64,000 nt of DNA from Streptomyces viridochromogenes DSM 40736. GTDB taxonomy: Bacteria > Actinomycetota > Actinomycetes > Streptomycetales > Streptomycetaceae. The translations under genes and the position numbers were made by a program. Below are positions 1-64,000 of this stretch, piece by piece. The first letter of the stretch is position 1, and each line of letters starts with the position of its first letter. The notes under the pieces are model-generated. The model made no database searches. It had not been told where the DNA came from and saw nothing but the letters and a program-made list of their open reading frames with translations. The stretch spans positions 3,337,866-3,401,865 of the forward strand of contig NZ_GG657757.1 of the NCBI RefSeq assembly GCF_000158955.1. Direction: 5' to 3'.

Positions 1-7
1 AGTCGGG

Positions 8-337
8 TCAGCCCTTGCGCCGCCGTGTGCTGAAGGCGAGCAGCCCGACCACTCCGACGACCACGAGGGCGACGGGCACGACCCGCTCCAGCCGGGGCGC
101 GCCATCCTCGTCGACGAACCGGGCCCGCACGTCGGTGACGGCCCGGTTGACCTCCACGTAGGCCCGTCCGAGGGTGTGGTCGATATTGGACGCGACCTTG
201 GCCTTGGCGTCCCCGACGATCGTCTTCGGGTGCACCCGCACCCCGATCTCGTCGAGGGTCTCGGCCAGGGTCTCGCGGCGGCGCCTGATGTCCGCCTCGA
301 TCTGCGCCGGGGTCCTGGTGTCCGCCGTGTCCGCCAC
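8..337 (-). CDS. DUF3618 membrane protein
   Basis: A 109-residue protein of the DUF3618 family, function unknown. The N-terminal half contains the family's conserved segment (about residues 10-45, 'RTPAQIEADIRRRRETLAET' onward), which looks helical. One hydrophobic segment sits near the C-terminus (about residues 85-103) and is followed by the positive tail RRRKG, so the protein is probably anchored with a short basic end inside the cell. The GTG start at 337 is chosen because a GGAGG box lies just upstream. It diverges from bcp across an inverted repeat. Confidence 0.85.
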   Translation of the reverse strand: MADTADTRTPAQIEADIRRRRETLAETLDEIGVRVHPKTIVGDAKAKVASNIDHTLGRAYVEVNRAVTDVRARFVDEDGAPRLERVVPVALVVVGVVGLLAFSTRRRKG

Positions 338-421
338 CGTGTCGCCTCCGAAGTCGGTGTGAAGCCTGTGCTGGACAGTCTGTCAGCTCCACGGCTCACA
401 GCACTGTCCCGACCCCCGGTC

Positions 422-478
422 AGGGGTCCTTTCACTATGAGCGACCCGGACGGGCATAGTGAAAGGACCCCTTAGGCT
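422..478 (+). promoter_or_regulatory. 18-bp inverted repeat in the bcp promoter region
   Basis: Positions 422-439 and 455-472 are perfect reverse complements (18 bp, 15-base spacer), lying between the divergent DUF3618 gene and bcp. A -10-like TAGGCT at 473-478 lies 6 bases before the bcp ATG, so bcp may be transcribed without a leader; the right arm would then cover the -35/-10 spacer. No U-run follows, so an operator is a better reading than a terminator. The regulator is unknown. Confidence 0.5.
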
Positions 479-484
479 GGTCCG

Positions 485-952
485 ATGAGCGAGCGACTCC
501 AGCCGGGGGACGTGGCCCCCGCCTTCACACTGTCCGACGCCGACGGCACCGAGGTGTCCCTGTCGGACCACAAGGGCCGCAAGGTCATCGTGTACTTCTA
601 CCCGGCCGCCCTCACCCCCGGCTGCACCAAGCAGGCGTGCGACTTCACGGACAACCTGGAGCTGCTGGCGGGCGCGGGCTACGACGTCATCGGCATCTCC
701 CCCGACAAGCCGGAGAAGCTGGCCAAGTTCCGCGAGAAGGAGTCCCTGCAGGTCACGCTGCTGGCCGACCCGGACAAGCGGGTCCTGGAGTCCTACGGCG
801 CCTTCGGCGAGAAGAAGCTGTACGGCAAGACGGTCGTCGGCGTCATCCGCTCCACGATCGTCGTGGACGAGCAGGGCAAGGTCGAACGCGCCCTGTACAA
901 CGTCAAGGCGACGGGCCACGTAGCCAAGATCATCAAGGATCTGGGAATCTGA
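485..952 (+). CDS. bcp: Thiol peroxidase, Bcp/PrxQ-type peroxiredoxin
   Basis: A 155-residue atypical 2-Cys peroxiredoxin of the Bcp/PrxQ class, which reduces hydrogen peroxide and organic hydroperoxides in the cytoplasm using thioredoxin. The active site reads LTPGCTKQACDF, giving the peroxidatic cysteine at residue 47 and the probable resolving cysteine five residues later at 52, the spacing expected for PrxQ. The thioredoxin fold spans the whole protein and the length is normal. The ATG at 485 lacks a clear Shine-Dalgarno and sits 6 bases after a -10-like box, which suggests a leaderless message. Two imperfect 14-base direct repeats start at the stop codon. Confidence 0.95.
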   Translation: MSERLQPGDVAPAFTLSDADGTEVSLSDHKGRKVIVYFYPAALTPGCTKQACDFTDNLELLAGAGYDVIGISPDKPEKLAKFREKESLQVTLLADPDKRVLESYGAFGEKKLYGKTVVGVIRSTIVVDEQGKVERALYNVKATGHVAKIIKDLGI

Positions 953-1001
953 TCCGGTCGAGCTGATCCGGTCGAGCGGGGCGCGGAACGGCCGATGCGG
1001 A

Positions 1002-1016
1002 CCGAGAAGATCTCGG
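1002..1016. terminator. Small hairpin between convergent bcp and ABC genes
   Basis: CCGAGA (1002-1007) pairs with TCTCGG (1011-1016) around a 3-base loop between bcp (+) and the ABC ATPase gene (-). It is short and lacks a U-run, so assignment as a bidirectional terminator is tentative. A 14-base tandem duplication (951-964 and 965-978) lies just before it. Confidence 0.35.
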
Positions 1017-1038
1017 CCCGCGTCGCAGGCCGAGCGGG

Positions 1039-1770
1039 TCAGGCCGACTCGAGCAAGGTCGTATAAGCCCCTTCGGCAGCCCGGCCCTGCGCCGTACCCG
1101 GCGGAGTGTGGGCGAGGAACTCACTGGTCGAACCGCTCTGCACGAGACGTCCGCCCACCAGGACGGACACGTGATCGGCCTCTTCGGCGAGGTCGGTCAC
1201 GTCGTGCGTGGACAGCAGGATGCGCACCTCGCCCTTGACCGACGCGAGGAGATCGCGGAAGACCCGTCGCTGACGTGGGTCCATGCCGGCCGTGGGTTCG
1301 TCCAGGAGGAGCACCCGTGCGTCGTGGACCAGGGCACAGGCGACACCCACGCGCCTGAGCTGGCCGCCCGAGAGCCGACCGGTGCGGGTGTCGGCGTGCT
1401 CCGTCATCTCGACGCGGGCCAGCGCTCGCGGAGCGTTGGCCCAGGCATCGCCCTTGCTCATCCCCTTCAGCCAGCCGACATAGGCGACGTACTCGCGTGC
1501 CGTGAGCGAGGGCAGGGGTGTGATGTTCTGCGGCATCCAGGCCACCGTCCGCCGGTAGTCCTTGCTCTTCGCGTCGAGTCCGTCCCACGTCACGGTTCCC
1601 CGCTGGGGCGTGGTGACGGCAGCGGCCAGCTGCAGCATCGTGGACTTTCCGGCCCCGTTCGGTCCGAGCAGGATGGTCAGTCCGTCCGGAAGGCGGTAGG
1701 TGAAGTCCTTCAGCACGGCAGCCCGCCGTCGGCCGTAGGCGAAGGTGCAGGAATCGAGGACAAGCGTCAT
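1039..1770 (-). CDS. ABC transporter ATP-binding protein
   Basis: A 243-residue ABC ATPase. Walker A is GPNGAGKST at residues 36-44, the signature LSGGQ is at 133-137 and Walker B LLLDEPTAG is around 154-162, followed by the H-loop in LLSTHD. It would power a transporter made with the two membrane proteins encoded just upstream. Its ATG at 1770 overlaps the previous gene's stop by ATGA, so the two are translationally coupled. The ATPase most resembles drug- or peptide-export ABC-2 systems, but the cargo is unknown; the neighbouring secreted-protein gene (3725-4174) is a candidate partner. Confidence 0.9.
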   Translation of the reverse strand: MTLVLDSCTFAYGRRRAAVLKDFTYRLPDGLTILLGPNGAGKSTMLQLAAAVTTPQRGTVTWDGLDAKSKDYRRTVAWMPQNITPLPSLTAREYVAYVGWLKGMSKGDAWANAPRALARVEMTEHADTRTGRLSGGQLRRVGVACALVHDARVLLLDEPTAGMDPRQRRVFRDLLASVKGEVRILLSTHDVTDLAEEADHVSVLVGGRLVQSGSTSEFLAHTPPGTAQGRAAEGAYTTLLESA

Positions 1771-2363
1771 GCGGCTCTCCGTGCGAAGCGGTTCGGTGGA
1801 AGGAGGTGGGCACCGACGCCGACGGTGAGCATCAAGAGGGCTCCCGTGGAGGCGTACCAGGTGTCAGGCGGTTCGAGGAGTACGGTCCACGGGTAGGCGT
1901 CGCCGGGCGCTCTCATGCCGAAGAGCACGCCGAGTAGCGGCCACAGTGCGGGAACGAGGATGGCGGATCTCCCGAAGAGAGCCCCGCACAGCAGGGTGAG
2001 GCCGGCGAGGAAGGCCGTGTTGCGGCCCAGTGTCTCGGCCGATGCGGCCCCGGTGATCATGGCGATCAGTTCGCCCACGGCACTCGCGAGTGCCACCACG
2101 CCGAGCGCGAGCAGGACGTCGAAGAACCTGACGGGTCGGATTCCGGTGGTCTCGGCGGCGTCCAGCCGGGTGTGCAGACAGTCGAAGAGGACCGAGGTCA
2201 GCACGAGCGGGACGAGCGTGGCGGCCTGCACGAGCTCGGAGCCGCCGGACCAGATGGAGGGCAGGAAGAGGGGGGTGTCCTGAACAGTCGCCGCCAAAAG
2301 CGCGAACATCAGGAAACCCAGGGGCAGGCGGGTGTGGGCGCGGCGGGCACGCAGCCACCACAT
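1767..2363 (-). CDS. ABC-2 type membrane protein
   Basis: A 198-residue integral membrane protein with about six hydrophobic segments and very few charged residues, including 'FLAGLTLLCGALFGRSAILV' near the middle. The start at ATG 2363 is chosen because it touches the TGA of the upstream permease-like gene (one-base TGATG overlap); a longer reading frame to 2600 is proline/arginine-rich out-of-gene sequence. It is translationally coupled to the ATPase downstream. I see no named family with certainty; the context says it is one transmembrane half of the ABC system. Confidence 0.75.
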   Translation of the reverse strand: MWWLRARRAHTRLPLGFLMFALLAATVQDTPLFLPSIWSGGSELVQAATLVPLVLTSVLFDCLHTRLDAAETTGIRPVRFFDVLLALGVVALASAVGELIAMITGAASAETLGRNTAFLAGLTLLCGALFGRSAILVPALWPLLGVLFGMRAPGDAYPWTVLLEPPDTWYASTGALLMLTVGVGAHLLPPNRFARRAA

Positions 2364-3646
2364 CACGTCGTCGTCCCGTCTTCCTGGCACGCCTCCGCCA
2401 CGGTCGTCTCGTACCAGTCCATTTGCTGGGCCTCGCTCAACCGCAGGACCTTCGCCACCCCGTCCTGGATACGGCTGCGTTCCTGAGGGGTGAAATCGGG
2501 TTCGGAGCTGAGCCGCCTCAAGTAGGTGTCCGTCTGCCCGACTTTGGAGGACACCCAGTAGTACACGAGGCGGGCGGGGCCGGTGGCCGGAGGGGCGCAT
2601 TCGAAACGCACCACTTCGCGGGCGACCTGGTAGCGGACGGTGCCCGTCGCCTCGCCGACCCCGAGTGGGACGGTCCAGTCGTCCTGCGTGGACGGCTCGG
2701 GATACCGGAGGTTGAGAGAGGTGTCCTTGATGGAGGTCGGCTCGGCGGGCAGACCGGCTCGACGCAGGGATTCCAGCGTCGCCTCCGCTTCCTCGGTGAG
2801 AGCGGAGATGTGCTCGGCGCGTGCCTCGGGCAGACAGATGCGGGGGGACTGTCCGGCACAGGCGATCGCTCCATGCCCGGTGCTCCGTGGGCCTATGTAG
2901 CTCCAGTCGCTGACCAAGGAGAACGATCCGAACGCGCAGGCGACGACGAGTGCTCCCGCGACGGCTCCGCGCAGCCAGCGGGAAACAGGTGCCCAGAGCA
3001 GAGCCATGGCGACGGCGGAGCCGACGGCGAGCAGGAGGGGAGCCGCGAGGGCGGCGGCGGTGGGCAGTTCACCGAACATCATCTTTCCGGCGAAGAGGCC
3101 GGTGAGGTGCCGGGGCCACGGTGTCTCCAGTCCCGTGGACCAGCCGACGGCCAGGAAGTCGGTGACCGCGATGATCGGCACTACGGCGATGTGCCGAACG
3201 GTGGCTCCGACGGCGAATCCGACGATGCCGTGGGCAACGCAGAGCACCAGACCGAAGGCCAGCAGCGTGAGCCCGGGCACGTCGGGCGCGACCTGCTCCT
3301 GGACGAGGGCGCACAGCGTGGGGAGGATGAGGAGCGACCAGGCCAGTGCGACCACGGGCGTCAGGTGCTGGGCGGCGATGGTGTAGCGGGATCGCACCGC
3401 CCCCAACCTCCAGATTCCTGAGGCACCCAGCTTCCGCGCCTCCCAGGCGGCGAGGCCCGAGGCAACCGCGAAGGCCACGGGCAGCAGGTTGCGCAGCACC
3501 GCGTCGACCACGGTGGCGGAGTAGCCCAGCGGATCGATACGGAGGTCGTCACCGAGATCGGTGGCGTAGTAGGCGAACACGAGAAGCAGGGCGACAGGCG
3601 CGACCCGCAGCGCGCTGCTGGACCTGATGAGTGTGAGGGGCTTCAC
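2363..3646 (-). CDS. ABC-2 type permease with C-terminal extracytoplasmic domain (DUF7224-like)
   Basis: A 427-residue protein. About the first 240 residues hold six or so membrane helices; the last 170 (starting near 'GAIACAGQSPRICLPEARAE') are soluble and contain several cysteines, including the pair in ACAGQSPRIC that could form a disulfide outside the cell. The GTG at 3646 is preferred because an AGGAAG box lies upstream; an ATG at 3721 would add 25 residues without membrane character. This layout resembles Streptomyces permeases annotated with DUF7224, but I assign that from memory. First gene of the coupled three-gene transporter operon. Confidence 0.75.
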   Translation of the reverse strand: MKPLTLIRSSSALRVAPVALLLVFAYYATDLGDDLRIDPLGYSATVVDAVLRNLLPVAFAVASGLAAWEARKLGASGIWRLGAVRSRYTIAAQHLTPVVALAWSLLILPTLCALVQEQVAPDVPGLTLLAFGLVLCVAHGIVGFAVGATVRHIAVVPIIAVTDFLAVGWSTGLETPWPRHLTGLFAGKMMFGELPTAAALAAPLLLAVGSAVAMALLWAPVSRWLRGAVAGALVVACAFGSFSLVSDWSYIGPRSTGHGAIACAGQSPRICLPEARAEHISALTEEAEATLESLRRAGLPAEPTSIKDTSLNLRYPEPSTQDDWTVPLGVGEATGTVRYQVAREVVRFECAPPATGPARLVYYWVSSKVGQTDTYLRRLSSEPDFTPQERSRIQDGVAKVLRLSEAQQMDWYETTVAEACQEDGTTT

Positions 3647-3680
3647 TTCTTGGCTTCCTGGAGCGGTCCGAAAAGGGGGC

Positions 3681-3709
3681 GTGGTGCCTCGCCGACGGCG
3701 AGGCACCAC
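3681..3709 (-). terminator. Hairpin between secreted-protein gene and ABC operon (terminator/attenuator)
   Basis: Positions 3681-3693 and 3697-3709 form a perfect 13-bp stem with a 3-base loop. Read on the minus strand it follows the stop of the small secreted protein by about 15 bases and is followed by a C/T run. It would reduce transcription into the transporter genes, giving much secreted protein and little transporter from one promoter. Confidence 0.65.
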
Positions 3710-3724
3710 GCTGCAGAACACTGA

Positions 3725-4174
3725 TCAGGAATCGGCGAGAGTGGTGTCGACTCCCGCGTAGGTCGCCCACAGCAGGCAGCAGGCGTTGCTTCCGCCGCCG
3801 ACGTTGTCGAGCTGGAAGAAGTAGTCCGACTCCTGCGGCAGGCCGTTGTACTCGCCCCGGCTCGCGTAGGACGTGCCGTTGAAGCAGTTGGTGAAGGTCT
3901 TCTCACCGTAGAAGTCGTTGGCCGACAGGGCGTCGTAGTCCCACAGCTCGACCCCGGTGGTCCTGCTGCCGCCCTGCACGCTGCAGCCCTTGAAGATGAT
4001 CTCCGAGTAGCTCTCGTCCGCCCAGTAGCGGGACTGCCCGTTGCTCCCGCCGCCGTCCGTCCACCCGCTGATGCTGCTCGACCAGTTGGCCGAGGCACCA
4101 GAGGACAACGCGAGGGTGAAGGCTGACGCCATCGCGACTACGGCGGATACGCGCTTGGAGGATCTGCCCGACAT
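3725..4174 (-). CDS. Small secreted Cys-containing protein of unknown function
   Basis: A 149-residue protein with a clear Sec signal peptide: basic start (SGRSSKR), hydrophobic core, and an ASA cleavage site before NWSSS near residue 29-30. The mature part, about 120 residues, is rich in Gly, Ser, Tyr and Trp and has four cysteines (KGCSV, TNCFN, ACCLL), enough for two disulfides. The start has a GGAG box 7 bases upstream. It is the first gene before a hairpin and a three-gene ABC transporter, a layout typical of secreted peptides or bacteriocin-like factors with a dedicated transporter, but I do not recognise the family. Function not assigned. Confidence 0.8.
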   Translation of the reverse strand: MSGRSSKRVSAVVAMASAFTLALSSGASANWSSSISGWTDGGGSNGQSRYWADESYSEIIFKGCSVQGGSRTTGVELWDYDALSANDFYGEKTFTNCFNGTSYASRGEYNGLPQESDYFFQLDNVGGGSNACCLLWATYAGVDTTLADS

Positions 4175-4243
4175 GCGGGAACTCCGAATCTCCCGTCCGA
4201 TACGGCCCCCCCATGAGGCCTGTCCACATCGGACGAGGCGTGG

Positions 4244-4273
4244 AAGCTATCGAACAGATGATCTTTAAGTCAA
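4244..4273 (-). promoter_or_regulatory. Sigma70-like promoter of the secreted-protein gene
   Basis: On the minus strand a -35 TTGACT (4268-4273) and a -10 TAGCTT (4244-4249) are separated by 18 bases, about 70 bases before the ATG at 4174. Both boxes are good matches for a vegetative promoter in an AT-richer patch. Confidence 0.6.
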
Positions 4274-4680
4274 TGTTACGTGAAACCTTGTGCCGCTGAT
4301 CGCCGATCTGAGCTGACCAGGTGCAGAGTGTGGACGGCCTTCACAAAGGCGGTGATCCGGGTGGTCGGGCACTGCGGTCGCGAAGGAACCTCCAGGCCAC
4401 GCGGGTGGCGACGGCCTGCTCGACGAGCGGGCGAATCTTCGCGCAGGAGCGACCGTGGCAGGCGCCCGGAGCTCCTGCCGCACCGCCTCCGGCGACAGCG
4501 ACCGAAGCGTTTCGGCCGACCCGCCTTGCAAGAGCTTTCAGCTGCTGGTAGAAGCCCGGCTCCTCTGACGCAACTGCCCACCGGATACGGACAGTTACCG
4601 CAGGGCGGGTATGGCGGTCGATCACATCGATGGGGACGCCGAAGCCGGCGAGCGGCGCCCGGTACGATGACAGGCGGCCG
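4274..4680. other. Gap with no convincing gene
   Basis: About 400 bases between the secreted-protein promoter and tRNA-Leu. Reading frames exist on both strands, but all are Arg/Pro-rich and show no recognisable domain, start signal or codon bias. It could contain a decayed gene; I see nothing I can name. A TACGAT -10-like box near 4662-4667 may serve the tRNA. Confidence 0.5.
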
Positions 4681-4764
4681 GCGGCGGTGGCGCAACGGCG
4701 ACGCAGCAGGTTTAGGTCCTGTGGCCCCTGACCGGGCTTGAGGGTTCGAATCCCTTCCGCCGCA
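4681..4764 (+). tRNA. tRNA-Leu (anticodon UAG)
   Basis: An 84-base class II tRNA. The acceptor stem GCGGCGG (4681-4687) pairs with CCGCCGC (4757-4763), with discriminator A at 4764. The anticodon stem GCAGG/CCTGT encloses loop TTTAGGT, giving anticodon TAG, and the long variable arm fits leucine. The T-arm is GAGGG-TTCGAAT-CCCTT. No CCA is encoded. Confidence 0.93.
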
Positions 4765-4768
4765 CACA

Positions 4769-4797
4769 GAGGGGCCGCCCCACTCGGGCGGCCCCTC
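4769..4797. terminator. Bidirectional terminator after tRNA-Leu
   Basis: A perfect 12-bp stem (4769-4780 with 4786-4797, loop CACTC) lies 5 bases after the tRNA and 6 bases from the stop of the convergent rdgB gene, so it can end both transcripts. Confidence 0.8.
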
Positions 4798-4802
4798 AGT
4801 TG

Positions 4803-5405
4803 TCAGCCCAGCAGCTCCCGCACCACCGGCACCAACGCCCGAAACGCCTTCCCCCGATGGCTGATCGCGTTCTTCTCGTCGGGGGTCAGTTCCGCACAGG
4901 TCCGGGTCTCGCCCTCCGGCTGGAGGATCGGGTCGTAGCCGAAGCCGCCGGTGCCGGTCGGCTCGTGGCGCAGCACTCCCCGTAGCTGACCCTCGACCAC
5001 GCGCTCCGTGCCGTCGGGCAGGGCGAGGGCCGCCGCGCAGGCGAAGTGGGCGCCGCGGTGGTCGTCGGCGATGTCGGAGAGCTGGGCGAGGAGCAGGTCC
5101 AGGTTGGCCTTGTCGTCACCATGCCGGCCTGACCAGCGGGCGGAGAAGATGCCGGGGGCGCCGTTCAGGACGTCCACGCAGAGGCCCGAGTCGTCGGCGA
5201 CGGCGGGGAGGCCCGTCGCCTGGGCCAGGGCGTGGGCCTTCAACAACGCGTTCTCGGCGAAGGTGACGCCGGTTTCCTTGACGTCGGGGATGTCCGGGTA
5301 GGCGTCGGCCCCGACGAGTTCGTGGGGCAGGCCGGCTTCGGCGAGGATGGCGCGAAGTTCGGTGATCTTCCCGGCGTTACGGGTGGCGAGGATCAGGCGA
5401 CTCAT
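4803..5405 (-). CDS. rdgB: RdgB/HAM1 non-canonical purine NTP pyrophosphatase
   Basis: A 200-residue house-cleaning enzyme that hydrolyses dITP, ITP and XTP to the monophosphate and pyrophosphate, keeping deaminated purines out of DNA and RNA. The N-terminal substrate motif is LATRNAGK (residues 6-13). SGRHGDDKAN and GFGYDPI, followed by an S-H-R motif near the C-terminus, are typical of the family. The ATG at 5405 is chosen; a frame to 5462 adds 19 residues before the conserved start. It follows rph on the same strand, the usual rph-rdgB pairing in actinobacteria, here with a lipoprotein gene between. Confidence 0.95.
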   Translation of the reverse strand: MSRLILATRNAGKITELRAILAEAGLPHELVGADAYPDIPDVKETGVTFAENALLKAHALAQATGLPAVADDSGLCVDVLNGAPGIFSARWSGRHGDDKANLDLLLAQLSDIADDHRGAHFACAAALALPDGTERVVEGQLRGVLRHEPTGTGGFGYDPILQPEGETRTCAELTPDEKNAISHRGKAFRALVPVVRELLG

Positions 5406-5462
5406 GGCCACACAGTAGCGAGCGGGCCAGGTCACTCGAAGCGGCCGGGGAACATCGCCCAA

Positions 5463-5535
5463 GGGGCGCGGGACAGTGACATGTGCGGCTCCGCCGCGTG
5501 GGCGCGATCAACCACGACGCACCCACAGCCCGCCA
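5463..5535. repeat. Dispersed Streptomyces intergenic repeat, copy A
   Basis: This begins with a GGGGCGCGGG core and runs into a GCGCGATCAACCAC segment and ACGCACCC. Bases 5481-5515 are identical over 35 positions to 35473-35507, and the layout is related to copies at 12457 and 59760. It sits between rdgB and the lipoprotein gene, with no reading frame of its own. Confidence 0.7.
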
Positions 5536-5580
5536 CCACCGAAACCCGGCGGACGAGCAGCCCGGCCCGGCCGGCGCGCG

Positions 5581-5979
5581 TTACGGCGTACAGACCTTCG
5601 TCAGTTCGCCCGCCGCGTCCGTGACCGGGCTGATGTCGGGCGTCTCGTCGCCGTTCTTGATCGACGTGCGGACGTTGTCCACGGCCTTGTTGAGGTCGTC
5701 CACGGCCTTGTTGACGTCCGTGTTGTCGGTCCTGTCGCCGATCTCGCCGAGGTTCTTGTCGATGGAGTCGAGGGACTCGTCGAGCTGCGTCGGGTCGTCG
5801 GCGGCGCTGTCCACGGCCTGCTGGAGTTCCGTGACGCTGTCGGCGATGGCGTCGGCGGTCTGGACGCAGTCCAGTGCCTTGTCGACGGCGGCGCAGCCGG
5901 TGGTGAGTCCGGCGGTGAGCGCGACGGCCGCCAGGGTGGCGGCGACGGCTGCGGTGCGGCGTCGGCGGCTCGCGGCCAT
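5581..5979 (-). CDS. Small lipoprotein with helical/coiled repeat
   Basis: A 132-residue predicted lipoprotein. An Arg-rich start (MAASRRRR) and hydrophobic core end in the lipobox LTTGC, so the cysteine would be lipidated and the protein anchored outside the membrane. The mature part is alanine- and aspartate-rich with heptad-like spacing (DDLNKAVDNV, KAVDDL), suggesting a helical bundle or coiled coil. The ATG at 5979 has a GAGAGGGA box upstream; an upstream frame to 6036 is not needed. Function unknown; it lies between rph and rdgB. Confidence 0.8.
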   Translation of the reverse strand: MAASRRRRTAAVAATLAAVALTAGLTTGCAAVDKALDCVQTADAIADSVTELQQAVDSAADDPTQLDESLDSIDKNLGEIGDRTDNTDVNKAVDDLNKAVDNVRTSIKNGDETPDISPVTDAAGELTKVCTP

Positions 5980-6124
5980 GGAGCGGTCCCTCTCGTTCGG
6001 CGGGCCGGTCGGGCCCGTGCGGGTGGCCGGGCGCACAGGGTTGAGCCCGTGCGCCCGTACCCCTTCAGACGCGAGCGTGCTCGGCGCGGTTGCCCGTGCC
6101 GAGCACCTGTTTTTGGTGCGCTCT

Positions 6125-6862
<738 letters not shown>

Positions 6863-6891
6863 GGCCCTGAGCCTATCCGTACCTGTGGAAG

Positions 6892-6919
6892 GGGCCCCTC
6901 CCGTGGTGCTGAGGGGCCC
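6892..6919 (-). terminator. Hairpin between nagF and rph
   Basis: GGGCCCCTC (6892-6900) pairs with GAGGGGCCC (6911-6919), a 9-bp stem with a 10-base loop, between the nagF stop and the rph start. It probably ends nagF transcription. Confidence 0.5.
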
Positions 6920-6954
6920 GTTCAGGGGGTGAAGCCGGGGACGATGCCCGCTCT

Positions 6955-7188
6955 TTACATCAGGTCTTCGATCTCCGCGGCGATGGGGTCGGCGTCGGTG
7001 CCGATGACGACCTGGATCGCGGTGCCCATCTTGACGACGCCGTGGGCGCCGGCGGCCTTCAGGGCGGCGTCGTCGACCTTGGAGGGGTCGACGACCTCGG
7101 TGCGCAGGCGGGTGATGCAGCCTTCGACCTCTTCGATGTTGTCGATGCCGCCGAGCCCGGCAACGATCTTCTCAGCCTTGCTGGCCAT
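6955..7188 (-). CDS. nagF: PTS glucose-family EIIB component (GlcNAc)
   Basis: A 77-residue EIIB domain of the glucose/GlcNAc phosphotransferase family. It takes phosphate from EIIA and passes it to the sugar carried by EIIC. The phosphorylated cysteine sits in the family motif EGCITRLR (around residue 28). A GGGAGA box precedes the ATG at 7188. It diverges from the EIIC gene across two DasR-type sites, as nagF and the nagE genes do in S. coelicolor (recalled). Specificity for N-acetylglucosamine is inferred from that context. Confidence 0.88.
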
Positions 7189-7249
7189 GTTCGTTCTCCC
7201 TGATCCAAGGCGCTGTGTCGTTCGCGCCAGCGGGACCGTCCCGTTTCCG

Positions 7250-7265
7250 ACTGGTCTACACCAGG
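7250..7265. promoter_or_regulatory. DasR-responsive element (dre) 1
   Basis: The 16 bases ACTGGTCTACACCAGG closely match the published dre consensus ACTGGTCTAGACCAGT bound by the GntR regulator DasR, which releases DNA when glucosamine-6-phosphate accumulates. It lies on the nagF side of the divergent promoter region. Confidence 0.85.
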
Positions 7266-7351
7266 AGTCCGCCTCTCGACAAAGCGCCGGGGCTTGATCG
7301 TCGCAGCGGGCGGAATTGGCGGGTTCCACTCGTTCGGCCTACCGTGCTACA

Positions 7352-7367
7352 ACTGGTCTACACCACT
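7352..7367. promoter_or_regulatory. DasR-responsive element (dre) 2
   Basis: A second dre-like 16-mer, ACTGGTCTACACCACT, lies 120 bases upstream of the EIIC start and shares its first 14 bases with site 1. Two sites suggest separate control of each divergent gene. Confidence 0.85.
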
Positions 7368-7471
7368 CACCGGTGGAGGTCGCGCGGCGGAGTCCGCGGT
7401 CCTTTTCTGAGACGCCGCCGTCCCCCTGTCGAACCCTTCCTGGGCGGCGCCGTGCCCCATGGAGGAAGTTC

Positions 7472-8734
<1,263 letters not shown>

Positions 8735-8767
8735 CCCGCCCGCGAAAACACGGCCGCACACGGTGAA

Positions 8768-8797
8768 GGCCCCGGAACCGCGCTCGGTTCCGGGGCC
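8768..8797. terminator. Bidirectional terminator between nagE and MBL gene
   Basis: A perfect 13-bp stem (8768-8780 with 8785-8797, loop CGCT) lies between the convergent EIIC and metallo-hydrolase genes. Confidence 0.8.
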
Positions 8798-8826
8798 CTT
8801 CGCGTGCGCGGACCGCGCGTGGTCCG

Positions 8827-9579
8827 TCAGATCTCGTACGTCTGCCCCGGCGCGGCCAGGTGCACCGGACCGTCGTACACCTCGCGGGCGTCGACCACGT
8901 TGACCTGGGGGTCCGTCCACGGCGGGACGTGGGTGAGGACCAGGCGGCGGGCACCTGTCCGGGCGGCCGTCTCACCCGCCTCACGGCCGTTGAGGTGCAG
9001 GTCGGGGATGTTCTCCTTGCCGTGCGTGAACGCCGCCTCGCACAGGAACAGGTCGGCGCCCCGCGCCAGTTCGTCCAGGGCGGGGCTCACGCCGGTGTCG
9101 CCGGAGTACGTCAGGACCTTGCCGCCGTGTTCGACGCGGATGCCGTACGCCTCCACGGGGTGGGCGACCCGCTCGGTGTGCACCGTGAAGGGGCCGATGT
9201 CGAAGGTGGACGGCTTGACCGTGTGGAAGTCGAAGACCTCGCTCATGGAGGAGGCGGAGGGGGTGTCCGCGTAGGCGGTGGTCAGCCGGTGTTCCGTGCC
9301 TTCGGGTCCGTAGACGGGGAGCGGATTGCAGCGGCCGCCGTCGTGGCGGTAGTAGCGCGCGACGAAGTACGCGCACATGTCGATGCAGTGGTCGGCGTGC
9401 AGATGACTGAGGAAGATCGCGTCGAGGTCGTAGAGACCGCAGTGGCGCTGCAGCTCGCCGAGGGCACCGTTGCCCATGTCGAGAAGCAGCCGGAAGCCGT
9501 CGGCCTCGACGAGGTAGCTCGAGCAGGCCGATTCCGCGGACGGGAACGACCCCGAGCAGCCGACGACGGTGAGCTTCAT
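8827..9579 (-). CDS. MBL-fold metallo-hydrolase (Rv1339-like)
   Basis: A 250-residue metallo-beta-lactamase-fold hydrolase. The di-metal motif HLHADHC (SHLHADHCID) follows the N-terminal beta strands; the downstream histidines and aspartate are in VAHPVEAYG, YSGDTG and LVLTHVPP. The gene order with rph, rdgB, cysM, cysO and mec is that of Rv1334-Rv1341 in M. tuberculosis. Rv1339 has been described as an atypical class II phosphodiesterase for cyclic nucleotides; that activity here is an inference from position and fold. RNase Z-like activity is the other option. The ATG at 9579 is the first codon of the conserved strand. Confidence 0.85.
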   Translation of the reverse strand: MKLTVVGCSGSFPSAESACSSYLVEADGFRLLLDMGNGALGELQRHCGLYDLDAIFLSHLHADHCIDMCAYFVARYYRHDGGRCNPLPVYGPEGTEHRLTTAYADTPSASSMSEVFDFHTVKPSTFDIGPFTVHTERVAHPVEAYGIRVEHGGKVLTYSGDTGVSPALDELARGADLFLCEAAFTHGKENIPDLHLNGREAGETAARTGARRLVLTHVPPWTDPQVNVVDAREVYDGPVHLAAPGQTYEI

Positions 9580-9791
9580 GAAGCAGAAACCTCCGCTGGC
9601 GGGAAATGTCTGAGAGGGGCGTCGGGGGTCGTGCGGTTCGTCGAGCGTAAGGCGCAAAACCTCCGGTAGCTCCTCCGCCAGGGCCCGTTGTGGGCGAACT
9701 CACCTGTGGTGTCACCGGTTCGGCTGGCAGGCCCGGTGTGATCCTTGCGAGGAAGGGCGCGTGGGAGGGATGGCGCCGGTAACGTCTCAGT

Positions 9792-10235
9792 ATGGACACG
9801 TCCTGGTGGCTGGCGCTCGCCGCGGTGGTACTGCTCGCGCTCGTCGCCACGCTCGTCGATGGCTGGGGGCGGCGGTCGAGCGGGCGGCGGGCCCGGGCGG
9901 CGGCACCGGCCCTCGTGCTGGCGGGTCGGCCGCAGCCGGCGGAGATCTGGTGGGCCGACGTGCCGTTCGAGGACGAGTCCCGCACGAAGGACCGGCCGTG
10001 TCTGGTGCTGGCGGTGCGCGGGGAGCGGGCGACGGTCGCCAAGATCACCACCCGGTTCCGGCACGAGCGCACCGGTGTGATTCCCCTTCCCCCGGGGTCG
10101 GTCGGTGACGCCCAGGGCCGCGCGAGCTTCCTGGAGACGGACGAGTTGCGGGAGGTTCCGGTCTGGGGTTTCCGGCGGCGGGTCGGGGTGGTGGATCCGG
10201 CGTTGTGGGACCAGGTGCGGTATCTGGCGGGCTGA
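9792..10235 (+). CDS. Membrane-anchored PemK/MazF-family protein
   Basis: A 147-residue protein. The N-terminal segment 'WWLALAAVVLLALVATLVDG' (about residues 5-24) is a single membrane anchor, followed by a basic linker and then a PemK/MazF-like domain beginning at EIWWADVPFED and including KDRPCLVLAV. PemK/MazF toxins are small RNases; this one lacks an adjacent antitoxin and is tied to the membrane. Conserved presence in the cysM neighbourhood of Streptomyces, if confirmed, would argue for a housekeeping role rather than a toxin. Convergent with cysM across a palindromic terminator. Confidence 0.8.
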   Translation: MDTSWWLALAAVVLLALVATLVDGWGRRSSGRRARAAAPALVLAGRPQPAEIWWADVPFEDESRTKDRPCLVLAVRGERATVAKITTRFRHERTGVIPLPPGSVGDAQGRASFLETDELREVPVWGFRRRVGVVDPALWDQVRYLAG

Positions 10236-10275
10236 TCTGCCGGGAGAGCCGGAGAACGGAGCCGGGAAAAGAAAG

Positions 10276-10303
10276 AAGGGCTGGAGTCGCGACTCCAGCC
10301 CTT
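10276..10303. terminator. Perfect 28-base palindrome, bidirectional terminator
   Basis: Positions 10276-10289 and 10290-10303 are exact reverse complements (14-bp stem, begins AAGGGCTGG). It lies between the convergent PemK-like and cysM genes and carries A/T at both ends. Confidence 0.8.
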
Positions 10304-10324
10304 GTGTGTGCTCTTGGTGTGCGG

Positions 10325-11281
<957 letters not shown>

Positions 11282-11560
11282 TCAGACCATGCCGCCGGCC
11301 ACGGCCGGCAGGATCGTGACGTTGTCGCCGTCCGACAGCTTGGTGTTGATGCCGTCGAGGAAGCGGACGTCCTCGTCGTTCAGGTACACGTTGACGAAGC
11401 GGCGCAGCTGGTCGCCGTCGACGATGCGGGCCTGGATGCCCGCGTGCCGGGTCTCGAGGTCGGTGAACAGCTCGGCGAGGGTGTCACCGCTGCCCTCCAC
11501 CGCCTTCTGACCGTCGGTGTACGTGCGGAGGATGGTCGGGATGCGGACCTCGATGGCCAT
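11282..11560 (-). CDS. cysO: Sulfur-carrier protein CysO (MoaD/ThiS family)
   Basis: A 92-residue ubiquitin-like sulfur carrier. Its C-terminal di-glycine is thiocarboxylated and donates sulfur to O-phosphoserine on CysM. The ending is AVAGGMV: two residues (Met-Val) follow the Gly-Gly, so the protein would need trimming before activation, presumably by the JAMM protease encoded nearby. A CAGGAG box precedes the ATG at 11560. Expression is likely attenuated through the leader peptide upstream. Confidence 0.93.
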   Translation of the reverse strand: MAIEVRIPTILRTYTDGQKAVEGSGDTLAELFTDLETRHAGIQARIVDGDQLRRFVNVYLNDEDVRFLDGINTKLSDGDNVTILPAVAGGMV

Positions 11561-11676
11561 GGCTTCAGGGCTCCTGTCGGGAGTAGTCGGTCGGGGCGCG
11601 CGGCAGCGCAGGAACAGCGGGGTGGTGCGTGTGTGCGGCGCCGCGGCTCACGGCCGTACGGCGGCAGGTTTCGGCG

Positions 11677-11772
11677 TCAACAGATGGCGCTGGCGAGCCT
11701 GCACAGGTCGACGTGCAGCCGCGCAACGAGCAGCTCGCCCGGCGTCTTGTCGCTCACGTCGTGGACAACCAT
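11677..11772 (-). CDS. Leader peptide of the cysO-cysM operon
   Basis: A 31-codon open frame ending LLVARLHVDLCRLASAIC and stop. The sequence matches the small 'putative leader peptide' family of actinobacteria, with an R-x-H-x-DL-x-R core and a C-terminal cysteine; members sit ahead of sulfur genes. The second cysteine is the last codon. The ATG at 11772 has no Shine-Dalgarno and lies 6 bases after a TACGAT -10 box, so it is probably leaderless. It lies 116 bases before cysO; ribosome stalling at Cys codons could control cysO-cysM. Mechanism inferred. Confidence 0.75.
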   Translation of the reverse strand: MVVHDVSDKTPGELLVARLHVDLCRLASAIC

Positions 11773-11778
11773 GGGGTC

Positions 11779-11784
11779 ATCGTA
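11779..11784 (-). promoter_or_regulatory. -10 box for leaderless leader-peptide transcript
   Basis: On the minus strand TACGAT is a good -10 match, placing the start of transcription at or next to the A of the ATG at 11772. No convincing -35 is visible. Confidence 0.5.
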
Positions 11785-11882
11785 TCGATTCCCGGTCCGG
11801 GTTCTGGAATGTGATCCCACATCGCGGACGGTTCCGGGCCGGGGAGTGAGACCGTGCTGTTCAGGCCCGGATCGGCGGGTTC

Positions 11883-12305
11883 TCAGTAGGCCTCGACGAC
11901 CTGGACTTCTTCCTCTGTGACCGCGCCCTCGACGATCCGGAACGAGCGGAACTGGAACTCTCCGGCCCCGTCGGTGTCGGCGGTGGAGACGAGGACGTAG
12001 TGGGCGCCCGGCTCGTTCGCGTAGGAGATGTCGGTGCGGGAGGGGTAGGCCTCGGTCGCGGTGTGGGAGTGGTAGATGACCACCGGCTCCTCGTCGCGGT
12101 CGTCCATCTCGCGGTAGAGCTTGAGCAGGTCGCCGGAGTCGAACTCGTAGAACGTGGGCGACATGGCCGCGTTCAGCATGGGGATGAAGCGCTCGGGGCG
12201 GTCCGAGCCCGCCGGGCCCGCCACGACGCCGCACGCCTCGTCGGGGTGGTCCTTGCGCGCATGGGCGACGATCTGGTCGACGAGGGCCTGGGTGATGGTC
12301 AGCAT
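11883..12305 (-). CDS. mec: JAMM/Mec-type metalloprotease
   Basis: A 140-residue zinc peptidase of the JAMM (M67) family. The catalytic glutamate is E23 in DEACGVVAG, and the JAMM metal motif is complete: HSH at 79-81, then S89 and D92. Mec in M. tuberculosis removes the new cysteine from the CysO-cysteine adduct; related QbsD trims the C-terminus of a sulfur carrier. Both jobs would suit this operon, since CysO here has residues beyond Gly-Gly. The ATG at 12305 is chosen; a frame to 12485 covers a hairpin and repeat. Confidence 0.9.
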   Translation of the reverse strand: MLTITQALVDQIVAHARKDHPDEACGVVAGPAGSDRPERFIPMLNAAMSPTFYEFDSGDLLKLYREMDDRDEEPVVIYHSHTATEAYPSRTDISYANEPGAHYVLVSTADTDGAGEFQFRSFRIVEGAVTEEEVQVVEAY

Positions 12306-12325
12306 GCTGGCCAGGATAAGCAGAA

Positions 12326-12362
12326 GGGCCGTTCCGTACCGATGGCTGGTACGGAACGGCCC
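12326..12362 (-). terminator. 15-bp perfect hairpin upstream of mec
   Basis: Positions 12326-12340 and 12348-12362 are exact reverse complements around GATGGCT. On the minus strand it follows the permease gene and precedes mec by 20 bases, so it is probably the permease terminator, but it could also be an operator or 5' stem-loop for mec. Confidence 0.6.
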
Positions 12363-12456
12363 ACATGCCGGACGCCCTGAGCGGCAGCCGCAGGGGGTGC
12401 CACGAGTACTCCCTACGGCTGGGCGTCCTGGGAGAGGCTGCTCGGCGGCGCCGCCA

Positions 12457-12500
12457 GGGGCGCGGGGAACCGCGCGACCTGCCACGACGATGCCGCGTGC
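12457..12500. repeat. Dispersed Streptomyces intergenic repeat, copy B
   Basis: Begins GGGGCGCGGGGAACCGCGCG and continues ACCTGCCACGACG, the core of a repeat common in Streptomyces intergenic DNA and related to copies at 5463, 35454 and 59760. It lies between the permease stop and the mec hairpin. Confidence 0.65.
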
Positions 12501-12551
12501 AGCCGTCGGCCTTCCACGGCACTCACCGCACAGGCTCTTCCAGCGAAGCGC

Positions 12552-13976
12552 CTACCCGACCTTCTGGAACTCCGCGTCGCGGCGCTCGGCGATCTGCGGG
12601 TTGCGGCTCTTGAGGATCGCCCAGCCGATGCCCAGGGCGACGGCCCAGCCGGCCGCGACGTACAGGCAGACCCGCGCGTCCTTGTCGTACGCGATCATGC
12701 CGGTCACGCCGATGAGGAAGAGCAGCGCGACCCAGCTGAAGAGCGCTCCGCCGGGGGCGGGGAAGGACGAGGCGCGCAGCCGGCCCGCGTCGACCGCGGA
12801 GCGGTAGCGGATGTGGCTGACGAGGATCATCATCCAGGTCCAGATGCCGGCCGCGGTGGCGACGGAGGTGACGTAGAGGAACGCCTTCTCCGGGACGACG
12901 TAGTTCAGGACGACGCCGATGCCCATGAGCGCCACGGAGACCGTGATGCCGACGGCGGGCGTCTTGCGGGCGTTGAGCTTGCCGAACACCTGCGGGGCCT
13001 CGCTGTTGGCGGCGAGGTCGCGCAGCATCCGGCCGGTCGAGTACATGCCCGAGTTGCAGGACGACAGGGCCGCGGTGAGCACCACGAAGTTGACGATGCC
13101 CGCGGCGAGCGGGATGCCGATCTCGCCGAACGCGTGGACGAACGGGCTCTCGCCGGCGGAGAAGTCGGTCCACTTGACGACGGAGAGGATCACCAGCAGC
13201 GCGCCGACGTAGAAGACGATGATGCGCCAGGGCAGGGTGTTGATGGCCTTGGGCAGGGTCTTCTCGGGGTTCTCGGACTCGCCCGCGGTGACGCCGACGA
13301 GTTCGACGGCGAGGTAGGCGAACATGACGCCCTGGAGCGTCATCAGGCTGGAGCCGATGCCGTTCGGGAAGAAGCCGTCGTGCGACCAGAGGTTGGAGAC
13401 GGTGGCGGTGTCACCGGCGTCGGAGAAGCCGAGGGTGAGCACGCCGAGGCCGATGACGATCATGCCGATGATGGCCGTGACCTTGATCATCGAGAACCAG
13501 AACTCGACCTCGCCGAAGATCTTGACGGAGATCAGGTTGACGCCGAAGAGCACCACCAGGAACACCAGGGCGCTGACCCACTGCGGGATGTCGGGGAACC
13601 AGAAGTGGATGTAGATGGCGGCGGCCGTGAGTTCGGCCATGCCGGTGACCACCCACATGAGCCAGTACGTCCAGCCCGTGACGAACCCGAAGAACGGGCC
13701 GAGGAACTCGCGGGCGTACTCGGCGAAGGAGCCGGAGACGGGCCGGTAGAGGAGCAGTTCGCCCAGGGCCCTCATGATGAAGAAGATGATGACGCCGGCG
13801 AGGGCGTACATGAGGATGATGCTGGGGCCGGCCTTCGCGATGTTCGCCCCGGCGCCCATGAACAGGCCGACGCCGATGGCGCCGCCGATCGCGATCATCT
13901 GGACCTGGCGGCTGCCGAGTCCGCGCTCGTACCCCTCTTCGGAGACGTTTTCCGTGTCGACCTGCGCAGAGGTCAT
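12552..13976 (-). CDS. Amino-acid permease (APC superfamily, AAT family)
   Basis: A 474-residue transporter with about 12 membrane helices and the AAT signature near the N-terminus (QVQMIAIGGAIGVGLFMGAG). The remaining family features include GELLLYRPVSGSFAEYAREF and ELVGVTAGESENPEKTLPKA. It would import an amino acid with protons. Sequence motifs are closest to asparagine/GABA/D-serine type permeases, but substrate cannot be read from this alone. The start at 13976 is chosen over ATG 13997 because the AAAGG box fits it better. Single gene with its own promoter region upstream. Confidence 0.9.
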   Translation of the reverse strand: MTSAQVDTENVSEEGYERGLGSRQVQMIAIGGAIGVGLFMGAGANIAKAGPSIILMYALAGVIIFFIMRALGELLLYRPVSGSFAEYAREFLGPFFGFVTGWTYWLMWVVTGMAELTAAAIYIHFWFPDIPQWVSALVFLVVLFGVNLISVKIFGEVEFWFSMIKVTAIIGMIVIGLGVLTLGFSDAGDTATVSNLWSHDGFFPNGIGSSLMTLQGVMFAYLAVELVGVTAGESENPEKTLPKAINTLPWRIIVFYVGALLVILSVVKWTDFSAGESPFVHAFGEIGIPLAAGIVNFVVLTAALSSCNSGMYSTGRMLRDLAANSEAPQVFGKLNARKTPAVGITVSVALMGIGVVLNYVVPEKAFLYVTSVATAAGIWTWMMILVSHIRYRSAVDAGRLRASSFPAPGGALFSWVALLFLIGVTGMIAYDKDARVCLYVAAGWAVALGIGWAILKSRNPQIAERRDAEFQKVG

Positions 13977-14341
13977 GTGTGGTGCGCCTTTCTCCATGTC
14001 GACCCGGACCTGTTGTCGGTCTCGGATCGGGTCTCGATCCCCCCGGATGATGGAGTCGAGCGGGCCCTGGGGGCCCACTCATGCCTGGTCGGCGATCCGC
14101 CGGCCACATGGCGCACCCGGCCGAACATACGGGTGGTGTTCGCCGGGCGGTCGTGAAGATTTATCACGGCCGCAATACTGATCACACGGGTGATATGTGA
14201 CGCACAACACAGGGAGAATTGGACAAAGCACGCCCGAAGGGCCCATAGAAGGCGGGTGCGGTGACGCGATCGTTATCCGGATTTGAGTGTCCTCTGAGCG
14301 AACACCGATCGGTCATCCGGCGATCACAGGGCCTGCACACA
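13977..14341. other. Permease upstream region, no gene seen
   Basis: About 365 bases with the 5' region of the permease gene and the 3' flank of the DUF2017 gene. A local AT-richer stretch (14150-14200, tttatcacggccgcaatact) could hold a promoter. I see no coding sequence or strong hairpin. Confidence 0.5.
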
Positions 14342-14950
14342 TCAGGGCATAAGGGTCCCGACCAGCGTTTCCTGGAGTCCGCCCAGCCACAGGTAGGCCA
14401 TCACCATCGGCTTGCGCGGGTCGTCGTCCGGAAGGCGGTACAGGAGGTCGGTGTCGTCCTCGTCGGTGATCTCCAGCCGGGAGCCGATCGCGAGCCGCAG
14501 GTCGTTCAGGGCGCTCAGCCACTGCTGGGACTCCGCCACCGACAGCTTGAGCACCGCGCCGCCCTCACCGGCCGCGTCCGAGGAGAGCGCGTCCAGGGTG
14601 CGGACCACCGTGAGGGCGTTGTCCCGCTTTCCGGCCCGCAGGTCGTTCTCGGTGTAGCGGCGGAACTCGGCGGAGTACGCCCGCTGCTCCTCGGCGTCCC
14701 GGGCCGTGGCAGGCTCCTCCGGGTCGCTGTACGCGTCCGGGAAGAGCCGCTTGAGCACCGGGTCGGCGGGCGGCTCGCTCGGACCCTCCGCGAACAGCTC
14801 GGCGAGCGGGTCCTCGGGGGCGTCCTCGGCCGGGCCGGGGCCGATGAGTTCCAGAAGCTGGACGGCCAGCGACCGGATGATGGAAATCTCGACGTCGTCG
14901 AGGGCGACGGCCGCGCCGCCGCCGGGAAGCGGTTCGAAGGTTCCGGGCAT
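14342..14950 (-). CDS. DUF2017 protein
   Basis: A 202-residue cytoplasmic protein of the DUF2017 family. It starts MPGTFEPLPGGGAAVALDDV and is acidic, with a recognisable conserved segment in the first 60 residues (VEISIIRSLAVQLLELIG). The ATG at 14950 is 33 bases from the clpS stop, so it is co-transcribed with clpS. DUF2017 lies next to clpS across actinobacteria, which suggests a link to ClpS or N-degron handling, but no function is proven here. Confidence 0.9.
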   Translation of the reverse strand: MPGTFEPLPGGGAAVALDDVEISIIRSLAVQLLELIGPGPAEDAPEDPLAELFAEGPSEPPADPVLKRLFPDAYSDPEEPATARDAEEQRAYSAEFRRYTENDLRAGKRDNALTVVRTLDALSSDAAGEGGAVLKLSVAESQQWLSALNDLRLAIGSRLEITDEDDTDLLYRLPDDDPRKPMVMAYLWLGGLQETLVGTLMP

Positions 14951-14982
14951 GAACGCCTTTTCGCTGCTGGGCGGGGTGCTGG

Positions 14983-15300
14983 CTACTTGCGGTCCTGCTG
15001 GAGAGTGGCCCACAGGCCGTAGCCGTGCATGGCCTGCACGTCGCGTTCCATCTCCTCGCGGCTGCCGCTGGAGACGACCGCCCGGCCCTTGTGGTGGACG
15101 TCGAGCATGAGCTTGGTGGCCTTGTCCTTGGAGTAGCCGAAGTACGTCTGGAAGACGTACGTCACATAGCTCATGAGGTTGACCGGGTCGTTGTGGACGA
15201 TGGTGACCCACGGAACGTCCGGCTCGGGCACGGCGAAGACCTCCTCCGCCGACTCGGTCCGTTCGATCTCCAGGGGTGCGGGTGACGTCACACAGCCCAT
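14983..15300 (-). CDS. clpS: ATP-dependent Clp protease adaptor ClpS
   Basis: A 105-residue adaptor that delivers N-degron substrates to ClpAP/ClpCP. The core motif is [12 protein letters not shown], and the hydrophobic N-end pocket region continues with [13 protein letters not shown]. The ATG at 15300 has a GGGTGGC box; the internal GTG four codons on is an alternative. It diverges from pncB and is followed by DUF2017. Confidence 0.95.
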
Positions 15301-15371
15301 GCTGCCACCCGAGGGGGGTAGACGCACAAACTGGCCTGGCAGTAAGGCGATCGCGTCTCGCGGGACCGCAA

Positions 15372-15400
15372 TCGTCAGATTGACGAAATGGGGGTACGAT
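15372..15400 (+). promoter_or_regulatory. pncB promoter with overlapping operator-like repeat
   Basis: A -10 TACGAT (15395-15400) lies 7 bases before the pncB ATG, and 17 bases upstream is TCGTCA (15372-15377) as a possible -35. The -35 is half of an inverted repeat TCGTCA-GAT-TGACGA (15372-15386). The message is probably leaderless and the repeat may bind an NAD-pathway regulator. Confidence 0.5.
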
Positions 15401-15407
15401 CCCGCTC

Positions 15408-16805
15408 ATGAACACAGCGGACCTTGGGCTGCCGGAAGAAGAAGGGCGCGAAGCGCTTCCTCAGAAGGGTGGTGGTGGGCGCCGGGTGGGCGTTCCCTCG
15501 ACGGCGCTCTTCACGGACCAGTACGAGCTGACGATGGTGCGGGCCGCCCTGGCGGCGGGCACGGCCGAGCGGCGGAGCGTGTTCGAGGTCTTCACCCGGC
15601 GGCTGCCGAACGGACGCCGTTACGGCGTCGTGGCGGGCACCGGGCGGGTGCTGGACGCGGTGGAGAACTTCCGCTTCGACGGGGCCGTCCTCGACTTCCT
15701 GCGCGAGCGGGAGATCGTCGACGAGGAGACCCTCCGGTGGCTCGCCGGCTACCGCTTCAGCGGGGACATCTGGGGCTATCCCGAGGGCGAGGTGTACTTC
15801 CCGGGCTCGCCGATCATGCGGGTGGAGGGCACGTTCGCCGAGTGCGTGCTGCTGGAGACCGTGATCCTGTCGATCCTCAACCACGACTCGGCGATCGCCG
15901 CGGCCGCCTCGCGCATGTCCGCGGCGGCGGGTGACCGGCCCCTGATCGAGATGGGCGCCCGGCGCACCCACGAGCTGGCGGCGGTGGCGGCGTCCCGGGC
16001 GGCGTACGTGGGCGGCTTCGCCACCACCTCCGACCTGGCCGCCGGGTTCCGGTACGGCATTCCCACCGTGGGCACCTCAGCGCACGCCTTCACACTGCTG
16101 CACGACAGCGAGCGGGACGCCTTCCAGGCCCAGGTGAACACGCTGGGGCGGGGCACGACGCTGCTGGTGGACACGTACGACGTCGCCGAGGCGGTCCGGA
16201 CGGCCGTCGAGGTCGCCGGGACCGGGCTGGGCGCGGTGCGGATCGACTCCGGTGACCTGCTGCTGGTGGCGCACCGGGTGCGGCAGCAGCTGGACGAGCT
16301 GGGCGCGAGGGACACGAAGATCGTCGTGACCTCGGACCTGGACGAGTACGCGATCGCCTCGCTGGCGGCGGCGCCGGTCGACGCGTACGGCGTCGGCACG
16401 CAGCTGGTGACCGGTTCCGGGCACCCGACGTCCTCGATGGTCTACAAGCTGGTCGCGCGGGCGGAGTCGGCCCGGCCGAACGCGCCGCTGGTGCCGGTGG
16501 CGAAGCGGTCCACCGGCGGCAAGACGTCCGTGGGCGGGCGCAAGTGGGCCGCGCGGCGGCTGGACGCGTACGGGGTCGCCGAGGCCGAGGTGGTGGGCAC
16601 CGGGCCGGTGCCGGGCGAGCTGGCGGACCGGCAGCTGCTGGTGGAGCTGGTCAAGGGGGGTGAGGTGGTCGCCCGCGAGCCGTTGGACGCGGCGCGCGAG
16701 CGGCACGCGGCGGCGCGCGAGGGGCTCCCGATGTCGGCCACGCAGCTCTCGCGCGGGGAGCCCGTCCTTCCGACGGAGTACCTGCACGGCGCCTCGGGTA
16801 GCTAA
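15408..16805 (+). CDS. pncB: Nicotinate phosphoribosyltransferase
   Basis: A 465-residue enzyme that makes nicotinate mononucleotide from nicotinate, PRPP and ATP in NAD salvage. Conserved motifs include FTDQYELTMVRA near the N-terminus and RIDSGDLLLVAHRVR and GVGTQLVTGSG toward the end. Residues 10-28 (EEEGREALPQKGGGGRRVG) look like an insertion between MNTADLGLP and VPSTALF; I recall shorter N-termini in relatives, but I cannot check. The start is the ATG after a -10 box. Followed 115 bases later by pncA on the same strand. Confidence 0.93.
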   Translation: MNTADLGLPEEEGREALPQKGGGGRRVGVPSTALFTDQYELTMVRAALAAGTAERRSVFEVFTRRLPNGRRYGVVAGTGRVLDAVENFRFDGAVLDFLREREIVDEETLRWLAGYRFSGDIWGYPEGEVYFPGSPIMRVEGTFAECVLLETVILSILNHDSAIAAAASRMSAAAGDRPLIEMGARRTHELAAVAASRAAYVGGFATTSDLAAGFRYGIPTVGTSAHAFTLLHDSERDAFQAQVNTLGRGTTLLVDTYDVAEAVRTAVEVAGTGLGAVRIDSGDLLLVAHRVRQQLDELGARDTKIVVTSDLDEYAIASLAAAPVDAYGVGTQLVTGSGHPTSSMVYKLVARAESARPNAPLVPVAKRSTGGKTSVGGRKWAARRLDAYGVAEAEVVGTGPVPGELADRQLLVELVKGGEVVAREPLDAARERHAAAREGLPMSATQLSRGEPVLPTEYLHGASGS

Positions 16806-16920
16806 TTGCGGTGTGCCGTGATGCGCCGACCCGTGACCCCTCCCGACCCCTCAACCATGGCAATAGGCTCGGAAGTTCAACGGCCGGGCCTGCCGACCTC
16901 ATAGCCGAAGGACACCGACC

Positions 16921-17511
16921 ATGCGCCGCGCCTTGATCGTCGTAGACGTGCAGAACGACTTCTGCGAGGGGGGCAGCCTCGCGGTGTCCGGCGGTGCCGA
17001 CGTGGCCGCCGCGATCACGGAGCTGATAGGGCAGGCGGCCGGGTCCGGCTACCAGCACGTCGTGGCCTCGCGCGACCACCACATCGCCCCCGGTGGCCAC
17101 TTCTCCACGAACCCCGACTACGTCCGCTCCTGGCCGGCGCACTGCGTCGCCGGCACGGAGGGTGTCGGCTTCCATCCGAACTTCGCCCCGGCCGTCGCGT
17201 CCGGCGCGGTCGACGCCGTGTTCGACAAGGGGGCGTACGAGGCGGCGTACAGCGGTTTCGAGGGAACCGACGAGAACGGCACGTCACTGGCCGACTGGCT
17301 CCGGTCCCGCGAGGTCTCCGAGGTGGACGTGGTCGGCATCGCCACGGACCACTGCGTACGCGCCACGGCCCTGGACGCCGTGCGGGAGGGATTCCGCACC
17401 CAGGTCCTCCTCGACCTCACGGCGGGCGTCTCCCCGGAGACCACCGAGCGCGCGATCGAGGAGCTGCGGGAGGCAGGCGTGGAGCTCTCCGGGAAGCCCG
17501 TCGTCCAGTAG
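16921..17511 (+). CDS. pncA: Nicotinamidase (isochorismatase family)
   Basis: A 196-residue cysteine hydrolase that converts nicotinamide to nicotinate and ammonia, supplying PncB. The catalytic triad is D9, K103 and C145 (GIATDHCVRATA), and the metal site is D52-H54-H60. The length is usual. Its position directly after pncB makes the nicotinamidase assignment stronger than a generic isochorismatase. Confidence 0.93.
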   Translation: MRRALIVVDVQNDFCEGGSLAVSGGADVAAAITELIGQAAGSGYQHVVASRDHHIAPGGHFSTNPDYVRSWPAHCVAGTEGVGFHPNFAPAVASGAVDAVFDKGAYEAAYSGFEGTDENGTSLADWLRSREVSEVDVVGIATDHCVRATALDAVREGFRTQVLLDLTAGVSPETTERAIEELREAGVELSGKPVVQ

Positions 17512-17534
17512 GGCGCGGCGGTCCCCGGCGGTGC

Positions 17535-17876
17535 TCAGGTCTGGGCCGTCGGGCGTCTCAGGAGGGACCTGATCGGACGCCACAGCTCTGTCGCGAGGTC
17601 CGGGGTCAGGACACCGTTGTCAGGAGCCGTGCGCCATATGAGGCCGTCCGGGTGGTGGAGGACGGCGGTGATCTCGTCGGGGGTCGGCCCGGCGGCGTTG
17701 CCGCGCAGGTAGACCGACCGCAGTCCCAGGTTGCGGAGCCTGGTCAGGGCTCGGGCGCGGTTCGCCGCGTGGACGAGTACGCGGACGGAACCCGGGCCGT
17801 CGGCGGCGGGGCTGGGCAGGTTCAGCGCCACCACCACGGTGCCGTTCGGCAGCTTGCAGAAGCCTCCTGCGGCCAT
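17535..17876 (-). CDS. Conserved hypothetical protein
   Basis: A 113-residue soluble protein that I do not recognise. It has a mixed alpha/beta composition with a V-rich strand near the N-terminus (NGTVVVALNLP). Coding bias fits the window. The ATG at 17876 has no good Shine-Dalgarno; the GGAGG-like bases fall inside the first codons, so the start is uncertain. It converges on pncA. Confidence 0.6.
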   Translation of the reverse strand: MAAGGFCKLPNGTVVVALNLPSPAADGPGSVRVLVHAANRARALTRLRNLGLRSVYLRGNAAGPTPDEITAVLHHPDGLIWRTAPDNGVLTPDLATELWRPIRSLLRRPTAQT

Positions 17877-17949
17877 GCGGTCATACCCCCGTGTCGGTCG
17901 GTGTGTCGGTCGGTGTCAATAAGAAAACCACAGGACGCACCTAAACACG

Positions 17950-17985
17950 GATCGGCGGCGACCCGCCAGGGGGTCACCGCCGATC
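17950..17985 (-). terminator. Hairpin after the M6 protease gene
   Basis: 15-bp stem with one mismatch (17950-17964 with 17971-17985, 6-base loop), 25 bases past the stop of the minus-strand protease. Confidence 0.65.
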
Positions 17986-18010
17986 ATGCTCTGACCTGCT
18001 ACAACGCGTT

Positions 18011-20368
18011 TTACTTCACCGCGGGGCCGACCTCGAGCTCGATCGTCGAGCCGTCCTTGGCCTCCTTGATGATCTTGATCTTGGTGTTGGTGTCAGTGAT
18101 CTTGACGCCGCCGGTCTTGTTCGACGGGTCGTAGTAGGTGCTGGTGCGGTCGTTGAAGACCGAGACGCCCTTCGACGACTTGATCTTGGTCGCGACGTCC
18201 GCGTTGTGCAGCGTGATGCCGTCGGTGCGGTACAGGCTGAACGGCGAGTCGTAGGCCTGGATGCGGTTGCGCATCAGCGTGCCGTCGGACCACTTCATCG
18301 CCTTCGGGTGCGAGTCGATCGGCAGGACCAGACCGGTGCCCGGGTGGACGCTGGTGTTGTTGTCCGCCTGGGAGGTGTCCCACTTCCAGATCAACAGGCC
18401 GTTCTGGTACGGGTAGTGCTCCACCCAGTCCGGACGGGTCTTGGAGAAGCCGAAGTTGTACGGGCCGACCTTGAGGGTCTTGTCGTACGAGACGTACTGG
18501 CGGTTCTCCGCGATGTAGTACTGCGCGTAGTCCTTGGTGAAGGACGCGCCCATGCGGGAGAAGCCGACGGCCTTCCAGGCCGGGTCCGCGGACTCGGCGT
18601 CGTCGGAGAAGACGGCGGCACCGTCGGCGGTCACGGTGATCCGGTCGGCCGCGAAGCCCTTCATCGCCAGACCGCCGTCGGTCTGGTAGCGGAAGCGCAG
18701 GTCGATCTTCTTGCCCGCGTAGGCGTCCAGCGGGAACGCCAGCTTCTTGTACGCGTCGACCGTGCCGGTCAGGGCCGGCTTGTCGCTGCCGTCACGCGGG
18801 ATCGGCTGACCGTCCACCGTGCCGTCCAGGGCGGTCCAGTTGGCGCCGCCGTCGGTCGAGACCTCGGCGTAGAGGTAGTCGTAGTTGGCCTCGATCTCGT
18901 ACCAGCCGTCGAGGGTCAGCGACGCCGACGTCTTGCCGGTCAGGTCGACGGAACGGGTCAGCGTGTTCTTCAGGTCGTTGCCGCTGCCGCTCCACCACTG
19001 GGTGGCGCCCTGGGCCGGCTTGACGAGCTCGGTGGTGACGGCCCGCTTCGGCAGGTCGACCACGAGCGCCTGCTTGTGCTTGGTGTTGAACTCGGCGAGC
19101 CCCAGCTTGTGCCAGGAGCTCGTCGCGGCCTTCGCCGTGTCGTACTTGAGCCAGCCCAGCTGGAGCTTGTCCCAGGCGGTCATGTCGCCGGGCAGGTCAC
19201 CGATCTCGTTCTTGCCGGTGCCGAGCCAGGAGCCGGAGGACATCAGGGTCCAGAAGCCGGTCGAGTTGTCACCGGCGCCGGTGGTGTCGTAGTGGTCCGG
19301 CAGGCCGAGGTCGTGGCCGTACTCGTGGGCGTAGACGCCGAGTCCGCCGTTCTCGGGCTGGACCGTGTAGTCGCCGACCCAGAGGCCGGTGTCGCCGATC
19401 TTCGCGCCGCCGAGCTTGTTGTCCGCGGGGCCGGTGGCGCCGGCGTCGGTGCCGAAGGCGTACCAGCGGTGGGCCCAGATCGCGTCCTCGCCCTGGACGC
19501 CGCCGCCGGCGGACTCGTCCTCACCGGCGTGCACGACCTGGAAGTGGTCGATGTAGCCGTCGGGCTCGTTGAAGTCGCCGTCGCCGTCGAAGTCGTAGCG
19601 GTCCCACTGGTCGTACTGCTTGACGTCCGCCTTGATCTGCGCGTCGGTCCGGCCGGCCGCCTTCTGCTGGGCGACCCAGGCGTTCAGACCGTCCTTGACG
19701 ACGTTCCACACGCTCGGGCAGTTGGTGTCACCGCAGGCGTTGTTGCCGTAACGCGCCTCGTTGTAGGGGACCTTGACCCAGTCCGAGACCTCGCCCTCGA
19801 CCGAGTAGCGGCCGGAGGACTGCTTCTCGTAGTACTTCTTCACCGACTCGGCGTTCTTGCCGGTGCCGAAGTAGAGGTCCTCGAAGTACTTCTGGTTGTA
19901 GTCCGCGCGCCAGGCCGTGGAGTTGTCCTTCTTGCGGTCCGGCTTGGCTATCTTGTTGTGCAGCGGGCCGGGGGTGCCGCCGAACTCGCTGATCTGGTCG
20001 CCGAACTCGACCAGGATCGTGAAGATCTTGTCGGTCTTCTCGCGGCCGAGCTCGACGTACTTGCTGTCGCCCTTCTTGCTCTTGAGCTGGACGACCTTCG
20101 AGCCCTCACGGTTCTTCACCGTGGTCTTGCCGGATATGACCTGCTTCAGGGCCTCTTGGCGCTGTGCCTCCTGGGTCTTGCTCAGCGGGCCTTCGAGGTC
20201 GTGCTCGGAGCCGTGGCGGTCCGCCGGGTCGTGCCGGTCCACGGTGGTGGACCTCGGGGCGGAGGTGTCGTCGGCCTGCGCCACACCGAGAGCCGAGCCG
20301 GTGGCGGTGGCCGCCGCGAGCGCCACACCGATGGCAGTCGCTCTGAACGTCCAGGGTCTTCTGGTCAC
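18011..20368 (-). CDS. Secreted M6 metalloprotease (immune inhibitor A family)
   Basis: A 785-residue secreted zinc protease. The N-terminal signal peptide runs to about residue 32 (ALGVAQADD). The M6 catalytic motif HEYGHDLGLPDHYD lies near residues 348-361, with an aspartate as the third ligand as usual in M6. A long Asp/Gly-rich region before it (FDGDGDFNEPDG) may bind calcium. C-terminal beta-rich regions (about 500-785) resemble MAM-like or carbohydrate-type modules of InhA proteins. Located between hypothetical genes; its promoter region has several AGTCAA half-sites. Confidence 0.9.
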   Translation of the reverse strand: MTRRPWTFRATAIGVALAAATATGSALGVAQADDTSAPRSTTVDRHDPADRHGSEHDLEGPLSKTQEAQRQEALKQVISGKTTVKNREGSKVVQLKSKKGDSKYVELGREKTDKIFTILVEFGDQISEFGGTPGPLHNKIAKPDRKKDNSTAWRADYNQKYFEDLYFGTGKNAESVKKYYEKQSSGRYSVEGEVSDWVKVPYNEARYGNNACGDTNCPSVWNVVKDGLNAWVAQQKAAGRTDAQIKADVKQYDQWDRYDFDGDGDFNEPDGYIDHFQVVHAGEDESAGGGVQGEDAIWAHRWYAFGTDAGATGPADNKLGGAKIGDTGLWVGDYTVQPENGGLGVYAHEYGHDLGLPDHYDTTGAGDNSTGFWTLMSSGSWLGTGKNEIGDLPGDMTAWDKLQLGWLKYDTAKAATSSWHKLGLAEFNTKHKQALVVDLPKRAVTTELVKPAQGATQWWSGSGNDLKNTLTRSVDLTGKTSASLTLDGWYEIEANYDYLYAEVSTDGGANWTALDGTVDGQPIPRDGSDKPALTGTVDAYKKLAFPLDAYAGKKIDLRFRYQTDGGLAMKGFAADRITVTADGAAVFSDDAESADPAWKAVGFSRMGASFTKDYAQYYIAENRQYVSYDKTLKVGPYNFGFSKTRPDWVEHYPYQNGLLIWKWDTSQADNNTSVHPGTGLVLPIDSHPKAMKWSDGTLMRNRIQAYDSPFSLYRTDGITLHNADVATKIKSSKGVSVFNDRTSTYYDPSNKTGGVKITDTNTKIKIIKEAKDGSTIELEVGPAVK

Positions 20369-20450
20369 TTGAGTTCCTCCCCCGCGTCCGGGCGCGCGGA
20401 AGGAAGGGTCCTGGGTCAGGCAGGGTCCGCGCGCGCGTGATCAACGCGTG

Positions 20451-20516
20451 TAGTCAAGTGACGACATTTGACTAGAGGTTAAGCAGAAAAGACAGACCTT
20501 GACTTGGACAAGTCAA
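20451..20516 (-). promoter_or_regulatory. Repeated TTGACT/AGTCAA operator-like sites upstream of M6 protease
   Basis: TAGTCAA (20451-20457) and TTGACTA (20468-20474) form an inverted repeat with a 10-base gap. A second perfect palindrome TTGACTTG-GA-CAAGTCAA spans 20499-20516. Both lie 80-150 bases before the protease ATG. The shared half-site suggests binding by one regulator at both. Confidence 0.55.
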
Positions 20517-20778
20517 GTGCACTATGCGGAGCCGACGTTCGTTTTGCGGACAACCAACGGGTCGCCACCGGGATGCCCGTCCGGCAGTGGGCGCGTGCAT
20601 ATGTCCACTCCGTGGACGCCATGACTCCGTGCGCCCCCTGTGCTCCGGCCCTGTTGATTAGGTCACGCTTACCGCGCGTTCCGCTCGGGCACCCTGCCGG
20701 TTAGAGTCGCTTGGCGGAACGCCCGGAAGCTGGCGGAATGCCAGGCCGACACCCCCGTGGACCCCCACTTTCGAGGAC
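20517..20778. other. Intergenic region, no gene assigned
   Basis: About 260 bases between the operator-like sites and the small membrane protein gene. A frame of 66 codons (20504-20704, +) is not convincing. Holds the promoter of the downstream gene. Confidence 0.45.
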
Positions 20779-21060
20779 ATGATGGCCATGCCCCGTCCGA
20801 CCTCCGCACAGCTCGCCTACGGTTCCTGCACCGTGATCCTGTCGACCCTCGCCATGCTGCTGCTGTCCCAGACGAGTTCGGGCGTGGGGATCGCGATCAT
20901 CGCTGTCGCGGCGCTCGCCCTCGGGCTGCTGGTCGCCATGACGGTACCGCTGCCCGGACGGCGCCCGGCCGCGGTGGAACGGCCCGCACCCGAGAAGCCC
21001 GTACGGGCCTCGGTCGCCGCTCCGGCCCCGGAGCCGGTGCGCGAGCGGGCGGTCTCCTGA
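20779..21060 (+). CDS. Small two-helix membrane protein
   Basis: A 93-residue protein with two hydrophobic segments (about residues 14-32 and 36-56) and a Pro/Ala/Glu-rich tail of about 35 residues in the cytoplasm or outside. A GAGGAC box precedes the ATG-ATG start. No family recognised. Confidence 0.65.
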   Translation: MMAMPRPTSAQLAYGSCTVILSTLAMLLLSQTSSGVGIAIIAVAALALGLLVAMTVPLPGRRPAAVERPAPEKPVRASVAAPAPEPVRERAVS

Positions 21061-21083
21061 CCGCCGGCTGATCCACCTGTGCC

Positions 21084-21794
21084 TCAATCGGTGCTGACCA
21101 CGACCGTTCGTGCCGCCTTGTCGTGCAGGCCCTGCTTGTAGGGCCGGTCGAAGTAGCTCCAGCCACCGCAGATCGCGGTCCAGACGCAGGCGCAGCAGAA
21201 GGCGAACGGGATCCACAGCACGGCGGCGCGCGACAGCGAGCCCTGCACGGAGGGCGTGCTGCCGTCGTCGAGGTTGGCCACGCGCATGTGCAGCAGTTTC
21301 TTGCCGAGGGTCTGGCCGGTCCTGGAGGTCAGGACGGTGTCGTAGGCGATGTAGAGGACGGCGGCGACCGCCGACTGCCACAAGGACTTGCCGACCTCGA
21401 CGCGATCGCTGTCCACGTCGAACTCGCTGACGCCGATGCCCCAGGTGAGCAGCCAGACGACGACACCCACGAGGATCATGTCGAGGATGCGGGCGAGAGT
21501 GCGCTTGCCGCTGTCGGCGAGCGGGGGCATGCCGGCGAGGGGGTCGGCGGGGTAGGAGCCGCCGCCGTACGGGGAACCGCCGCCGGGACCGCCCTGGCCG
21601 CCACCCTGGCCGCCGCCGGGACCGCCCTCGCCGCCGCCTTGGTCTGCGCCCTGGCCGCCTCCCGGGTACGGCGGGGGCTCGCTGCCGTAGGGAGAGCCCG
21701 TGTCCTCGCCGGGCGGCTCGTTCGAAGGCCGCTTCCTGAACGGGTCGTCATCCGGGGGCTGCTGACCGGAGCCGGGGGGCGGTTCACTGCTCAT
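21084..21794 (-). CDS. RDD family membrane protein
   Basis: A 236-residue protein. The first about 85 residues are Pro- and Gly-rich and disordered (GGGQGADQGGGEGGPGGGQG). The rest contains three membrane helices and the RDD motif 'RILDMILVGVVVW', followed by GQTLGKKLLHMRV typical of the family. RDD proteins are membrane proteins of uncertain role, often linked to stress or transport. It is the first of two adjacent RDD genes on the minus strand. Confidence 0.88.
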   Translation of the reverse strand: MSSEPPPGSGQQPPDDDPFRKRPSNEPPGEDTGSPYGSEPPPYPGGGQGADQGGGEGGPGGGQGGGQGGPGGGSPYGGGSYPADPLAGMPPLADSGKRTLARILDMILVGVVVWLLTWGIGVSEFDVDSDRVEVGKSLWQSAVAAVLYIAYDTVLTSRTGQTLGKKLLHMRVANLDDGSTPSVQGSLSRAAVLWIPFAFCCACVWTAICGGWSYFDRPYKQGLHDKAARTVVVSTD

Positions 21795-21870
21795 GGCCCG
21801 AGTCGACCGCGAACACCCCGGCTCCGCATCCGGCAGACGGCCGTCCGGGGTACGGCTTCGCCGGGGCCGC

Positions 21871-23530
21871 TCAGCCCGCCACGAACGTGTGTGCCGCCTT
21901 GTCGTGCCAGCACTGGCGCCACGGCTTGTCGAAGACGCACCAGACGACGCCGACGATCCCCACGACGAGGAGTCCGGGCACGCTGTAGACCAGCCAGCGG
22001 CGCAGGGCCGCCCCGAACTCAGGGGCGTCGTGGCCCTCGATGTCCCGCACCTCGAGACCCATCAGCTTCTTGCCGAGGGTGCGGCCCCACTTGACGGTGG
22101 GCAGCACCTCGGCGACGACGCCGACGAGCAGCAGGACCGCCAGGACGATGCCGAGGTACACCGACGTGGTGCCGTCGAGCAGCCAGACCGTGACGGTCTC
22201 GCCGGAGAGCTTGGCCGCGTCGATCTTCTCGTTGACGTGGTCGACGGCCTTGATGCCGAGCGGTACGGCGGCCCCGGCGGTGAGGCCGGCGAGGACGACG
22301 GTGTCCAGCAGCCGGGCGGCCAGCCGCTTCCCGAGCCCCGCGGGGCGGGCCGCCGCCTGCCGCCGGGCCGCCGCCTGGAACAGGTCCTCGACCGGCGGCT
22401 TCCAAGGTGCGACGGGCTGATCGTCACCGCCGCCCGCTCCGGCGAGCCGGTGCACCTGCTGCGCCCAGGAGGACTGACCGCCGCCGGGGCCGGCGCTGAG
22501 GGGGGTGGCGGCGGAGGCGGCGGGGCCGGACTGCGCAGGTACGACGGGGGCGGGGGCCGACTGGGGACCCGACAGGGCCGCCGGGGCGGTGGAGGCCTGG
22601 GCTCCCGCGACCCCGGCGCCGCTCTGCGCGGCGGCGGCACGGGCGGCGGCGGCCTTGCCGGCACCGAAGCCGGGACGGTTCGAGGGGTCGGCCGGGGCCG
22701 CCGCGCCGAAGCCGGAGCCCACGGGGGCCGGCACCGGAACCGGCCGGCCCGGGCTGCGCGCCGAAGGCGGCTGCCGCCGAGTCGGCACCGGAGCCCGCCG
22801 CACCGGCCCGCGGACCGAAACCGGGCGCCGCGGGGTCGCCCGCGGAACCACCGGTCCGCGCACCGAAGCCGGACCCCGCCGGGCCGCCCCCGGACCCCGC
22901 ACCGCCCGAACCCGGGCGCGGCGACACCGCGCGGAACGTCATCGTGCCCTCCTCGGGCGCCTCCGCGGAGGCCCCTGGCCCGCTGCCTGGCTCGCCCGTC
23001 GGGCGGCGGAAGACGAACGTGTTGCCCGCGGCCGCCGCCCCGGACTCCTGGTCGGCGGCGGCGGGCGGGATGTTCGCCGTGCCGTCGGTGCGGGCGGACT
23101 CGCCGGAAGGCGGGCTGTCGGCGTGCGGCACCCTCGGGTCGGCGCCCTGCCCGCCCGTCCCCTGCGCCACCGGCGGTGACCCCCAGGAGACGCGGCGGTC
23201 CTGGCCGCCGAAGCCGGACTGGTGGGAGCGGTCGGCGCCCCACGCGGACGCGGGCTCGGGGCGGCTGCCGTGCTGGGAGTCGGCGGCGGAGGGCTCCTCG
23301 ACCGGGTCCTCGTCGAAGAAGTGCGGGCCGGTCTCCTCGACCGAGGCGGCGCCGGACTGCCCCGCACCGGGCGGCGGCGCGAGCGTCTCGCCGTCCTGGG
23401 GCGCCGGACGGCTGGTGCCCGGCACCCAGGAGGCACCGTTCCAGTACCGGACGTATCCAGGAATGGAGGGGTCCGGGTAATACCCTTCGCGGGGCCTGTC
23501 GTCACCGGGGGCCGGGGTTGGGGCGCTCAT
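21871..23530 (-). pseudogene. RDD family protein with DUF2510-like N-terminus, frameshifted
   Basis: The N-terminal part (start 23530, MSAPTPAPGDDRPREGYYPD) carries the YYPDP-x-YWNGASW pattern of a DUF2510-like domain and a long Gly/Ala/Pro-rich region up to AGSGAGP. The C-terminal part, from about VGSGFGAAAPADPSN onward, carries the RDD helices (RLLDTVVLAGLTAG, GRTLGKKLMGLEV) but lies in another frame. Removing one base in the five-base G run at 22723-22727 joins them exactly. Full length would be about 552 residues. Either a sequencing error or a real single-base disruption; phase variation is possible. Confidence 0.8.
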
Positions 23531-23776
23531 CTCCGTCGTCCCGCTATCTGCTCGAGGGCCAAATGGGGGCCTCCACATCTATCAGACGAGCGCAACCCCC
23601 ACCGCCGCTCCCACGGGACCCACCCCTTTCGAGCACCGATGTGCTACTCACCGTGCCGCTTCGGCGGATCCCCCTGCGAAAAAACTTCCGGGAAGGCGCG
23701 TAATGCCGGCGCCCCCGCCCGCTCTCTCCCCCTGACAAGCCCTCACGGGCAGCCATCAGGAGAAGGGAACACCGCC

Positions 23777-24187
23777 ATGCACACCGTGGTGGAGCGGGAA
23801 CTGGAGCTGAAACTCGTCCTGTCGCCGGAGCGCCGGGTCCCGGTGCCCGCCCGGCTCGGGTACGTCACCGACGATCCGTACGCCGTGCACGTCACCTTCC
23901 ACATCGACTCCGAGCACCCGGTGCACTGGACGTTCGCCCGGGAGGTGCTGGTGGAGGGGGTGTTCCGGCCCTGCGGGCAGGGGGACGTGCGGGTCTGGCC
24001 GACGAGGACCGAGGGCCGGGGCGTGGTGCTGATGGCGCTGAGTTCACCCGACGGGGACGCCCTGCTGGAGGCCCCGGCGGGGGCGGTGTCGGCCTGGCTG
24101 GAGCGCACGCTGCGGGTGGTCCCCCCGGGGACGGAGGGCGAGCGGCTCGGTCTCGACGACGAGCTGGACCAGTTGCTCGCCCAGTGA
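23777..24187 (+). CDS. ssgG: SsgA-like sporulation protein SsgG
   Basis: A 136-residue SALP (SsgA-like protein) that helps set cell-division sites in sporulation-specific septation. It has the family body: DDPYAVHVTFHIDSEHPVHW, GQGDVRVWPTR and LSSPDGDALLEAPAGAVSAW. I recall ssgG at this place (SCO2924) in S. coelicolor, hence the symbol. The ATG at 23777 follows AGAAGGGAA. Function within septum placement is known for SsgG (skipped septa when lost). Confidence 0.85.
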   Translation: MHTVVERELELKLVLSPERRVPVPARLGYVTDDPYAVHVTFHIDSEHPVHWTFAREVLVEGVFRPCGQGDVRVWPTRTEGRGVVLMALSSPDGDALLEAPAGAVSAWLERTLRVVPPGTEGERLGLDDELDQLLAQ

Positions 24188-24198
24188 GCGCGCCGCTG

Positions 24199-25608
24199 TC
24201 AGAACAGCTTGCCCGGGTTCAGGATGTCCAGCGGGTCGAAGGCCTGCTTCACGGCCCGCTGCATCTCCAGCCCCACGGGGCCGATCTCGCGCGCCAGCCA
24301 CTCCTTCTTCAGGACGCCGACGCCGTGCTCGCCGGTGATGGTGCCGCCGAGTTCCAGGCCGAGGGCCATGATCTCGTCGAAGGAGTCGCGGGCGCGCAGG
24401 GACTCGTCGGGGTCCGCCGGGTCGAAGCACACCGTCGGATGGGTGTTGCCGTCCCCCGCGTGGGCGACGACCCCGATGGTGAGCCGGTACTTGTCGGCGA
24501 TCCGGTCGACCCCTGCGAGCATCTCGGCGAGCCGGGAGCGGGGCACGCACACGTCGTCGATCATCGTCACGCCCTTGACCTTCTCCAGCGCGGTGAGCGA
24601 CAGCCGCCGGGCCTGGAGGAGCAGTTCGGACTCGGCGGCGTCGTCGGCCGGTACCACCTGGGTGGCCCCGGCGGCCTCGCACAGCGCGCCGACGGCGGCG
24701 AGGTCGGCGGCCGGGTCGGTGCTGTCGAACGCGGCGAGCAGCAGCGCCTCGGTGCTCTCCGGGAGGCCCATCTGCGCCAGGTCGTTGACGGCCTTGACCG
24801 TCGTACGGTCCATGAGTTCGAGGAGTGACGGGACGTGGCCGCCCTCCATGACGCGGCACACGGCGTCGCAGGCGGCGGCCCCGGAGGCGAACTCGGCGGC
24901 CAGCACCAGCTGCTGGGGCGGCTTGGGACGCAGACCGAGCACGGCCCGTACGACGATGCCGAGCGAGCCCTCGGAGCCGACGAACAGGCGGGTCAGGTCG
25001 TACCCGGCGACGCCCTTGGCGGTGCGGCGGCCGGTGGACATGAGACGGCCGTCGGCCAGCACCACGTCCAGCCCGAGGACGTATTCGGCGGTCACCCCGT
25101 ACTTCACGCAGCACAGGCCGCCCGAGGCGGTGCCGATGTTGCCGCCGATGGTGCACATCTCCCAGCTGGAGGGGTCCGGCGGGTAGTACAGGCCGTGTTC
25201 GCCGACGGCCCGGGAGAGGGCGGCGTTGATCACGCCGGGCTCGACGACGGCGATGCGGTCGACCGGGCTGATCTCCAGGATCCGGTCCATCTTCGTCAGG
25301 GAGAGCACGACGCAGCCCTCGGAGGCGTTCGCCGCGCCGGACAGGCCGGTGCGGGCGCCCTGCGGGACGACCGGGACGCGCAGGGCGGTGGCGGTGCGCA
25401 TCACGTGCTGGACCTGTTCGACCGTGCGGGGCAGCACGACGACGGCCGGGGTGCCGGCCGGGCAGAAGCTCGCCATGTCGTTGGCGTAGGAGGCGGTGAC
25501 GTCCGGGTCGGTGAGGACCGCCTCGGCGGGAAGGCCGCTGAGCAGGAGGTCGATCAGGCTGCCGGTCGTTTCGGTGTCCTCGGAGCTGCGCGCTTCGATA
25601 CGGCTCAT
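24199..25608 (-). CDS. FAD-binding oxidase, glycolate oxidase GlcD-like
   Basis: A 469-residue flavoprotein of the FAD_binding_4/FAD-oxidase_C type, related to GlcD and D-lactate dehydrogenase. The FAD-binding region includes VPQGARTGLSGAAN and SSWEMCTIGGNIGTASGG. The C-terminal substrate region has the motif HAGDGNTHPTV and GEHGVG. It oxidises a 2-hydroxy acid; which one is not readable. Start ATG at 25608; a GTG two codons upstream is equally possible. Converges on ssgG. Confidence 0.88.
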   Translation of the reverse strand: MSRIEARSSEDTETTGSLIDLLLSGLPAEAVLTDPDVTASYANDMASFCPAGTPAVVVLPRTVEQVQHVMRTATALRVPVVPQGARTGLSGAANASEGCVVLSLTKMDRILEISPVDRIAVVEPGVINAALSRAVGEHGLYYPPDPSSWEMCTIGGNIGTASGGLCCVKYGVTAEYVLGLDVVLADGRLMSTGRRTAKGVAGYDLTRLFVGSEGSLGIVVRAVLGLRPKPPQQLVLAAEFASGAAACDAVCRVMEGGHVPSLLELMDRTTVKAVNDLAQMGLPESTEALLLAAFDSTDPAADLAAVGALCEAAGATQVVPADDAAESELLLQARRLSLTALEKVKGVTMIDDVCVPRSRLAEMLAGVDRIADKYRLTIGVVAHAGDGNTHPTVCFDPADPDESLRARDSFDEIMALGLELGGTITGEHGVGVLKKEWLAREIGPVGLEMQRAVKQAFDPLDILNPGKLF

Positions 25609-25706
25609 GATCACAGGTTCGCACCCGGGGCCATCGGTGTGAACCCCGTCGGCGGCACCCTTCGTCTGCCCGGGTGTGGTCGTCGTACTGACGCACAGTG
25701 AGCGTC

Positions 25707-27146
25707 ATGGAGAACCAGCAGGAGGGCCCGGACCGGCAGGTGCTCTGGCGTTCACGGCCGCGCTTTCGCGGGTCGCGGGTGGTGCTCGCCGCCGTCGCGG
25801 GGTGCGCCGTGCTCGGCGGGGTGCTGGTGCTGGTGCTGCCGGGGGAACGACGGCCCGAGCCGCCCGCTCCGCCGTCGCCGGGGGCGGTGGCCATGGCGGC
25901 GGTCACCACCGGGCTGCCGGCCGCGCTGCCCGACCTGGCTGAGCTGATCGACGAGCGGGAGAAGCGGCTGCGCAAGCACCCGGGGGACGCCCGGTCCTGG
26001 GCGGTGCTCGGGACGGCCTATGTGGAACGGGGGCGGCGGCTGGCTGACCCGGCGTACTACCCGCGCGCGGAGAAGGCGCTGCGTACGTCGCTCAGGGCGC
26101 GGCCGAAGCGGAACACGGAGGCCGTGGCCGGGCTGGCCGCGCTGGCCAACGCGCGCCGGGACTTTTCCGCCGCGCGCCGGTGGGGCGAGGCGGCGCTGAA
26201 GCTGGAGCCGCGGAAGTGGACGACGTACCCCCTGCTCATCGACGCCTACACCGGGCTCGGCGAGCACGAGTCGGCCGAACGGATGCTGGACCGGCTGACG
26301 GAGCTGCGCTCGGGACCGGCCGTGCTGGCCCGGGCGGCGGCCGTCTACCGGGACCGCGGCCGGCCTGAGGACGCCGCGGCCTCGCTGGCGGACGCGGCCG
26401 CGGGCGCGCGGACCCCGGCCGAACGGGCCGCCTACCTGGAGCGGGCCGGGCAGCTGGCCTGGGAACGCGGGGACCTCCAGGACGCGCTGCGGCACTTCCA
26501 GGAGGCGGTGCGCCTCGACCCCGACCAGCGGGCCGCGCAGGCCGGGCAGGGCCGGGCGCTGGCGGCCCTGGGCCGGACGTCGGAGGCGCTGAACGCCTAC
26601 CGGGTGGCCCTCGCCAAGCAGCCGTGCCCCCGGTACGCCCTGGAGCTGGGCGAGTTGTACGAGTCGCTGGGGATGCCGGAGGCCGCCCTGGTCCAGTACG
26701 ACCTGCTGCGCGAGCGGGTGCGGCGCGCTGTCGCGGGCGGGGCCGACGAGGAGCTGGTGCTGGGACAGTTCGAGGCGGACCACGGCGATCCGCGGGCCGC
26801 GGTACGGCGGTTGCGCGCGGAGTGGCGCCGGCAGCCCGGGACGGAGGTGGCCGACGCGCTGGGCTGGGCGCTGCACCGGGCCGGGAAGCACGAGGAGGCG
26901 CTGCGGTTCGCGGTGCGGGCGACGGACGAGGAGCACAGTGGCGGGGTGCGCAGCGCGGTGTACACGTATCACCGCGGCATGATCGAGCGGGAGCTGGAGC
27001 GGTACGGGTCGGCCCGGCGGCACCTCGCGGAGGCGCTGCGGATCAACCCGCACTTCTCGCCCCTGTACGTGCCGGCGGCTCGGGCGGCGACGGAGGCGCT
27101 GGGGGAGCCGCCGGACGTGGGGGTGCCGGAGATGGACGAGGACTGA
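25707..27146 (+). CDS. TPR-repeat membrane protein
   Basis: A 479-residue protein with one N-terminal membrane helix ('VVLAAVAGCAVLGGVLVLVL', around residues 25-45) and a proline-rich linker. At least five tetratricopeptide-type repeats follow (e.g. DAVRSWAVLGTAYVERG-like units, LAWERGDLQDALRHFQEAV). It probably acts as an extracytoplasmic or cytoplasmic scaffold. Start ATG at 25707; the GTG at 25698 is an alternative. Function unknown. It is followed by a 12-copy tandem repeat. Confidence 0.8.
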   Translation: MENQQEGPDRQVLWRSRPRFRGSRVVLAAVAGCAVLGGVLVLVLPGERRPEPPAPPSPGAVAMAAVTTGLPAALPDLAELIDEREKRLRKHPGDARSWAVLGTAYVERGRRLADPAYYPRAEKALRTSLRARPKRNTEAVAGLAALANARRDFSAARRWGEAALKLEPRKWTTYPLLIDAYTGLGEHESAERMLDRLTELRSGPAVLARAAAVYRDRGRPEDAAASLADAAAGARTPAERAAYLERAGQLAWERGDLQDALRHFQEAVRLDPDQRAAQAGQGRALAALGRTSEALNAYRVALAKQPCPRYALELGELYESLGMPEAALVQYDLLRERVRRAVAGGADEELVLGQFEADHGDPRAAVRRLRAEWRRQPGTEVADALGWALHRAGKHEEALRFAVRATDEEHSGGVRSAVYTYHRGMIERELERYGSARRHLAEALRINPHFSPLYVPAARAATEALGEPPDVGVPEMDED

Positions 27147-27149
27147 ACG

Positions 27150-27329
27150 ACGGGGCCCGGAGGGACGGGAGCCGGAGGGACGGGGCCCGGAGGGACGGGG
27201 CCCGGAGGGACGGGGCCCGGAGGGACGGGAGCCGGAGGGACGGGAGCCGGAGGGACGAGGGCCGGAGGGACGAGGGCCGGAGGGACGGGAGCCGGAGGGA
27301 CGAGGGCCGGAGGGACGAGGGCCGGAGGG
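27150..27329. repeat. Tandem repeat, 12 copies of a 15-bp unit
   Basis: Twelve head-to-tail copies of a 15-base unit of the form ACGGGRSCCGGAGGG, with two or three alternating variants (ACGGGGCCC-, ACGGGAGCC-, ACGAGGGCC-), plus a partial copy at the end. It lies between convergent genes and starts 4 bases after the TPR stop. Fifteen is a multiple of three but there is no open frame that makes sense here. Confidence 0.92.
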
Positions 27330-27332
27330 ACG

Positions 27333-27368
27333 GGGGCGTGCGGGTGCCCCGTGACACCCGCACGCCCC
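27333..27368. terminator. Terminator of hppD and TPR gene
   Basis: 14-bp stem (27333-27346 with 27355-27368), loop CCCCGTGA, immediately after the tandem repeat and 15 bases before the hppD stop. It probably ends both convergent transcripts. Confidence 0.75.
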
Positions 27369-27383
27369 GGGCCGGCGATCGGG

Positions 27384-28599
<1,216 letters not shown>

Positions 28600-28653
28600 T
28601 ACGGCCGTATCACCGGCCCTTCTGTACAGGATGACCACCCCTGGGAGGCTGCT

Positions 28654-29124
28654 GTGGCGATCGATCATCTGGACGGCCGGATCATCCTGCTGCTGGCCCG
28701 GGAGCCGCGGATCGGGGTGCTGGAGATGTCGCGGCGGCTGGGAGTGGCCCGTGGCACGGCGCAGGCGCGGCTCGACCGGCTTCAGTCGAACGGAGTCATC
28801 CGCGGCTTCGGCCCCGAGGTGGACCCGGCGGCGCTCGGCTACCCGGTCACGGCATTCGCGACGCTCCAGATCCGGCAGGGCCAAGGCGCCGACGTACGGG
28901 CCCACTTGGCGACCGTGCCGGAGGTGCTGGAGCTGCACACCACCACGGGCAGCGGGGACATGCTGTGCCGTCTCGTGGCCCGCTCGAACGCCGATCTCCA
29001 GCGTGTGATCGACCGGGTCGTCGGTTTTGATGGCATCGTCCGGGCCTCCACGGCGATCGTCATGGAGAACCCCGTTCCGCTGCGGATCATCCCGCTCGTG
29101 GAGCAGGCCGCGGAGGAGACCTGA
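28654..29124 (+). CDS. Lrp/AsnC-family transcription regulator
   Basis: A 156-residue regulator. The N-terminal winged helix-turn-helix begins IDHLDGRIILLLAREPRIGV; the C-terminal half (about residues 65-150) is the ligand-binding RAM domain. The GTG at 28654 is chosen because a GGGAGG box lies 5 bases upstream. Divergent from hppD, so it probably senses an aromatic amino acid or its catabolite; that link is inferred. The opu operon starts 20 bases after it, possibly as a separate unit. Confidence 0.88.
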   Translation: MAIDHLDGRIILLLAREPRIGVLEMSRRLGVARGTAQARLDRLQSNGVIRGFGPEVDPAALGYPVTAFATLQIRQGQGADVRAHLATVPEVLELHTTTGSGDMLCRLVARSNADLQRVIDRVVGFDGIVRASTAIVMENPVPLRIIPLVEQAAEET

Positions 29125-29143
29125 CGTCTTGGGGTGAGCGCGT

Positions 29144-29783
29144 GTGAACTTCTGGCAGTACCTGGAGAACCGGCACCAGCAGCTGCTCACGGACGCCTAC
29201 CAGCACGCGAGCGTGGTCTTCCAGTGCATGGTCGTGGCGACCCTGCTCGGGGTGCTGATCGGCGTGGTCACCTACCGCAGCGAGTGGGCCGGGAACCTCG
29301 CCACCACGACCACCGCCACCATCCTGACCGTCCCGGCGCTCGCCCTGATCGGTCTGCTCATCCCGGTCGTGGGGCTGGGCGTGCCGCCCACGGTCATCGC
29401 GCTGACGCTGTACGGGCTGCTGCCGGTGGTGCGCAACGCGATCGTCGGGCTGCGCGGGGTCGACCCGTCGCTGGTGGACGCGGCCGACGGCATCGGCATG
29501 TCCCGCCCGGTCCGGCTGCTGCGGGTCGAGCTGCCGCTGGCCTGGCCGCCGATCCTGACCGGGATCCGGGTCGCCACCCAGATGCTGATGGGCATCGCGG
29601 CCATCGCGGCGTACGCCTCGGGGCCCGGCCTCGGCAACATCATCTTCCGCGGCCTCGCCTCGCTGGGCAGCGCCAACGCGCTCAACCAGGTCCTCGCGGG
29701 CACGCTCGGCATCGTCGTCCTGGCGCTGCTGTTCGACGCCGCGTACGTCCTGATCGGACGGCTGACCATCTCCAGGGGGATCC

Positions 29784-29791
<8 letters not shown>
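29144..29791 (+). CDS. Glycine betaine/choline ABC permease 1 (OpuBB-like)
   Basis: A 215-residue membrane protein of the BPD_transp_1 type with about six helices; the EAA-like loop lies around VDAADGIGMSRPVRLLRVEL. It forms half the channel of a quaternary-amine uptake system. GTG start at 29144. Its 3' end overlaps the ATPase gene start by 8 bases. Confidence 0.88.
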
Positions 29792-31039
<1,248 letters not shown>

Positions 31040-31043
<4 letters not shown>

Positions 31044-31885
31044 CCGCTCCCGAGGCGGAGCGGGCCGCCCCCGAGCCGGCCGCCCCCGAGCCGGTCGTCA
31101 CCGAGCAGGCCGTCCCCGAGCCGGCCGCGCGGGCGCCCCGGACCGCGCCCGTGCCTCGCATCAGCCGGCAGAAGCTGACCCTGCTGCCCGTCGCCCTGGC
31201 GGCGGTGCTGCTCGCCACCTGGCTCTGGTTCCGGCAGGCCGACCTGGACGCGCTCACGCGGAACGCCCTGTCCGGCGGCCAGGTCTCCAAGGCGTTGTGG
31301 CAGCACATCCAACTGACCGCGATCTCCACGTTCTTCGTGCTGATCATCGCGATCCCGCTGGGCATCCTGCTCACGCGCGAGACGTTCCGCAAAGCCACCC
31401 CGGTGGCGATGGCGTTCGCCAACACGGGCCAGGCGACCCCGGCGATCGGCCTCCTGGCACTCCTCGTCATCTGGCTGGGCATCGGCCGCAGAGCCGCCCT
31501 GATCGGCATGATCATCTACGCCATCCTGCCGGTGCTGTCGAACACGATCACCGGCCTGAAGGCGAACGACCCGACCCTGCTGGAGGCGGGGCGGGGCATC
31601 GGCATGTCCCCGATGGGCGTGCTGACCCGGGTCGAACTCCCGCTCGCCGTCCCCCTGATCCTCGCGGGCGTGCGCACGGCCCTCGTCCTGAACGTCGGTA
31701 CGGCGACCCTGGCGGTCTTCGGCGGGGGCGGCGGCCTCGGCGTGCTGATCACGACCGGGATCACCAACCAGCGGATGCCGGTGCTGGTACTGGGCTCGGT
31801 CCTCACGGTCGCCCTCGCGCTGCTGGTCGACTGGCTGGCCTCGCTCGCGGAGCTGCTGCTGCGGCCACGGGGGCTGCAGCCGTGA
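31040..31885 (+). CDS. Glycine betaine/choline ABC permease 2 (OpuBD-like)
   Basis: A 281-residue second permease. An N-terminal Pro/Glu-rich stretch (about 45 residues) precedes six hydrophobic segments. The EAA loop contains LLEAGRGIGMSPMGVLTRVE, matching permease 1. GTGA overlap with the ATPase gene shows tight coupling. Confidence 0.9.
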
Positions 31886-32847
31886 GGGGGCGTCCGGTGC
31901 TGGTCGCTCTGTCGTTGCTGGCGGCGGCTTCCGGCTGCGGTCTGACCAGCGGCTCCCCCGTGAGCGACGATGTGCAGCCGGGCTCGATCGGCCGGGGCGA
32001 ACCGCTGAAGGGCGCGCATCTGACGGTGACGTCGAAGTCCTTCACCGAGCAGCTGATCCTCGGCTCGATCATGGGCATCGCGTTCGAGGCGGCCGGTGCG
32101 GACGTGATCGACCGCACCGGCATCCAGGGCTCCATCGGCAGCCGGGAAGCCGTCCGGAAGGGCGACGCCGACGCCGGGTACGAGTACACGGGCACGGCCT
32201 GGATCACGTACCTCGGGCACAGCAAGCCCGTCGTCGATCCGCGCGAGCAGTGGGAGGCGGTGCGCGAGGAGGACGCGGCGAACGGCCTGACCTGGCTGCC
32301 GCCATCGTCCCTCGACAACACGTACGCCCTGGCGATGAACCAGGAGAACGCGAAGAAGTACGGCACGAAGACCATGTCGGAGGTGGCGAAGCTGGCGAAG
32401 TCCGACCCGGGGGCCGTGCGGCTGTGCGTGGAGGTCGAGTTCGCGAACCGGGCCGACGGGTTGCCGGGCATGCAGAAGGCGTACGGGATGGATCTGCCGG
32501 CGCGGAACATCACGTCGATGAACACGGGGATCATCTACACCCAGACCGCGAAGGGCCGCTGCACGTACGGGGAGGTGTTCACGACCGACGGGCGCATCAA
32601 GTCGATGAACCTGGTGGTGATGGACGACGACAAGAAGTTCTTCCCCAACTACAACGCGGCGCCGATGATCCACACGAAGACGCTGAAGGAGTGGCCGGCC
32701 ATCGCCGATGTCCTGAATCCGGTGACGGCGAGGCTGAACAACACGCTGGCGCAGGAGCTCAACGCGAAGGTGGATGTGGAGGGAGAGGATCCGCATCAGG
32801 TGGCGTTGGACTGGATGGTGAGGGAGGGGTTTGTCAGGGAGGGGTGA
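31882..32847 (+). CDS. Glycine betaine/choline-type ABC substrate-binding lipoprotein
   Basis: A 321-residue periplasm-side lipoprotein: lipobox near 'LAAASGC' then an OpuAC-type binding fold (VTSKSFTEQLILGSIMG, YEYTGTAWITYLG). Aromatic residues typical of the quaternary-amine cage are spread through the fold. It completes the classic OpuB layout (permease, ATPase, permease, binding protein), with GTGA overlaps throughout. Substrate betaine, choline or similar; not distinguishable. Confidence 0.92.
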   Translation: MRGRPVLVALSLLAAASGCGLTSGSPVSDDVQPGSIGRGEPLKGAHLTVTSKSFTEQLILGSIMGIAFEAAGADVIDRTGIQGSIGSREAVRKGDADAGYEYTGTAWITYLGHSKPVVDPREQWEAVREEDAANGLTWLPPSSLDNTYALAMNQENAKKYGTKTMSEVAKLAKSDPGAVRLCVEVEFANRADGLPGMQKAYGMDLPARNITSMNTGIIYTQTAKGRCTYGEVFTTDGRIKSMNLVVMDDDKKFFPNYNAAPMIHTKTLKEWPAIADVLNPVTARLNNTLAQELNAKVDVEGEDPHQVALDWMVREGFVREG

Positions 32848-32848
32848 C

Positions 32849-32896
32849 TTGCAAAGAAACCCTTGCAAGGATTCCTTTGCAAGGATAGCTTTGCAT
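32849..32896 (+). promoter_or_regulatory. Four TTGCAA boxes in 14-bp steps
   Basis: TTGCAA occurs at 32849, 32863 and 32877, and TTGCAT at 32891, each exactly 14 bases apart, filling the 50-base gap before the ArsR-like gene. Three steps of 14 equal about four helical turns. Likely an operator array for the regulator next to it. Confidence 0.7.
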
Positions 32897-32897
32897 C

Positions 32898-33482
32898 ATG
32901 CCCGAATCCCAGAACCCACAGGTGCGGCAGCTCGATGCCCGATCCCTGCGCGGGCTCGCGCACCCCCTGCGGATGCAGTTGCTGGACGCCCTGCGCTTCG
33001 GCGGCCCGGCCACCGCCTCGCAACTGGCCGCCAAGCTGGGCGAGTCCAGCGGCGCGACCAGCTACCACCTGCGCCAACTCGCGGAGTACGGCTTCGTCGA
33101 GGACGCCCCCGAGCGGGGGAAGGGGCGGGAGCGGTGGTGGAAGGCCATCCATCACGGCCTCCGCTTCGACGACGCCCTGCTCACCGACTCCGACCCGGCC
33201 GTACGCGGGGCAGCGGACCTCTATCTGCACGAGATCGCCACCACGCAGACCAGGGACCTGTCGACCTGGCTGGGCAACCGCGGCTCATGGCCCGAGGAGT
33301 GGAGCCGCGCCTGGGACATGAGCAGCGCGACGCTGCGACTGACGCCCGAACTGACGCAGGAACTCGTCGAGAAGATGCACGCGCTCGTCGAGAGCTACCG
33401 CGACCGCGCGGCCTCCAGGGACACCCCCGGCGCCGAGCAGGTCCGCTTCCACACCCACGCCTTCCCGATCAGGACGGACTGA
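32898..33482 (+). CDS. ArsR-family winged HTH regulator
   Basis: A 194-residue DNA-binding protein. The N-terminal wHTH is clear (LAHPLRMQLLDALRFGGPAT, GESSGATSYHLRQLAEYGFV). The C-terminal ~110 residues form a helical ligand-sensing domain of unknown specificity. No Cys cluster for metals is visible. ATG at 32898 directly follows the TTGCAA array, so it may repress itself. A 57-residue gene follows with no spacing and is likely co-transcribed. Confidence 0.88.
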   Translation: MPESQNPQVRQLDARSLRGLAHPLRMQLLDALRFGGPATASQLAAKLGESSGATSYHLRQLAEYGFVEDAPERGKGRERWWKAIHHGLRFDDALLTDSDPAVRGAADLYLHEIATTQTRDLSTWLGNRGSWPEEWSRAWDMSSATLRLTPELTQELVEKMHALVESYRDRAASRDTPGAEQVRFHTHAFPIRTD

Positions 33483-33483
33483 G

Positions 33484-33657
33484 ATGCACCCCGACATCCA
33501 CCTCGCCCTGCACCACGCCCGCGCCGCCGAACTCCGCGCCGAGACCGAACCTCGCCCGGTGGGCCGCCCCGCCCTCCGTACGCGCCTCGGCTGGATCCTC
33601 GTAGAGGTCGGCCTGAAGCTCGCCACCCCGCCCGGTCCGGCTGCCACCGCCCACTAA
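33484..33657 (+). CDS. Small 57-residue protein after the ArsR gene
   Basis: ATG at 33484 two bases after the ArsR stop, ending TAA at 33655-33657. The sequence begins MHPDIHLALHHARAAELRAE and has a short hydrophobic stretch (LGWILVEVGLKLA). It fits the codon bias and is tightly spaced. No function recognised. Its end overlaps the end of the convergent protease gene by 4 bases. Confidence 0.6.
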   Translation: MHPDIHLALHHARAAELRAETEPRPVGRPALRTRLGWILVEVGLKLATPPGPAATAH

Positions 33658-34445
33658 CAGCGGGGCACGGACCCCTTCCCCGTCTCCAGGGCCACCAGCG
33701 AACTCACCGCGCTCTTCAGGTTGGTCACCGGAACCAGCCGCAGCCCCTTCGGCAGCTCGGCGCGCGCGTCGGTGCACTCCGCCTTCGGGACGAGGAACAC
33801 CGTCGCGCCGTCCCGCCTGGCGGCCTGGGTCTTGAGGGCGACGCCGCCCACCGCGCCGACCTTGCCGTCGGCTTCGATCGTTCCGGTGCCGGCGATGACC
33901 CGGCCCCCCGTGAGATCACCGCCCGTGCCGTCGCCGTCGAGCTTGTCGACGATGCCGAGGGAGAAGAGCAGCCCGGCACTGGGCCCGCCCACGTCGGCGA
34001 GCTTCAGGCTGACCTTGACGTCCTTGCCGTCGAGACCGAGATAGCCGAGCGCGGCCTGCGTCGCCGCGTTCTGCGACTCCTTCATCTGCGCCTCGTTGTG
34101 CCGCTCGATCTCCTTGACGCTGTCCCCGCTGGGGTAGAGGGCGTCGCGCGGCATGACGGCCTCGTCGCTGCGGAACCAGCTGTCGACGACGTCGGGGAAC
34201 GAGACGCGGGTGTCCGGTGAGGTCGCCACGATGGTCGTCATCCGCAGCTGCCCCCGGGTGCCCCTGGTCGGCGCACCGGAGATGGTGATCACCGGCGCCC
34301 CCTTGTGCTCGCCGAGCACGTTCGCCGTCTCCCCCGGCTGCGCCACCGAGAACGGCAACGGCGCGAACACCGCCGTGGCGATCAGGGCCACTACGGGCAG
34401 GGCGCAGACGGCGAGGGCCTGGGGACGCGTGAGGCGAGAGAACAC
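33654..34445 (-). CDS. Lon-like (S16) serine protease, membrane-anchored
   Basis: A 263-residue protein. An N-terminal helix ('ALAVCALPVVALIATAVFAP', about residues 9-28) anchors it. The proteolytic domain of the Lon/S16 family holds the catalytic serine in GGPSAGLL and a lysine in VGGVALKTQAA. There is little room for the PDZ domain of YlbL-type relatives, so substrate choice may differ. It is convergent with the small gene downstream of the ArsR gene. Confidence 0.85.
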   Translation of the reverse strand: MFSRLTRPQALAVCALPVVALIATAVFAPLPFSVAQPGETANVLGEHKGAPVITISGAPTRGTRGQLRMTTIVATSPDTRVSFPDVVDSWFRSDEAVMPRDALYPSGDSVKEIERHNEAQMKESQNAATQAALGYLGLDGKDVKVSLKLADVGGPSAGLLFSLGIVDKLDGDGTGGDLTGGRVIAGTGTIEADGKVGAVGGVALKTQAARRDGATVFLVPKAECTDARAELPKGLRLVPVTNLKSAVSSLVALETGKGSVPRC

Positions 34446-34521
34446 GGGATCAATCTAACGCGGAGGTCGGACCCGTTCCGGTCCAGGTCTCCTGGGGCTC
34501 CGGCCGGGAGCTCGGAGGACG

Positions 34522-35163
34522 TCAGCTCAACGCCTCCGCGACCTCCCGTGCCGCCTCGACGACCCGCTCCCCCACCCGCTCCGGCACCACGTCCGCCAGC
34601 ATCACCACACCCACGCTGCCCTCGACGCCGGTCACCCCCAGCAACGGGGCCGCCGCCCCGCAGGCCCCGGCCTCCAACTCCCCGTGCGTCAGGGTGTAGC
34701 CCGGGTCCGCCATCGGGTGCTGCCGGGCCGCGAGTATCGCCTTGCCGGCGGCGCCCCGGTCCAGCGGGTGCCGGAACCCGGCCCGGTAGGCGACGTGGTA
34801 GTCCGTCCAGGTCGGCTCCACCACGGCCACGGCCAGCGCGTCCGCCCCGTCCACCAGCGTCAGGTGCGCCGTCGCGCCGATGTCCTCGGCGAGCGACCGC
34901 AGCGCCGGCATCGCGGCCTCCCGCACCAGGGGGTGGACCTGCCGGCCCAGACGCAGCACCCCGAGCCCGACCCGGGCACGTCCGCCCAGGTCACGGCGTA
35001 TGAGCGCGTGCTGTTCCAGTGTGGCGAGCAACCGGTACACGACGGTCCGGTTCACGCCCAGCCGGAGGGAGAGCTCGGTCACGGTCAGCCCGTGGTCCGT
35101 GTCGGCGAGCAGCTTGAGGACCCGCAGTCCCCGGTCGAGCGTCTGAGAGGTCTCCGCGGTCAC
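34522..35163 (-). CDS. IclR-family transcription regulator
   Basis: A 213-residue regulator with an N-terminal wHTH (SQTLDRGLRVLKLLADTDHG, RLGVNRTVVYRLLATLEQHA) and a C-terminal effector-binding domain (LAVAVVEPTWTDYHVAYRAG). GTG at 35163 is chosen: AAGGAG lies 8 bases upstream, whereas the GTG at 35172 sits on the box. Target genes are not obvious here. Confidence 0.88.
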   Translation of the reverse strand: MTAETSQTLDRGLRVLKLLADTDHGLTVTELSLRLGVNRTVVYRLLATLEQHALIRRDLGGRARVGLGVLRLGRQVHPLVREAAMPALRSLAEDIGATAHLTLVDGADALAVAVVEPTWTDYHVAYRAGFRHPLDRGAAGKAILAARQHPMADPGYTLTHGELEAGACGAAAPLLGVTGVEGSVGVVMLADVVPERVGERVVEAAREVAEALS

Positions 35164-35432
35164 GACGCCCACTCCTTAGTGGTGAGGTCGGCGGCCCTCT
35201 GGCGGCGGATGCGTCACCGAGTCCCGTCGGCAACGCGCTTCAGAGGCCGCCGATCGGCCGGCGGCCCGGCCTGTCCGGACCGCGTCGCTTCACGGCTGCG
35301 CTCCGCGGCGGCGCTGCCACGGGGCGTGTGCGTAGCCGGACAGTAGCGAAGGGGGTTCGCTGAGCGGAAGGCTCCGTCCAGAATCCGGGCACGCGGAGGG
35401 GCGTACTGCTGGAATTTGCGGCGGTATGAGCG

Positions 35433-35520
35433 CCCCCCCCCCCAACACACACAGGGACGCGGGGCCCTGCCGATGTGCGGCTCCGCCGCGTGGGCGCGAT
35501 CAACCACCGACAACCCGCGG
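35433..35520. repeat. C11 tract and dispersed repeat, copy C
   Basis: An 11-base C homopolymer (35433-35443) lies next to a copy of the dispersed Streptomyces repeat (35454-35520). Bases 35473-35507 are identical over 35 positions to 5481-5515. It is upstream of the IclR gene on the minus strand and downstream of the helicase, with no gene in 35164-35537. Confidence 0.75.
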
Positions 35521-35537
35521 ACGACACAACAAGCGCG

Positions 35538-37337
35538 TCACTTCATCCGGGTCGCCCACTCCTGCACCTTGGCGATGCGCTGCCGCAACTGCCCCGCCGT
35601 GGCTTCCGCCGCCGGAGGCCCCCCGCACACGCGCCGCAGCTCCGTGTGGATCACCCCGTGCGGCTTGCCGCTCTGGTGGACGTACGCGCCGACCATCGTG
35701 TTGAGCTGCCGGCGCAGCTCCATCATCTCCTTGTGGGAGACCACCGGTCGCCGCTCGGCGGGCACTTCGAGCAGGTCGGCCTCCGCGTCCGGCTTCTTGC
35801 GGCTGTGCGAGATCTGCTTGGCCTGCCGCTTCTGCAGCAGCAACTGGACCTGGTCGGGCTCCAGGAGACCGGGAATGCCGAGGTAGTCCTGCTCCTCTTC
35901 ACTCCCCGGGTGGGCCTGCATGCCGAACTCGGCGCCGTTGTACATGACCCGGTCGAAGACGGCCTCGGACTCCAGCGCCTCGAAGGAGAACTGCTCCTGC
36001 TCGCCGGTGTCCTCGTCCTGCTCCCGGTTCGCCTCCTCCATCTCCTTCTCGGATTCGGCGTACGGGTCCTCCTCGCCCTCCTTCTTGGGCTTGTCGAGGA
36101 CGTGGTCGCGCTCGCGCTCCATCTCGTTGGCGAAGGAGAGCAGGTCGGGCACGGTCGGCAGGAACACGGAGGCCGTCTCGCCGCGCCGCCGGGACCGTAC
36201 GAAACGTCCGACGGCCTGGGCGAAGAAGAGGGGGGTCGAGATGGTGGTGGCGTAGACGCCGACCGCGAGGCGCGGCACGTCGACGCCCTCGGACACCATC
36301 CGCACCGCGACCATCCACCGGTCGTTGTTCCCGCTGAACTCGTCGATCCGCTCGGAGGCCCCGGAGTCGTCCGACAGCACGAGGGTCGCCTTGTCGCCGG
36401 TGATCTCCCGGATGAGCTTGGCGTACGCGCGCGCCGAGTCCTGGTCGGAGGCGATGACGAGCGCACCGGCGTCCGGGATGGCCTTCCGCACCTCGGTCAG
36501 CCGCTGGTCGGCGGCGCGCAGCACGGACGGCATCCACTCACCGCGCGGATCGAGGGCGGTCCGCCAGGCCTGGCTGATGGCGTCCTTGGTCATGGGCTCG
36601 CCGAGCCGGGCGGCGATCTCGTCACCGGCCTTGGTGCGCCAGCGCATGTTGCCGCTGTAGGAGAGGAAGATGACGGGCCGCACGACGTTGTCGGCGAGCG
36701 CGTTGCCGTAGCCGTAGGTGTAGTCGGCGGCGGACCGCCGGATGCCGTCCTGCCCCTCCTCGTACGTCACGAAGGGGATGGGGTTGGTGTCGGACCGGAA
36801 GGGCGTACCGGTCAGGGCCAGCCGCCGGGTGGCCGGTTCGAACGCCTCCAGGCAGGCCTCGCCCCAGGACTTGCTGTCACCGGCGTGGTGGATCTCGTCG
36901 AGGATGACGAGCGTCTTGCGCTGCTCGACGCGGTTCCGGTGCAGCATGGGCCGGACACCGACACCCGCGTACGTCACGGCGACCCCGTGGTACTCCCGGC
37001 CGAGCGGCCCGGCGCTGTACTCCGGGTCGAGCTTGATGCCGATCCGGGCCGCGGCCTCGGCCCACTGCTTCTTGAGGTGCTCGGTCGGGGCCACCACCGT
37101 CACCTGCTGGACGACGTGGTGGTGCAGCATCCAGGAGGCGAGGGTCAGCGCGAAGGTCGTCTTGCCGGCGCCCGGGGTGGCGACCGCCAGGAAGTCCCGC
37201 GGCTGCTCCTGGATGTACTTGTCCATCGCACCCTGCTGCCAGGCGCGCAGCTTGCTGGCGGTACCCCACGGGGCGCGGCCGGGGAACGCCGGGGACAGAT
37301 GGTGCGAGGCAGAGCTTGTGCCGGCGGTGGTAGTCAC
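35538..37337 (-). CDS. DEAD/DEAH-box helicase (SF2)
   Basis: A 599-residue SF2 helicase. Walker A is ATPGAGKTTF near residue 57; the DEAH-box variant is DEIHHAGDS. The C-terminal helicase domain holds DRWMVAVRMVSEGVDVPRLA and QAVGRFVRSRRRGE. It resembles XPB/Rad25-like or restriction-type helicases; no nuclease domain is seen. The GTG at 37337 follows a GGAG box (AACGGAGACC). Probably DNA repair, but not shown. Confidence 0.88.
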   Translation of the reverse strand: MTTTAGTSSASHHLSPAFPGRAPWGTASKLRAWQQGAMDKYIQEQPRDFLAVATPGAGKTTFALTLASWMLHHHVVQQVTVVAPTEHLKKQWAEAAARIGIKLDPEYSAGPLGREYHGVAVTYAGVGVRPMLHRNRVEQRKTLVILDEIHHAGDSKSWGEACLEAFEPATRRLALTGTPFRSDTNPIPFVTYEEGQDGIRRSAADYTYGYGNALADNVVRPVIFLSYSGNMRWRTKAGDEIAARLGEPMTKDAISQAWRTALDPRGEWMPSVLRAADQRLTEVRKAIPDAGALVIASDQDSARAYAKLIREITGDKATLVLSDDSGASERIDEFSGNNDRWMVAVRMVSEGVDVPRLAVGVYATTISTPLFFAQAVGRFVRSRRRGETASVFLPTVPDLLSFANEMERERDHVLDKPKKEGEEDPYAESEKEMEEANREQDEDTGEQEQFSFEALESEAVFDRVMYNGAEFGMQAHPGSEEEQDYLGIPGLLEPDQVQLLLQKRQAKQISHSRKKPDAEADLLEVPAERRPVVSHKEMMELRRQLNTMVGAYVHQSGKPHGVIHTELRRVCGGPPAAEATAGQLRQRIAKVQEWATRMK

Positions 37338-37510
37338 GGTCTCCGTTGGGGGTCGGGCGGCTCGTTCGAGGGAGCCTGACGGCTCGGCTACGTATGACAA
37401 CCGGGCCACCCTACCGGCGGCCCACCCCTGTCAACGCGCGGACCGGCCCGCGTCACCTACGGGTGGGACCGACGTCACAGCTCCCCCGCCACCGTCCCCG
37501 GCCCGCCGGA

Positions 37511-39097
37511 TCACCGCCGCCGCTCCCGCAACCGCGTCGACACCCACGCCCCCACCAGCGCCACCGCCGCCATCGGCAGGAACACCGCGGTGAAGGCGGT
37601 CGGGTGGGAGCCGGTGGTGTTCGTGGCGGTGTGGGTCACCGTGCCGCCACCGAGGGCGGCGAAGGCGGCGCCGCCTACGGAGAGCAGGACGACGTTGGAG
37701 AGGCCGTCGGAGATCTGGAGGGCGGCGGAGTTGGTGCCGGCCTCCTCGGGGGCGGAGAGCTTGAGCAGGAGCACGCTCGTGGAGGAGATGACGAGGCCCA
37801 TGCCGAAGCAGCCGAAGGCCCAGGCGACGGCCAGGGTCCAGACGGGCACAAAGTCGATCAGCACGCTCGGTGCCGTGGCGACGGCCGCCGTCACCAGCAG
37901 CATCCCGACGGTCGTCAACCGCTCCCGGTACCGCTCGACTCGCGGCCGCGACTGCAGCCACGAGCCCAGCGCCCACGTCCCGCCGCCCGCGGCGAGCGAG
38001 AACCCGGCAAGCGTCGGACTGAGCCCGCGCTGGGTCACCAGCATCAGCGGCACGAACGACTCGGCGGCGATGAAGGATCCGGCGGCGACGCCGCGCAGCA
38101 ACACGACGGAGGGCAGGCCGCGAGCGGCCCGGTAGGTGCCCTTCGGCAACAGCCCGAGCACGGCCGGCACCAGCAGGGCGAGTCCGGCGGCGCCGGGCAG
38201 GAGCGAGAGCGGGCGCAGGTCCTGGGCGGCGTACTGGAGCAGTCCGGCGCCGAGTGAGATGGCGAGGGCGAGGCGGATGCGGCGGCGGTCGAGGGAGGCG
38301 GGTGGGTCGTTCGCCGGGACGGGCCGATCAGTCGTGCGCGACGGGTCCGCCGTGACCGGCCGGTCGGCGAGGGCGGTCCGTTCCGTGGGGACGGGCAGGT
38401 CCGCCGGGGCGGGATCCTCCTCCGTGGCGGACTTCGCAGCGGTGTGGCCCGCCGGTCCGGACGCCCGACGCCGTATCTGCGGCAGCGCGAGCGCGAGCGG
38501 GAAGACGACGAGCACGGGTATCCCCACGAACACCCATCGCCAGCCCAACTGCTCGGTCACCGTGCCGGCGGCGAGCGGGCCGACGATGGACGGCAGCACC
38601 CAGCTCGCGGCGAACGCGGCCATGATGGACGGCCGCAGCCGCTCCGGATAGGCCCGCCCGACGACGACGTACAACGCGACGATCACCAGCCCGCCGCCGA
38701 GCCCCTGCACGGCCCGGCCCAGGATGAACACCCACATCGACCCGGCGGTCCCGGACAGCAGCAGCCCGGCCCCGAAGGAGGCGATGCCCGTCGTCAACGG
38801 GCCGAGAGGCCCACGCCGGTCCGACCACTGCCCGGAGAGCACCATCCCGAACAGACTCGTCGTGAAGTACCCGGAGAACGCGAACGCGTACAGGGACACC
38901 CCGTCCAGCTCCCGGGCCGCGACAGGCATCGCCGTCCCGACGGCGGTCGCCTCGAAGGCGATGAGCAGCACGACGGAGACGATCCCGATACTCAACGCCC
39001 GGTACGCCGCCCCCAGTACACCCGTCTCCCCCTCGGCGACCGAGGGCAGGTCAGCGGCCTCCACGACATGGGCATCACGCGGCTTCGGGACGGTCAT
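37511..39097 (-). CDS. MFS transporter (DHA2-like)
   Basis: A 528-residue exporter of the major facilitator superfamily with about 14 hydrophobic segments. Motif A-like sequence GQWSDRRGPLGPLT lies after TMS 2. Between the two halves is a loop rich in xDRPV repeats (about 60 residues; ALADRPVTADPSRTTDRPVP), which is long and likely disordered. Substrate unknown, probably a drug or metabolite. Confidence 0.88.
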   Translation of the reverse strand: MTVPKPRDAHVVEAADLPSVAEGETGVLGAAYRALSIGIVSVVLLIAFEATAVGTAMPVAARELDGVSLYAFAFSGYFTTSLFGMVLSGQWSDRRGPLGPLTTGIASFGAGLLLSGTAGSMWVFILGRAVQGLGGGLVIVALYVVVGRAYPERLRPSIMAAFAASWVLPSIVGPLAAGTVTEQLGWRWVFVGIPVLVVFPLALALPQIRRRASGPAGHTAAKSATEEDPAPADLPVPTERTALADRPVTADPSRTTDRPVPANDPPASLDRRRIRLALAISLGAGLLQYAAQDLRPLSLLPGAAGLALLVPAVLGLLPKGTYRAARGLPSVVLLRGVAAGSFIAAESFVPLMLVTQRGLSPTLAGFSLAAGGGTWALGSWLQSRPRVERYRERLTTVGMLLVTAAVATAPSVLIDFVPVWTLAVAWAFGCFGMGLVISSTSVLLLKLSAPEEAGTNSAALQISDGLSNVVLLSVGGAAFAALGGGTVTHTATNTTGSHPTAFTAVFLPMAAVALVGAWVSTRLRERRR

Positions 39098-39291
39098 GCC
39101 CGCCAGCGTAAGGTCCACGGACCACTTTGACCCCTGTCCCGAGACGGTCCCCGCCTCAGACCTTGGTCGTACGCCCCTCTCCCGGGCCGCCCCCCTTCAT
39201 GAACGGCATATGGCAGTCACATTGCAGCCCGCCTGATTCCCTTGAGCCCCACCCCACCCCGGCCTACGGTCACTACACCGAGTTCAAACAC

Positions 39292-39311
39292 GGCCGTGTG
39301 CCAAGTGGTTC
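39292..39311 (+). repeat. Truncated duplicate of the tRNA-Cys 5' end
   Basis: The 20 bases starting GGCCGTGTGCC match the first 20 of the tRNA-Cys gene (39323 on) apart from a base or two. It is not a tRNA: the anticodon and 3' half are absent. Likely a relic of duplication or of an integration event. Confidence 0.6.
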
Positions 39312-39322
39312 GTACTCGGCCC

Positions 39323-39394
39323 GGCCGTGTGCCCGAGTGGTTCAGGGGCTCGCCTGCAAAGCGAGTTACGTGGGTTCGAATCCCGCCACGGCCT
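39323..39394 (+). tRNA. tRNA-Cys (anticodon GCA)
   Basis: A 72-base tRNA. The acceptor stem GGCCGTG (39323-39329) pairs with CACGGCC (39387-39393), discriminator T. The anticodon stem CTCGC/GCGAG encloses loop CTGCAAA, so the anticodon is GCA. The T-loop is TTCGAAT. CCA is encoded at 39395-39397, unusual among actinobacterial tRNA genes. A strong hairpin terminator follows. Confidence 0.92.
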
Positions 39395-39414
39395 CCAACG
39401 CCTCGACCAGCGAG

Positions 39415-39452
39415 CCGAAAGGGCGGCACCTTTGAAGGTGCCGCCCTTTCGG
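39415..39452. terminator. 18-bp perfect hairpin after tRNA-Cys
   Basis: Positions 39415-39432 and 39435-39452 are exact reverse complements around TG (effective 4-base loop). It ends tRNA-Cys transcription and lies 8 bases from the stop of the convergent small gene, so it may act both ways. Confidence 0.85.
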
Positions 39453-39459
39453 TTTCGGC

Positions 39460-39705
39460 TCAGGCGTCAGGCTGTCTCAACAGCAGTTCGTCACCGGCCG
39501 GGAAACGCGCGGAGCCGCCTTCCCTCCAAGAGACCACGACGGCTAGTCCGCCCAGCGGTCCTCGGGACGTCGTTGCCTTCTTCACCGTGCGCCACTCGCC
39601 CTCGTACCCGATCACGTCACCTTCGCCGATCAGGGCCGCGCGCCTGGTCGGCAGGTCTAAGCGTGCTGGTCGGCGGGACGGATGCGGTTCAAAGGGGTCT
39701 CCCAT
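39460..39705 (-). CDS. Small hypothetical protein, 81 residues
   Basis: A likely real small gene: it has a mixed strand-rich composition (GEGDVIGYEGEWRTVKKATT, GLAVVVSWREGGS). The start at 39705 has a GGAG box but overlaps the preceding gene by 49 bases. No domain recognised. It lies with another small gene and a divergent XRE-TPR regulator. Confidence 0.6.
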   Translation of the reverse strand: MGDPFEPHPSRRPARLDLPTRRAALIGEGDVIGYEGEWRTVKKATTSRGPLGGLAVVVSWREGGSARFPAGDELLLRQPDA

Positions 39706-39899
39706 TCGACTCCACCCCCTCTCGGCCGCAGGTATGCGGTTCGGCTGATGAGCCGGTTGGCCTCCTTGGTGCGCTCCTCGATCACCCCTTGCAGCTCGCC
39801 CCTGAGCCCTGTCTCGGCGTCCTCAACCAGCGTGCCTCGTGGGTAGGGCAGTTCACCGTGGCTGAGTGTCGTCGGTGGTTCTTCGTGTGTGCGTGCCAT
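39657..39899 (-). CDS. Small hypothetical protein, 80 residues
   Basis: An 80-residue protein starting MARTHEEPPTTLSHGELPYP; no domain recognised. It overlaps the next gene by 49 bases in a different frame, so the two may be coupled. The divergent promoter region toward the XRE regulator is 39900-40052. Confidence 0.55.
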   Translation of the reverse strand: MARTHEEPPTTLSHGELPYPRGTLVEDAETGLRGELQGVIEERTKEANRLISRTAYLRPRGGGVEWETPLNRIRPADQHA

Positions 39900-40052
39900 G
39901 ACTCCTCGTCCCACCTGCGCATACCTGTCTCACACCAGAGAACTGCGACTGCGCGGAGCCAACTTGCACACCTCTCGCACAACTCAGCGCGCACGGGCGG
40001 TCACGGTGGGACGATGGGACGTAAGGGAAGTCGAGTGGGGAAGACGCACATT

Positions 40053-41222
40053 ATGAGCGTGAGCAGGATTCCCGGGCCCGGGGCCAACGTGGCCGTGTGC
40101 CGCAAGGCGCGCGGTTTCAGTCAGGTCGCTCTTGCCCGGCGGGCGGGCGTGTCGGTATCCCTGTTGAGCAAGATCGAGGTCGGCGATCGGGCCCTTACCC
40201 AGGGCATCGCCGCCGCCCTCGCTCACGCCATGGGGCTGACCTTGGACGAACTGCTGGGCACTGCCCCCGTCGAGCGTGCCGACGAAAACAGCCTCACCGC
40301 CCTCAACCACGCCATCCGACGGTTCGACATCCCCGACTCGCCGCCCGCCCACCCGGAGGACCTCCCACGGGCGCTGGCCGAGCTGAACGCGCACCGCTAC
40401 CGGACCGAGCTGTCTGCGGTCCTTCAGAAGCTTCCGTGTGTGCTGGCGGACGCCACGAACTACGCCCACGCCACCCAGTCCCCCGACGCCTGGACCCGCG
40501 TGGCCGACACCTACAGCGTGGTCTACTGGCTGGCCGCCCGACACCGCTGGATGCACCTGACCGAACTGGCCGTCATGAAGCAGCGGTCGGCCGCCGAGCG
40601 AGCCCATCCCGTGGCCGCCACGGTGGCAGCCCGGGACGAGGCCGGCGCTTTCCTCAACTCCGGTGACTTCGCCGGTGGGCTCGCGATCGTCGACCGCGCC
40701 GTGGTTGAAGCCGAGTCGACTCTCGAAGGCCGTGAGCGTGCGTTCGGCCTGGGCATCCTGCACCTGCGGGGGCTCACGCTGGCCGGTCGCCTCAAGGACA
40801 GGGCAGTGGCCGAGGACCACATCAGGGCGGCTTGGCGGACGGCCGAGGAGTACGGCGAAGACTCCGACGAGCACGGCATTCACTTCGGGCCGGACCAGAC
40901 CGCGACGCACGTCATCTCGACCTTGTCGGACATGGACCAGCACCGCCGGGCACTGGAGACCGCCGACGGTCTCTTCCGAGGCGGCACGGAGCTGCCCGCC
41001 ACCCGCATCGGCCCCCTCCACATGAATCTGGGTCGATCACACCTCGCTCTCGGGGACCGCGATTCCGCCCTGGCCTCCCTGGAGGAGGCTTGGGACGTCG
41101 CCCCGGAGATGGCCCGGGTGCATCCGACGAGCCAGGAACTGATGCGCGTGCTGACGTCGCTGCACCGCCGCAGCAATCCCCGGCTGACCAAGCTGGCCAA
41201 GCGCGCGGGCGTGCCCTTCTGA
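40053..41222 (+). CDS. XRE-family regulator with TPR-like C-terminus
   Basis: A 389-residue protein. The N-terminal HTH_XRE (about residues 10-65; CRKARGFSQVALARRAGVSV) is followed by a helical repeat region that looks TPR-like (HLALGDRDSALASLEEAWDV). This architecture is common in Streptomyces regulators tied to small neighbouring genes. ATG at 40053 is chosen; ATG at 40014 would add 13 residues. It diverges from the two small genes and probably controls them. Confidence 0.85.
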   Translation: MSVSRIPGPGANVAVCRKARGFSQVALARRAGVSVSLLSKIEVGDRALTQGIAAALAHAMGLTLDELLGTAPVERADENSLTALNHAIRRFDIPDSPPAHPEDLPRALAELNAHRYRTELSAVLQKLPCVLADATNYAHATQSPDAWTRVADTYSVVYWLAARHRWMHLTELAVMKQRSAAERAHPVAATVAARDEAGAFLNSGDFAGGLAIVDRAVVEAESTLEGRERAFGLGILHLRGLTLAGRLKDRAVAEDHIRAAWRTAEEYGEDSDEHGIHFGPDQTATHVISTLSDMDQHRRALETADGLFRGGTELPATRIGPLHMNLGRSHLALGDRDSALASLEEAWDVAPEMARVHPTSQELMRVLTSLHRRSNPRLTKLAKRAGVPF

Positions 41223-41247
41223 ACTCCGTTTTTGCGGGGGCCCGTAG

Positions 41248-41277
41248 TTGACCCTGACGCAGGGGCAACCTCCCAGC
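41248..41277 (+). promoter_or_regulatory. MerR-type operator/promoter of the hydrolase gene
   Basis: A TTGACC -35 (41248-41253) is followed by the palindrome CCCTG-ACG-CAGGG (41252-41264) and, about 19 bases after the -35, by a weak -10 around 41272-41277. A dyad inside a stretched spacer is typical of MerR regulators; a merR-type gene follows two genes on. Confidence 0.6.
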
Positions 41278-41286
41278 ATGGTGCGC

Positions 41287-42105
41287 ATGGCTACGAGATA
41301 CGACGGCGGCATGCGGCACTTCACGGTTCGACGCGGCGGCGTCACCATCCCGGTGTCCCGGGGCGGGCGGGGGCGACCCCTCGTGCTGTGTCCGGGGTTG
41401 AACTCGACGCAGGCCGACCTCTACCGGCTGACCGAGCTCTTGCGGCGCGATCACGACGTGGTGAGCTTCGACCTCCGAGGGCATGGCCTCTCCTCCGCTG
41501 CCGAGCGATACGACTTCGACGCGTTTCTGGGGGATCTCGTCGCCGTGATGGCGGCACTCGAAGTGTCCTCACCCCCTGTGCTCGTGGGTTACTCGCTGGG
41601 TGCGGACCTGGCCGTGCACTACGCCTCCATGTCTCCCGGCAGCGTGGCCGCGCTTGTGCTCGTCGACGGGGCGAACCCCCTTCCCGAACCCTTCATCACC
41701 GACGTCGATCGCGCGGAGTTCCGGGCGCTGACGCAGCACGAAGCCGAGCGGGGCAAGGGGGTCGACCTGGTGCGTCAGGTCTCGCTCAGCGCCCAGGAGA
41801 TCTTCGAGCTGGGACTTGAGATGGATGTGGTTCGGGCCGGGATCCTCGAGCGGTACCAGGGGATCGACGCACCCGTGCACATGATCATGTCGAGCAGCAT
41901 CGCCGGTGACAGCGATGCGGGGCGGGCGCCGCGGCACAACCGGCTCTGGCGGAGGGGTGTCGAACGGCTGGTCCAAGAGCTGCCGGACACCTCCGTCTCC
42001 TGGCTGGACGCCGACCACCGGCTGGTCTTCACCCACGCGTCGGACATCGCGGAGATCGTCCGAAGGGCATGCGGATCCCGGTCGGTCAGCAGACCAGCCC
42101 CCTGA
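41287..42105 (+). CDS. Alpha/beta hydrolase
   Basis: A 272-residue hydrolase. The nucleophile elbow is GYSLGAD (serine), with an acid in the ADHRL region and a histidine late (DADHRLVFTH). Probably an esterase or lactonase; substrate unknown. Start ATG at 41287 fits a leaderless message from the MerR-type promoter; ATG 41278 and 41311 are alternatives. The regulator gene follows 22 bases after the stop. Confidence 0.82.
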   Translation: MATRYDGGMRHFTVRRGGVTIPVSRGGRGRPLVLCPGLNSTQADLYRLTELLRRDHDVVSFDLRGHGLSSAAERYDFDAFLGDLVAVMAALEVSSPPVLVGYSLGADLAVHYASMSPGSVAALVLVDGANPLPEPFITDVDRAEFRALTQHEAERGKGVDLVRQVSLSAQEIFELGLEMDVVRAGILERYQGIDAPVHMIMSSSIAGDSDAGRAPRHNRLWRRGVERLVQELPDTSVSWLDADHRLVFTHASDIAEIVRRACGSRSVSRPAP

Positions 42106-42127
42106 AACGCCCTGGAACACTGGCCTC

Positions 42128-42946
42128 ATGCTGACCATCGGCGAGTTGGCGGCGTACGCAGGCGTGACCGTGCGCACGGTGCGGCATTACCACGCCAAGG
42201 GACTGCTACCGGAGCCGGAACGGGACCACTCCGGGTATCGGCGCTACGACGGCGCCGCAGTGGTGGAACTGATCAGGATCCGGACGCTTGCCGAGGCCGG
42301 GGTTCCGTTGGCGCGTGTGCGGGACCTGCTGGAAGCCGGCGAAGAGCGGTTCGCCGCCGCGGTCGCGGAGATCGACAAGCGGCTGGAGACGGAGATCCGG
42401 GAACGGCAGCGACACCGCGCGCGGATCGCCCGCCTCGCGTCGGGTGACAGTCTGGCGCTGCCGCGGGAGGTGGTCGGGTTTCTGGAGCGGCTTCGGGCGC
42501 TCGGCGTCGATGAACGGATCGTCCGAGCCGAACGCGACGGGTGGATCCCGCTGGCAGCGCGCTCACCGGAGCGCGTCCAGGAGTGGATCGCGCGTAAGCG
42601 GGAGCAGATCGCCGACCCGGAGTTCGTCGATTTCTACCTGGCGTTGAGCGAGGCGCTCGACCGGGCCGACGACGATCCGCGGCTGGTCGAGCTGGCCGAC
42701 CGGATGGCCGGCTACCTCGCGAAGCTGGCCGGCGAGCGGGGTGAGGAGTATGTCGGCGATGACGGCATCGAGCCCGCGCTCGCCCGGCTGATGGACTCCC
42801 TGGTGTTCGAGACGGTGCCGTCGGCCCGCCGGCTGGTCGAGCTGATGAGGGAACGGGGCTGGACCGGTTGGACGAGGCTGGAGCGCGTTCAGGAAAGTCG
42901 CGCACAACCCCAAGTGCCTCTCAGGTGTCCAGAACATGACCGGTAG
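42128..42946 (+). CDS. MerR-family regulator, multidrug/effector-sensing type
   Basis: A 272-residue regulator. The N-terminal MerR HTH (LTIGELAAYAGVTVRTVRHY) and the coiled linker (AAVAEIDKRLETEIRERQRH) are followed by a 130-residue C-terminal domain, likely for effector binding (TipA-like in layout). It lies downstream of the hydrolase and probably controls its promoter. Confidence 0.87.
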   Translation: MLTIGELAAYAGVTVRTVRHYHAKGLLPEPERDHSGYRRYDGAAVVELIRIRTLAEAGVPLARVRDLLEAGEERFAAAVAEIDKRLETEIRERQRHRARIARLASGDSLALPREVVGFLERLRALGVDERIVRAERDGWIPLAARSPERVQEWIARKREQIADPEFVDFYLALSEALDRADDDPRLVELADRMAGYLAKLAGERGEEYVGDDGIEPALARLMDSLVFETVPSARRLVELMRERGWTGWTRLERVQESRAQPQVPLRCPEHDR

Positions 42947-43004
42947 CCGACGCTCCGGTCGTCGTGCCTTCGGGCCGACGAGGATTCCGACGAGGAGAAA
43001 CCCC

Positions 43005-44225
43005 GTGCACCTCCGCCCCTCGGCAGCCGTCCTGGCCGCTGCCGTGCTCGCCGTCGCCGGTCCCGCAGTCGCCGCCCCCATGGCGCAGGCCGAGGAGGGC
43101 GAGCCCGCGCTGGTCGTGTCGAGCCTGCCGTCCGCGTCCCCCAAGCCGGGTGAGGTGTACGACGAGTCCGTCACCCTCACCAACCAGGGGACGGCGGCCG
43201 TGGACGGGGTCACGTTCCGGGTGCGTCTGACGCGTGGGCTGGACTTCCCCGAGGAGGTGGAGGGATGCACCTACTCGACCGTCAAGGACCAGGTCAGGCA
43301 GGCACTCTGCGAACTCGACACGGTCATCGAGCCCGGCGCCTCCGTCACCACGCCCGTCCGGTTCAAGGCGCGGGGCGACGCCCTCATGGAGGCCGTCGAG
43401 TACGGCACGAGCGCGAGCGGTGAGGCGCCGGGCGAGGGGTACGACGACAGCTACCGGCGGATGACCCTGACCGCGGACAACACCGCCGATCTCGTCGCGG
43501 TCGGCGAGGACACCGAGGCGCTGCCCGGCGGGAAGCAGTCGGTGACGGCGACCCTGCGCAACGACGGCCCCGGCTGGGTGCGGAACCAGGAGAGCGACGA
43601 CCTTCCGGGCCTGCTGGTGCAGATCCCGCCGGGCACCGTCGCCGTGGGAGTGCCGAAGGACTGCGCCCCGTTCGGGATCGACGGGCCGAGCGGACCGCAG
43701 GGGACCACGGGCGAGCCCAAGTACGTCTGCTGGCCGCAGGACGGGACCCTCGACGTCGGTCAGTCCCTCGCCTACACCTTCATGCTGGAGATCAAGAAGT
43801 CCGCGCAGGACACCGAGGGCGAGGTCAAGGCGTCGTCCGTCTACGACATCGCTCCCAAGTACGACAGGAACCGCGCCAACAACACCGCTCTGATCAGCAT
43901 CGACCTGCCGAGCGACAACGAGCCCGGGCCGAGCCCCTCGGACGGTGCCGACGGTGGCTCCAACAACGGCGGGAACGGCAACGACCCTGAGGGACAGGCC
44001 GCCGGAGGCACCGGCGCCACCGCGTCCCCCTCGGCCACGGCCTCGAACGGCACCACGACCGGGGGCTCCACCGGCGCCACGACGGGCAGCACCACCGGTG
44101 GCAACCTCGCCTCCACCGGCTCCGACGGCACCCCGCTCCTCGCCGGTGCCGCGGCCGCCGCCGCGGTGATCGGTGGCGGCCTGGTCTTCGTCGTACGCCG
44201 CCGCAGCGCCGCCAAGCCGGCCTGA
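43005..44225 (+). CDS. Secreted cell-wall protein, LAxTG sortase substrate
   Basis: A 406-residue surface protein. Signal peptide at the N-terminus (AAVLAVAGPAVAAPMAQAEE), then two or three immunoglobulin-like beta domains (about residues 40-310), a Ser/Thr/Gly-rich linker, and the sorting signal LASTG followed by a hydrophobic stretch and RRRSAAKPA. The LAxTG motif is that of Streptomyces class E sortases. GTG at 43005 with GGAG box 10 bases upstream. Likely tethered to peptidoglycan. Confidence 0.88.
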   Translation: MHLRPSAAVLAAAVLAVAGPAVAAPMAQAEEGEPALVVSSLPSASPKPGEVYDESVTLTNQGTAAVDGVTFRVRLTRGLDFPEEVEGCTYSTVKDQVRQALCELDTVIEPGASVTTPVRFKARGDALMEAVEYGTSASGEAPGEGYDDSYRRMTLTADNTADLVAVGEDTEALPGGKQSVTATLRNDGPGWVRNQESDDLPGLLVQIPPGTVAVGVPKDCAPFGIDGPSGPQGTTGEPKYVCWPQDGTLDVGQSLAYTFMLEIKKSAQDTEGEVKASSVYDIAPKYDRNRANNTALISIDLPSDNEPGPSPSDGADGGSNNGGNGNDPEGQAAGGTGATASPSATASNGTTTGGSTGATTGSTTGGNLASTGSDGTPLLAGAAAAAAVIGGGLVFVVRRRSAAKPA

Positions 44226-44247
44226 ACGGCGGCCCGTCAGAGCCCCG

Positions 44248-45417
44248 TCAGAGCACCCCGCCCGCCTCGTCCTGGAACGCGTCCGTCCAGTAGTGGCGGA
44301 CCGATCCGCCCGCGGTCACGCCCGTGGGGTCCACCGTCGACAGGACCTGGAGCATCGTCATGGCCAGTTGGTCGTAGGTGTCGGTCGTCAGCTCGTGGGA
44401 CGACTGGGCGTCTATCGCGCGCTCGCGGTGCAGCAGCCAGAGCGTGAAGGCGAGGGTCGACACGTCCGTGTTCAGGGGGTACAGCGTCGCCTCGGCCTCG
44501 CTCCAGTTCAGGACCGCGCCCGTCTCGCCGTCCACGACCAGGCTGTTGTCCTCGACCAGGTGGCCGAGGCGTATCAAGTGGGCGGCGCGGAACGGCAGTC
44601 GCGGGGAGCATTCCGCGTCGGCGTAGTACTCGGCGAGCGTCGCCAGGGGGACGTCCGTGTCCAGTGAGAAGACATGGGCGTCCTCCGGGAGGCCGACCTC
44701 GCGCAGGAAGCGGCGTGTCGGCTCATGGGTGAGGGTCGTGGGGAAGTCGACGTCCTCGAAGCGGGCCATTTTGCCGGGGCCGAACTCCTGGTCCAGGAGG
44801 CGGTGCGGGAGGTCCAGGGAGAGGCCGGAGGTGCCGCCCCGGCCTGCCACCAGGGACAAGGGGCGGATCAGGGCCGCCATCTTCCAGAACGGGGCCGGTT
44901 CGCCGTCCGTCCCGTCGCGGAAGACCGAGAGCAGGTGCTGGGAGGCCTCCGCCACCGCCTTCGGGCCGTAGCGGCCCGCGTAGGAGGCGAACTGGCCGCG
45001 CAGGCCCGCCAGTTCGTCCGTCGCCTCGGCGAAGCGGACCAGCGTGCGCAGCGAGGGGGCCAGCGGGCGGCGGTCCATCAGGTCGGGGCGGTCGCGCAGG
45101 AAGTACGTCGTCGAGATCTCGCCCGTCGCGCCGTCCAGCAGGACCGACTCCGTCTCCAGGCCGCCGGGGCCGAGCAGTCCGCCTATGACCAGCTGCTCGC
45201 GCAGCTCCGCCGACAGCCGGTCCGCCTGGACGTCACCCGTCGAGTCCGAAACCCTCCGCAGGCCCTCGCGGCGCAGCTCGGTGAAGCTCACCACTCCGTT
45301 CCCGGAGGGCAGTCCGGGCCCGGTCAGCCAGTGCCGCGTCGACGCGTGCGTCACCCACGGGTCCAGCTCGGCCTCGGTCAGGGTGATCACCGCGGCACCG
45401 GCGTCGGTCGTACTCAT
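44248..45417 (-). CDS. SUKH-4-type immunity protein
   Basis: A 389-residue cytoplasmic protein with repeated SUKH-like segments; typical patterns are VSFTELRREGL, 'FRAAHLIRLGHLVEDNSLVV' and VLNWSEAEATLYPLNTDVST. SUKH-4 members often lie near polymorphic toxins, but no toxin gene is next to it here. ATG at 45417. May protect from toxins from other strains or have another role. Confidence 0.8.
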   Translation of the reverse strand: MSTTDAGAAVITLTEAELDPWVTHASTRHWLTGPGLPSGNGVVSFTELRREGLRRVSDSTGDVQADRLSAELREQLVIGGLLGPGGLETESVLLDGATGEISTTYFLRDRPDLMDRRPLAPSLRTLVRFAEATDELAGLRGQFASYAGRYGPKAVAEASQHLLSVFRDGTDGEPAPFWKMAALIRPLSLVAGRGGTSGLSLDLPHRLLDQEFGPGKMARFEDVDFPTTLTHEPTRRFLREVGLPEDAHVFSLDTDVPLATLAEYYADAECSPRLPFRAAHLIRLGHLVEDNSLVVDGETGAVLNWSEAEATLYPLNTDVSTLAFTLWLLHRERAIDAQSSHELTTDTYDQLAMTMLQVLSTVDPTGVTAGGSVRHYWTDAFQDEAGGVL

Positions 45418-45691
45418 GGGCTCCCCCGCATGTGCTTGCTCACCGTCCCCTGGCGGAGCACGGCAGACCGCCCGGCCAGGCCCGGCAGCCGTCCCCCAAC
45501 TGCCCAGAACATTACGCCCCACCACTGACAACGCCCCGGAAGAGCGACGCGCGTCCCGCGGCAACAACCGCTTTCACGCGCTCACCTCACAGGACGTCAG
45601 ACGACCCTCGAGCGTTCCCTCTCCGCGAGAATCCGCAGACGCGGACGCAGCCCCAGACGCACGGGCACGGGCAGGGGCAGGGGCAGGGGCC

Positions 45692-48001
45692 TCAGGACCG
45701 TTCCGTGACCACCGCGGCCTGCGGGCGGATCGGCAGCCGGTTCACGGGGCGGCCCGTGGCGGCGCGTACGGCGGACGCGATGGCCGCCGGGGACGTCACC
45801 ACCGGTACCGCGCTGACCGCCTTCGCCCCGAAGGGGGCGACCACGTCCCGTTCCTCGACCAGCCGGACGATGCGGATGTCGGGCGCGTCGAGGGCCGTCG
45901 GGAGGGCGTAGCCGGTCAGGTCGGGGTGGCGGATCAGGCCGCGCGGCGTGCGGAGGTTCTCGGTGAGGGCGATGCCGACGCCCTGGGTCACGCCCGCCTC
46001 GATCCGGGCGGCCAGCTGCGTCGGGTTCAGGACCCGTCCCACGTCCTGCGCGACGGCCAGTTCCACGACCCGTACGGAGCCGATCTCGATGTCGACGTCC
46101 ACCACCGCGCGGATCGCGCAGAAGGCCATGCCGACGAAGGCGTCGCCCTGGCCGGCCTCGTTCAGCGGCTCGGTGGGGTGCGGGCGGCACTGGGCGGTGG
46201 CCCACAGTTCCTTGCCGTCCAGCGCCTCGGTGACGGTCGTCGAGAGGACCCCGTCGTACGACGTGATCTTGCCGTCGGTGATCTGGAGCAGCTCCGTGGA
46301 CATGCCGAACTTGTGGGCGAGCGGCTGCAGGAGCTGCGTGCGGACCATCTTGGCCGCGCGCTCCACCGCACCGCCCGACACCCAGGTGTGCCGGCCGCGG
46401 CAGGCCGCGCCCGCCGGGGGCTGGTCGGTGTCGACCGGCGCCACGTGCACCTCGTCTATGCCGAGGGTCTCCTGCACGATCTGCCGGGCCAGGGTCGTGA
46501 AGCCCTGGCCGGTCTCGACGGCCGCGCACAGCACCGTCGCCACACCGTCATGGACCTTCACGGTCGCCGTGGAGACCTCGTCCGCGCCCTCGGCGCCCAG
46601 CATGTGCACCATGCCGAGGCCGTAGCCCACGCCCCGGCGCACCGCGCCCGGTTCGCCCGCGCCCTCGGGGCCGCCGGGCAGCAGCCAGTCCTCCTCGGGG
46701 GTGTCCTTGGGCAGCGGGGGCAGGGGGAAGTCCCGCACCGCCTGGAGGAGTTCGGCGACCGGGGCCGGGCAGGTCACCGTCTGGCCGGTCGGGAGCACGT
46801 CGCCGGTCGCCATGGCGTTGCGCAGCCGTACCTCGGCCGGGTCGATGCCGAGCTTCTTCGCGATCTTGTCCATCTGCGCCTCGTAGGCGGCACAGACCTG
46901 CATGGCGCCTTCGCCGCGTACGTGGCCGGAGGGCGGGTTGTTGGTGCGTACGGCCCAGCCCTCGATGAAGGCGTTCGGGACGACGTACGGGCCGCAGGCG
47001 AACCCGACGGCGGCGGCCAGGGCGTCGGCGGAGGTGTCGGCGTAGGCGCCCGCGTCGAGCAGGATCTGCGCCTCGACCTTGACGAGTCTGCCCTCGGCGT
47101 CGGCGTGGTGGCGGTAGCGCAGCAGGGTGGGGTGCCGGTGGACGTGGCCGAGGAACGACTCCTCGCGCGTGGCCGCGAGTTTCACCGGGCAGCCCGTCCG
47201 CAGCGCCAGCAGGCCGAGCGGGAGCTGGAAGCCCTGGTCCTCGCGGTCGGCGGTGGCGCCGGGGACACCGGTGACGACGACCTTGACCCGCTCGGGTTCC
47301 AGGCCGAAGGCGGCCGCGGCCGTGTCGCGGTCGGTGTGCGGGTCCGTGGAGGCGAGGTACAGCTCCACACCGCCGTCCGGGCGCGGTACGGCCAGGCCCG
47401 CCTCGGCGCCGATCGGCGCGGGGTCCTGGCGGCCGATGCGGTACAGGCCCTCGACGACGATCTCGCCGGCCGCCTCCGGGTCGCCGTGGCGCAGCGGGAT
47501 GTGCCGGATCAGGTTGCCGTCGGGGTGCAGCGGCTCGGCCTCGAAGGCCTGCTCCGGGTCGATCACCGGGTCGAGCACCTCGTACTCGACGATGACGGCG
47601 GCGGCGGCCATCCGCGCGGTGTCCGGGTGGTCGGCGGCGACGGCCGCGATGGGCTCGCCGTGGTGGCGGACGACCTCGGAGGCGAAAACCGGGCGGTCGG
47701 CCCTGCCGCGCCCGTGCAACGGGCTGCCGGAGACGTCCTCGTGGGTGACGACGGCGCGCACGCCGGGCATCTCGCGCGCGTGGGTGGTGTCGATGGAGAG
47801 GATGCGCGCGTGCGGATGCGGGGAGCGCAGCACGGCCGCCCACAGCAGGCCCTCGGCCCACAGGTCGGCGGCGTAGGGGAAGGTGCCCTCCGTCTTGGCG
47901 CGGGCGTCGGCCGCCGGGAGGGAGGCGCCGAGGCCGTGCGGCAGCGGTTCGGGGGCGGAGGCGGCCTCCGCGGCCTGTGCGGTGGCTGCTTCGTTGGTCA
48001 C
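45692..48001 (-). CDS. Molybdopterin-dependent dehydrogenase, large subunit (XdhB/CoxL-like)
   Basis: A 769-residue catalytic subunit of a molybdenum hydroxylase of the xanthine dehydrogenase family. The Ald_Xan_dh_C domains are clear (EGTFPYAADLWAEGLLWAAV, CRGRHTWVSGGAVERAAKMV). I do not see the canonical GGGFGGK motif; its place holds GVPGATADREDQGFQLPLG, so the cofactor site may be atypical. Substrate unknown. It overlaps the FeS gene by GTGA. Confidence 0.87.
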   Translation of the reverse strand: MTNEAATAQAAEAASAPEPLPHGLGASLPAADARAKTEGTFPYAADLWAEGLLWAAVLRSPHPHARILSIDTTHAREMPGVRAVVTHEDVSGSPLHGRGRADRPVFASEVVRHHGEPIAAVAADHPDTARMAAAAVIVEYEVLDPVIDPEQAFEAEPLHPDGNLIRHIPLRHGDPEAAGEIVVEGLYRIGRQDPAPIGAEAGLAVPRPDGGVELYLASTDPHTDRDTAAAAFGLEPERVKVVVTGVPGATADREDQGFQLPLGLLALRTGCPVKLAATREESFLGHVHRHPTLLRYRHHADAEGRLVKVEAQILLDAGAYADTSADALAAAVGFACGPYVVPNAFIEGWAVRTNNPPSGHVRGEGAMQVCAAYEAQMDKIAKKLGIDPAEVRLRNAMATGDVLPTGQTVTCPAPVAELLQAVRDFPLPPLPKDTPEEDWLLPGGPEGAGEPGAVRRGVGYGLGMVHMLGAEGADEVSTATVKVHDGVATVLCAAVETGQGFTTLARQIVQETLGIDEVHVAPVDTDQPPAGAACRGRHTWVSGGAVERAAKMVRTQLLQPLAHKFGMSTELLQITDGKITSYDGVLSTTVTEALDGKELWATAQCRPHPTEPLNEAGQGDAFVGMAFCAIRAVVDVDIEIGSVRVVELAVAQDVGRVLNPTQLAARIEAGVTQGVGIALTENLRTPRGLIRHPDLTGYALPTALDAPDIRIVRLVEERDVVAPFGAKAVSAVPVVTSPAAIASAVRAATGRPVNRLPIRPQAAVVTERS

Positions 48002-50598
48002 GCCGGGCCTCCGTCCTGGCCGTAGGGCTGGTCATGGGGGTCTGGGGCATGCGCGTCCGGGGCGTGCCCTTCCGGAGTGCGCGCTCCCGGAGGCAGGCCG
48101 AAGGCCGACGGGTGGACGCCGCCTGCCCCCGGGCCCGCCTGGTGCGGGATACGGGGCTCGTCGGACTCGCCGTCGGCGGGGGCGGCATGGGTCTCGCGTT
48201 CGGCGACGACCTCCTTCACCGCGTCCACCACGCCCCGGTAGCCGGAGCAGCGGCACAGGTTGCCGCACAGCGCCTGCCGGGTCTCCAGCTCGGTCGGCGC
48301 CGGGTTGCCCTCCAGGAGGTCGTGCACCGTCATCGCCATGCCGGGTACGCAGAAGCCGCACTGCACGGCACCGCAGCGCGCGAGCGCCCGCTGCACGTCC
48401 GACGGCTGCCCGTCCTCGGCCAGGCCCTCGACGGTACGGACCTCGCTGCCGGCGGCGGTCACGGCGGGGACCAGGCAGGACGCGACGAGCCGTCCGTCGA
48501 CCTGGACGTTGCACGCCCCGCACTCGCCCTGCGAGCAACCGTCCTTGGCCCCCGCCAGCCCGAGCCGCTCGCGCAGCACGTACAGCAGGGACTCGCCGAT
48601 CCACGCGTCGGAGACCGGGCGTTCGCCGCCGTTGACGCGCAGGACGTACGAGGCGAGGGGGTGCTCCTCCTGCGGCATCGCGGGAGGCGTGTCGTGAGAG
48701 GCCTCGTGGGACACCTCGTGGGGGTGCGCGGCCGGGGCGTCCTGTGGCGGAGCGTCCGGGGCCGGGTCGTTCGAGGGCTCGGCGTCGGTGGCGTCCGGTC
48801 CGGCGTCCGTGTCCGCCTCGGCCGGGAGGGGCCCGGCGGGCTGCTCCCCGGGGCCGTCAGCGCCCTGCGGGGCCTCTGGGGTCTCTGCCCCTGTGGCGCC
48901 CTCCGGGGCCTCACCGGGCCCGTGGGCGGGCTGTGAGGCCTCCTGGGCGGGCCGTGAGGCTTCCCGGGCGGACTCCATCGCGGCGGACTCCGCGTGTGCC
49001 TCGGGTGCGGGGCCGCCGGGGGTCTCCCCGGGGGCTTCGGCGTAGGGCTGGGGCAACGCGGTGGGAGCGGGGCGCTCGGCCGGGTCACCGGCGGAGCCGG
49101 ACTGTTCCGGACCGTGACCGGGCGCGCCCGTCGACTGCGGACCATGACCAAGTACGCCCGTCGACTCCGGACCATGTCCGGGAACGCCCGTCGGCTCCGG
49201 GCCGTGACCGGGGAATCCGGAGGACTCCGACCCGTGGCCGGGGTAGGCGGGCTGCTCCGCGCCCTGGTCGGTGAAAGCGGGGTGCTCCGGTCCCCTGTCG
49301 GCAAAGGCGGACTGCTCCGCCCTGTGTTCCGTGAAGGCGGGCTGCTCCGCCCCGTGTTCGGTGAAGGCGGGCTGTTCCGGTCCGCCCTCGGTGAAGGCAG
49401 GCTGCTCCGCCCCGTGTCCGGCGAAGCCGGAGTGGCCCGTGTCGTGGCCGGGGAAGCCGGACCGCTCCGGCGCGTCTCCGGCCGCCGTCGACTCGGTCGC
49501 GTGACCGGCCGCCCGGTGTTCCCCCGGCGCGTGGCCGGCACCGTCGGACGGCTGATGCGTGTGCTCGGCGCCGGGCATCTCGGGCCCCTGACCGGCGTAC
49601 CCGGGCGACTCGGGCGCGTGCCCTGCGTCGGCGTTCTCGTACGGCTGCGGCAGGTGGCCGTGGCCGCCGACATGGCCGGGGCGCTCGCGCCCCTCGGCGT
49701 GACCGGCCGCCGGGTCCGTCTCCTGCGGGAGGGGCGCGGCGGGCGGCAGCTCCGGGGCGTGTGCGCTCTGCGTGGCCTGCTCCGGCGCGTAACCGGAGGC
49801 CGCTCCGGCGCCCTCCGGCCGACCGTGAGCTTGGGCGTGCCCCTGGCCGTGCTCCTGGCCGTGCTCGTGCGGGTGGCCCGGCCCGGGCTGCTCCTGGGCC
49901 GCCGGGTCCTGCTGCCCCCACGGCCGGCCCGCGGCCTGTGTCGCCCACGGCGCGGGCGCGCCGCCCGGCAGCGTGGGCGGCGGGGTGCCGCCCCACTGCT
50001 CGACCAGCGAGGAGGTGGTGAACTCGCCCGACTCGTCCGGGAGGTCACCCCCGGCGACGGGGATGGACCACTGCCCGGTCACGTCATGGCCGGGCGCGGT
50101 CTCCGCCGCCGAGGCCTCTTCGAAGTTCCACTGCCCGGTGGCTCCCGGGTTGTACGTGAACCGGTCGTTCCCCCCGTGCTGCCCCGCCCCCGCGCCGGAG
50201 CCGTACGGCGTGCCGGAGCCGTACGGGGCGTCGTAGGCCTGCCCCCCGGCGTCGTGCTGCTGCTGGTGTCCGCCGTGCTCGTGCCCCTGGCCGTGGCCCT
50301 GCTGGTGTGCCGTGTGCGGGTCGTGCCACTGGGCGCCGTCGACGGGCGCGCCGGGCACCGGCCAGCCCGTGGCCGCCGGGTCGGTGCCGGCGGTCGTGGC
50401 GGGGTCGGCCGCGATCTGCGGCGGTACGTAGCCGTGGCCGGGCGCGGCGAGGGGGCTGTGGGCGGCCAGCAGGGCGTCGACGCCCCCCTCGGGGAGTTCG
50501 ACGAAGGCGGTGGCGCCGTCGTCGTACTCGCCCTGGGGCAGCGGGTCCCAGCGGCTCCCGCCGCGGGGCGTGCCCTCTCCGTGCTGGTCGTCGGTCAC
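47998..50598 (-). CDS. 2Fe-2S subunit with a giant disordered N-terminus
   Basis: An 866-residue protein; the normal subunit is about 160-200. The true 2Fe-2S part (from about residue 651, YVLRVNGGER) has all four cysteines of the plant-type cluster (GCSQGECGACNVQ) and the second cluster (CGFC...CRCSGY). The first 650 residues are His/Gly/Pro/Glu-rich, with tandem 10-residue repeats such as GHGPEPTGVP and EHGAEQPAFT. GTG at 50598. The repeats also give tandem 30-bp DNA repeats around 49100-49450. Confidence 0.85.
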   Translation of the reverse strand: MTDDQHGEGTPRGGSRWDPLPQGEYDDGATAFVELPEGGVDALLAAHSPLAAPGHGYVPPQIAADPATTAGTDPAATGWPVPGAPVDGAQWHDPHTAHQQGHGQGHEHGGHQQQHDAGGQAYDAPYGSGTPYGSGAGAGQHGGNDRFTYNPGATGQWNFEEASAAETAPGHDVTGQWSIPVAGGDLPDESGEFTTSSLVEQWGGTPPPTLPGGAPAPWATQAAGRPWGQQDPAAQEQPGPGHPHEHGQEHGQGHAQAHGRPEGAGAASGYAPEQATQSAHAPELPPAAPLPQETDPAAGHAEGRERPGHVGGHGHLPQPYENADAGHAPESPGYAGQGPEMPGAEHTHQPSDGAGHAPGEHRAAGHATESTAAGDAPERSGFPGHDTGHSGFAGHGAEQPAFTEGGPEQPAFTEHGAEQPAFTEHRAEQSAFADRGPEHPAFTDQGAEQPAYPGHGSESSGFPGHGPEPTGVPGHGPESTGVLGHGPQSTGAPGHGPEQSGSAGDPAERPAPTALPQPYAEAPGETPGGPAPEAHAESAAMESAREASRPAQEASQPAHGPGEAPEGATGAETPEAPQGADGPGEQPAGPLPAEADTDAGPDATDAEPSNDPAPDAPPQDAPAAHPHEVSHEASHDTPPAMPQEEHPLASYVLRVNGGERPVSDAWIGESLLYVLRERLGLAGAKDGCSQGECGACNVQVDGRLVASCLVPAVTAAGSEVRTVEGLAEDGQPSDVQRALARCGAVQCGFCVPGMAMTVHDLLEGNPAPTELETRQALCGNLCRCSGYRGVVDAVKEVVAERETHAAPADGESDEPRIPHQAGPGAGGVHPSAFGLPPGARTPEGHAPDAHAPDPHDQPYGQDGGPA

Positions 50599-51488
50599 GA
50601 CAGCGCCCTCCCCAGTGCTCGTCGGGCCAGCGCGGCGACGGTGCGCCGCAGGTGCAGTACGGCGGGCGGGAGCTGCGGTACGGAGCCGTCCTCGGCCGGG
50701 GCCGCGTCGGGGATGCAGGCCGCGGCGACGTACTCCCCGAACGCGCTCAGCGCCTCCGGCACGAGCGCGCGGTTGTTGTCCCAGTCGATGAGCCGGCCGA
50801 CCCACTGCTCGGCTTCCAGGGGCCGCAGCGGCATCGGCGCTATGGCGCCCACCGCGCAGCGCACACCCCGGCGCGCGGGGTCCAGGACCAGGGCCACGGA
50901 CGCCACCGCGCGCCCCGGGCCGGTCCGGCCGGTCGCCTTCAGGAAGACCTGCGGGGCGTGCAGCAGCGGCACGCGCACGTAGCCGATGAGTTCACCGGCG
51001 CGCAGCATGTCCACCCCGGCCAGCAGGTGCGACACCGGGATCTCCCGGCGGGCCCCGCCCGGGCCCGCGACGATCAGGGTCGCCTCCAGCGCGGCCAGCA
51101 CCGGCAGCGCGTCGCCGGGGGGGGCGGCCGAGGCGATGTTGCCGCCCAGGGTGCCCGCGTTGCGGATGTGCGGCGGGCCCGCGGCGCGCGCGGCGGCGGC
51201 AAGCGCCGGGATCAGGGCCGCGAAGTCGGGGCGGCCCATGCGCGCGTGCGTGAGGCCGGCGCCGAGCAGCGCGTGCCCGTCCTGGTACTGCCAGCCGCGG
51301 ATCTCGCTGATCCGGCCGAGTCCCACCAGGGCGGCGGGCCGGAGCTGCCCGGAGTTGACGGCGGCCATCAGGTCGGTGCCGCCCGCGACGGGCACGGCGG
51401 CGGGCACGGCGGTGAGCGCCGCGACGGCCTCGTCCAGCGTCGTGGGCAGCGTGACGGCCTGCGCCGCCTGCGGTGCGTGCGTGGTCAA
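50595..51488 (-). CDS. FAD-binding subunit of a molybdenum hydroxylase (CoxM-like)
   Basis: A 297-residue FAD-binding protein of the CO dehydrogenase medium chain type. Motifs are AVPVAGGTDLMAAVNSG and 'AGTLGGNIASAAPPGDALPV'. First gene of the hydroxylase operon, overlapping the 2Fe-2S gene by GTGA. TTG at 51488 is proposed because AAGGGG precedes it and the conserved part starts there. Confidence 0.87.
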   Translation of the reverse strand: MTTHAPQAAQAVTLPTTLDEAVAALTAVPAAVPVAGGTDLMAAVNSGQLRPAALVGLGRISEIRGWQYQDGHALLGAGLTHARMGRPDFAALIPALAAAARAAGPPHIRNAGTLGGNIASAAPPGDALPVLAALEATLIVAGPGGARREIPVSHLLAGVDMLRAGELIGYVRVPLLHAPQVFLKATGRTGPGRAVASVALVLDPARRGVRCAVGAIAPMPLRPLEAEQWVGRLIDWDNNRALVPEALSAFGEYVAAACIPDAAPAEDGSVPQLPPAVLHLRRTVAALARRALGRALS

Positions 51489-51747
51489 ACCGGCTGCCCC
51501 TTCCCGCTGCCCCACCTGGTCCCACCTGTGCTGCCGTACGGTACGTGCTGACAGGGCGGACGTGGCAACTCTGGCACATCTTGGCGAGAGCCGAGGACAC
51601 GGGTCCGCTAGGAGGCATTCGCCCACCTCACCGGCGAGATGGTCCGTTTTCGTACAGGTTCACCAGTGCATGCCGATTGGCACTTTCGGTGACCCTTGTG
51701 CGCTTTTTCCGTGGCCTGTTCGAGCTGTTCGGTCGTGACGGCCGGCG

Positions 51748-53374
51748 CTACCGGCTGGGCGGCGGGCCGTCGATCGGGCGCCCCAGCACCCCGGGGCGCC
51801 GCTGCCAGGGCAGCGGTCCCGTGGGGGGCCGGTAGGCGACGCCCAGGGCGTCCAGCCGCCGGTAGTGGGCGGTCATACGGCGCTGGAAACCGTCGAAGTC
51901 CCGTTCCGCCGGGTCGGGCAGGGCGCTCCAGGCGACCTCCGCGAACGCCGCGAGACGGGGGAAGGCCTGGTAGTCCACGCGCGCGTGGTCCTCCATCACC
52001 TCGGTCCACAGGTTGGCCTGCGTGCCCAGCACGTGCCGGGCCTCGTCGGGCGTCAACTCCGGTGGAACGGGCTCGAACCGGTAGACGTCCTCCAGGGTGC
52101 GGACCCACCCGATCGGTACCGGCTCCTCGGGGCCCGGGTCCTGACGGTGGTCCAGGTACACCTGCTGCTCGGGGCACATGACGACGTCGTGGCCGGCCCG
52201 GGCTGCGGCGATGCCTCCGGCGTAGCCGCGCCAGGAGGACACGGCCGCGCCCTCGGCGAGCCCGCCCTCCAGGATCTCGTCCCAGCCGATCAGCCGGCGG
52301 CCGCGCGCGGCGAGCCAGGAGTCGAAGTGCCCGATGAACCAGGACTGGAGCTCGTCCTCGTCCGCGAGCCCGAGTTCCCTGATGCGCGCCTGCGCGGTCT
52401 TCGACCGCCGCCACTGGTCCTTGGGGCATTCGTCGCCGCCGACGTGGACGAACTCCGAGGGGAACAGCTCGAGTACTTCCTCGAAGACGCCCTCGTAGAA
52501 GCGCAGGGTGTTGTCAGTGGGGGCGAGTACGTTCGGGTTGATTCCCCAGGTGTCCCAGACGGAGAGGGCGGTCGTGTCGATGACGTCGGTGTTGCCGAGT
52601 TCCGGGTACGCGGCGATGGCGGCCTGCGAGTGGCCGGGTACGTCGATTTCGGGGACGACGGTGATATGCCGCTCGGCGGCGTACGCCACGATCTCCCGGA
52701 TGTCGTCCCGGGTGTAGTAGCCGCCGTGCGGCTTCTCCTCCCACAGCGGCGAGGCACGATGGCCGGTTTTCGTACGGGCGCGCCAGGAGCCGATCTCCGT
52801 CAGCCTCGGGTGCCGCTGGATCTCGATGCGCCAGCCCTGGTCGTCCGTCAGATGGAAGTGGAAGACGTTGAGTTTGTGCGCCGCCATCAGATCGAGGTAA
52901 CGCAGGACGCCTTCCTTGGGCATGAAGTGCCGGGCGACGTCGAGCATGAGGCCCCGCCAGCGGAATCGGGGGGCGTCCTCGATCGTGAGGTACGGCACGG
53001 CCCAGTCGCGGTCGCGGTCGAGCGGGGCCCTGCGGTACGCGTCGGGCCCGAGGAGCTGCCGCAGGGTCTGGGCGCCCCAGAAGACGCCGGCCGCGTCGCC
53101 GCCCTCGACGAGGACGCCGTTCCGGTCGCTGACGAGGCGGTACTCCTCGGGACCGAGCCCGGGGGCGAGCCGGAGCCCGATGCCGTCGCCGCCGGCGTCA
53201 TCGGGCTCGCGTGCCTCGCGCAGCGGCAGGCCGGTCGCCTGCCGGAGGGCGGTGCGCAGCCAGTGGGCGGCGCCCTGCGTCCCGGTGCCGGCGTGGAGCC
53301 GGGAGTGCTCCGTCAGCCGTACCTCGCCGGAACCGGCGGCGACATCGCGGGGAGCCGGGAATCAGTTCAGTCAC
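51748..53374 (-). pseudogene. GH20 beta-N-acetylhexosaminidase, single-base frameshift near start
   Basis: The main frame (ending at 51748) carries a full GH20 catalytic domain with the D-E pair in HVGGDECPKDQW, and before it the GH20b region (DGIGLRLAPGLGPEEYRLVS). The expected start is GTG 53374, one base after the upstream permease's stop, with AAAGGA before it: VTELIP. It is joined to the rest (APRDVAAGSGEV) only if one base in GGG 53357-53359 is dropped. An in-frame TGA blocks any other start. Without the extra base the protein has 541 residues. It would cleave terminal GlcNAc from chitooligosaccharides imported or presented outside. Confidence 0.85.
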
Positions 53375-53375
53375 G

Positions 53376-54221
53376 TCAGTCCTTTACCGCCCCGCCCAGC
53401 CCCGACACCAGCCGTCGCTGCACGAGTACGAAGAAGATCAGCACCGGAATCGTCATCACCGTGGACGCCGCCATGACGCCGCCCCAGTCCGGGTCGTCGG
53501 GCTTGTAGAAGACCAGCAGCGCCATGGGCAGCGTCGACTGGGAGGTGTCACTGATGATGAACGACTTGGCGAACAGGAAGTCGTTCCAGGCGGAGATGAA
53601 GGAAAACACGCTGGTGGCCACGAGACCCGGCAGGACGAGCGGGAAAAGGATCTGCCAGAGGAATCGCGCCCGACTCGCCCCGTCGATGTACGCGGCCTCC
53701 TCCAGCGCCTCCGGAACGGCTTTCACGAACCCCCGCAGCATCCAGATCGCGAAGGGCAGCGAGAAGGCGATGTGGGGCAGGATCAGCGAGCCCAGTGTGT
53801 TCAGCTGACCGAAGTCCCGCATCAGGAAGAAGAGGGGGATCGTGAGGGCTTCCACGGGCACCATCTGGGCGATCAGAAACATGATCAGCAGGGTGGTCCG
53901 CAGCCGGAACCGGAATCGGGTCACGGCGGTCGCGGCGAGAAACGCGATGAGCGCGGAGGCGATCACCACACAGCCCGCGACGACGAGGCTGTTGAGGAAG
54001 TAACGGCCGAATTCCTGCTGCCCGAAGACGCGCCGGAAGGCGTCCAGAGACGGGGCGAGAGTCCAGGGCCGGGGCTCGGACGACTCGATCTCCCCGGCCG
54101 GTTTGAAGGCGCTGAGCACCATCCAGTACAGCGGGAAGGCGACGACGACCGCGATCAGCAGGGCGGCGGCCTCGGTGGCGAGCCGCCCCGGCCGGCGGAC
54201 CCGGGCGCGTGGAAGATTCAC
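53376..54221 (-). CDS. Sugar ABC transporter permease 2
   Basis: A 281-residue permease of the MalG type with six helices and the EAA loop EALEEAAYIDGASRARFLWQ. GTG at 54221 overlaps the upstream permease stop by GTGA. Together with permease 1, binding protein and GH20 enzyme it forms an uptake operon for a GlcNAc-containing sugar (inferred). No ATPase gene in the operon; Streptomyces usually use the shared ATPase MsiK. Confidence 0.93.
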   Translation of the reverse strand: MNLPRARVRRPGRLATEAAALLIAVVVAFPLYWMVLSAFKPAGEIESSEPRPWTLAPSLDAFRRVFGQQEFGRYFLNSLVVAGCVVIASALIAFLAATAVTRFRFRLRTTLLIMFLIAQMVPVEALTIPLFFLMRDFGQLNTLGSLILPHIAFSLPFAIWMLRGFVKAVPEALEEAAYIDGASRARFLWQILFPLVLPGLVATSVFSFISAWNDFLFAKSFIISDTSQSTLPMALLVFYKPDDPDWGGVMAASTVMTIPVLIFFVLVQRRLVSGLGGAVKD

Positions 54222-55666
54222 AGTTCCTCCCCCTGCCGGCGCAGCAGCCGCAGGTACACCAGCGTGACGGCGAGCAGGATCAGCAGCATCACGACGCCGA
54301 TCGCCGAGCCGAGGCCGTACTGCGAGGACGCGAAGGCCTGCTGGTAGGCGTAGACGTTGAGGACGAGGTTCTGGCCGGCGATGCCGCCGCCGTTCGTCAT
54401 GACGTAGATCTGGGTGAAGACCTTGAAGTCCCAGATGACCGACTGGATGGTGACGACGACCAGGATCGGCCGGAGCATCGGGGCGAGTACGGAGCGCCAG
54501 GTACGCCACTGCGAGGCGCCGTCCAGGGCGGCGGCCTCCAGGACCTCGGCCGGTACGGCGCGGATACCGGCGTAGACCGTCACCATGACGAACGGGAAGG
54601 AGCACCACACCACTTCGAGCAGGACGAGGAAGAAGGCGCTGAGCCGTCCGTACGTCCACGCGTAGTCGCCGAGGCCCAGCATCCGGTTCACCGGGCCGAA
54701 GTCCGGGTCGAAGAGGAACAGCCAGACGGTGGAGCCGGTCACGGCGGGGGTCGCCCAGGCGCCCATGGCCGCCAGCATCAACGCGAGCCTCGGCAGGGCC
54801 CGTACGCGGGTGAGCAGCACGGCGAGGGCGCAGCCGACGGCGAGGGTGGAGACGACGCAGGCCGCCGCGAACAGCACGGTGGCGAGCAGCACCTGCCAGA
54901 ACTGCGGGTCCCCGAACAGCTCGGCGTAGTTGCCGAACCCCCGGAACGCGGTCGGCTCCCCGCCACTGACCTGGGCCTGCGTGTACTCGAAGAACGAGAT
55001 CAGGCCGAGCTGGTAGACGGGATAGACGAGCAGCCCGCCGAGCACGACGAGTGCGGGCGCGAGATACAGCCACGGCGTCCGGCCGCGCCCGGAGGCTCCG
55101 ACGGATCTGCCGGGCGCGGCCGGACGCGGCCCCGGTCGCCCGCTCCGCGCCTTGCCGACGACCGTGGCCGAAGGCCGACCCGGCGAACCACCGCCCTCCC
55201 CGGCGCGAGCCTCACCACCGCCCTCCCCGGTGCGGGTCTCGCCGGTGCGATCCCCGGCACGGGCCTCTCCACCACCCTCCCCGGTGCAGGCCTCGCCGGT
55301 GCGATCCCCGGCACGGGCCTCGCCGGTGCGATCCCCTGCGCGAGCCTCACCACCGCCCTCCCCGGCGCAGGCCTCGTCGGTGCGATCCCCGGCCGGACCA
55401 CCGGGTGCTGCGGTGATGCTCGCGGGAGCGGGGGTGGCATGGCCGCCGGGCAGGTCACGTGCGGCTCCCGCCGAGACCTTCCCGACCGGACCGCCCGCCG
55501 TGCCCGCAGGCCCCGCGCGACCGGCTCCTGCCCCGTCAGACCCGGCAGGGCCTCCCCCCGCCCCGGCGGTTCCGGGCAAGCCGGCAGCGGGCGGACCGAC
55601 CTCGGCGGCGCCGGTCGCGGCGAGGTCGGCTCCCGCCGATTCGCTACGGTCGTTCACCCGGCTCAC
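54218..55666 (-). CDS. Sugar ABC transporter permease 1 with long repetitive N-terminus
   Basis: A 482-residue MalF-type permease. The channel part has about six helices and the EAA-like loop EVLEAAALDGASQWRTWRSV. The N-terminal ~190 residues are not part of the family: they are Gly/Ala/Glu-rich with units such as GDRTGEARAGDRTGE and EGGGEARAGEGGG, encoded by tandem repeats (about 55190-55400). GTG at 55666 has a GTGA overlap with the binding-protein gene. Confidence 0.88.
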   Translation of the reverse strand: MSRVNDRSESAGADLAATGAAEVGPPAAGLPGTAGAGGGPAGSDGAGAGRAGPAGTAGGPVGKVSAGAARDLPGGHATPAPASITAAPGGPAGDRTDEACAGEGGGEARAGDRTGEARAGDRTGEACTGEGGGEARAGDRTGETRTGEGGGEARAGEGGGSPGRPSATVVGKARSGRPGPRPAAPGRSVGASGRGRTPWLYLAPALVVLGGLLVYPVYQLGLISFFEYTQAQVSGGEPTAFRGFGNYAELFGDPQFWQVLLATVLFAAACVVSTLAVGCALAVLLTRVRALPRLALMLAAMGAWATPAVTGSTVWLFLFDPDFGPVNRMLGLGDYAWTYGRLSAFFLVLLEVVWCSFPFVMVTVYAGIRAVPAEVLEAAALDGASQWRTWRSVLAPMLRPILVVVTIQSVIWDFKVFTQIYVMTNGGGIAGQNLVLNVYAYQQAFASSQYGLGSAIGVVMLLILLAVTLVYLRLLRRQGEEL

Positions 55667-56961
55667 CCGGCGGAGCCGAACGCGGTGTTCATCTTCTTCG
55701 CGGCGTCCTCGGAGGCCGCGGGCACGTCCTTCTTGCCGCTGATGATCTGCTGGAACATCGTGGGCAGGACGAGCGAGGAGTCGATCTGGGCCCAGGCGGG
55801 CGACGCGGGGACGAACTTGGTGCCGGCGGAGAGCGTCTGCACGAAGGGCTTCACGAACGGCTCCTTCGCCGCGGCCTGCTGCCGTACGTCCGTGAAGGTC
55901 GGCAGGAAGCCCATCGCGTCGAACAGCTCCGCCTGCGTCTTCTTCGAGGCGAGCCGTTCCATCAGGTCGACGGCGAGCGTGCGGTGCGAGGTGCTCTTCA
56001 GGACGCCGATGTTGTTGCCGCCCGCGAACGCGGGGGCGATGGAGCCGGACTTCACGCCCGGCAGGGGGACCACGGCGTACTTGCCCTTGACCTTCCCGGC
56101 CTCGACGGCGGTGTGGCTGAAGTCGCCGCCGATCGCCATCCCGGCCTTGCCCGCGGCGAACGCGGAGACCGTGTCGTTGCCGCCCATGCCCGCGCACTTG
56201 GCGGCGGGACAGTTGTCGTCGCCGAAGAGCGAGGTGTACTCCTCGATGCCCTTGCGGGCTTCCGGGCTGTCGATGCCGGAGGCGTACGAACCGCCCTTTC
56301 CGCTCGCGAGTTCCCCGCCGTTGGCCCAGACGAACGGCATCGCGCCGTAGGTGTAGGCGCCGCCGACCACGAGCCCGTAGAGGTCGGGCCGCGCGGCGCG
56401 TATCTTCCGGGCGGTGGCGGCCAGTTCGGCCATGGTCTTCGGGACGGCCAGGCCCAGCTCCTCGAAGACGTCCGTGCGGTAGTACAGGGCGCGGACGCCG
56501 ACGTAGAACGGGGCGCCGTACATCTTGCCGTCCACCGTCACCGACTGCTTCGCGGTGGGGTCGGTGTCCTTCGCCTCGCTCCAGTCGCCGAACTCCTCGG
56601 TGACGTCGAGGAGTCCGCCGTCCTTCACGTAGCCGGCCGTGTCGGTGTTGCCGTACTCCATGACGTCCGGAGCGGAGCCGGGGTCGTTGAAGGCGGCCTT
56701 GACGCGCTGCGCGCGGGTGTCGATCGGGATGTACTCGACGTTGACCTCGGTGCCCTTGTGGGCCTTCTCGAAGCCGGCGACGACCGAGTCGACGACCTTC
56801 TGCTTGGGGGCGTTGCCGACCTCCTGGAAGAGCCACACGCGCAGCGTGCCGGTCTTCTCGTCCTCGCCGGAGGAGGAGTTCGAGGAGGTCTGGGGCGCGC
56901 AGGCGGTGGCCAGGAGGGCGGCGAGCGCGGTGAGCCCGGCAAAACGGACGGACAGCTTCAT
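55663..56961 (-). CDS. Sugar ABC substrate-binding lipoprotein
   Basis: A 432-residue SBP_bac_1 lipoprotein with lipobox LLATAC. Typical features are 'KTGTLRVWLFQEVGN' and aromatic residues lining a sugar site. GGAGGAGC precedes the ATG at 56961. It is the first gene of the operon and probably delivers GlcNAc or chitobiose-like sugars, from the GH20 enzyme's presence. Confidence 0.92.
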   Translation of the reverse strand: MKLSVRFAGLTALAALLATACAPQTSSNSSSGEDEKTGTLRVWLFQEVGNAPKQKVVDSVVAGFEKAHKGTEVNVEYIPIDTRAQRVKAAFNDPGSAPDVMEYGNTDTAGYVKDGGLLDVTEEFGDWSEAKDTDPTAKQSVTVDGKMYGAPFYVGVRALYYRTDVFEELGLAVPKTMAELAATARKIRAARPDLYGLVVGGAYTYGAMPFVWANGGELASGKGGSYASGIDSPEARKGIEEYTSLFGDDNCPAAKCAGMGGNDTVSAFAAGKAGMAIGGDFSHTAVEAGKVKGKYAVVPLPGVKSGSIAPAFAGGNNIGVLKSTSHRTLAVDLMERLASKKTQAELFDAMGFLPTFTDVRQQAAAKEPFVKPFVQTLSAGTKFVPASPAWAQIDSSLVLPTMFQQIISGKKDVPAASEDAAKKMNTAFGSAG

Positions 56962-56983
56962 GGAGTGCTCCTCCGAGGGAGTG

Positions 56984-56998
56984 TTGCAACATGCGCAA
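56984..56998 (-). promoter_or_regulatory. Palindrome TTGC-N7-GCAA upstream of the sugar operon
   Basis: An inverted repeat TTGCAACATGCGCAA lies 23-37 bases before the binding-protein ATG. It resembles LacI/ROK-type operators; the regulator is not in the window. Confidence 0.45.
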
Positions 56999-57172
56999 TG
57001 AAGGTTTCGCTGTGCACAACACACCGGAGGCTAGGGACTGCATGAACACGCCCACAAGAGGTCTCAACCACTCTGTGACCGGCAGACGCACCCCGCGCAA
57101 CGCCCGGACAGCACAAAAGCCCCCAGGGCACGCAAAACGCACCCTGGAGGCCTTACACCGCGCGGGCGGGCG

Positions 57173-57454
57173 TTACTTGTCGCCCTTGCCCTTGTCGTCG
57201 TCGCCGGAGCTCATCGACTCGTAGATCTCCTTGCACATGGGGCACACGGGGTACTTCTTCGGGTCGCGGCCCGGCACCCAGACCTTGCCGCACAGCGCCA
57301 CGACGGGGGTGCCGTCGAGGGCGCTCGCCATGATCTTGTCCTTCTGGACGTAATGGGCGAAGCGCTCGTGGTCACCGTCACCGTGGGAGGTCTGTGGCGT
57401 CGGCTCTACGAGGGTCCCCGTACCAGTCCCGCGCTCGGGCTCGAGAGTGCTCAT
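57173..57454 (-). CDS. DUF3039 protein with CxxC zinc motif
   Basis: A 93-residue protein of the DUF3039 family. A conserved central part (DHERFAHYVQKDKIMASALD) is followed by CGK, then PVCPMCKE, a likely zinc-binding set. Widespread in actinobacteria next to yqgE and murA, function unknown. ATG at 57454. Confidence 0.88.
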   Translation of the reverse strand: MSTLEPERGTGTGTLVEPTPQTSHGDGDHERFAHYVQKDKIMASALDGTPVVALCGKVWVPGRDPKKYPVCPMCKEIYESMSSGDDDKGKGDK

Positions 57455-57483
57455 AGAGCCAAGCGTACTGAAGCTCACAGACA

Positions 57484-58056
57484 TCAGTTGAGCGACGGGT
57501 CGTCCGGATAGGTGGCCACCATCGCCAGCTCGCTGCGCTGGCGGCGCAGCACCTCGCGCCAGAGCCGCTCCGGGGAGGGGCAGGAGACGTCACCGGGCTC
57601 CGACTCGACGACGTACCACGCACCGTCCACCAGCTCCTCCTCCAGCTGGCCCGGGCCCCATCCGGCGTATCCGGCGAAGATCCGCAGGGAGCCGAGGGCG
57701 GAGGCCAGCAGTTCCGGCGGGGCCTCCAGATCGACCAGACCGATCGCGCCGTGCACCCGTCGCCAGCCCAGCGGGGCGGCCTCCCCCAGCGCGCCGCCTG
57801 GGACGACCCCGACACCGAGGGCCGAGTCCAGCGACACCGGACCGCCCTGGAAGACGACGCCGGGCTCGCCGGCGAGATCCCCCCAGCCCTCCAGGATGTC
57901 GTCCACGTCCACCGGGGTGGGCCGATTGAGGACGACGCCGAGGGAGCCCTCCTCGTCGTGGTCGAGGAGCAGCACCACGGCACGGTCGAAGTTCGGGTCC
58001 GCCAGGGCGGGCGTGGCCACGAGCAACCGCCCTGTGAGCGAGGACACCTCGGTCAT
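57484..58056 (-). CDS. YqgE/AlgH family protein
   Basis: A 190-residue UPF0301 protein with the family's start TGRLLVATPALADPNF and strong RPT and GGP motifs. Role uncertain (linked to gene regulation in some species). ATG at 58056 fits the conserved start MTEVSSLTGR; ATG 58065 three codons upstream is an alternative. Diverges from murA. Confidence 0.9.
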   Translation of the reverse strand: MTEVSSLTGRLLVATPALADPNFDRAVVLLLDHDEEGSLGVVLNRPTPVDVDDILEGWGDLAGEPGVVFQGGPVSLDSALGVGVVPGGALGEAAPLGWRRVHGAIGLVDLEAPPELLASALGSLRIFAGYAGWGPGQLEEELVDGAWYVVESEPGDVSCPSPERLWREVLRRQRSELAMVATYPDDPSLN

Positions 58057-58308
58057 GCCAGACATGATCCCGCATCTTCCCTCCGCGTGGGGCGGCAATG
58101 CGGGGACGGGAGGGAACGCAGCTCAGGGCGTACCGACGCGCCCCGGGCGCACGAAAGCGACCGTGACCCCTTGTGCCCGGCGCGAAACGGTTCGTGTTGT
58201 GACAGAGCTATGACGTGGCTGGGTCTGACTCAGGCTTACAGAAGGGGGGTGGTGGGCGATTACCCTTTCCCTTCTGACCCCTGCCCGACTCCACGGAACG
58301 CGAGATTC

Positions 58309-59649
58309 ATGACCGTCAACGACGATGTCCTGCTTGTCCACGGCGGAACCCCGCTCGAGGGCGAGATCCGTGTCCGCGGTGCGAAGAACCTCGTACCGAA
58401 GGCCATGGTCGCAGCGCTGCTGGGCAGCGCTCCGAGTCGGCTGCGCAATGTTCCGGACATCCGTGACGTACGGGTCGTACGGGGTCTGCTGCAGCTCCAC
58501 GGTGTGACGGTCCGTCCGGGTGACGAGCCCGGCGAACTGGTGATGGACCCGACGCGCGTGGAGAGCGCGAACGTCGCTGACATCGATGCCCACGCGGGCT
58601 CCAGCCGTATCCCGATCCTGTTCTGCGGCCCGCTGCTGCACCGTCTGGGGCACGCCTTCATCCCGGGTCTCGGCGGCTGCGACATCGGCGGCCGGCCCAT
58701 CGACTTCCACTTCGACGTGCTGCGGCAGTTCGGCGCGCGCATCGAGAAGCGGGAGGACGGACAGTACCTGGAGGCTCCGCAGCGGCTGCGGGGCACGAAG
58801 ATCCGGCTGCCGTACCCGTCCGTGGGCGCGACCGAGCAGGTACTGCTGACGGCGGTCCTCGCCGAGGGCGTCACCGAGCTGTCCAACGCGGCTGTCGAGC
58901 CGGAGATCGAGGACCTCATCTGCGTGCTGCAGAAGATGGGCGCGATCATCGCGATGGACACCGACCGGACCATCCGCATCACCGGTGTGGACAAACTCGG
59001 CGGCTACACCCACCACGCCCTCTCGGACCGCCTGGAGGCCGCGTCCTGGGCGTCGGCGGCGCTGGCGACCGAGGGCAACATCTACGTCCGGGGCGCCCAG
59101 CAGCGCTCGATGATGACGTTCCTCAACACCTACCGGAAGGTGGGCGGGGCCTTCGAGATCGACGACGAGGGCATCCGCTTCTGGCACCCCGGCGGCCAGC
59201 TGAAGTCCATCGCGCTGGAGACGGACGTCCACCCCGGCTTCCAGACCGACTGGCAGCAGCCCCTGGTGGTGGCCCTCACGCAGGCCACGGGCCTGTCCAT
59301 CATCCACGAGACGGTCTACGAGTCCCGTCTCGGCTTCACCTCGGCCCTGAACCAGATGGGCGCCCACATCCAGCTCTACCGCGAGTGCCTGGGCGGCTCC
59401 GACTGCCGCTTCGGCCAGCGCAACTTCCTCCACTCGGCCGTCGTCTCCGGCCCGACCAAGCTCCAGGGCGCCGACCTGGTCATCCCCGACCTCCGAGGCG
59501 GCTTCTCGTACCTCATCGCGGCCCTTGCGGCCCAGGGCACGTCCCGCGTCCACGGCATCGGCCTCATCAACCGCGGCTACGAGAACTTCATGGAGAAGCT
59601 CATGGAGCTGGGCGCGAAGGTCGAGCTGCCCGGCAAGGCGCTGGGATAG
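58309..59649 (+). CDS. murA: UDP-N-acetylglucosamine 1-carboxyvinyltransferase
   Basis: A 446-residue enolpyruvyl transferase that starts peptidoglycan synthesis by moving enolpyruvate from PEP to UDP-GlcNAc. The fosfomycin-target cysteine is C124 in GLGGCDIGGRP. Conserved VRGAKNLVPKAMVAA and HALSDRLEAAS are present, and the length fits MurA. Weak Shine-Dalgarno before the ATG at 58309. A 24-bp hairpin follows. Confidence 0.95.
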   Translation: MTVNDDVLLVHGGTPLEGEIRVRGAKNLVPKAMVAALLGSAPSRLRNVPDIRDVRVVRGLLQLHGVTVRPGDEPGELVMDPTRVESANVADIDAHAGSSRIPILFCGPLLHRLGHAFIPGLGGCDIGGRPIDFHFDVLRQFGARIEKREDGQYLEAPQRLRGTKIRLPYPSVGATEQVLLTAVLAEGVTELSNAAVEPEIEDLICVLQKMGAIIAMDTDRTIRITGVDKLGGYTHHALSDRLEAASWASAALATEGNIYVRGAQQRSMMTFLNTYRKVGGAFEIDDEGIRFWHPGGQLKSIALETDVHPGFQTDWQQPLVVALTQATGLSIIHETVYESRLGFTSALNQMGAHIQLYRECLGGSDCRFGQRNFLHSAVVSGPTKLQGADLVIPDLRGGFSYLIAALAAQGTSRVHGIGLINRGYENFMEKLMELGAKVELPGKALG

Positions 59650-59666
59650 TTTCGCGCGAACGCCGA

Positions 59667-59714
59667 AACGCCGAGGGGCGGCCACCTGGATCCAGGTGGC
59701 CGCCCCTCGGCGTT
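59667..59714. terminator. 24-bp perfect palindromic terminator after murA
   Basis: 48 bases (59667-59690 and 59691-59714) are fully self-complementary, making a 24-bp stem 17 bases after the murA stop. Confidence 0.85.
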
Positions 59715-59759
59715 CATGCGGCTCTCGGTGAACAACGCGCCGTGGGGCGCACCCCCTGA

Positions 59760-59805
59760 GGGGCGCGGGGAACTGCGCGACCAGCCACTGGCGGCCCGCA
59801 GATAC
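59760..59805. repeat. Dispersed Streptomyces intergenic repeat, copy D
   Basis: Begins GGGGCGCGGGGAACTGCGCG, continuing ACCAGCC, matching the common Streptomyces repeat and relating to copies at 5463, 12457 and 35454. It lies between the murA terminator and hupA. Confidence 0.75.
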
Positions 59806-59828
59806 CCACGGCGCTTGTACGGAGCTGC

Positions 59829-60110
59829 TTACTTGCCCTTGGCCGCTTCCTTGAGCTTCGAGCCCGCGGAGACCTTCACGCTGTAGCCGGCCGGAATCTG
59901 GATGGGCTCGCCGGTCTGCGGGTTGCGGGCGGTGCGAGCGGCACGGTGGGTGCGCTCGAAGGTCAGGAAGCCGGGGATGGTGACCTTCTCGTCCCCCTTG
60001 GAGACGATGTCGCCGACGACGTCGGCGAACGCGGCCAGCACGGCGTCGGCGTCCTTGCGAGTCACCTCGGCGCGGTCGGCCAGCGCGGCCACCAGCTCAC
60101 TGCGGTTCAT
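59829..60110 (-). CDS. hupA: HU-family nucleoid protein
   Basis: A 93-residue DNA-bending protein of the HU family. It has the family's arm region (GFLTFERTHRAARTARNPQT, with the proline that intercalates DNA) and the N-terminal helix pair (MNRSELVAALADRAEVTRKD). It lacks the long lysine tail of HupS-type proteins, so it is the small HupA-type. Confidence 0.96.
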   Translation of the reverse strand: MNRSELVAALADRAEVTRKDADAVLAAFADVVGDIVSKGDEKVTIPGFLTFERTHRAARTARNPQTGEPIQIPAGYSVKVSAGSKLKEAAKGK

Positions 60111-60451
60111 GTTGTTACTCCCGTGTTCATCTTGCCGTTGAGGCGTCAGATCGAAGCCGATGCTGCCAGGGGTCCTCTAGGAGTCCCCGGATCCGGGTCC
60201 GTCGTCAGACCCTCGCGCCCAGTGAGGCATCCTGCCTCTACCTGCGGCGGGAAAGCCAATCCGGCACCCGCAGGAGTCGTGAGAACACCCTGGAGGAGTC
60301 ACACGAAAAGAGGGCCTGAGCCTGGCGCCACGATAGCTCCGCAGCTGACGGGGGTCTTGCGACGCGCCGGTTTCCCGGCCGCCGTGGGGTTACTCACAGT
60401 CCGGGGACCGACCGTCCGCGGACTCCTTGCGGGTTCCCCCGAGCGCGTTTT
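60111..60451. other. hupA promoter region and malic-enzyme 3' flank
   Basis: 341 bases without a convincing gene. It must contain the hupA promoter near its left edge (plus-strand sense) and the 3' flank of the malic-enzyme gene. No long palindrome other than short ones is visible. Confidence 0.5.
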
Positions 60452-61885
60452 TCAGACGCCGGAGGGGCTGATCGCCGCCGCACCCACGGCCTTGGCGGCT
60501 TCCCGCACCGCCCCGGCGACGGCGCCCGCGACCTTGTCGTTGAAGACGCTCGGGATGATGTAGTTCGGGTTCAGCTCGTCCTCGGTCACCACGTCCGCGA
60601 GGGCCGTGGCCGCGGCCAGCATCATCTCGGTGTTGACCGTGCGCGACTGGGCGTCCAGCAGACCGCGGAAGACACCCGGGAAGACCAGCACGTTGTTGAT
60701 CTGGTTCGGGAAGTCGGAGCGGCCGGTGGCCACAACCGCTGCGGTCTGACGGGCGATTGCCGGGTCGACCTCGGGGTCGGGGTTCGCGAGAGCGAACACG
60801 ATCGCCCCGTCGGCCATGGCGGCCACGTCGTCGCCGTCGAGGACGTTCGGGGCCGAGACGCCGATGAAGACGTCGGCGCCGCGCACGGCCTCCTTGAGCG
60901 TGCCCGTCAGGCCCTCGGGGTTGGTGTTGTCGGCGATCCAGCGCAGCGCCGAGTCCGGGGCGGCGTCCACGAGGTCCTCGCGGTCGGCGTGCACGACGCC
61001 GTGGATGTCCGCCACGACGGCGTTCTTCACACCGGCGGCGAGCAGCAGTTTGAGGATGGCCGTACCGGCGGCGCCGGCGCCGGACATGACGACGCGGATG
61101 TTCTCGATCGCCTTGCCCGTGACGCGCAGCGCGTTGGTGAGCGAGGCGAGGACGACGATCGCGGTGCCGTGCTGGTCGTCGTGGAAGACGGGGATGTCGA
61201 GGGCCTCGCGCAGCCGGGCCTCGATCTCGAAGCAGCGCGGCGCGGAGATGTCCTCGAGGTTGATGCCGGCGAAGCCGGGGGCGATCGCCTTGACGATCTC
61301 GACGATCGCGTCGGTGTCCTGGGTGTCCAGGCAGATCGGCCAGGCGTCGATGCCGGCGAACCGCTTGAAGAGGGCCGCCTTGCCCTCCATCACGGGCAGC
61401 GCGGCCTTCGGGCCGATGTTGCCGAGGCCCAGCACGGCGGAACCGTCCGTCACGACCGCAACGGAGTTGCGCTTGATGGTGAGGCGGCGGGCGTCCTCGG
61501 GGTTCTCGGCGATCGCCATGCAGACGCGGGCCACGCCCGGCGTGTAGACCATGGACAGGTCGTCACGGTTGCGGATGGGGTGCTTCGACGCCATCTCGAT
61601 CTTGCCGCCGAGGTGCATGAGGAAGGTCCGGTCCGAGACCTTGCCCAGGGTGACGCCCTCGATGCCGCGGAGTTCCTCGACGATCTCGTCCGCGTGCGCG
61701 GTCGACGAGGCCGCGATGGTGACGTCGATACGGAGCTTCTCGTGACCGGACGCGGTGACGTCGAGGCCGGTCACCGAGCCTCCGGAGGACTCCACGGCGG
61801 TGGTGAGCTGCGAGACGGCGGTTCCGCTCGCGGGCACCTCCAGCCGGACCGTCATCGAGTAGGAGACGCTGGGCGCCGTTGCCAT
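60452..61885 (-). CDS. NAD-dependent malic enzyme with N-terminal ACT domain
   Basis: A 477-residue enzyme that oxidatively decarboxylates malate to pyruvate. An ACT-like regulatory domain (about residues 8-85; SYSMTVRLEVPASGTAVSQL) precedes the catalytic part, with the NAD-binding fold (VVMSGAGAAGTAILKLL) and the metal/substrate motifs VFHDDQHGTAIV and 'AALPVMEGKAALFKRFAGID'. ACT suggests amino-acid control. Faces hupA downstream. Confidence 0.93.
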   Translation of the reverse strand: MATAPSVSYSMTVRLEVPASGTAVSQLTTAVESSGGSVTGLDVTASGHEKLRIDVTIAASSTAHADEIVEELRGIEGVTLGKVSDRTFLMHLGGKIEMASKHPIRNRDDLSMVYTPGVARVCMAIAENPEDARRLTIKRNSVAVVTDGSAVLGLGNIGPKAALPVMEGKAALFKRFAGIDAWPICLDTQDTDAIVEIVKAIAPGFAGINLEDISAPRCFEIEARLREALDIPVFHDDQHGTAIVVLASLTNALRVTGKAIENIRVVMSGAGAAGTAILKLLLAAGVKNAVVADIHGVVHADREDLVDAAPDSALRWIADNTNPEGLTGTLKEAVRGADVFIGVSAPNVLDGDDVAAMADGAIVFALANPDPEVDPAIARQTAAVVATGRSDFPNQINNVLVFPGVFRGLLDAQSRTVNTEMMLAAATALADVVTEDELNPNYIIPSVFNDKVAGAVAGAVREAAKAVGAAAISPSGV

Positions 61886-62001
61886 GGCCGACTTCCTCTG
61901 CTTTCACCTGACGCTGAGTTGTGCCGTCCGATCGTCGCACCTACCGCTGAGTATCAGGTAGCCGCCCTCTATTGCGAACGTTTTGTTCGCGGAACGGGTC
62001 A

Positions 62002-62141
62002 GCAAAAAGAGACCCACGTCACGCGGACGTGGGTCTCTTTCGAAGTTCAGGTGGCACCGACCCGCCATGCTCGCCTCGCGGCAAGTGGTCGCTCGTAGCG
62101 ACGATGGTTGGGCCCGGGGGCTTGGATCGGGCCGGTGCCAC
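62002..62141 (-). ncRNA. Structured small RNA with intrinsic terminator (unidentified family)
   Basis: On the minus strand the transcript from about 62141 starts GUGGCACCGGCCCG and pairs with CGGGUCGGUGCCAC about 80 bases later (14-bp stem with one G-U). Inside are a GUCGC-UACGA-GCGAC hairpin and a GCC-GCGA-GGC hairpin. It ends in a 15-bp GC-rich terminator (62006-62020 with 62026-62040) followed by UUUUU. A TAGCCT -10 box (62146-62151) lies 4 bases before the 5' end. No coding frame fits. I do not recognise it as 6S, SRP, tmRNA or 6C RNA; possibly a known Streptomyces sRNA I cannot name. It lies between malic enzyme and the helicase. Confidence 0.7.
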
Positions 62142-62240
62142 ATCCAGGCTAACAAACAGATCCCGTAAGGCCATTCCCGTACCGGGAGTTCATTTCACCG
62201 ACAAGTGGGTATCGAGCCCCGGTTCCTGAGCCGGTCACTC

Positions 62241-64000
62241 TCAGTCCCTGAGAAGGTCGGGCACACCCGCCGCGTCCGGCTCGTCCCGCTGTGCCGAGAC
62301 GACCGTGAGCTGCTGGGTGGCCCGGGTCAGCGCGACGTAGAGCACACGCAGGCCGGCCGGGGACTCGTCGGCGATCTCCGCCGGGGAGACCACGACCGTC
62401 GCGTCGTACTCCAGGCCCTTCGCCTCCAGGCTGCCGAGTGCCACGACCCGGTCGCCGAGCCCGGCGAGCCAGCGGCGGGCCTCCTCGCGGCGCTGCATGG
62501 CGACGACCACGCCGACGGTGCCGTCGACACGCTCCAGCAGCCGGGCCGCCTCGTTGCGGACGGTCTCGCCGAGGGTGTCCTCGACGACCGTGAAACGGGG
62601 CTCGACGCCCGTGGAGCGGACCGCTCTCGGGGATTCGGAGCCGGGCATCGCGAGGGCCAGCACCTTCGAGGCCAGCTCGGCGATCTCGGCCGGGTTGCGG
62701 TAGTTCACGGTGAGCTCGAAGCGGCGGCGCGGGCGGGTGCCGAGGGCCTCGTCGCGGGCCTCGGCGGCCTCGTCCGGGTCGGACCAGGAGGACTGGGCCG
62801 GGTCGCCGACGACCGTCCAGGTGGCGTGCCGGCCACGGCGGCCGACCATGCGCCACTGCATGGGTGTGAGGTCCTGGGCCTCGTCGACGATGACGTGGGC
62901 GTACTCGGTGCGCTCCGCCGCCAGCCGCTCGGCGCGCTCGCGCTGCGACTCCTCGCGCACCGGCATCAGCTCCTCCAGGCCGGTGAGCTGGTCGAGCGGG
63001 TCGAGGTCGCGCTTCTTCCGGGGGCGGGCCGGGGCGCCGAGGATGGCCTGGAGCTCGTCGAGCATCGCGATGTCGTGCACGGAGCTGCCGTCGCGCCTGA
63101 GGGAGCGGGCGACCCTGCGGACCTCGCCGGGGTTCATGATCCGCCGGGCCCAGCGGCCGAGGCGGCGCTCGTCGGCCATGGCGGCCAGGACGGCCGCCGG
63201 GGTCAGCTCCGGCCACCAGGCGTCGAGGAAGGCGATGAAGGAGTCCTCGGAGGTGATGTCCTCGTCGAAGGAGGAGCGCAGCTCGGCGGCGAGTTCCGGG
63301 TCGCTGTGCCGGCCCGCCGCGCCGGACCGCTCCCACAGGGCGTCCAGGAGCAGTTTGCGGGCGCGGGGGCGCAGCAGGTTGACGGGGGCGGTGCCGCCGA
63401 GGACGGCGCGGCGGATGCCCGCCAGCTCCTCGGCCTCCAGCTCCAGCCGGCGGCCGAAGGCGACCACGCGCAGCCGGGTCGGTGAGTCGTTCAGCTCCAG
63501 GGCCCCGCGCGCGGCCTTGCGCAGCACCTTGATCATGCGGGACGAGCCCTTGGCGCGGGCTACGGACGGGGAGTCGTAGAGCGTGGCCTCGGCTCCCTCG
63601 ACCAGGGAGCCGATGGCGCGGATGGCGACCTGGCCCTCCTCGCCGAGGGAGGGCAGCACACCCTCGGTGTAGGCGACGAGCAGCGGGGTCGGCGAGACGA
63701 TCAGGATGCCGCCCGCGTACCGGCGCCGGTCCTGGTAGAGGAGGTAGGCGGCGCGGTGCAGGGCGACGGCGGTCTTGCCGGTGCCGGGGCCGCCCTCGAC
63801 GTAGGTCACGGAGGCGGCGGGGGCGCGGATGACCAGGTCCTGCTCGGCCTGGATGGAGGCGACGATGTCGCGCATGGTGTGGCTGCGGGCCTGGCCGAGC
63901 GCGGCCATCAGGGCGCCGTCGCCGATGACGGGCAGTTCCTGACCGCCCAGGAGGGCCTTCAGCTCGGGGCGCATGAGGTCGTCCTCGACGCCGAGCACCT
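62241..64000 (-). CDS. helD: HelD-type RNA polymerase-recycling helicase (partial)
   Basis: The C-terminal part of a large SF1 helicase (586 or so residues visible; the start is off the right edge). Walker A is GGPGTGKTAVALHRAAYLLY, the hallmark of HelD proteins; Walker B/DEXX is VIVDEAQDLTPMQW and motif VI is VLYVALTRATQQLTVV. HelD binds and recycles RNA polymerase in Gram-positive bacteria. A structured small RNA gene follows it. Confidence 0.88.
   Translation of the reverse strand, partial: VLGVEDDLMRPELKALLGGQELPVIGDGALMAALGQARSHTMRDIVASIQAEQDLVIRAPAASVTYVEGGPGTGKTAVALHRAAYLLYQDRRRYAGGILIVSPTPLLVAYTEGVLPSLGEEGQVAIRAIGSLVEGAEATLYDSPSVARAKGSSRMIKVLRKAARGALELNDSPTRLRVVAFGRRLELEAEELAGIRRAVLGGTAPVNLLRPRARKLLLDALWERSGAAGRHSDPELAAELRSSFDEDITSEDSFIAFLDAWWPELTPAAVLAAMADERRLGRWARRIMNPGEVRRVARSLRRDGSSVHDIAMLDELQAILGAPARPRKKRDLDPLDQLTGLEELMPVREESQRERAERLAAERTEYAHVIVDEAQDLTPMQWRMVGRRGRHATWTVVGDPAQSSWSDPDEAAEARDEALGTRPRRRFELTVNYRNPAEIAELASKVLALAMPGSESPRAVRSTGVEPRFTVVEDTLGETVRNEAARLLERVDGTVGVVVAMQRREEARRWLAGLGDRVVALGSLEAKGLEYDATVVVSPAEIADESPAGLRVLYVALTRATQQLTVVSAQRDEPDAAGVPDLLRD

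Follow-up and report, generated by a model that had tools for sequence, protein, structure and literature searches.

What is encoded in the short interval between a malic-enzyme gene and a helicase gene of Streptomyces viridochromogenes, and does it serve its neighbours or stand on its own? Along the 64,000-nucleotide stretch of DNA analysed here, which we call the window, the gene order is murA-hup-malic enzyme-RNA-helicase (murA identified by eye). We find strong support for an independent structured small RNA gene in this interval, read from the minus strand behind its own promoter motif, and it represents at this locus a structured RNA family found over a large part of the class Actinomycetes. 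Its features and those of its neighbours are the following:

60452..61885, minus strand: malic enzyme gene, a neighbour outside the system (open reading frame and family match)
62003..62145, minus strand: small RNA of about 140 nt (ends deduced, the 5' one from the promoter and the 3' one from the terminator)
62003..62041, minus strand: intrinsic terminator, 16-bp hairpin plus U5 (MFE fold)
62051..62064, minus strand: closing stem P1, 3' strand (P1 pairs covary)
62065..62070, minus strand: inner stem P1b, 3' strand GCATGG (covariation in alignment A3)
62072..62083, minus strand: core of hairpin P3, with a GNGA loop (covariation and fold)
62088..62102, minus strand: hairpin P2, GNCGC-UNCGA-GCGNC (pair covariation)
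62113..62119, minus strand: near-invariant CCCC(C)GG strand 5' of P2, candidate seed (unpaired in the covariation model)
62120..62125, minus strand: inner stem P1b, 5' strand CCAAGC (covarying columns of alignment A3)
62128..62141, minus strand: closing stem P1, 5' strand (P1 pairs covary)
62151..62153, minus strand: -10 element GTT, after a 19-nt spacer, overlapping TAGCCT at 62146-62151
62173..62177, minus strand: -35 element GGAAT of the sigma-R/sigma-H type (motif recurs across the class)
62241..63998, minus strand: HelD/HelR-like helicase gene, a neighbour outside the system, cut by the window end

Single-sequence folding of 62003-62142 on the minus strand gives -79.5 kcal/mol at z -7.79, and none of 200 shuffled sequences is equally stable, which bears out the original prediction of a minus-strand fold of about 140 nt; the RNA body minus its terminator (62040-62147) has z -3.34. 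The MFE fold contains the same closing stem of 14 bp with one G-U around two clear hairpins that had been described beforehand, and the terminator ends in the expected five U, its stem measuring 16 bp where 15 had been given. The MFE fold also has a third, 3-bp GCC/GGC hairpin that uses part of the CCCC(C)GG strand, and its outermost P3 pair, at 62070, competes with the 5' strand of P1b (62120..62125). We prefer P1b to the GCC/GGC hairpin because it is the version with covariation, and we infer a one-base shift of its register in Streptomyces. The architecture thus runs from P1 through an internal loop to P1b and a three-way junction, in which the CCCC(C)GG strand joins P1b to P2; in alignment A3 the P2 loop is UNCGA (5 bases) and the P3 loop GNGA (4 bases). 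A local CGGGCC/GGCCCG pairing that visual inspection showed in Streptomyces could replace the closing stem and so make a switch; the long-range stem covaries, and a switch is not claimed.

The fold had also been described as the only strong structure in the window not explained by a gene, and this does not hold. When 915 segments of 140 nt were scanned coarsely, each against 8 shuffles, the segment 59641-59780 between murA and hup outscored the RNA on both strands, and so did one that covers a tRNA gene. The murA and hup genes converge, and between them 59645-59790 on the minus strand forms a very long, near-perfect hairpin (z -6.75) that is probably a bidirectional terminator, and two long GC-rich hairpins, at 6021-6160 (z -6.24) and 12321-12460 (z -5.14), follow close behind the RNA.

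Compensatory base changes in relatives, which the original prediction had named as a test, are abundant. Alignment A1, made of 95 diverse sequences chosen to differ and aligned by sequence, is the basis of covariance model R1; over pairs named after RNAalifold and inspection of A1, it holds 258 double-changed cells, against 96 in shuffled and 35-109 in slid controls, and 0 of 500 shuffles reach 258. The covariation screen pointed to the inner stem P1b, which was then added (model R2). In alignment A3 (70 rows, P1b included, with L316, L319 and a weak second match in L307 excluded), 90.6% of cells are paired, and double changes number 298, spread over 19 of 25 pairs, where shuffled controls give 94.8 and slid ones 40-87, with no shuffle in 500 reaching 298; because A3 was fitted to the model, these counts lean toward structure. 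At the P1b columns 32-33/88-89 of A3, the combinations are AU 25, GC 21 and UA 7 for one pair and GC 27, CG 11 and AU 8 for the other, and the second pair of P2 reads CG in 41, UA in 28 and GC in 1 of the 70 rows. The CCCC(C)GG strand consists of invariant and nearly invariant columns in A1 and appears in the consensus too; part of the invariance of P2 and P3 in A1 and in A3 comes from the way the loci were chosen, L171-L289 having been picked by a P2/P3 motif, a pattern of which P1 and P1b were not part.

The minus strand is the RNA strand. In the model-fitted alignment A2, 108 G-U cells stand against 29 A-C cells, an excess that favours the minus strand as the RNA, and both the direction of the promoter and the side of the terminator agree. 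A protein-coding match on either strand had been named as a refuting observation; the four open reading frames that overlap the RNA have no Pfam or NCBIfam match, and all six frames are interrupted, each in 63 to 193 of 274 loci (part of these from the matches listed), so that a small encoded protein was rejected. One reverse frame is open in 211 of the 274 loci, which GC-rich DNA of 100 nt can give.

Nor does the RNA belong to a catalogued family that we could recognise: Rfam 15 at the gathering score returned no family for the RNA in the window or in 14 class loci, and a scan of 7 loci at E <= 0.1 gave no match to it. The Threonine operon leader (RF00506, Thr_leader) was rejected at 32 bits against a gathering score of 55, its terminator hairpin fitting and its body containing many non-pairs. 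ANTAR-target RNAs have two hairpins with six-base loops, and this reading was set aside since the loops of P2 and P3 have 5 and 4 bases. Positions 1558-1625 of locus L118, which comes from another family of the class, match the Rfam entry ASdes, a TB sRNA family.

How far the family extends was followed by DNA search and by covariance model. The DNA search matches the RNA in 198 of 199 genomes of the genus Streptomyces and in 393 of 394 sampled Streptomycetaceae genomes, representing 16 of 17 genera; the genome of S. viridochromogenes itself carries one copy, its second match (E 1.3e-6) being the terminator palindrome on the opposite strand. The same DNA query finds the RNA in 80 of 296 genomes of the class Actinomycetes, 28 of these in the own genus, and model R1 finds it in 183 of the 296 (65 of 114 genera, E <= 1e-4), a tally that takes in the genomes that gave training sequences for R1. 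Across the phylum, at E <= 0.01, R1 matches 29 of 346 genomes: 27 belong to the own class, and the other two, at E 0.003 and 0.008, are weak and were taken as chance. A pattern scan of named genomes added at least 119 further loci, in genera that include, among the matches listed, Nocardia, Mycolicibacterium, Rhodococcus, Gordonia, Nocardioides, Kribbella, Cellulomonas, Microbacterium, Geodermatophilus and Georgenia. When 26 match-free genomes (20 of the 113 in the class tally, four from the phylum, one from the genus and one from the family) were searched more sensitively, 5 gave matches at E <= 0.1 (best 1.7e-5) and the other 21 again gave none, so that even within the class the RNA is not universal. 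Four divergent members from two families, L316 and L319 (genome G641) and L343 and L348 (G587), are longer, at 137-173 nt, score low, and may constitute a branch of their own within the family. A 16-nt identity at another site of the S. viridochromogenes genome (L036) was viewed by eye as a possible target.

With the family in hand, the genomic surroundings can be read for what they say about the relation of the RNA to its neighbours. In the window, the RNA and both flanking genes are on the minus strand, the fold is aptamer-like and the terminator lies about 118 nt upstream of the malic-enzyme start, all of which would suit a leader that acts in cis on the malic-enzyme gene, as attenuator or riboswitch, or, from the other side, a 3' UTR product of helD. 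Among the 116 Streptomycetaceae loci, however, the RNA runs with its neighbours in 80 and against them in 36, and these inverted loci argue that it is neither malic-enzyme leader nor helD tail. Promoter and RNA can be seen inverted together among the RNA-oriented Streptomycetaceae sequences, for example in L165, and a malic-gene tree (115 loci, one of the 116 being omitted; quick method) needs 6 changes of orientation, of which well-supported branches force no fewer than 3. Since the RNA also has its own promoter motif directly upstream, is flanked by other genes outside the family and is followed by no conserved same-strand gene, of the kind that a leader or riboswitch would have downstream, we consider a cis-acting role extremely improbable, save for the case that the lineage of the window took the RNA up secondarily in such a role.

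The helicase neighbour had suggested another idea, that the RNA binds RNA polymerase or HelD in the manner of 6S or Ms1. The neighbour is indeed of the HelD/HelR kind, as had been claimed: its best solved relative is HelD (6yxu, E 9e-66), and against NCBIfam HelR it scores below the cut-off, with the gene truncated where the window ends. The adjacency, however, is seen only within Streptomycetaceae, where it is missing from six loci with flanks of about 2.5 kb (L155-L157, L159, L161, L162), and it is absent from 40 of 40 class loci outside the family, where the surrounding stretches contain no match to the helicase, the malic enzyme or hup. Rfam scans of the window returned neither a 6S nor an Ms1 family, whether at the gathering score or at E up to 10. 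The fold, too, is a three-way junction of about 105 nt and unlike 6S RNA, which is a rod with a central bubble. The excerpts seen of an RNA polymerase RIP-seq paper on S. coelicolor name scr3559 (Ms1) and scr0792 and not this RNA, and its main text does not contain 2951 or 2952 (PMC11077062). Altogether, an RNA of the 6S/Ms1 type that binds RNA polymerase or HelD is very unlikely, and that part of the original prediction finds no support here.

Outside Streptomycetaceae, the products of the genes beside the RNA include a nitroreductase, a carboxyltransferase, an HTH regulator, an AIR-synthase-like protein and an EVE-domain protein. In L173, L183, L186 and L206 (Isoptericola, Microbacterium, Nocardioides and Kribbella), the RNA adjoins proteins that look alike by eye, those of L173 and L186 having no Pfam match; in Microbacterium, the gene beside the RNA runs opposite to it, as if the RNA had flipped. 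A gene with its own promoter and terminator that keeps no fixed context has the marks of a trans-acting sRNA, the terminator being clear in Streptomycetaceae (a terminator-like site at 62 of 116 loci against 2 in shuffled sequence) and weak elsewhere (9 of 38 loci and, among the matches listed, 9 of 115, against 3 and 1 in shuffled sequence). We therefore hold it highly probable that the RNA acts in trans.

The promoter gives the most direct indication of when such an RNA would be made. The original prediction placed a TAGCCT -10 box, which is present at 62151-62146; as a lone -10 element it gives way to GGAAT-N19-GTT, the better reading because GGAAT-N-GTT recurs across the class. Directly upstream of the RNA, GGAA[CT]-N17-19-GTT stands in 165 of 274 loci (part of these from the matches listed); control windows have it in 1 of 1082 cases, and the reverse strand of the stretches read has it in 2 of 274. 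These counts are not independent because related sequences share ancestry. For the promoter and frame counts, 15 of 289 loci were excluded, namely the chance hits L031-L037 and L150 and the duplicates L038, L044, L048, L061, L063, L067 and L098. By set, the motif is found at 89 of 116 Streptomycetaceae, 25 of 39 class and, among the matches listed, 51 of 119 named loci, the last including 30 of 36 in Mycobacteriales, 7 of 36 in Propionibacteriales and 10 of 35 in Micrococcales.

The excerpts seen of published work give the sigma-R consensus as GGAAT-N18-19-GTT (PMC9205884) or GGAAT-N18-GTT (PMC2375139) and the sigma-H motif as GGAAT/C (PMC10012870); the family motif is that of sigma-R and fits that of sigma-H. 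The RNA thus shares with the sigma-R/sigma-H regulon a GGAAT-N18-19-GTT promoter just upstream, the spacer in the window being 19. In Corynebacterium glutamicum, SigH-type promoters have been predicted at 44 sRNA start sites, according to the part of that study available (PMC4046766), so that an sRNA under such a sigma factor is not new per se; the likeness of those sRNAs to the present family is one of promoter type. Open-licence titles and the beginnings of abstracts, searched for an sRNA under sigma-R/sigma-H or for a class-wide RNA family, contained no description of this RNA. A promoter of this type implies that the RNA should rise under thiol-oxidative or heat stress, and from the motif we consider induction by thiol-oxidative stress likely in the lineages that carry it.

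The motif is missing in 109 of 274 loci, so stress control is not universal. It would then be conceivable that the RNA is a constitutive housekeeping RNA for which the sigma-R-like motif is one lineage-dependent input, a reading that overlaps with the others as regards mode of action. About 40% of loci are without the motif, and in the seven multi-copy genomes examined it accompanies 7 of 15 copies: both in G745 (in tandem), two of three in G626, one of two in each of G737, G678 and G572, and neither in G812 and G578, the cases of G737 and G678 and of G812 and G578 being in keeping with a constitutive RNA. Against it, Streptomycetaceae, Mycobacteriales and other lineages with otherwise unalike flanks have retained the motif, and we rate a constitutive role as rather unlikely. 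The paralogues of the Nocardioides-like genomes, L353/L354 (G737) and L355/L356 (G678), consist of one with the motif and one without, and their junction sequences differ; they may possibly represent stress-driven and constitutive subtypes. The two tandem copies of G745 (L349) are separated by about 70 nt, and a GGAAT/C-N18-GTT promoter of its own precedes each of them.

A transcript of S. coelicolor very probably represents the same RNA. The window's RNA lies between the orthologues of SCO2951 and SCO2952, the latter of which we take to be the helicase, and this placement between malic-enzyme and helicase genes is its likeness to scr2952. SCO2951 is given as the malic enzyme in the excerpted text of PMC7494193. 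The habit seen in the names, in which scrN precedes SCO(N), comes from scr0792, placed between SCO0791 and SCO0792 in the text seen of PMC11077062, and from scr3559 (Ms1), placed beside SCO3558; together with the malic-enzyme assignment it implies that the window's RNA should be scr2952. As excerpted, PMC8388888 lists scr2952 (Vockenhuber et al. 2011) as a confirmed S. coelicolor transcript, conserved in over half of the Streptomyces tested, and says that it is in Rfam, whereas the window's RNA has no Rfam 15 match; this conflict leaves the identity short of proof. It is this excerpt that bears on the transcript which the original prediction had named as a further test. The strings "2951" and "2952" are absent from the main texts of PMC3765725, PMC11077062, PMC9130861, PMC4681348 and PMC4895711, two of which are S. 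coelicolor transcriptome papers.

Other known RNAs are more distant. The Ms1/6S-like RNA, scr3559, is an actinobacterial non-coding RNA with a closing stem as well, and it differs in locus (beside SCO3558), in fold and in having no Rfam match in the window. As actinobacterial sRNAs, scr5239, which is reported to bind a target mRNA, and 6C RNA, with C-rich stem-loops in the passage seen of PMC8388888, bear a general likeness to the family; 6C RNA has no Rfam match in the window.

Taking these observations together, we propose a working model in four steps: (i) the locus is a non-coding RNA gene that stands alone, equipped with a promoter and a terminator of its own; (ii) in many lineages, that of the window included, the sigma-R/sigma-H-type promoter would raise the RNA on thiol-oxidative or heat stress; (iii) closing stem, inner stem and the three-way junction with P2 and P3 leave the CCCC(C)GG sequence and a C/A-rich strand unpaired; and (iv) this unpaired strand would base-pair with the G-rich Shine-Dalgarno regions of mRNAs and repress their translation under stress. 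The reading as a whole, a stand-alone trans-acting sRNA, linked to stress in many lineages, whose C-rich strand pairs with G-rich translation starts, has in our estimate a probability of roughly 45%. Its most tentative element, modelled from the unpaired strand, is the pairing of that strand with G-rich translation starts, which is close to an even call and falls a little short of it.

The same conserved residues could mean something else, namely that the junction and the conserved loops are the site of a bound protein, the RNA being an RNP core or a protein-sequestering RNA that pairs with no mRNA. Near-invariant residues occupy the junction strand, P2 and P3 (in the two hairpins partly built in by the search pattern), and this favours protein binding because pairing with changing mRNA targets would not require such invariance; the fold, moreover, is kept class-wide. 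On the other side, the neighbours vary between lineages and point to no protein partner, and no Rfam family is matched. We regard a protein-binding RNA as unlikely, though less so than a constitutive one, and keep the stress-linked, mRNA-pairing sRNA as the preferred reading.

To our knowledge, few non-coding RNAs are common to Actinomycetes, and we know of little work on post-transcriptional control in this class of antibiotic producers. This RNA, which 183 of 296 sampled class genomes carry, combines covarying stems with a sigma-R/sigma-H-type promoter that recurs, while our searches found neither an Rfam family nor a role for it; it is readily testable in laboratory strains that are easy to handle. 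More broadly, with odds that we put at about one in three, the family may be a class-wide RNA arm of the thiol-oxidative stress response, a conserved sigma-R/sigma-H-driven sRNA that would reprogram translation or an RNA-binding protein and that would include stress-driven and constitutive paralogues in some genera. If this is true, it would be by analogy an actinobacterial counterpart of OxyS, one for which we found neither an Rfam family nor a described function.
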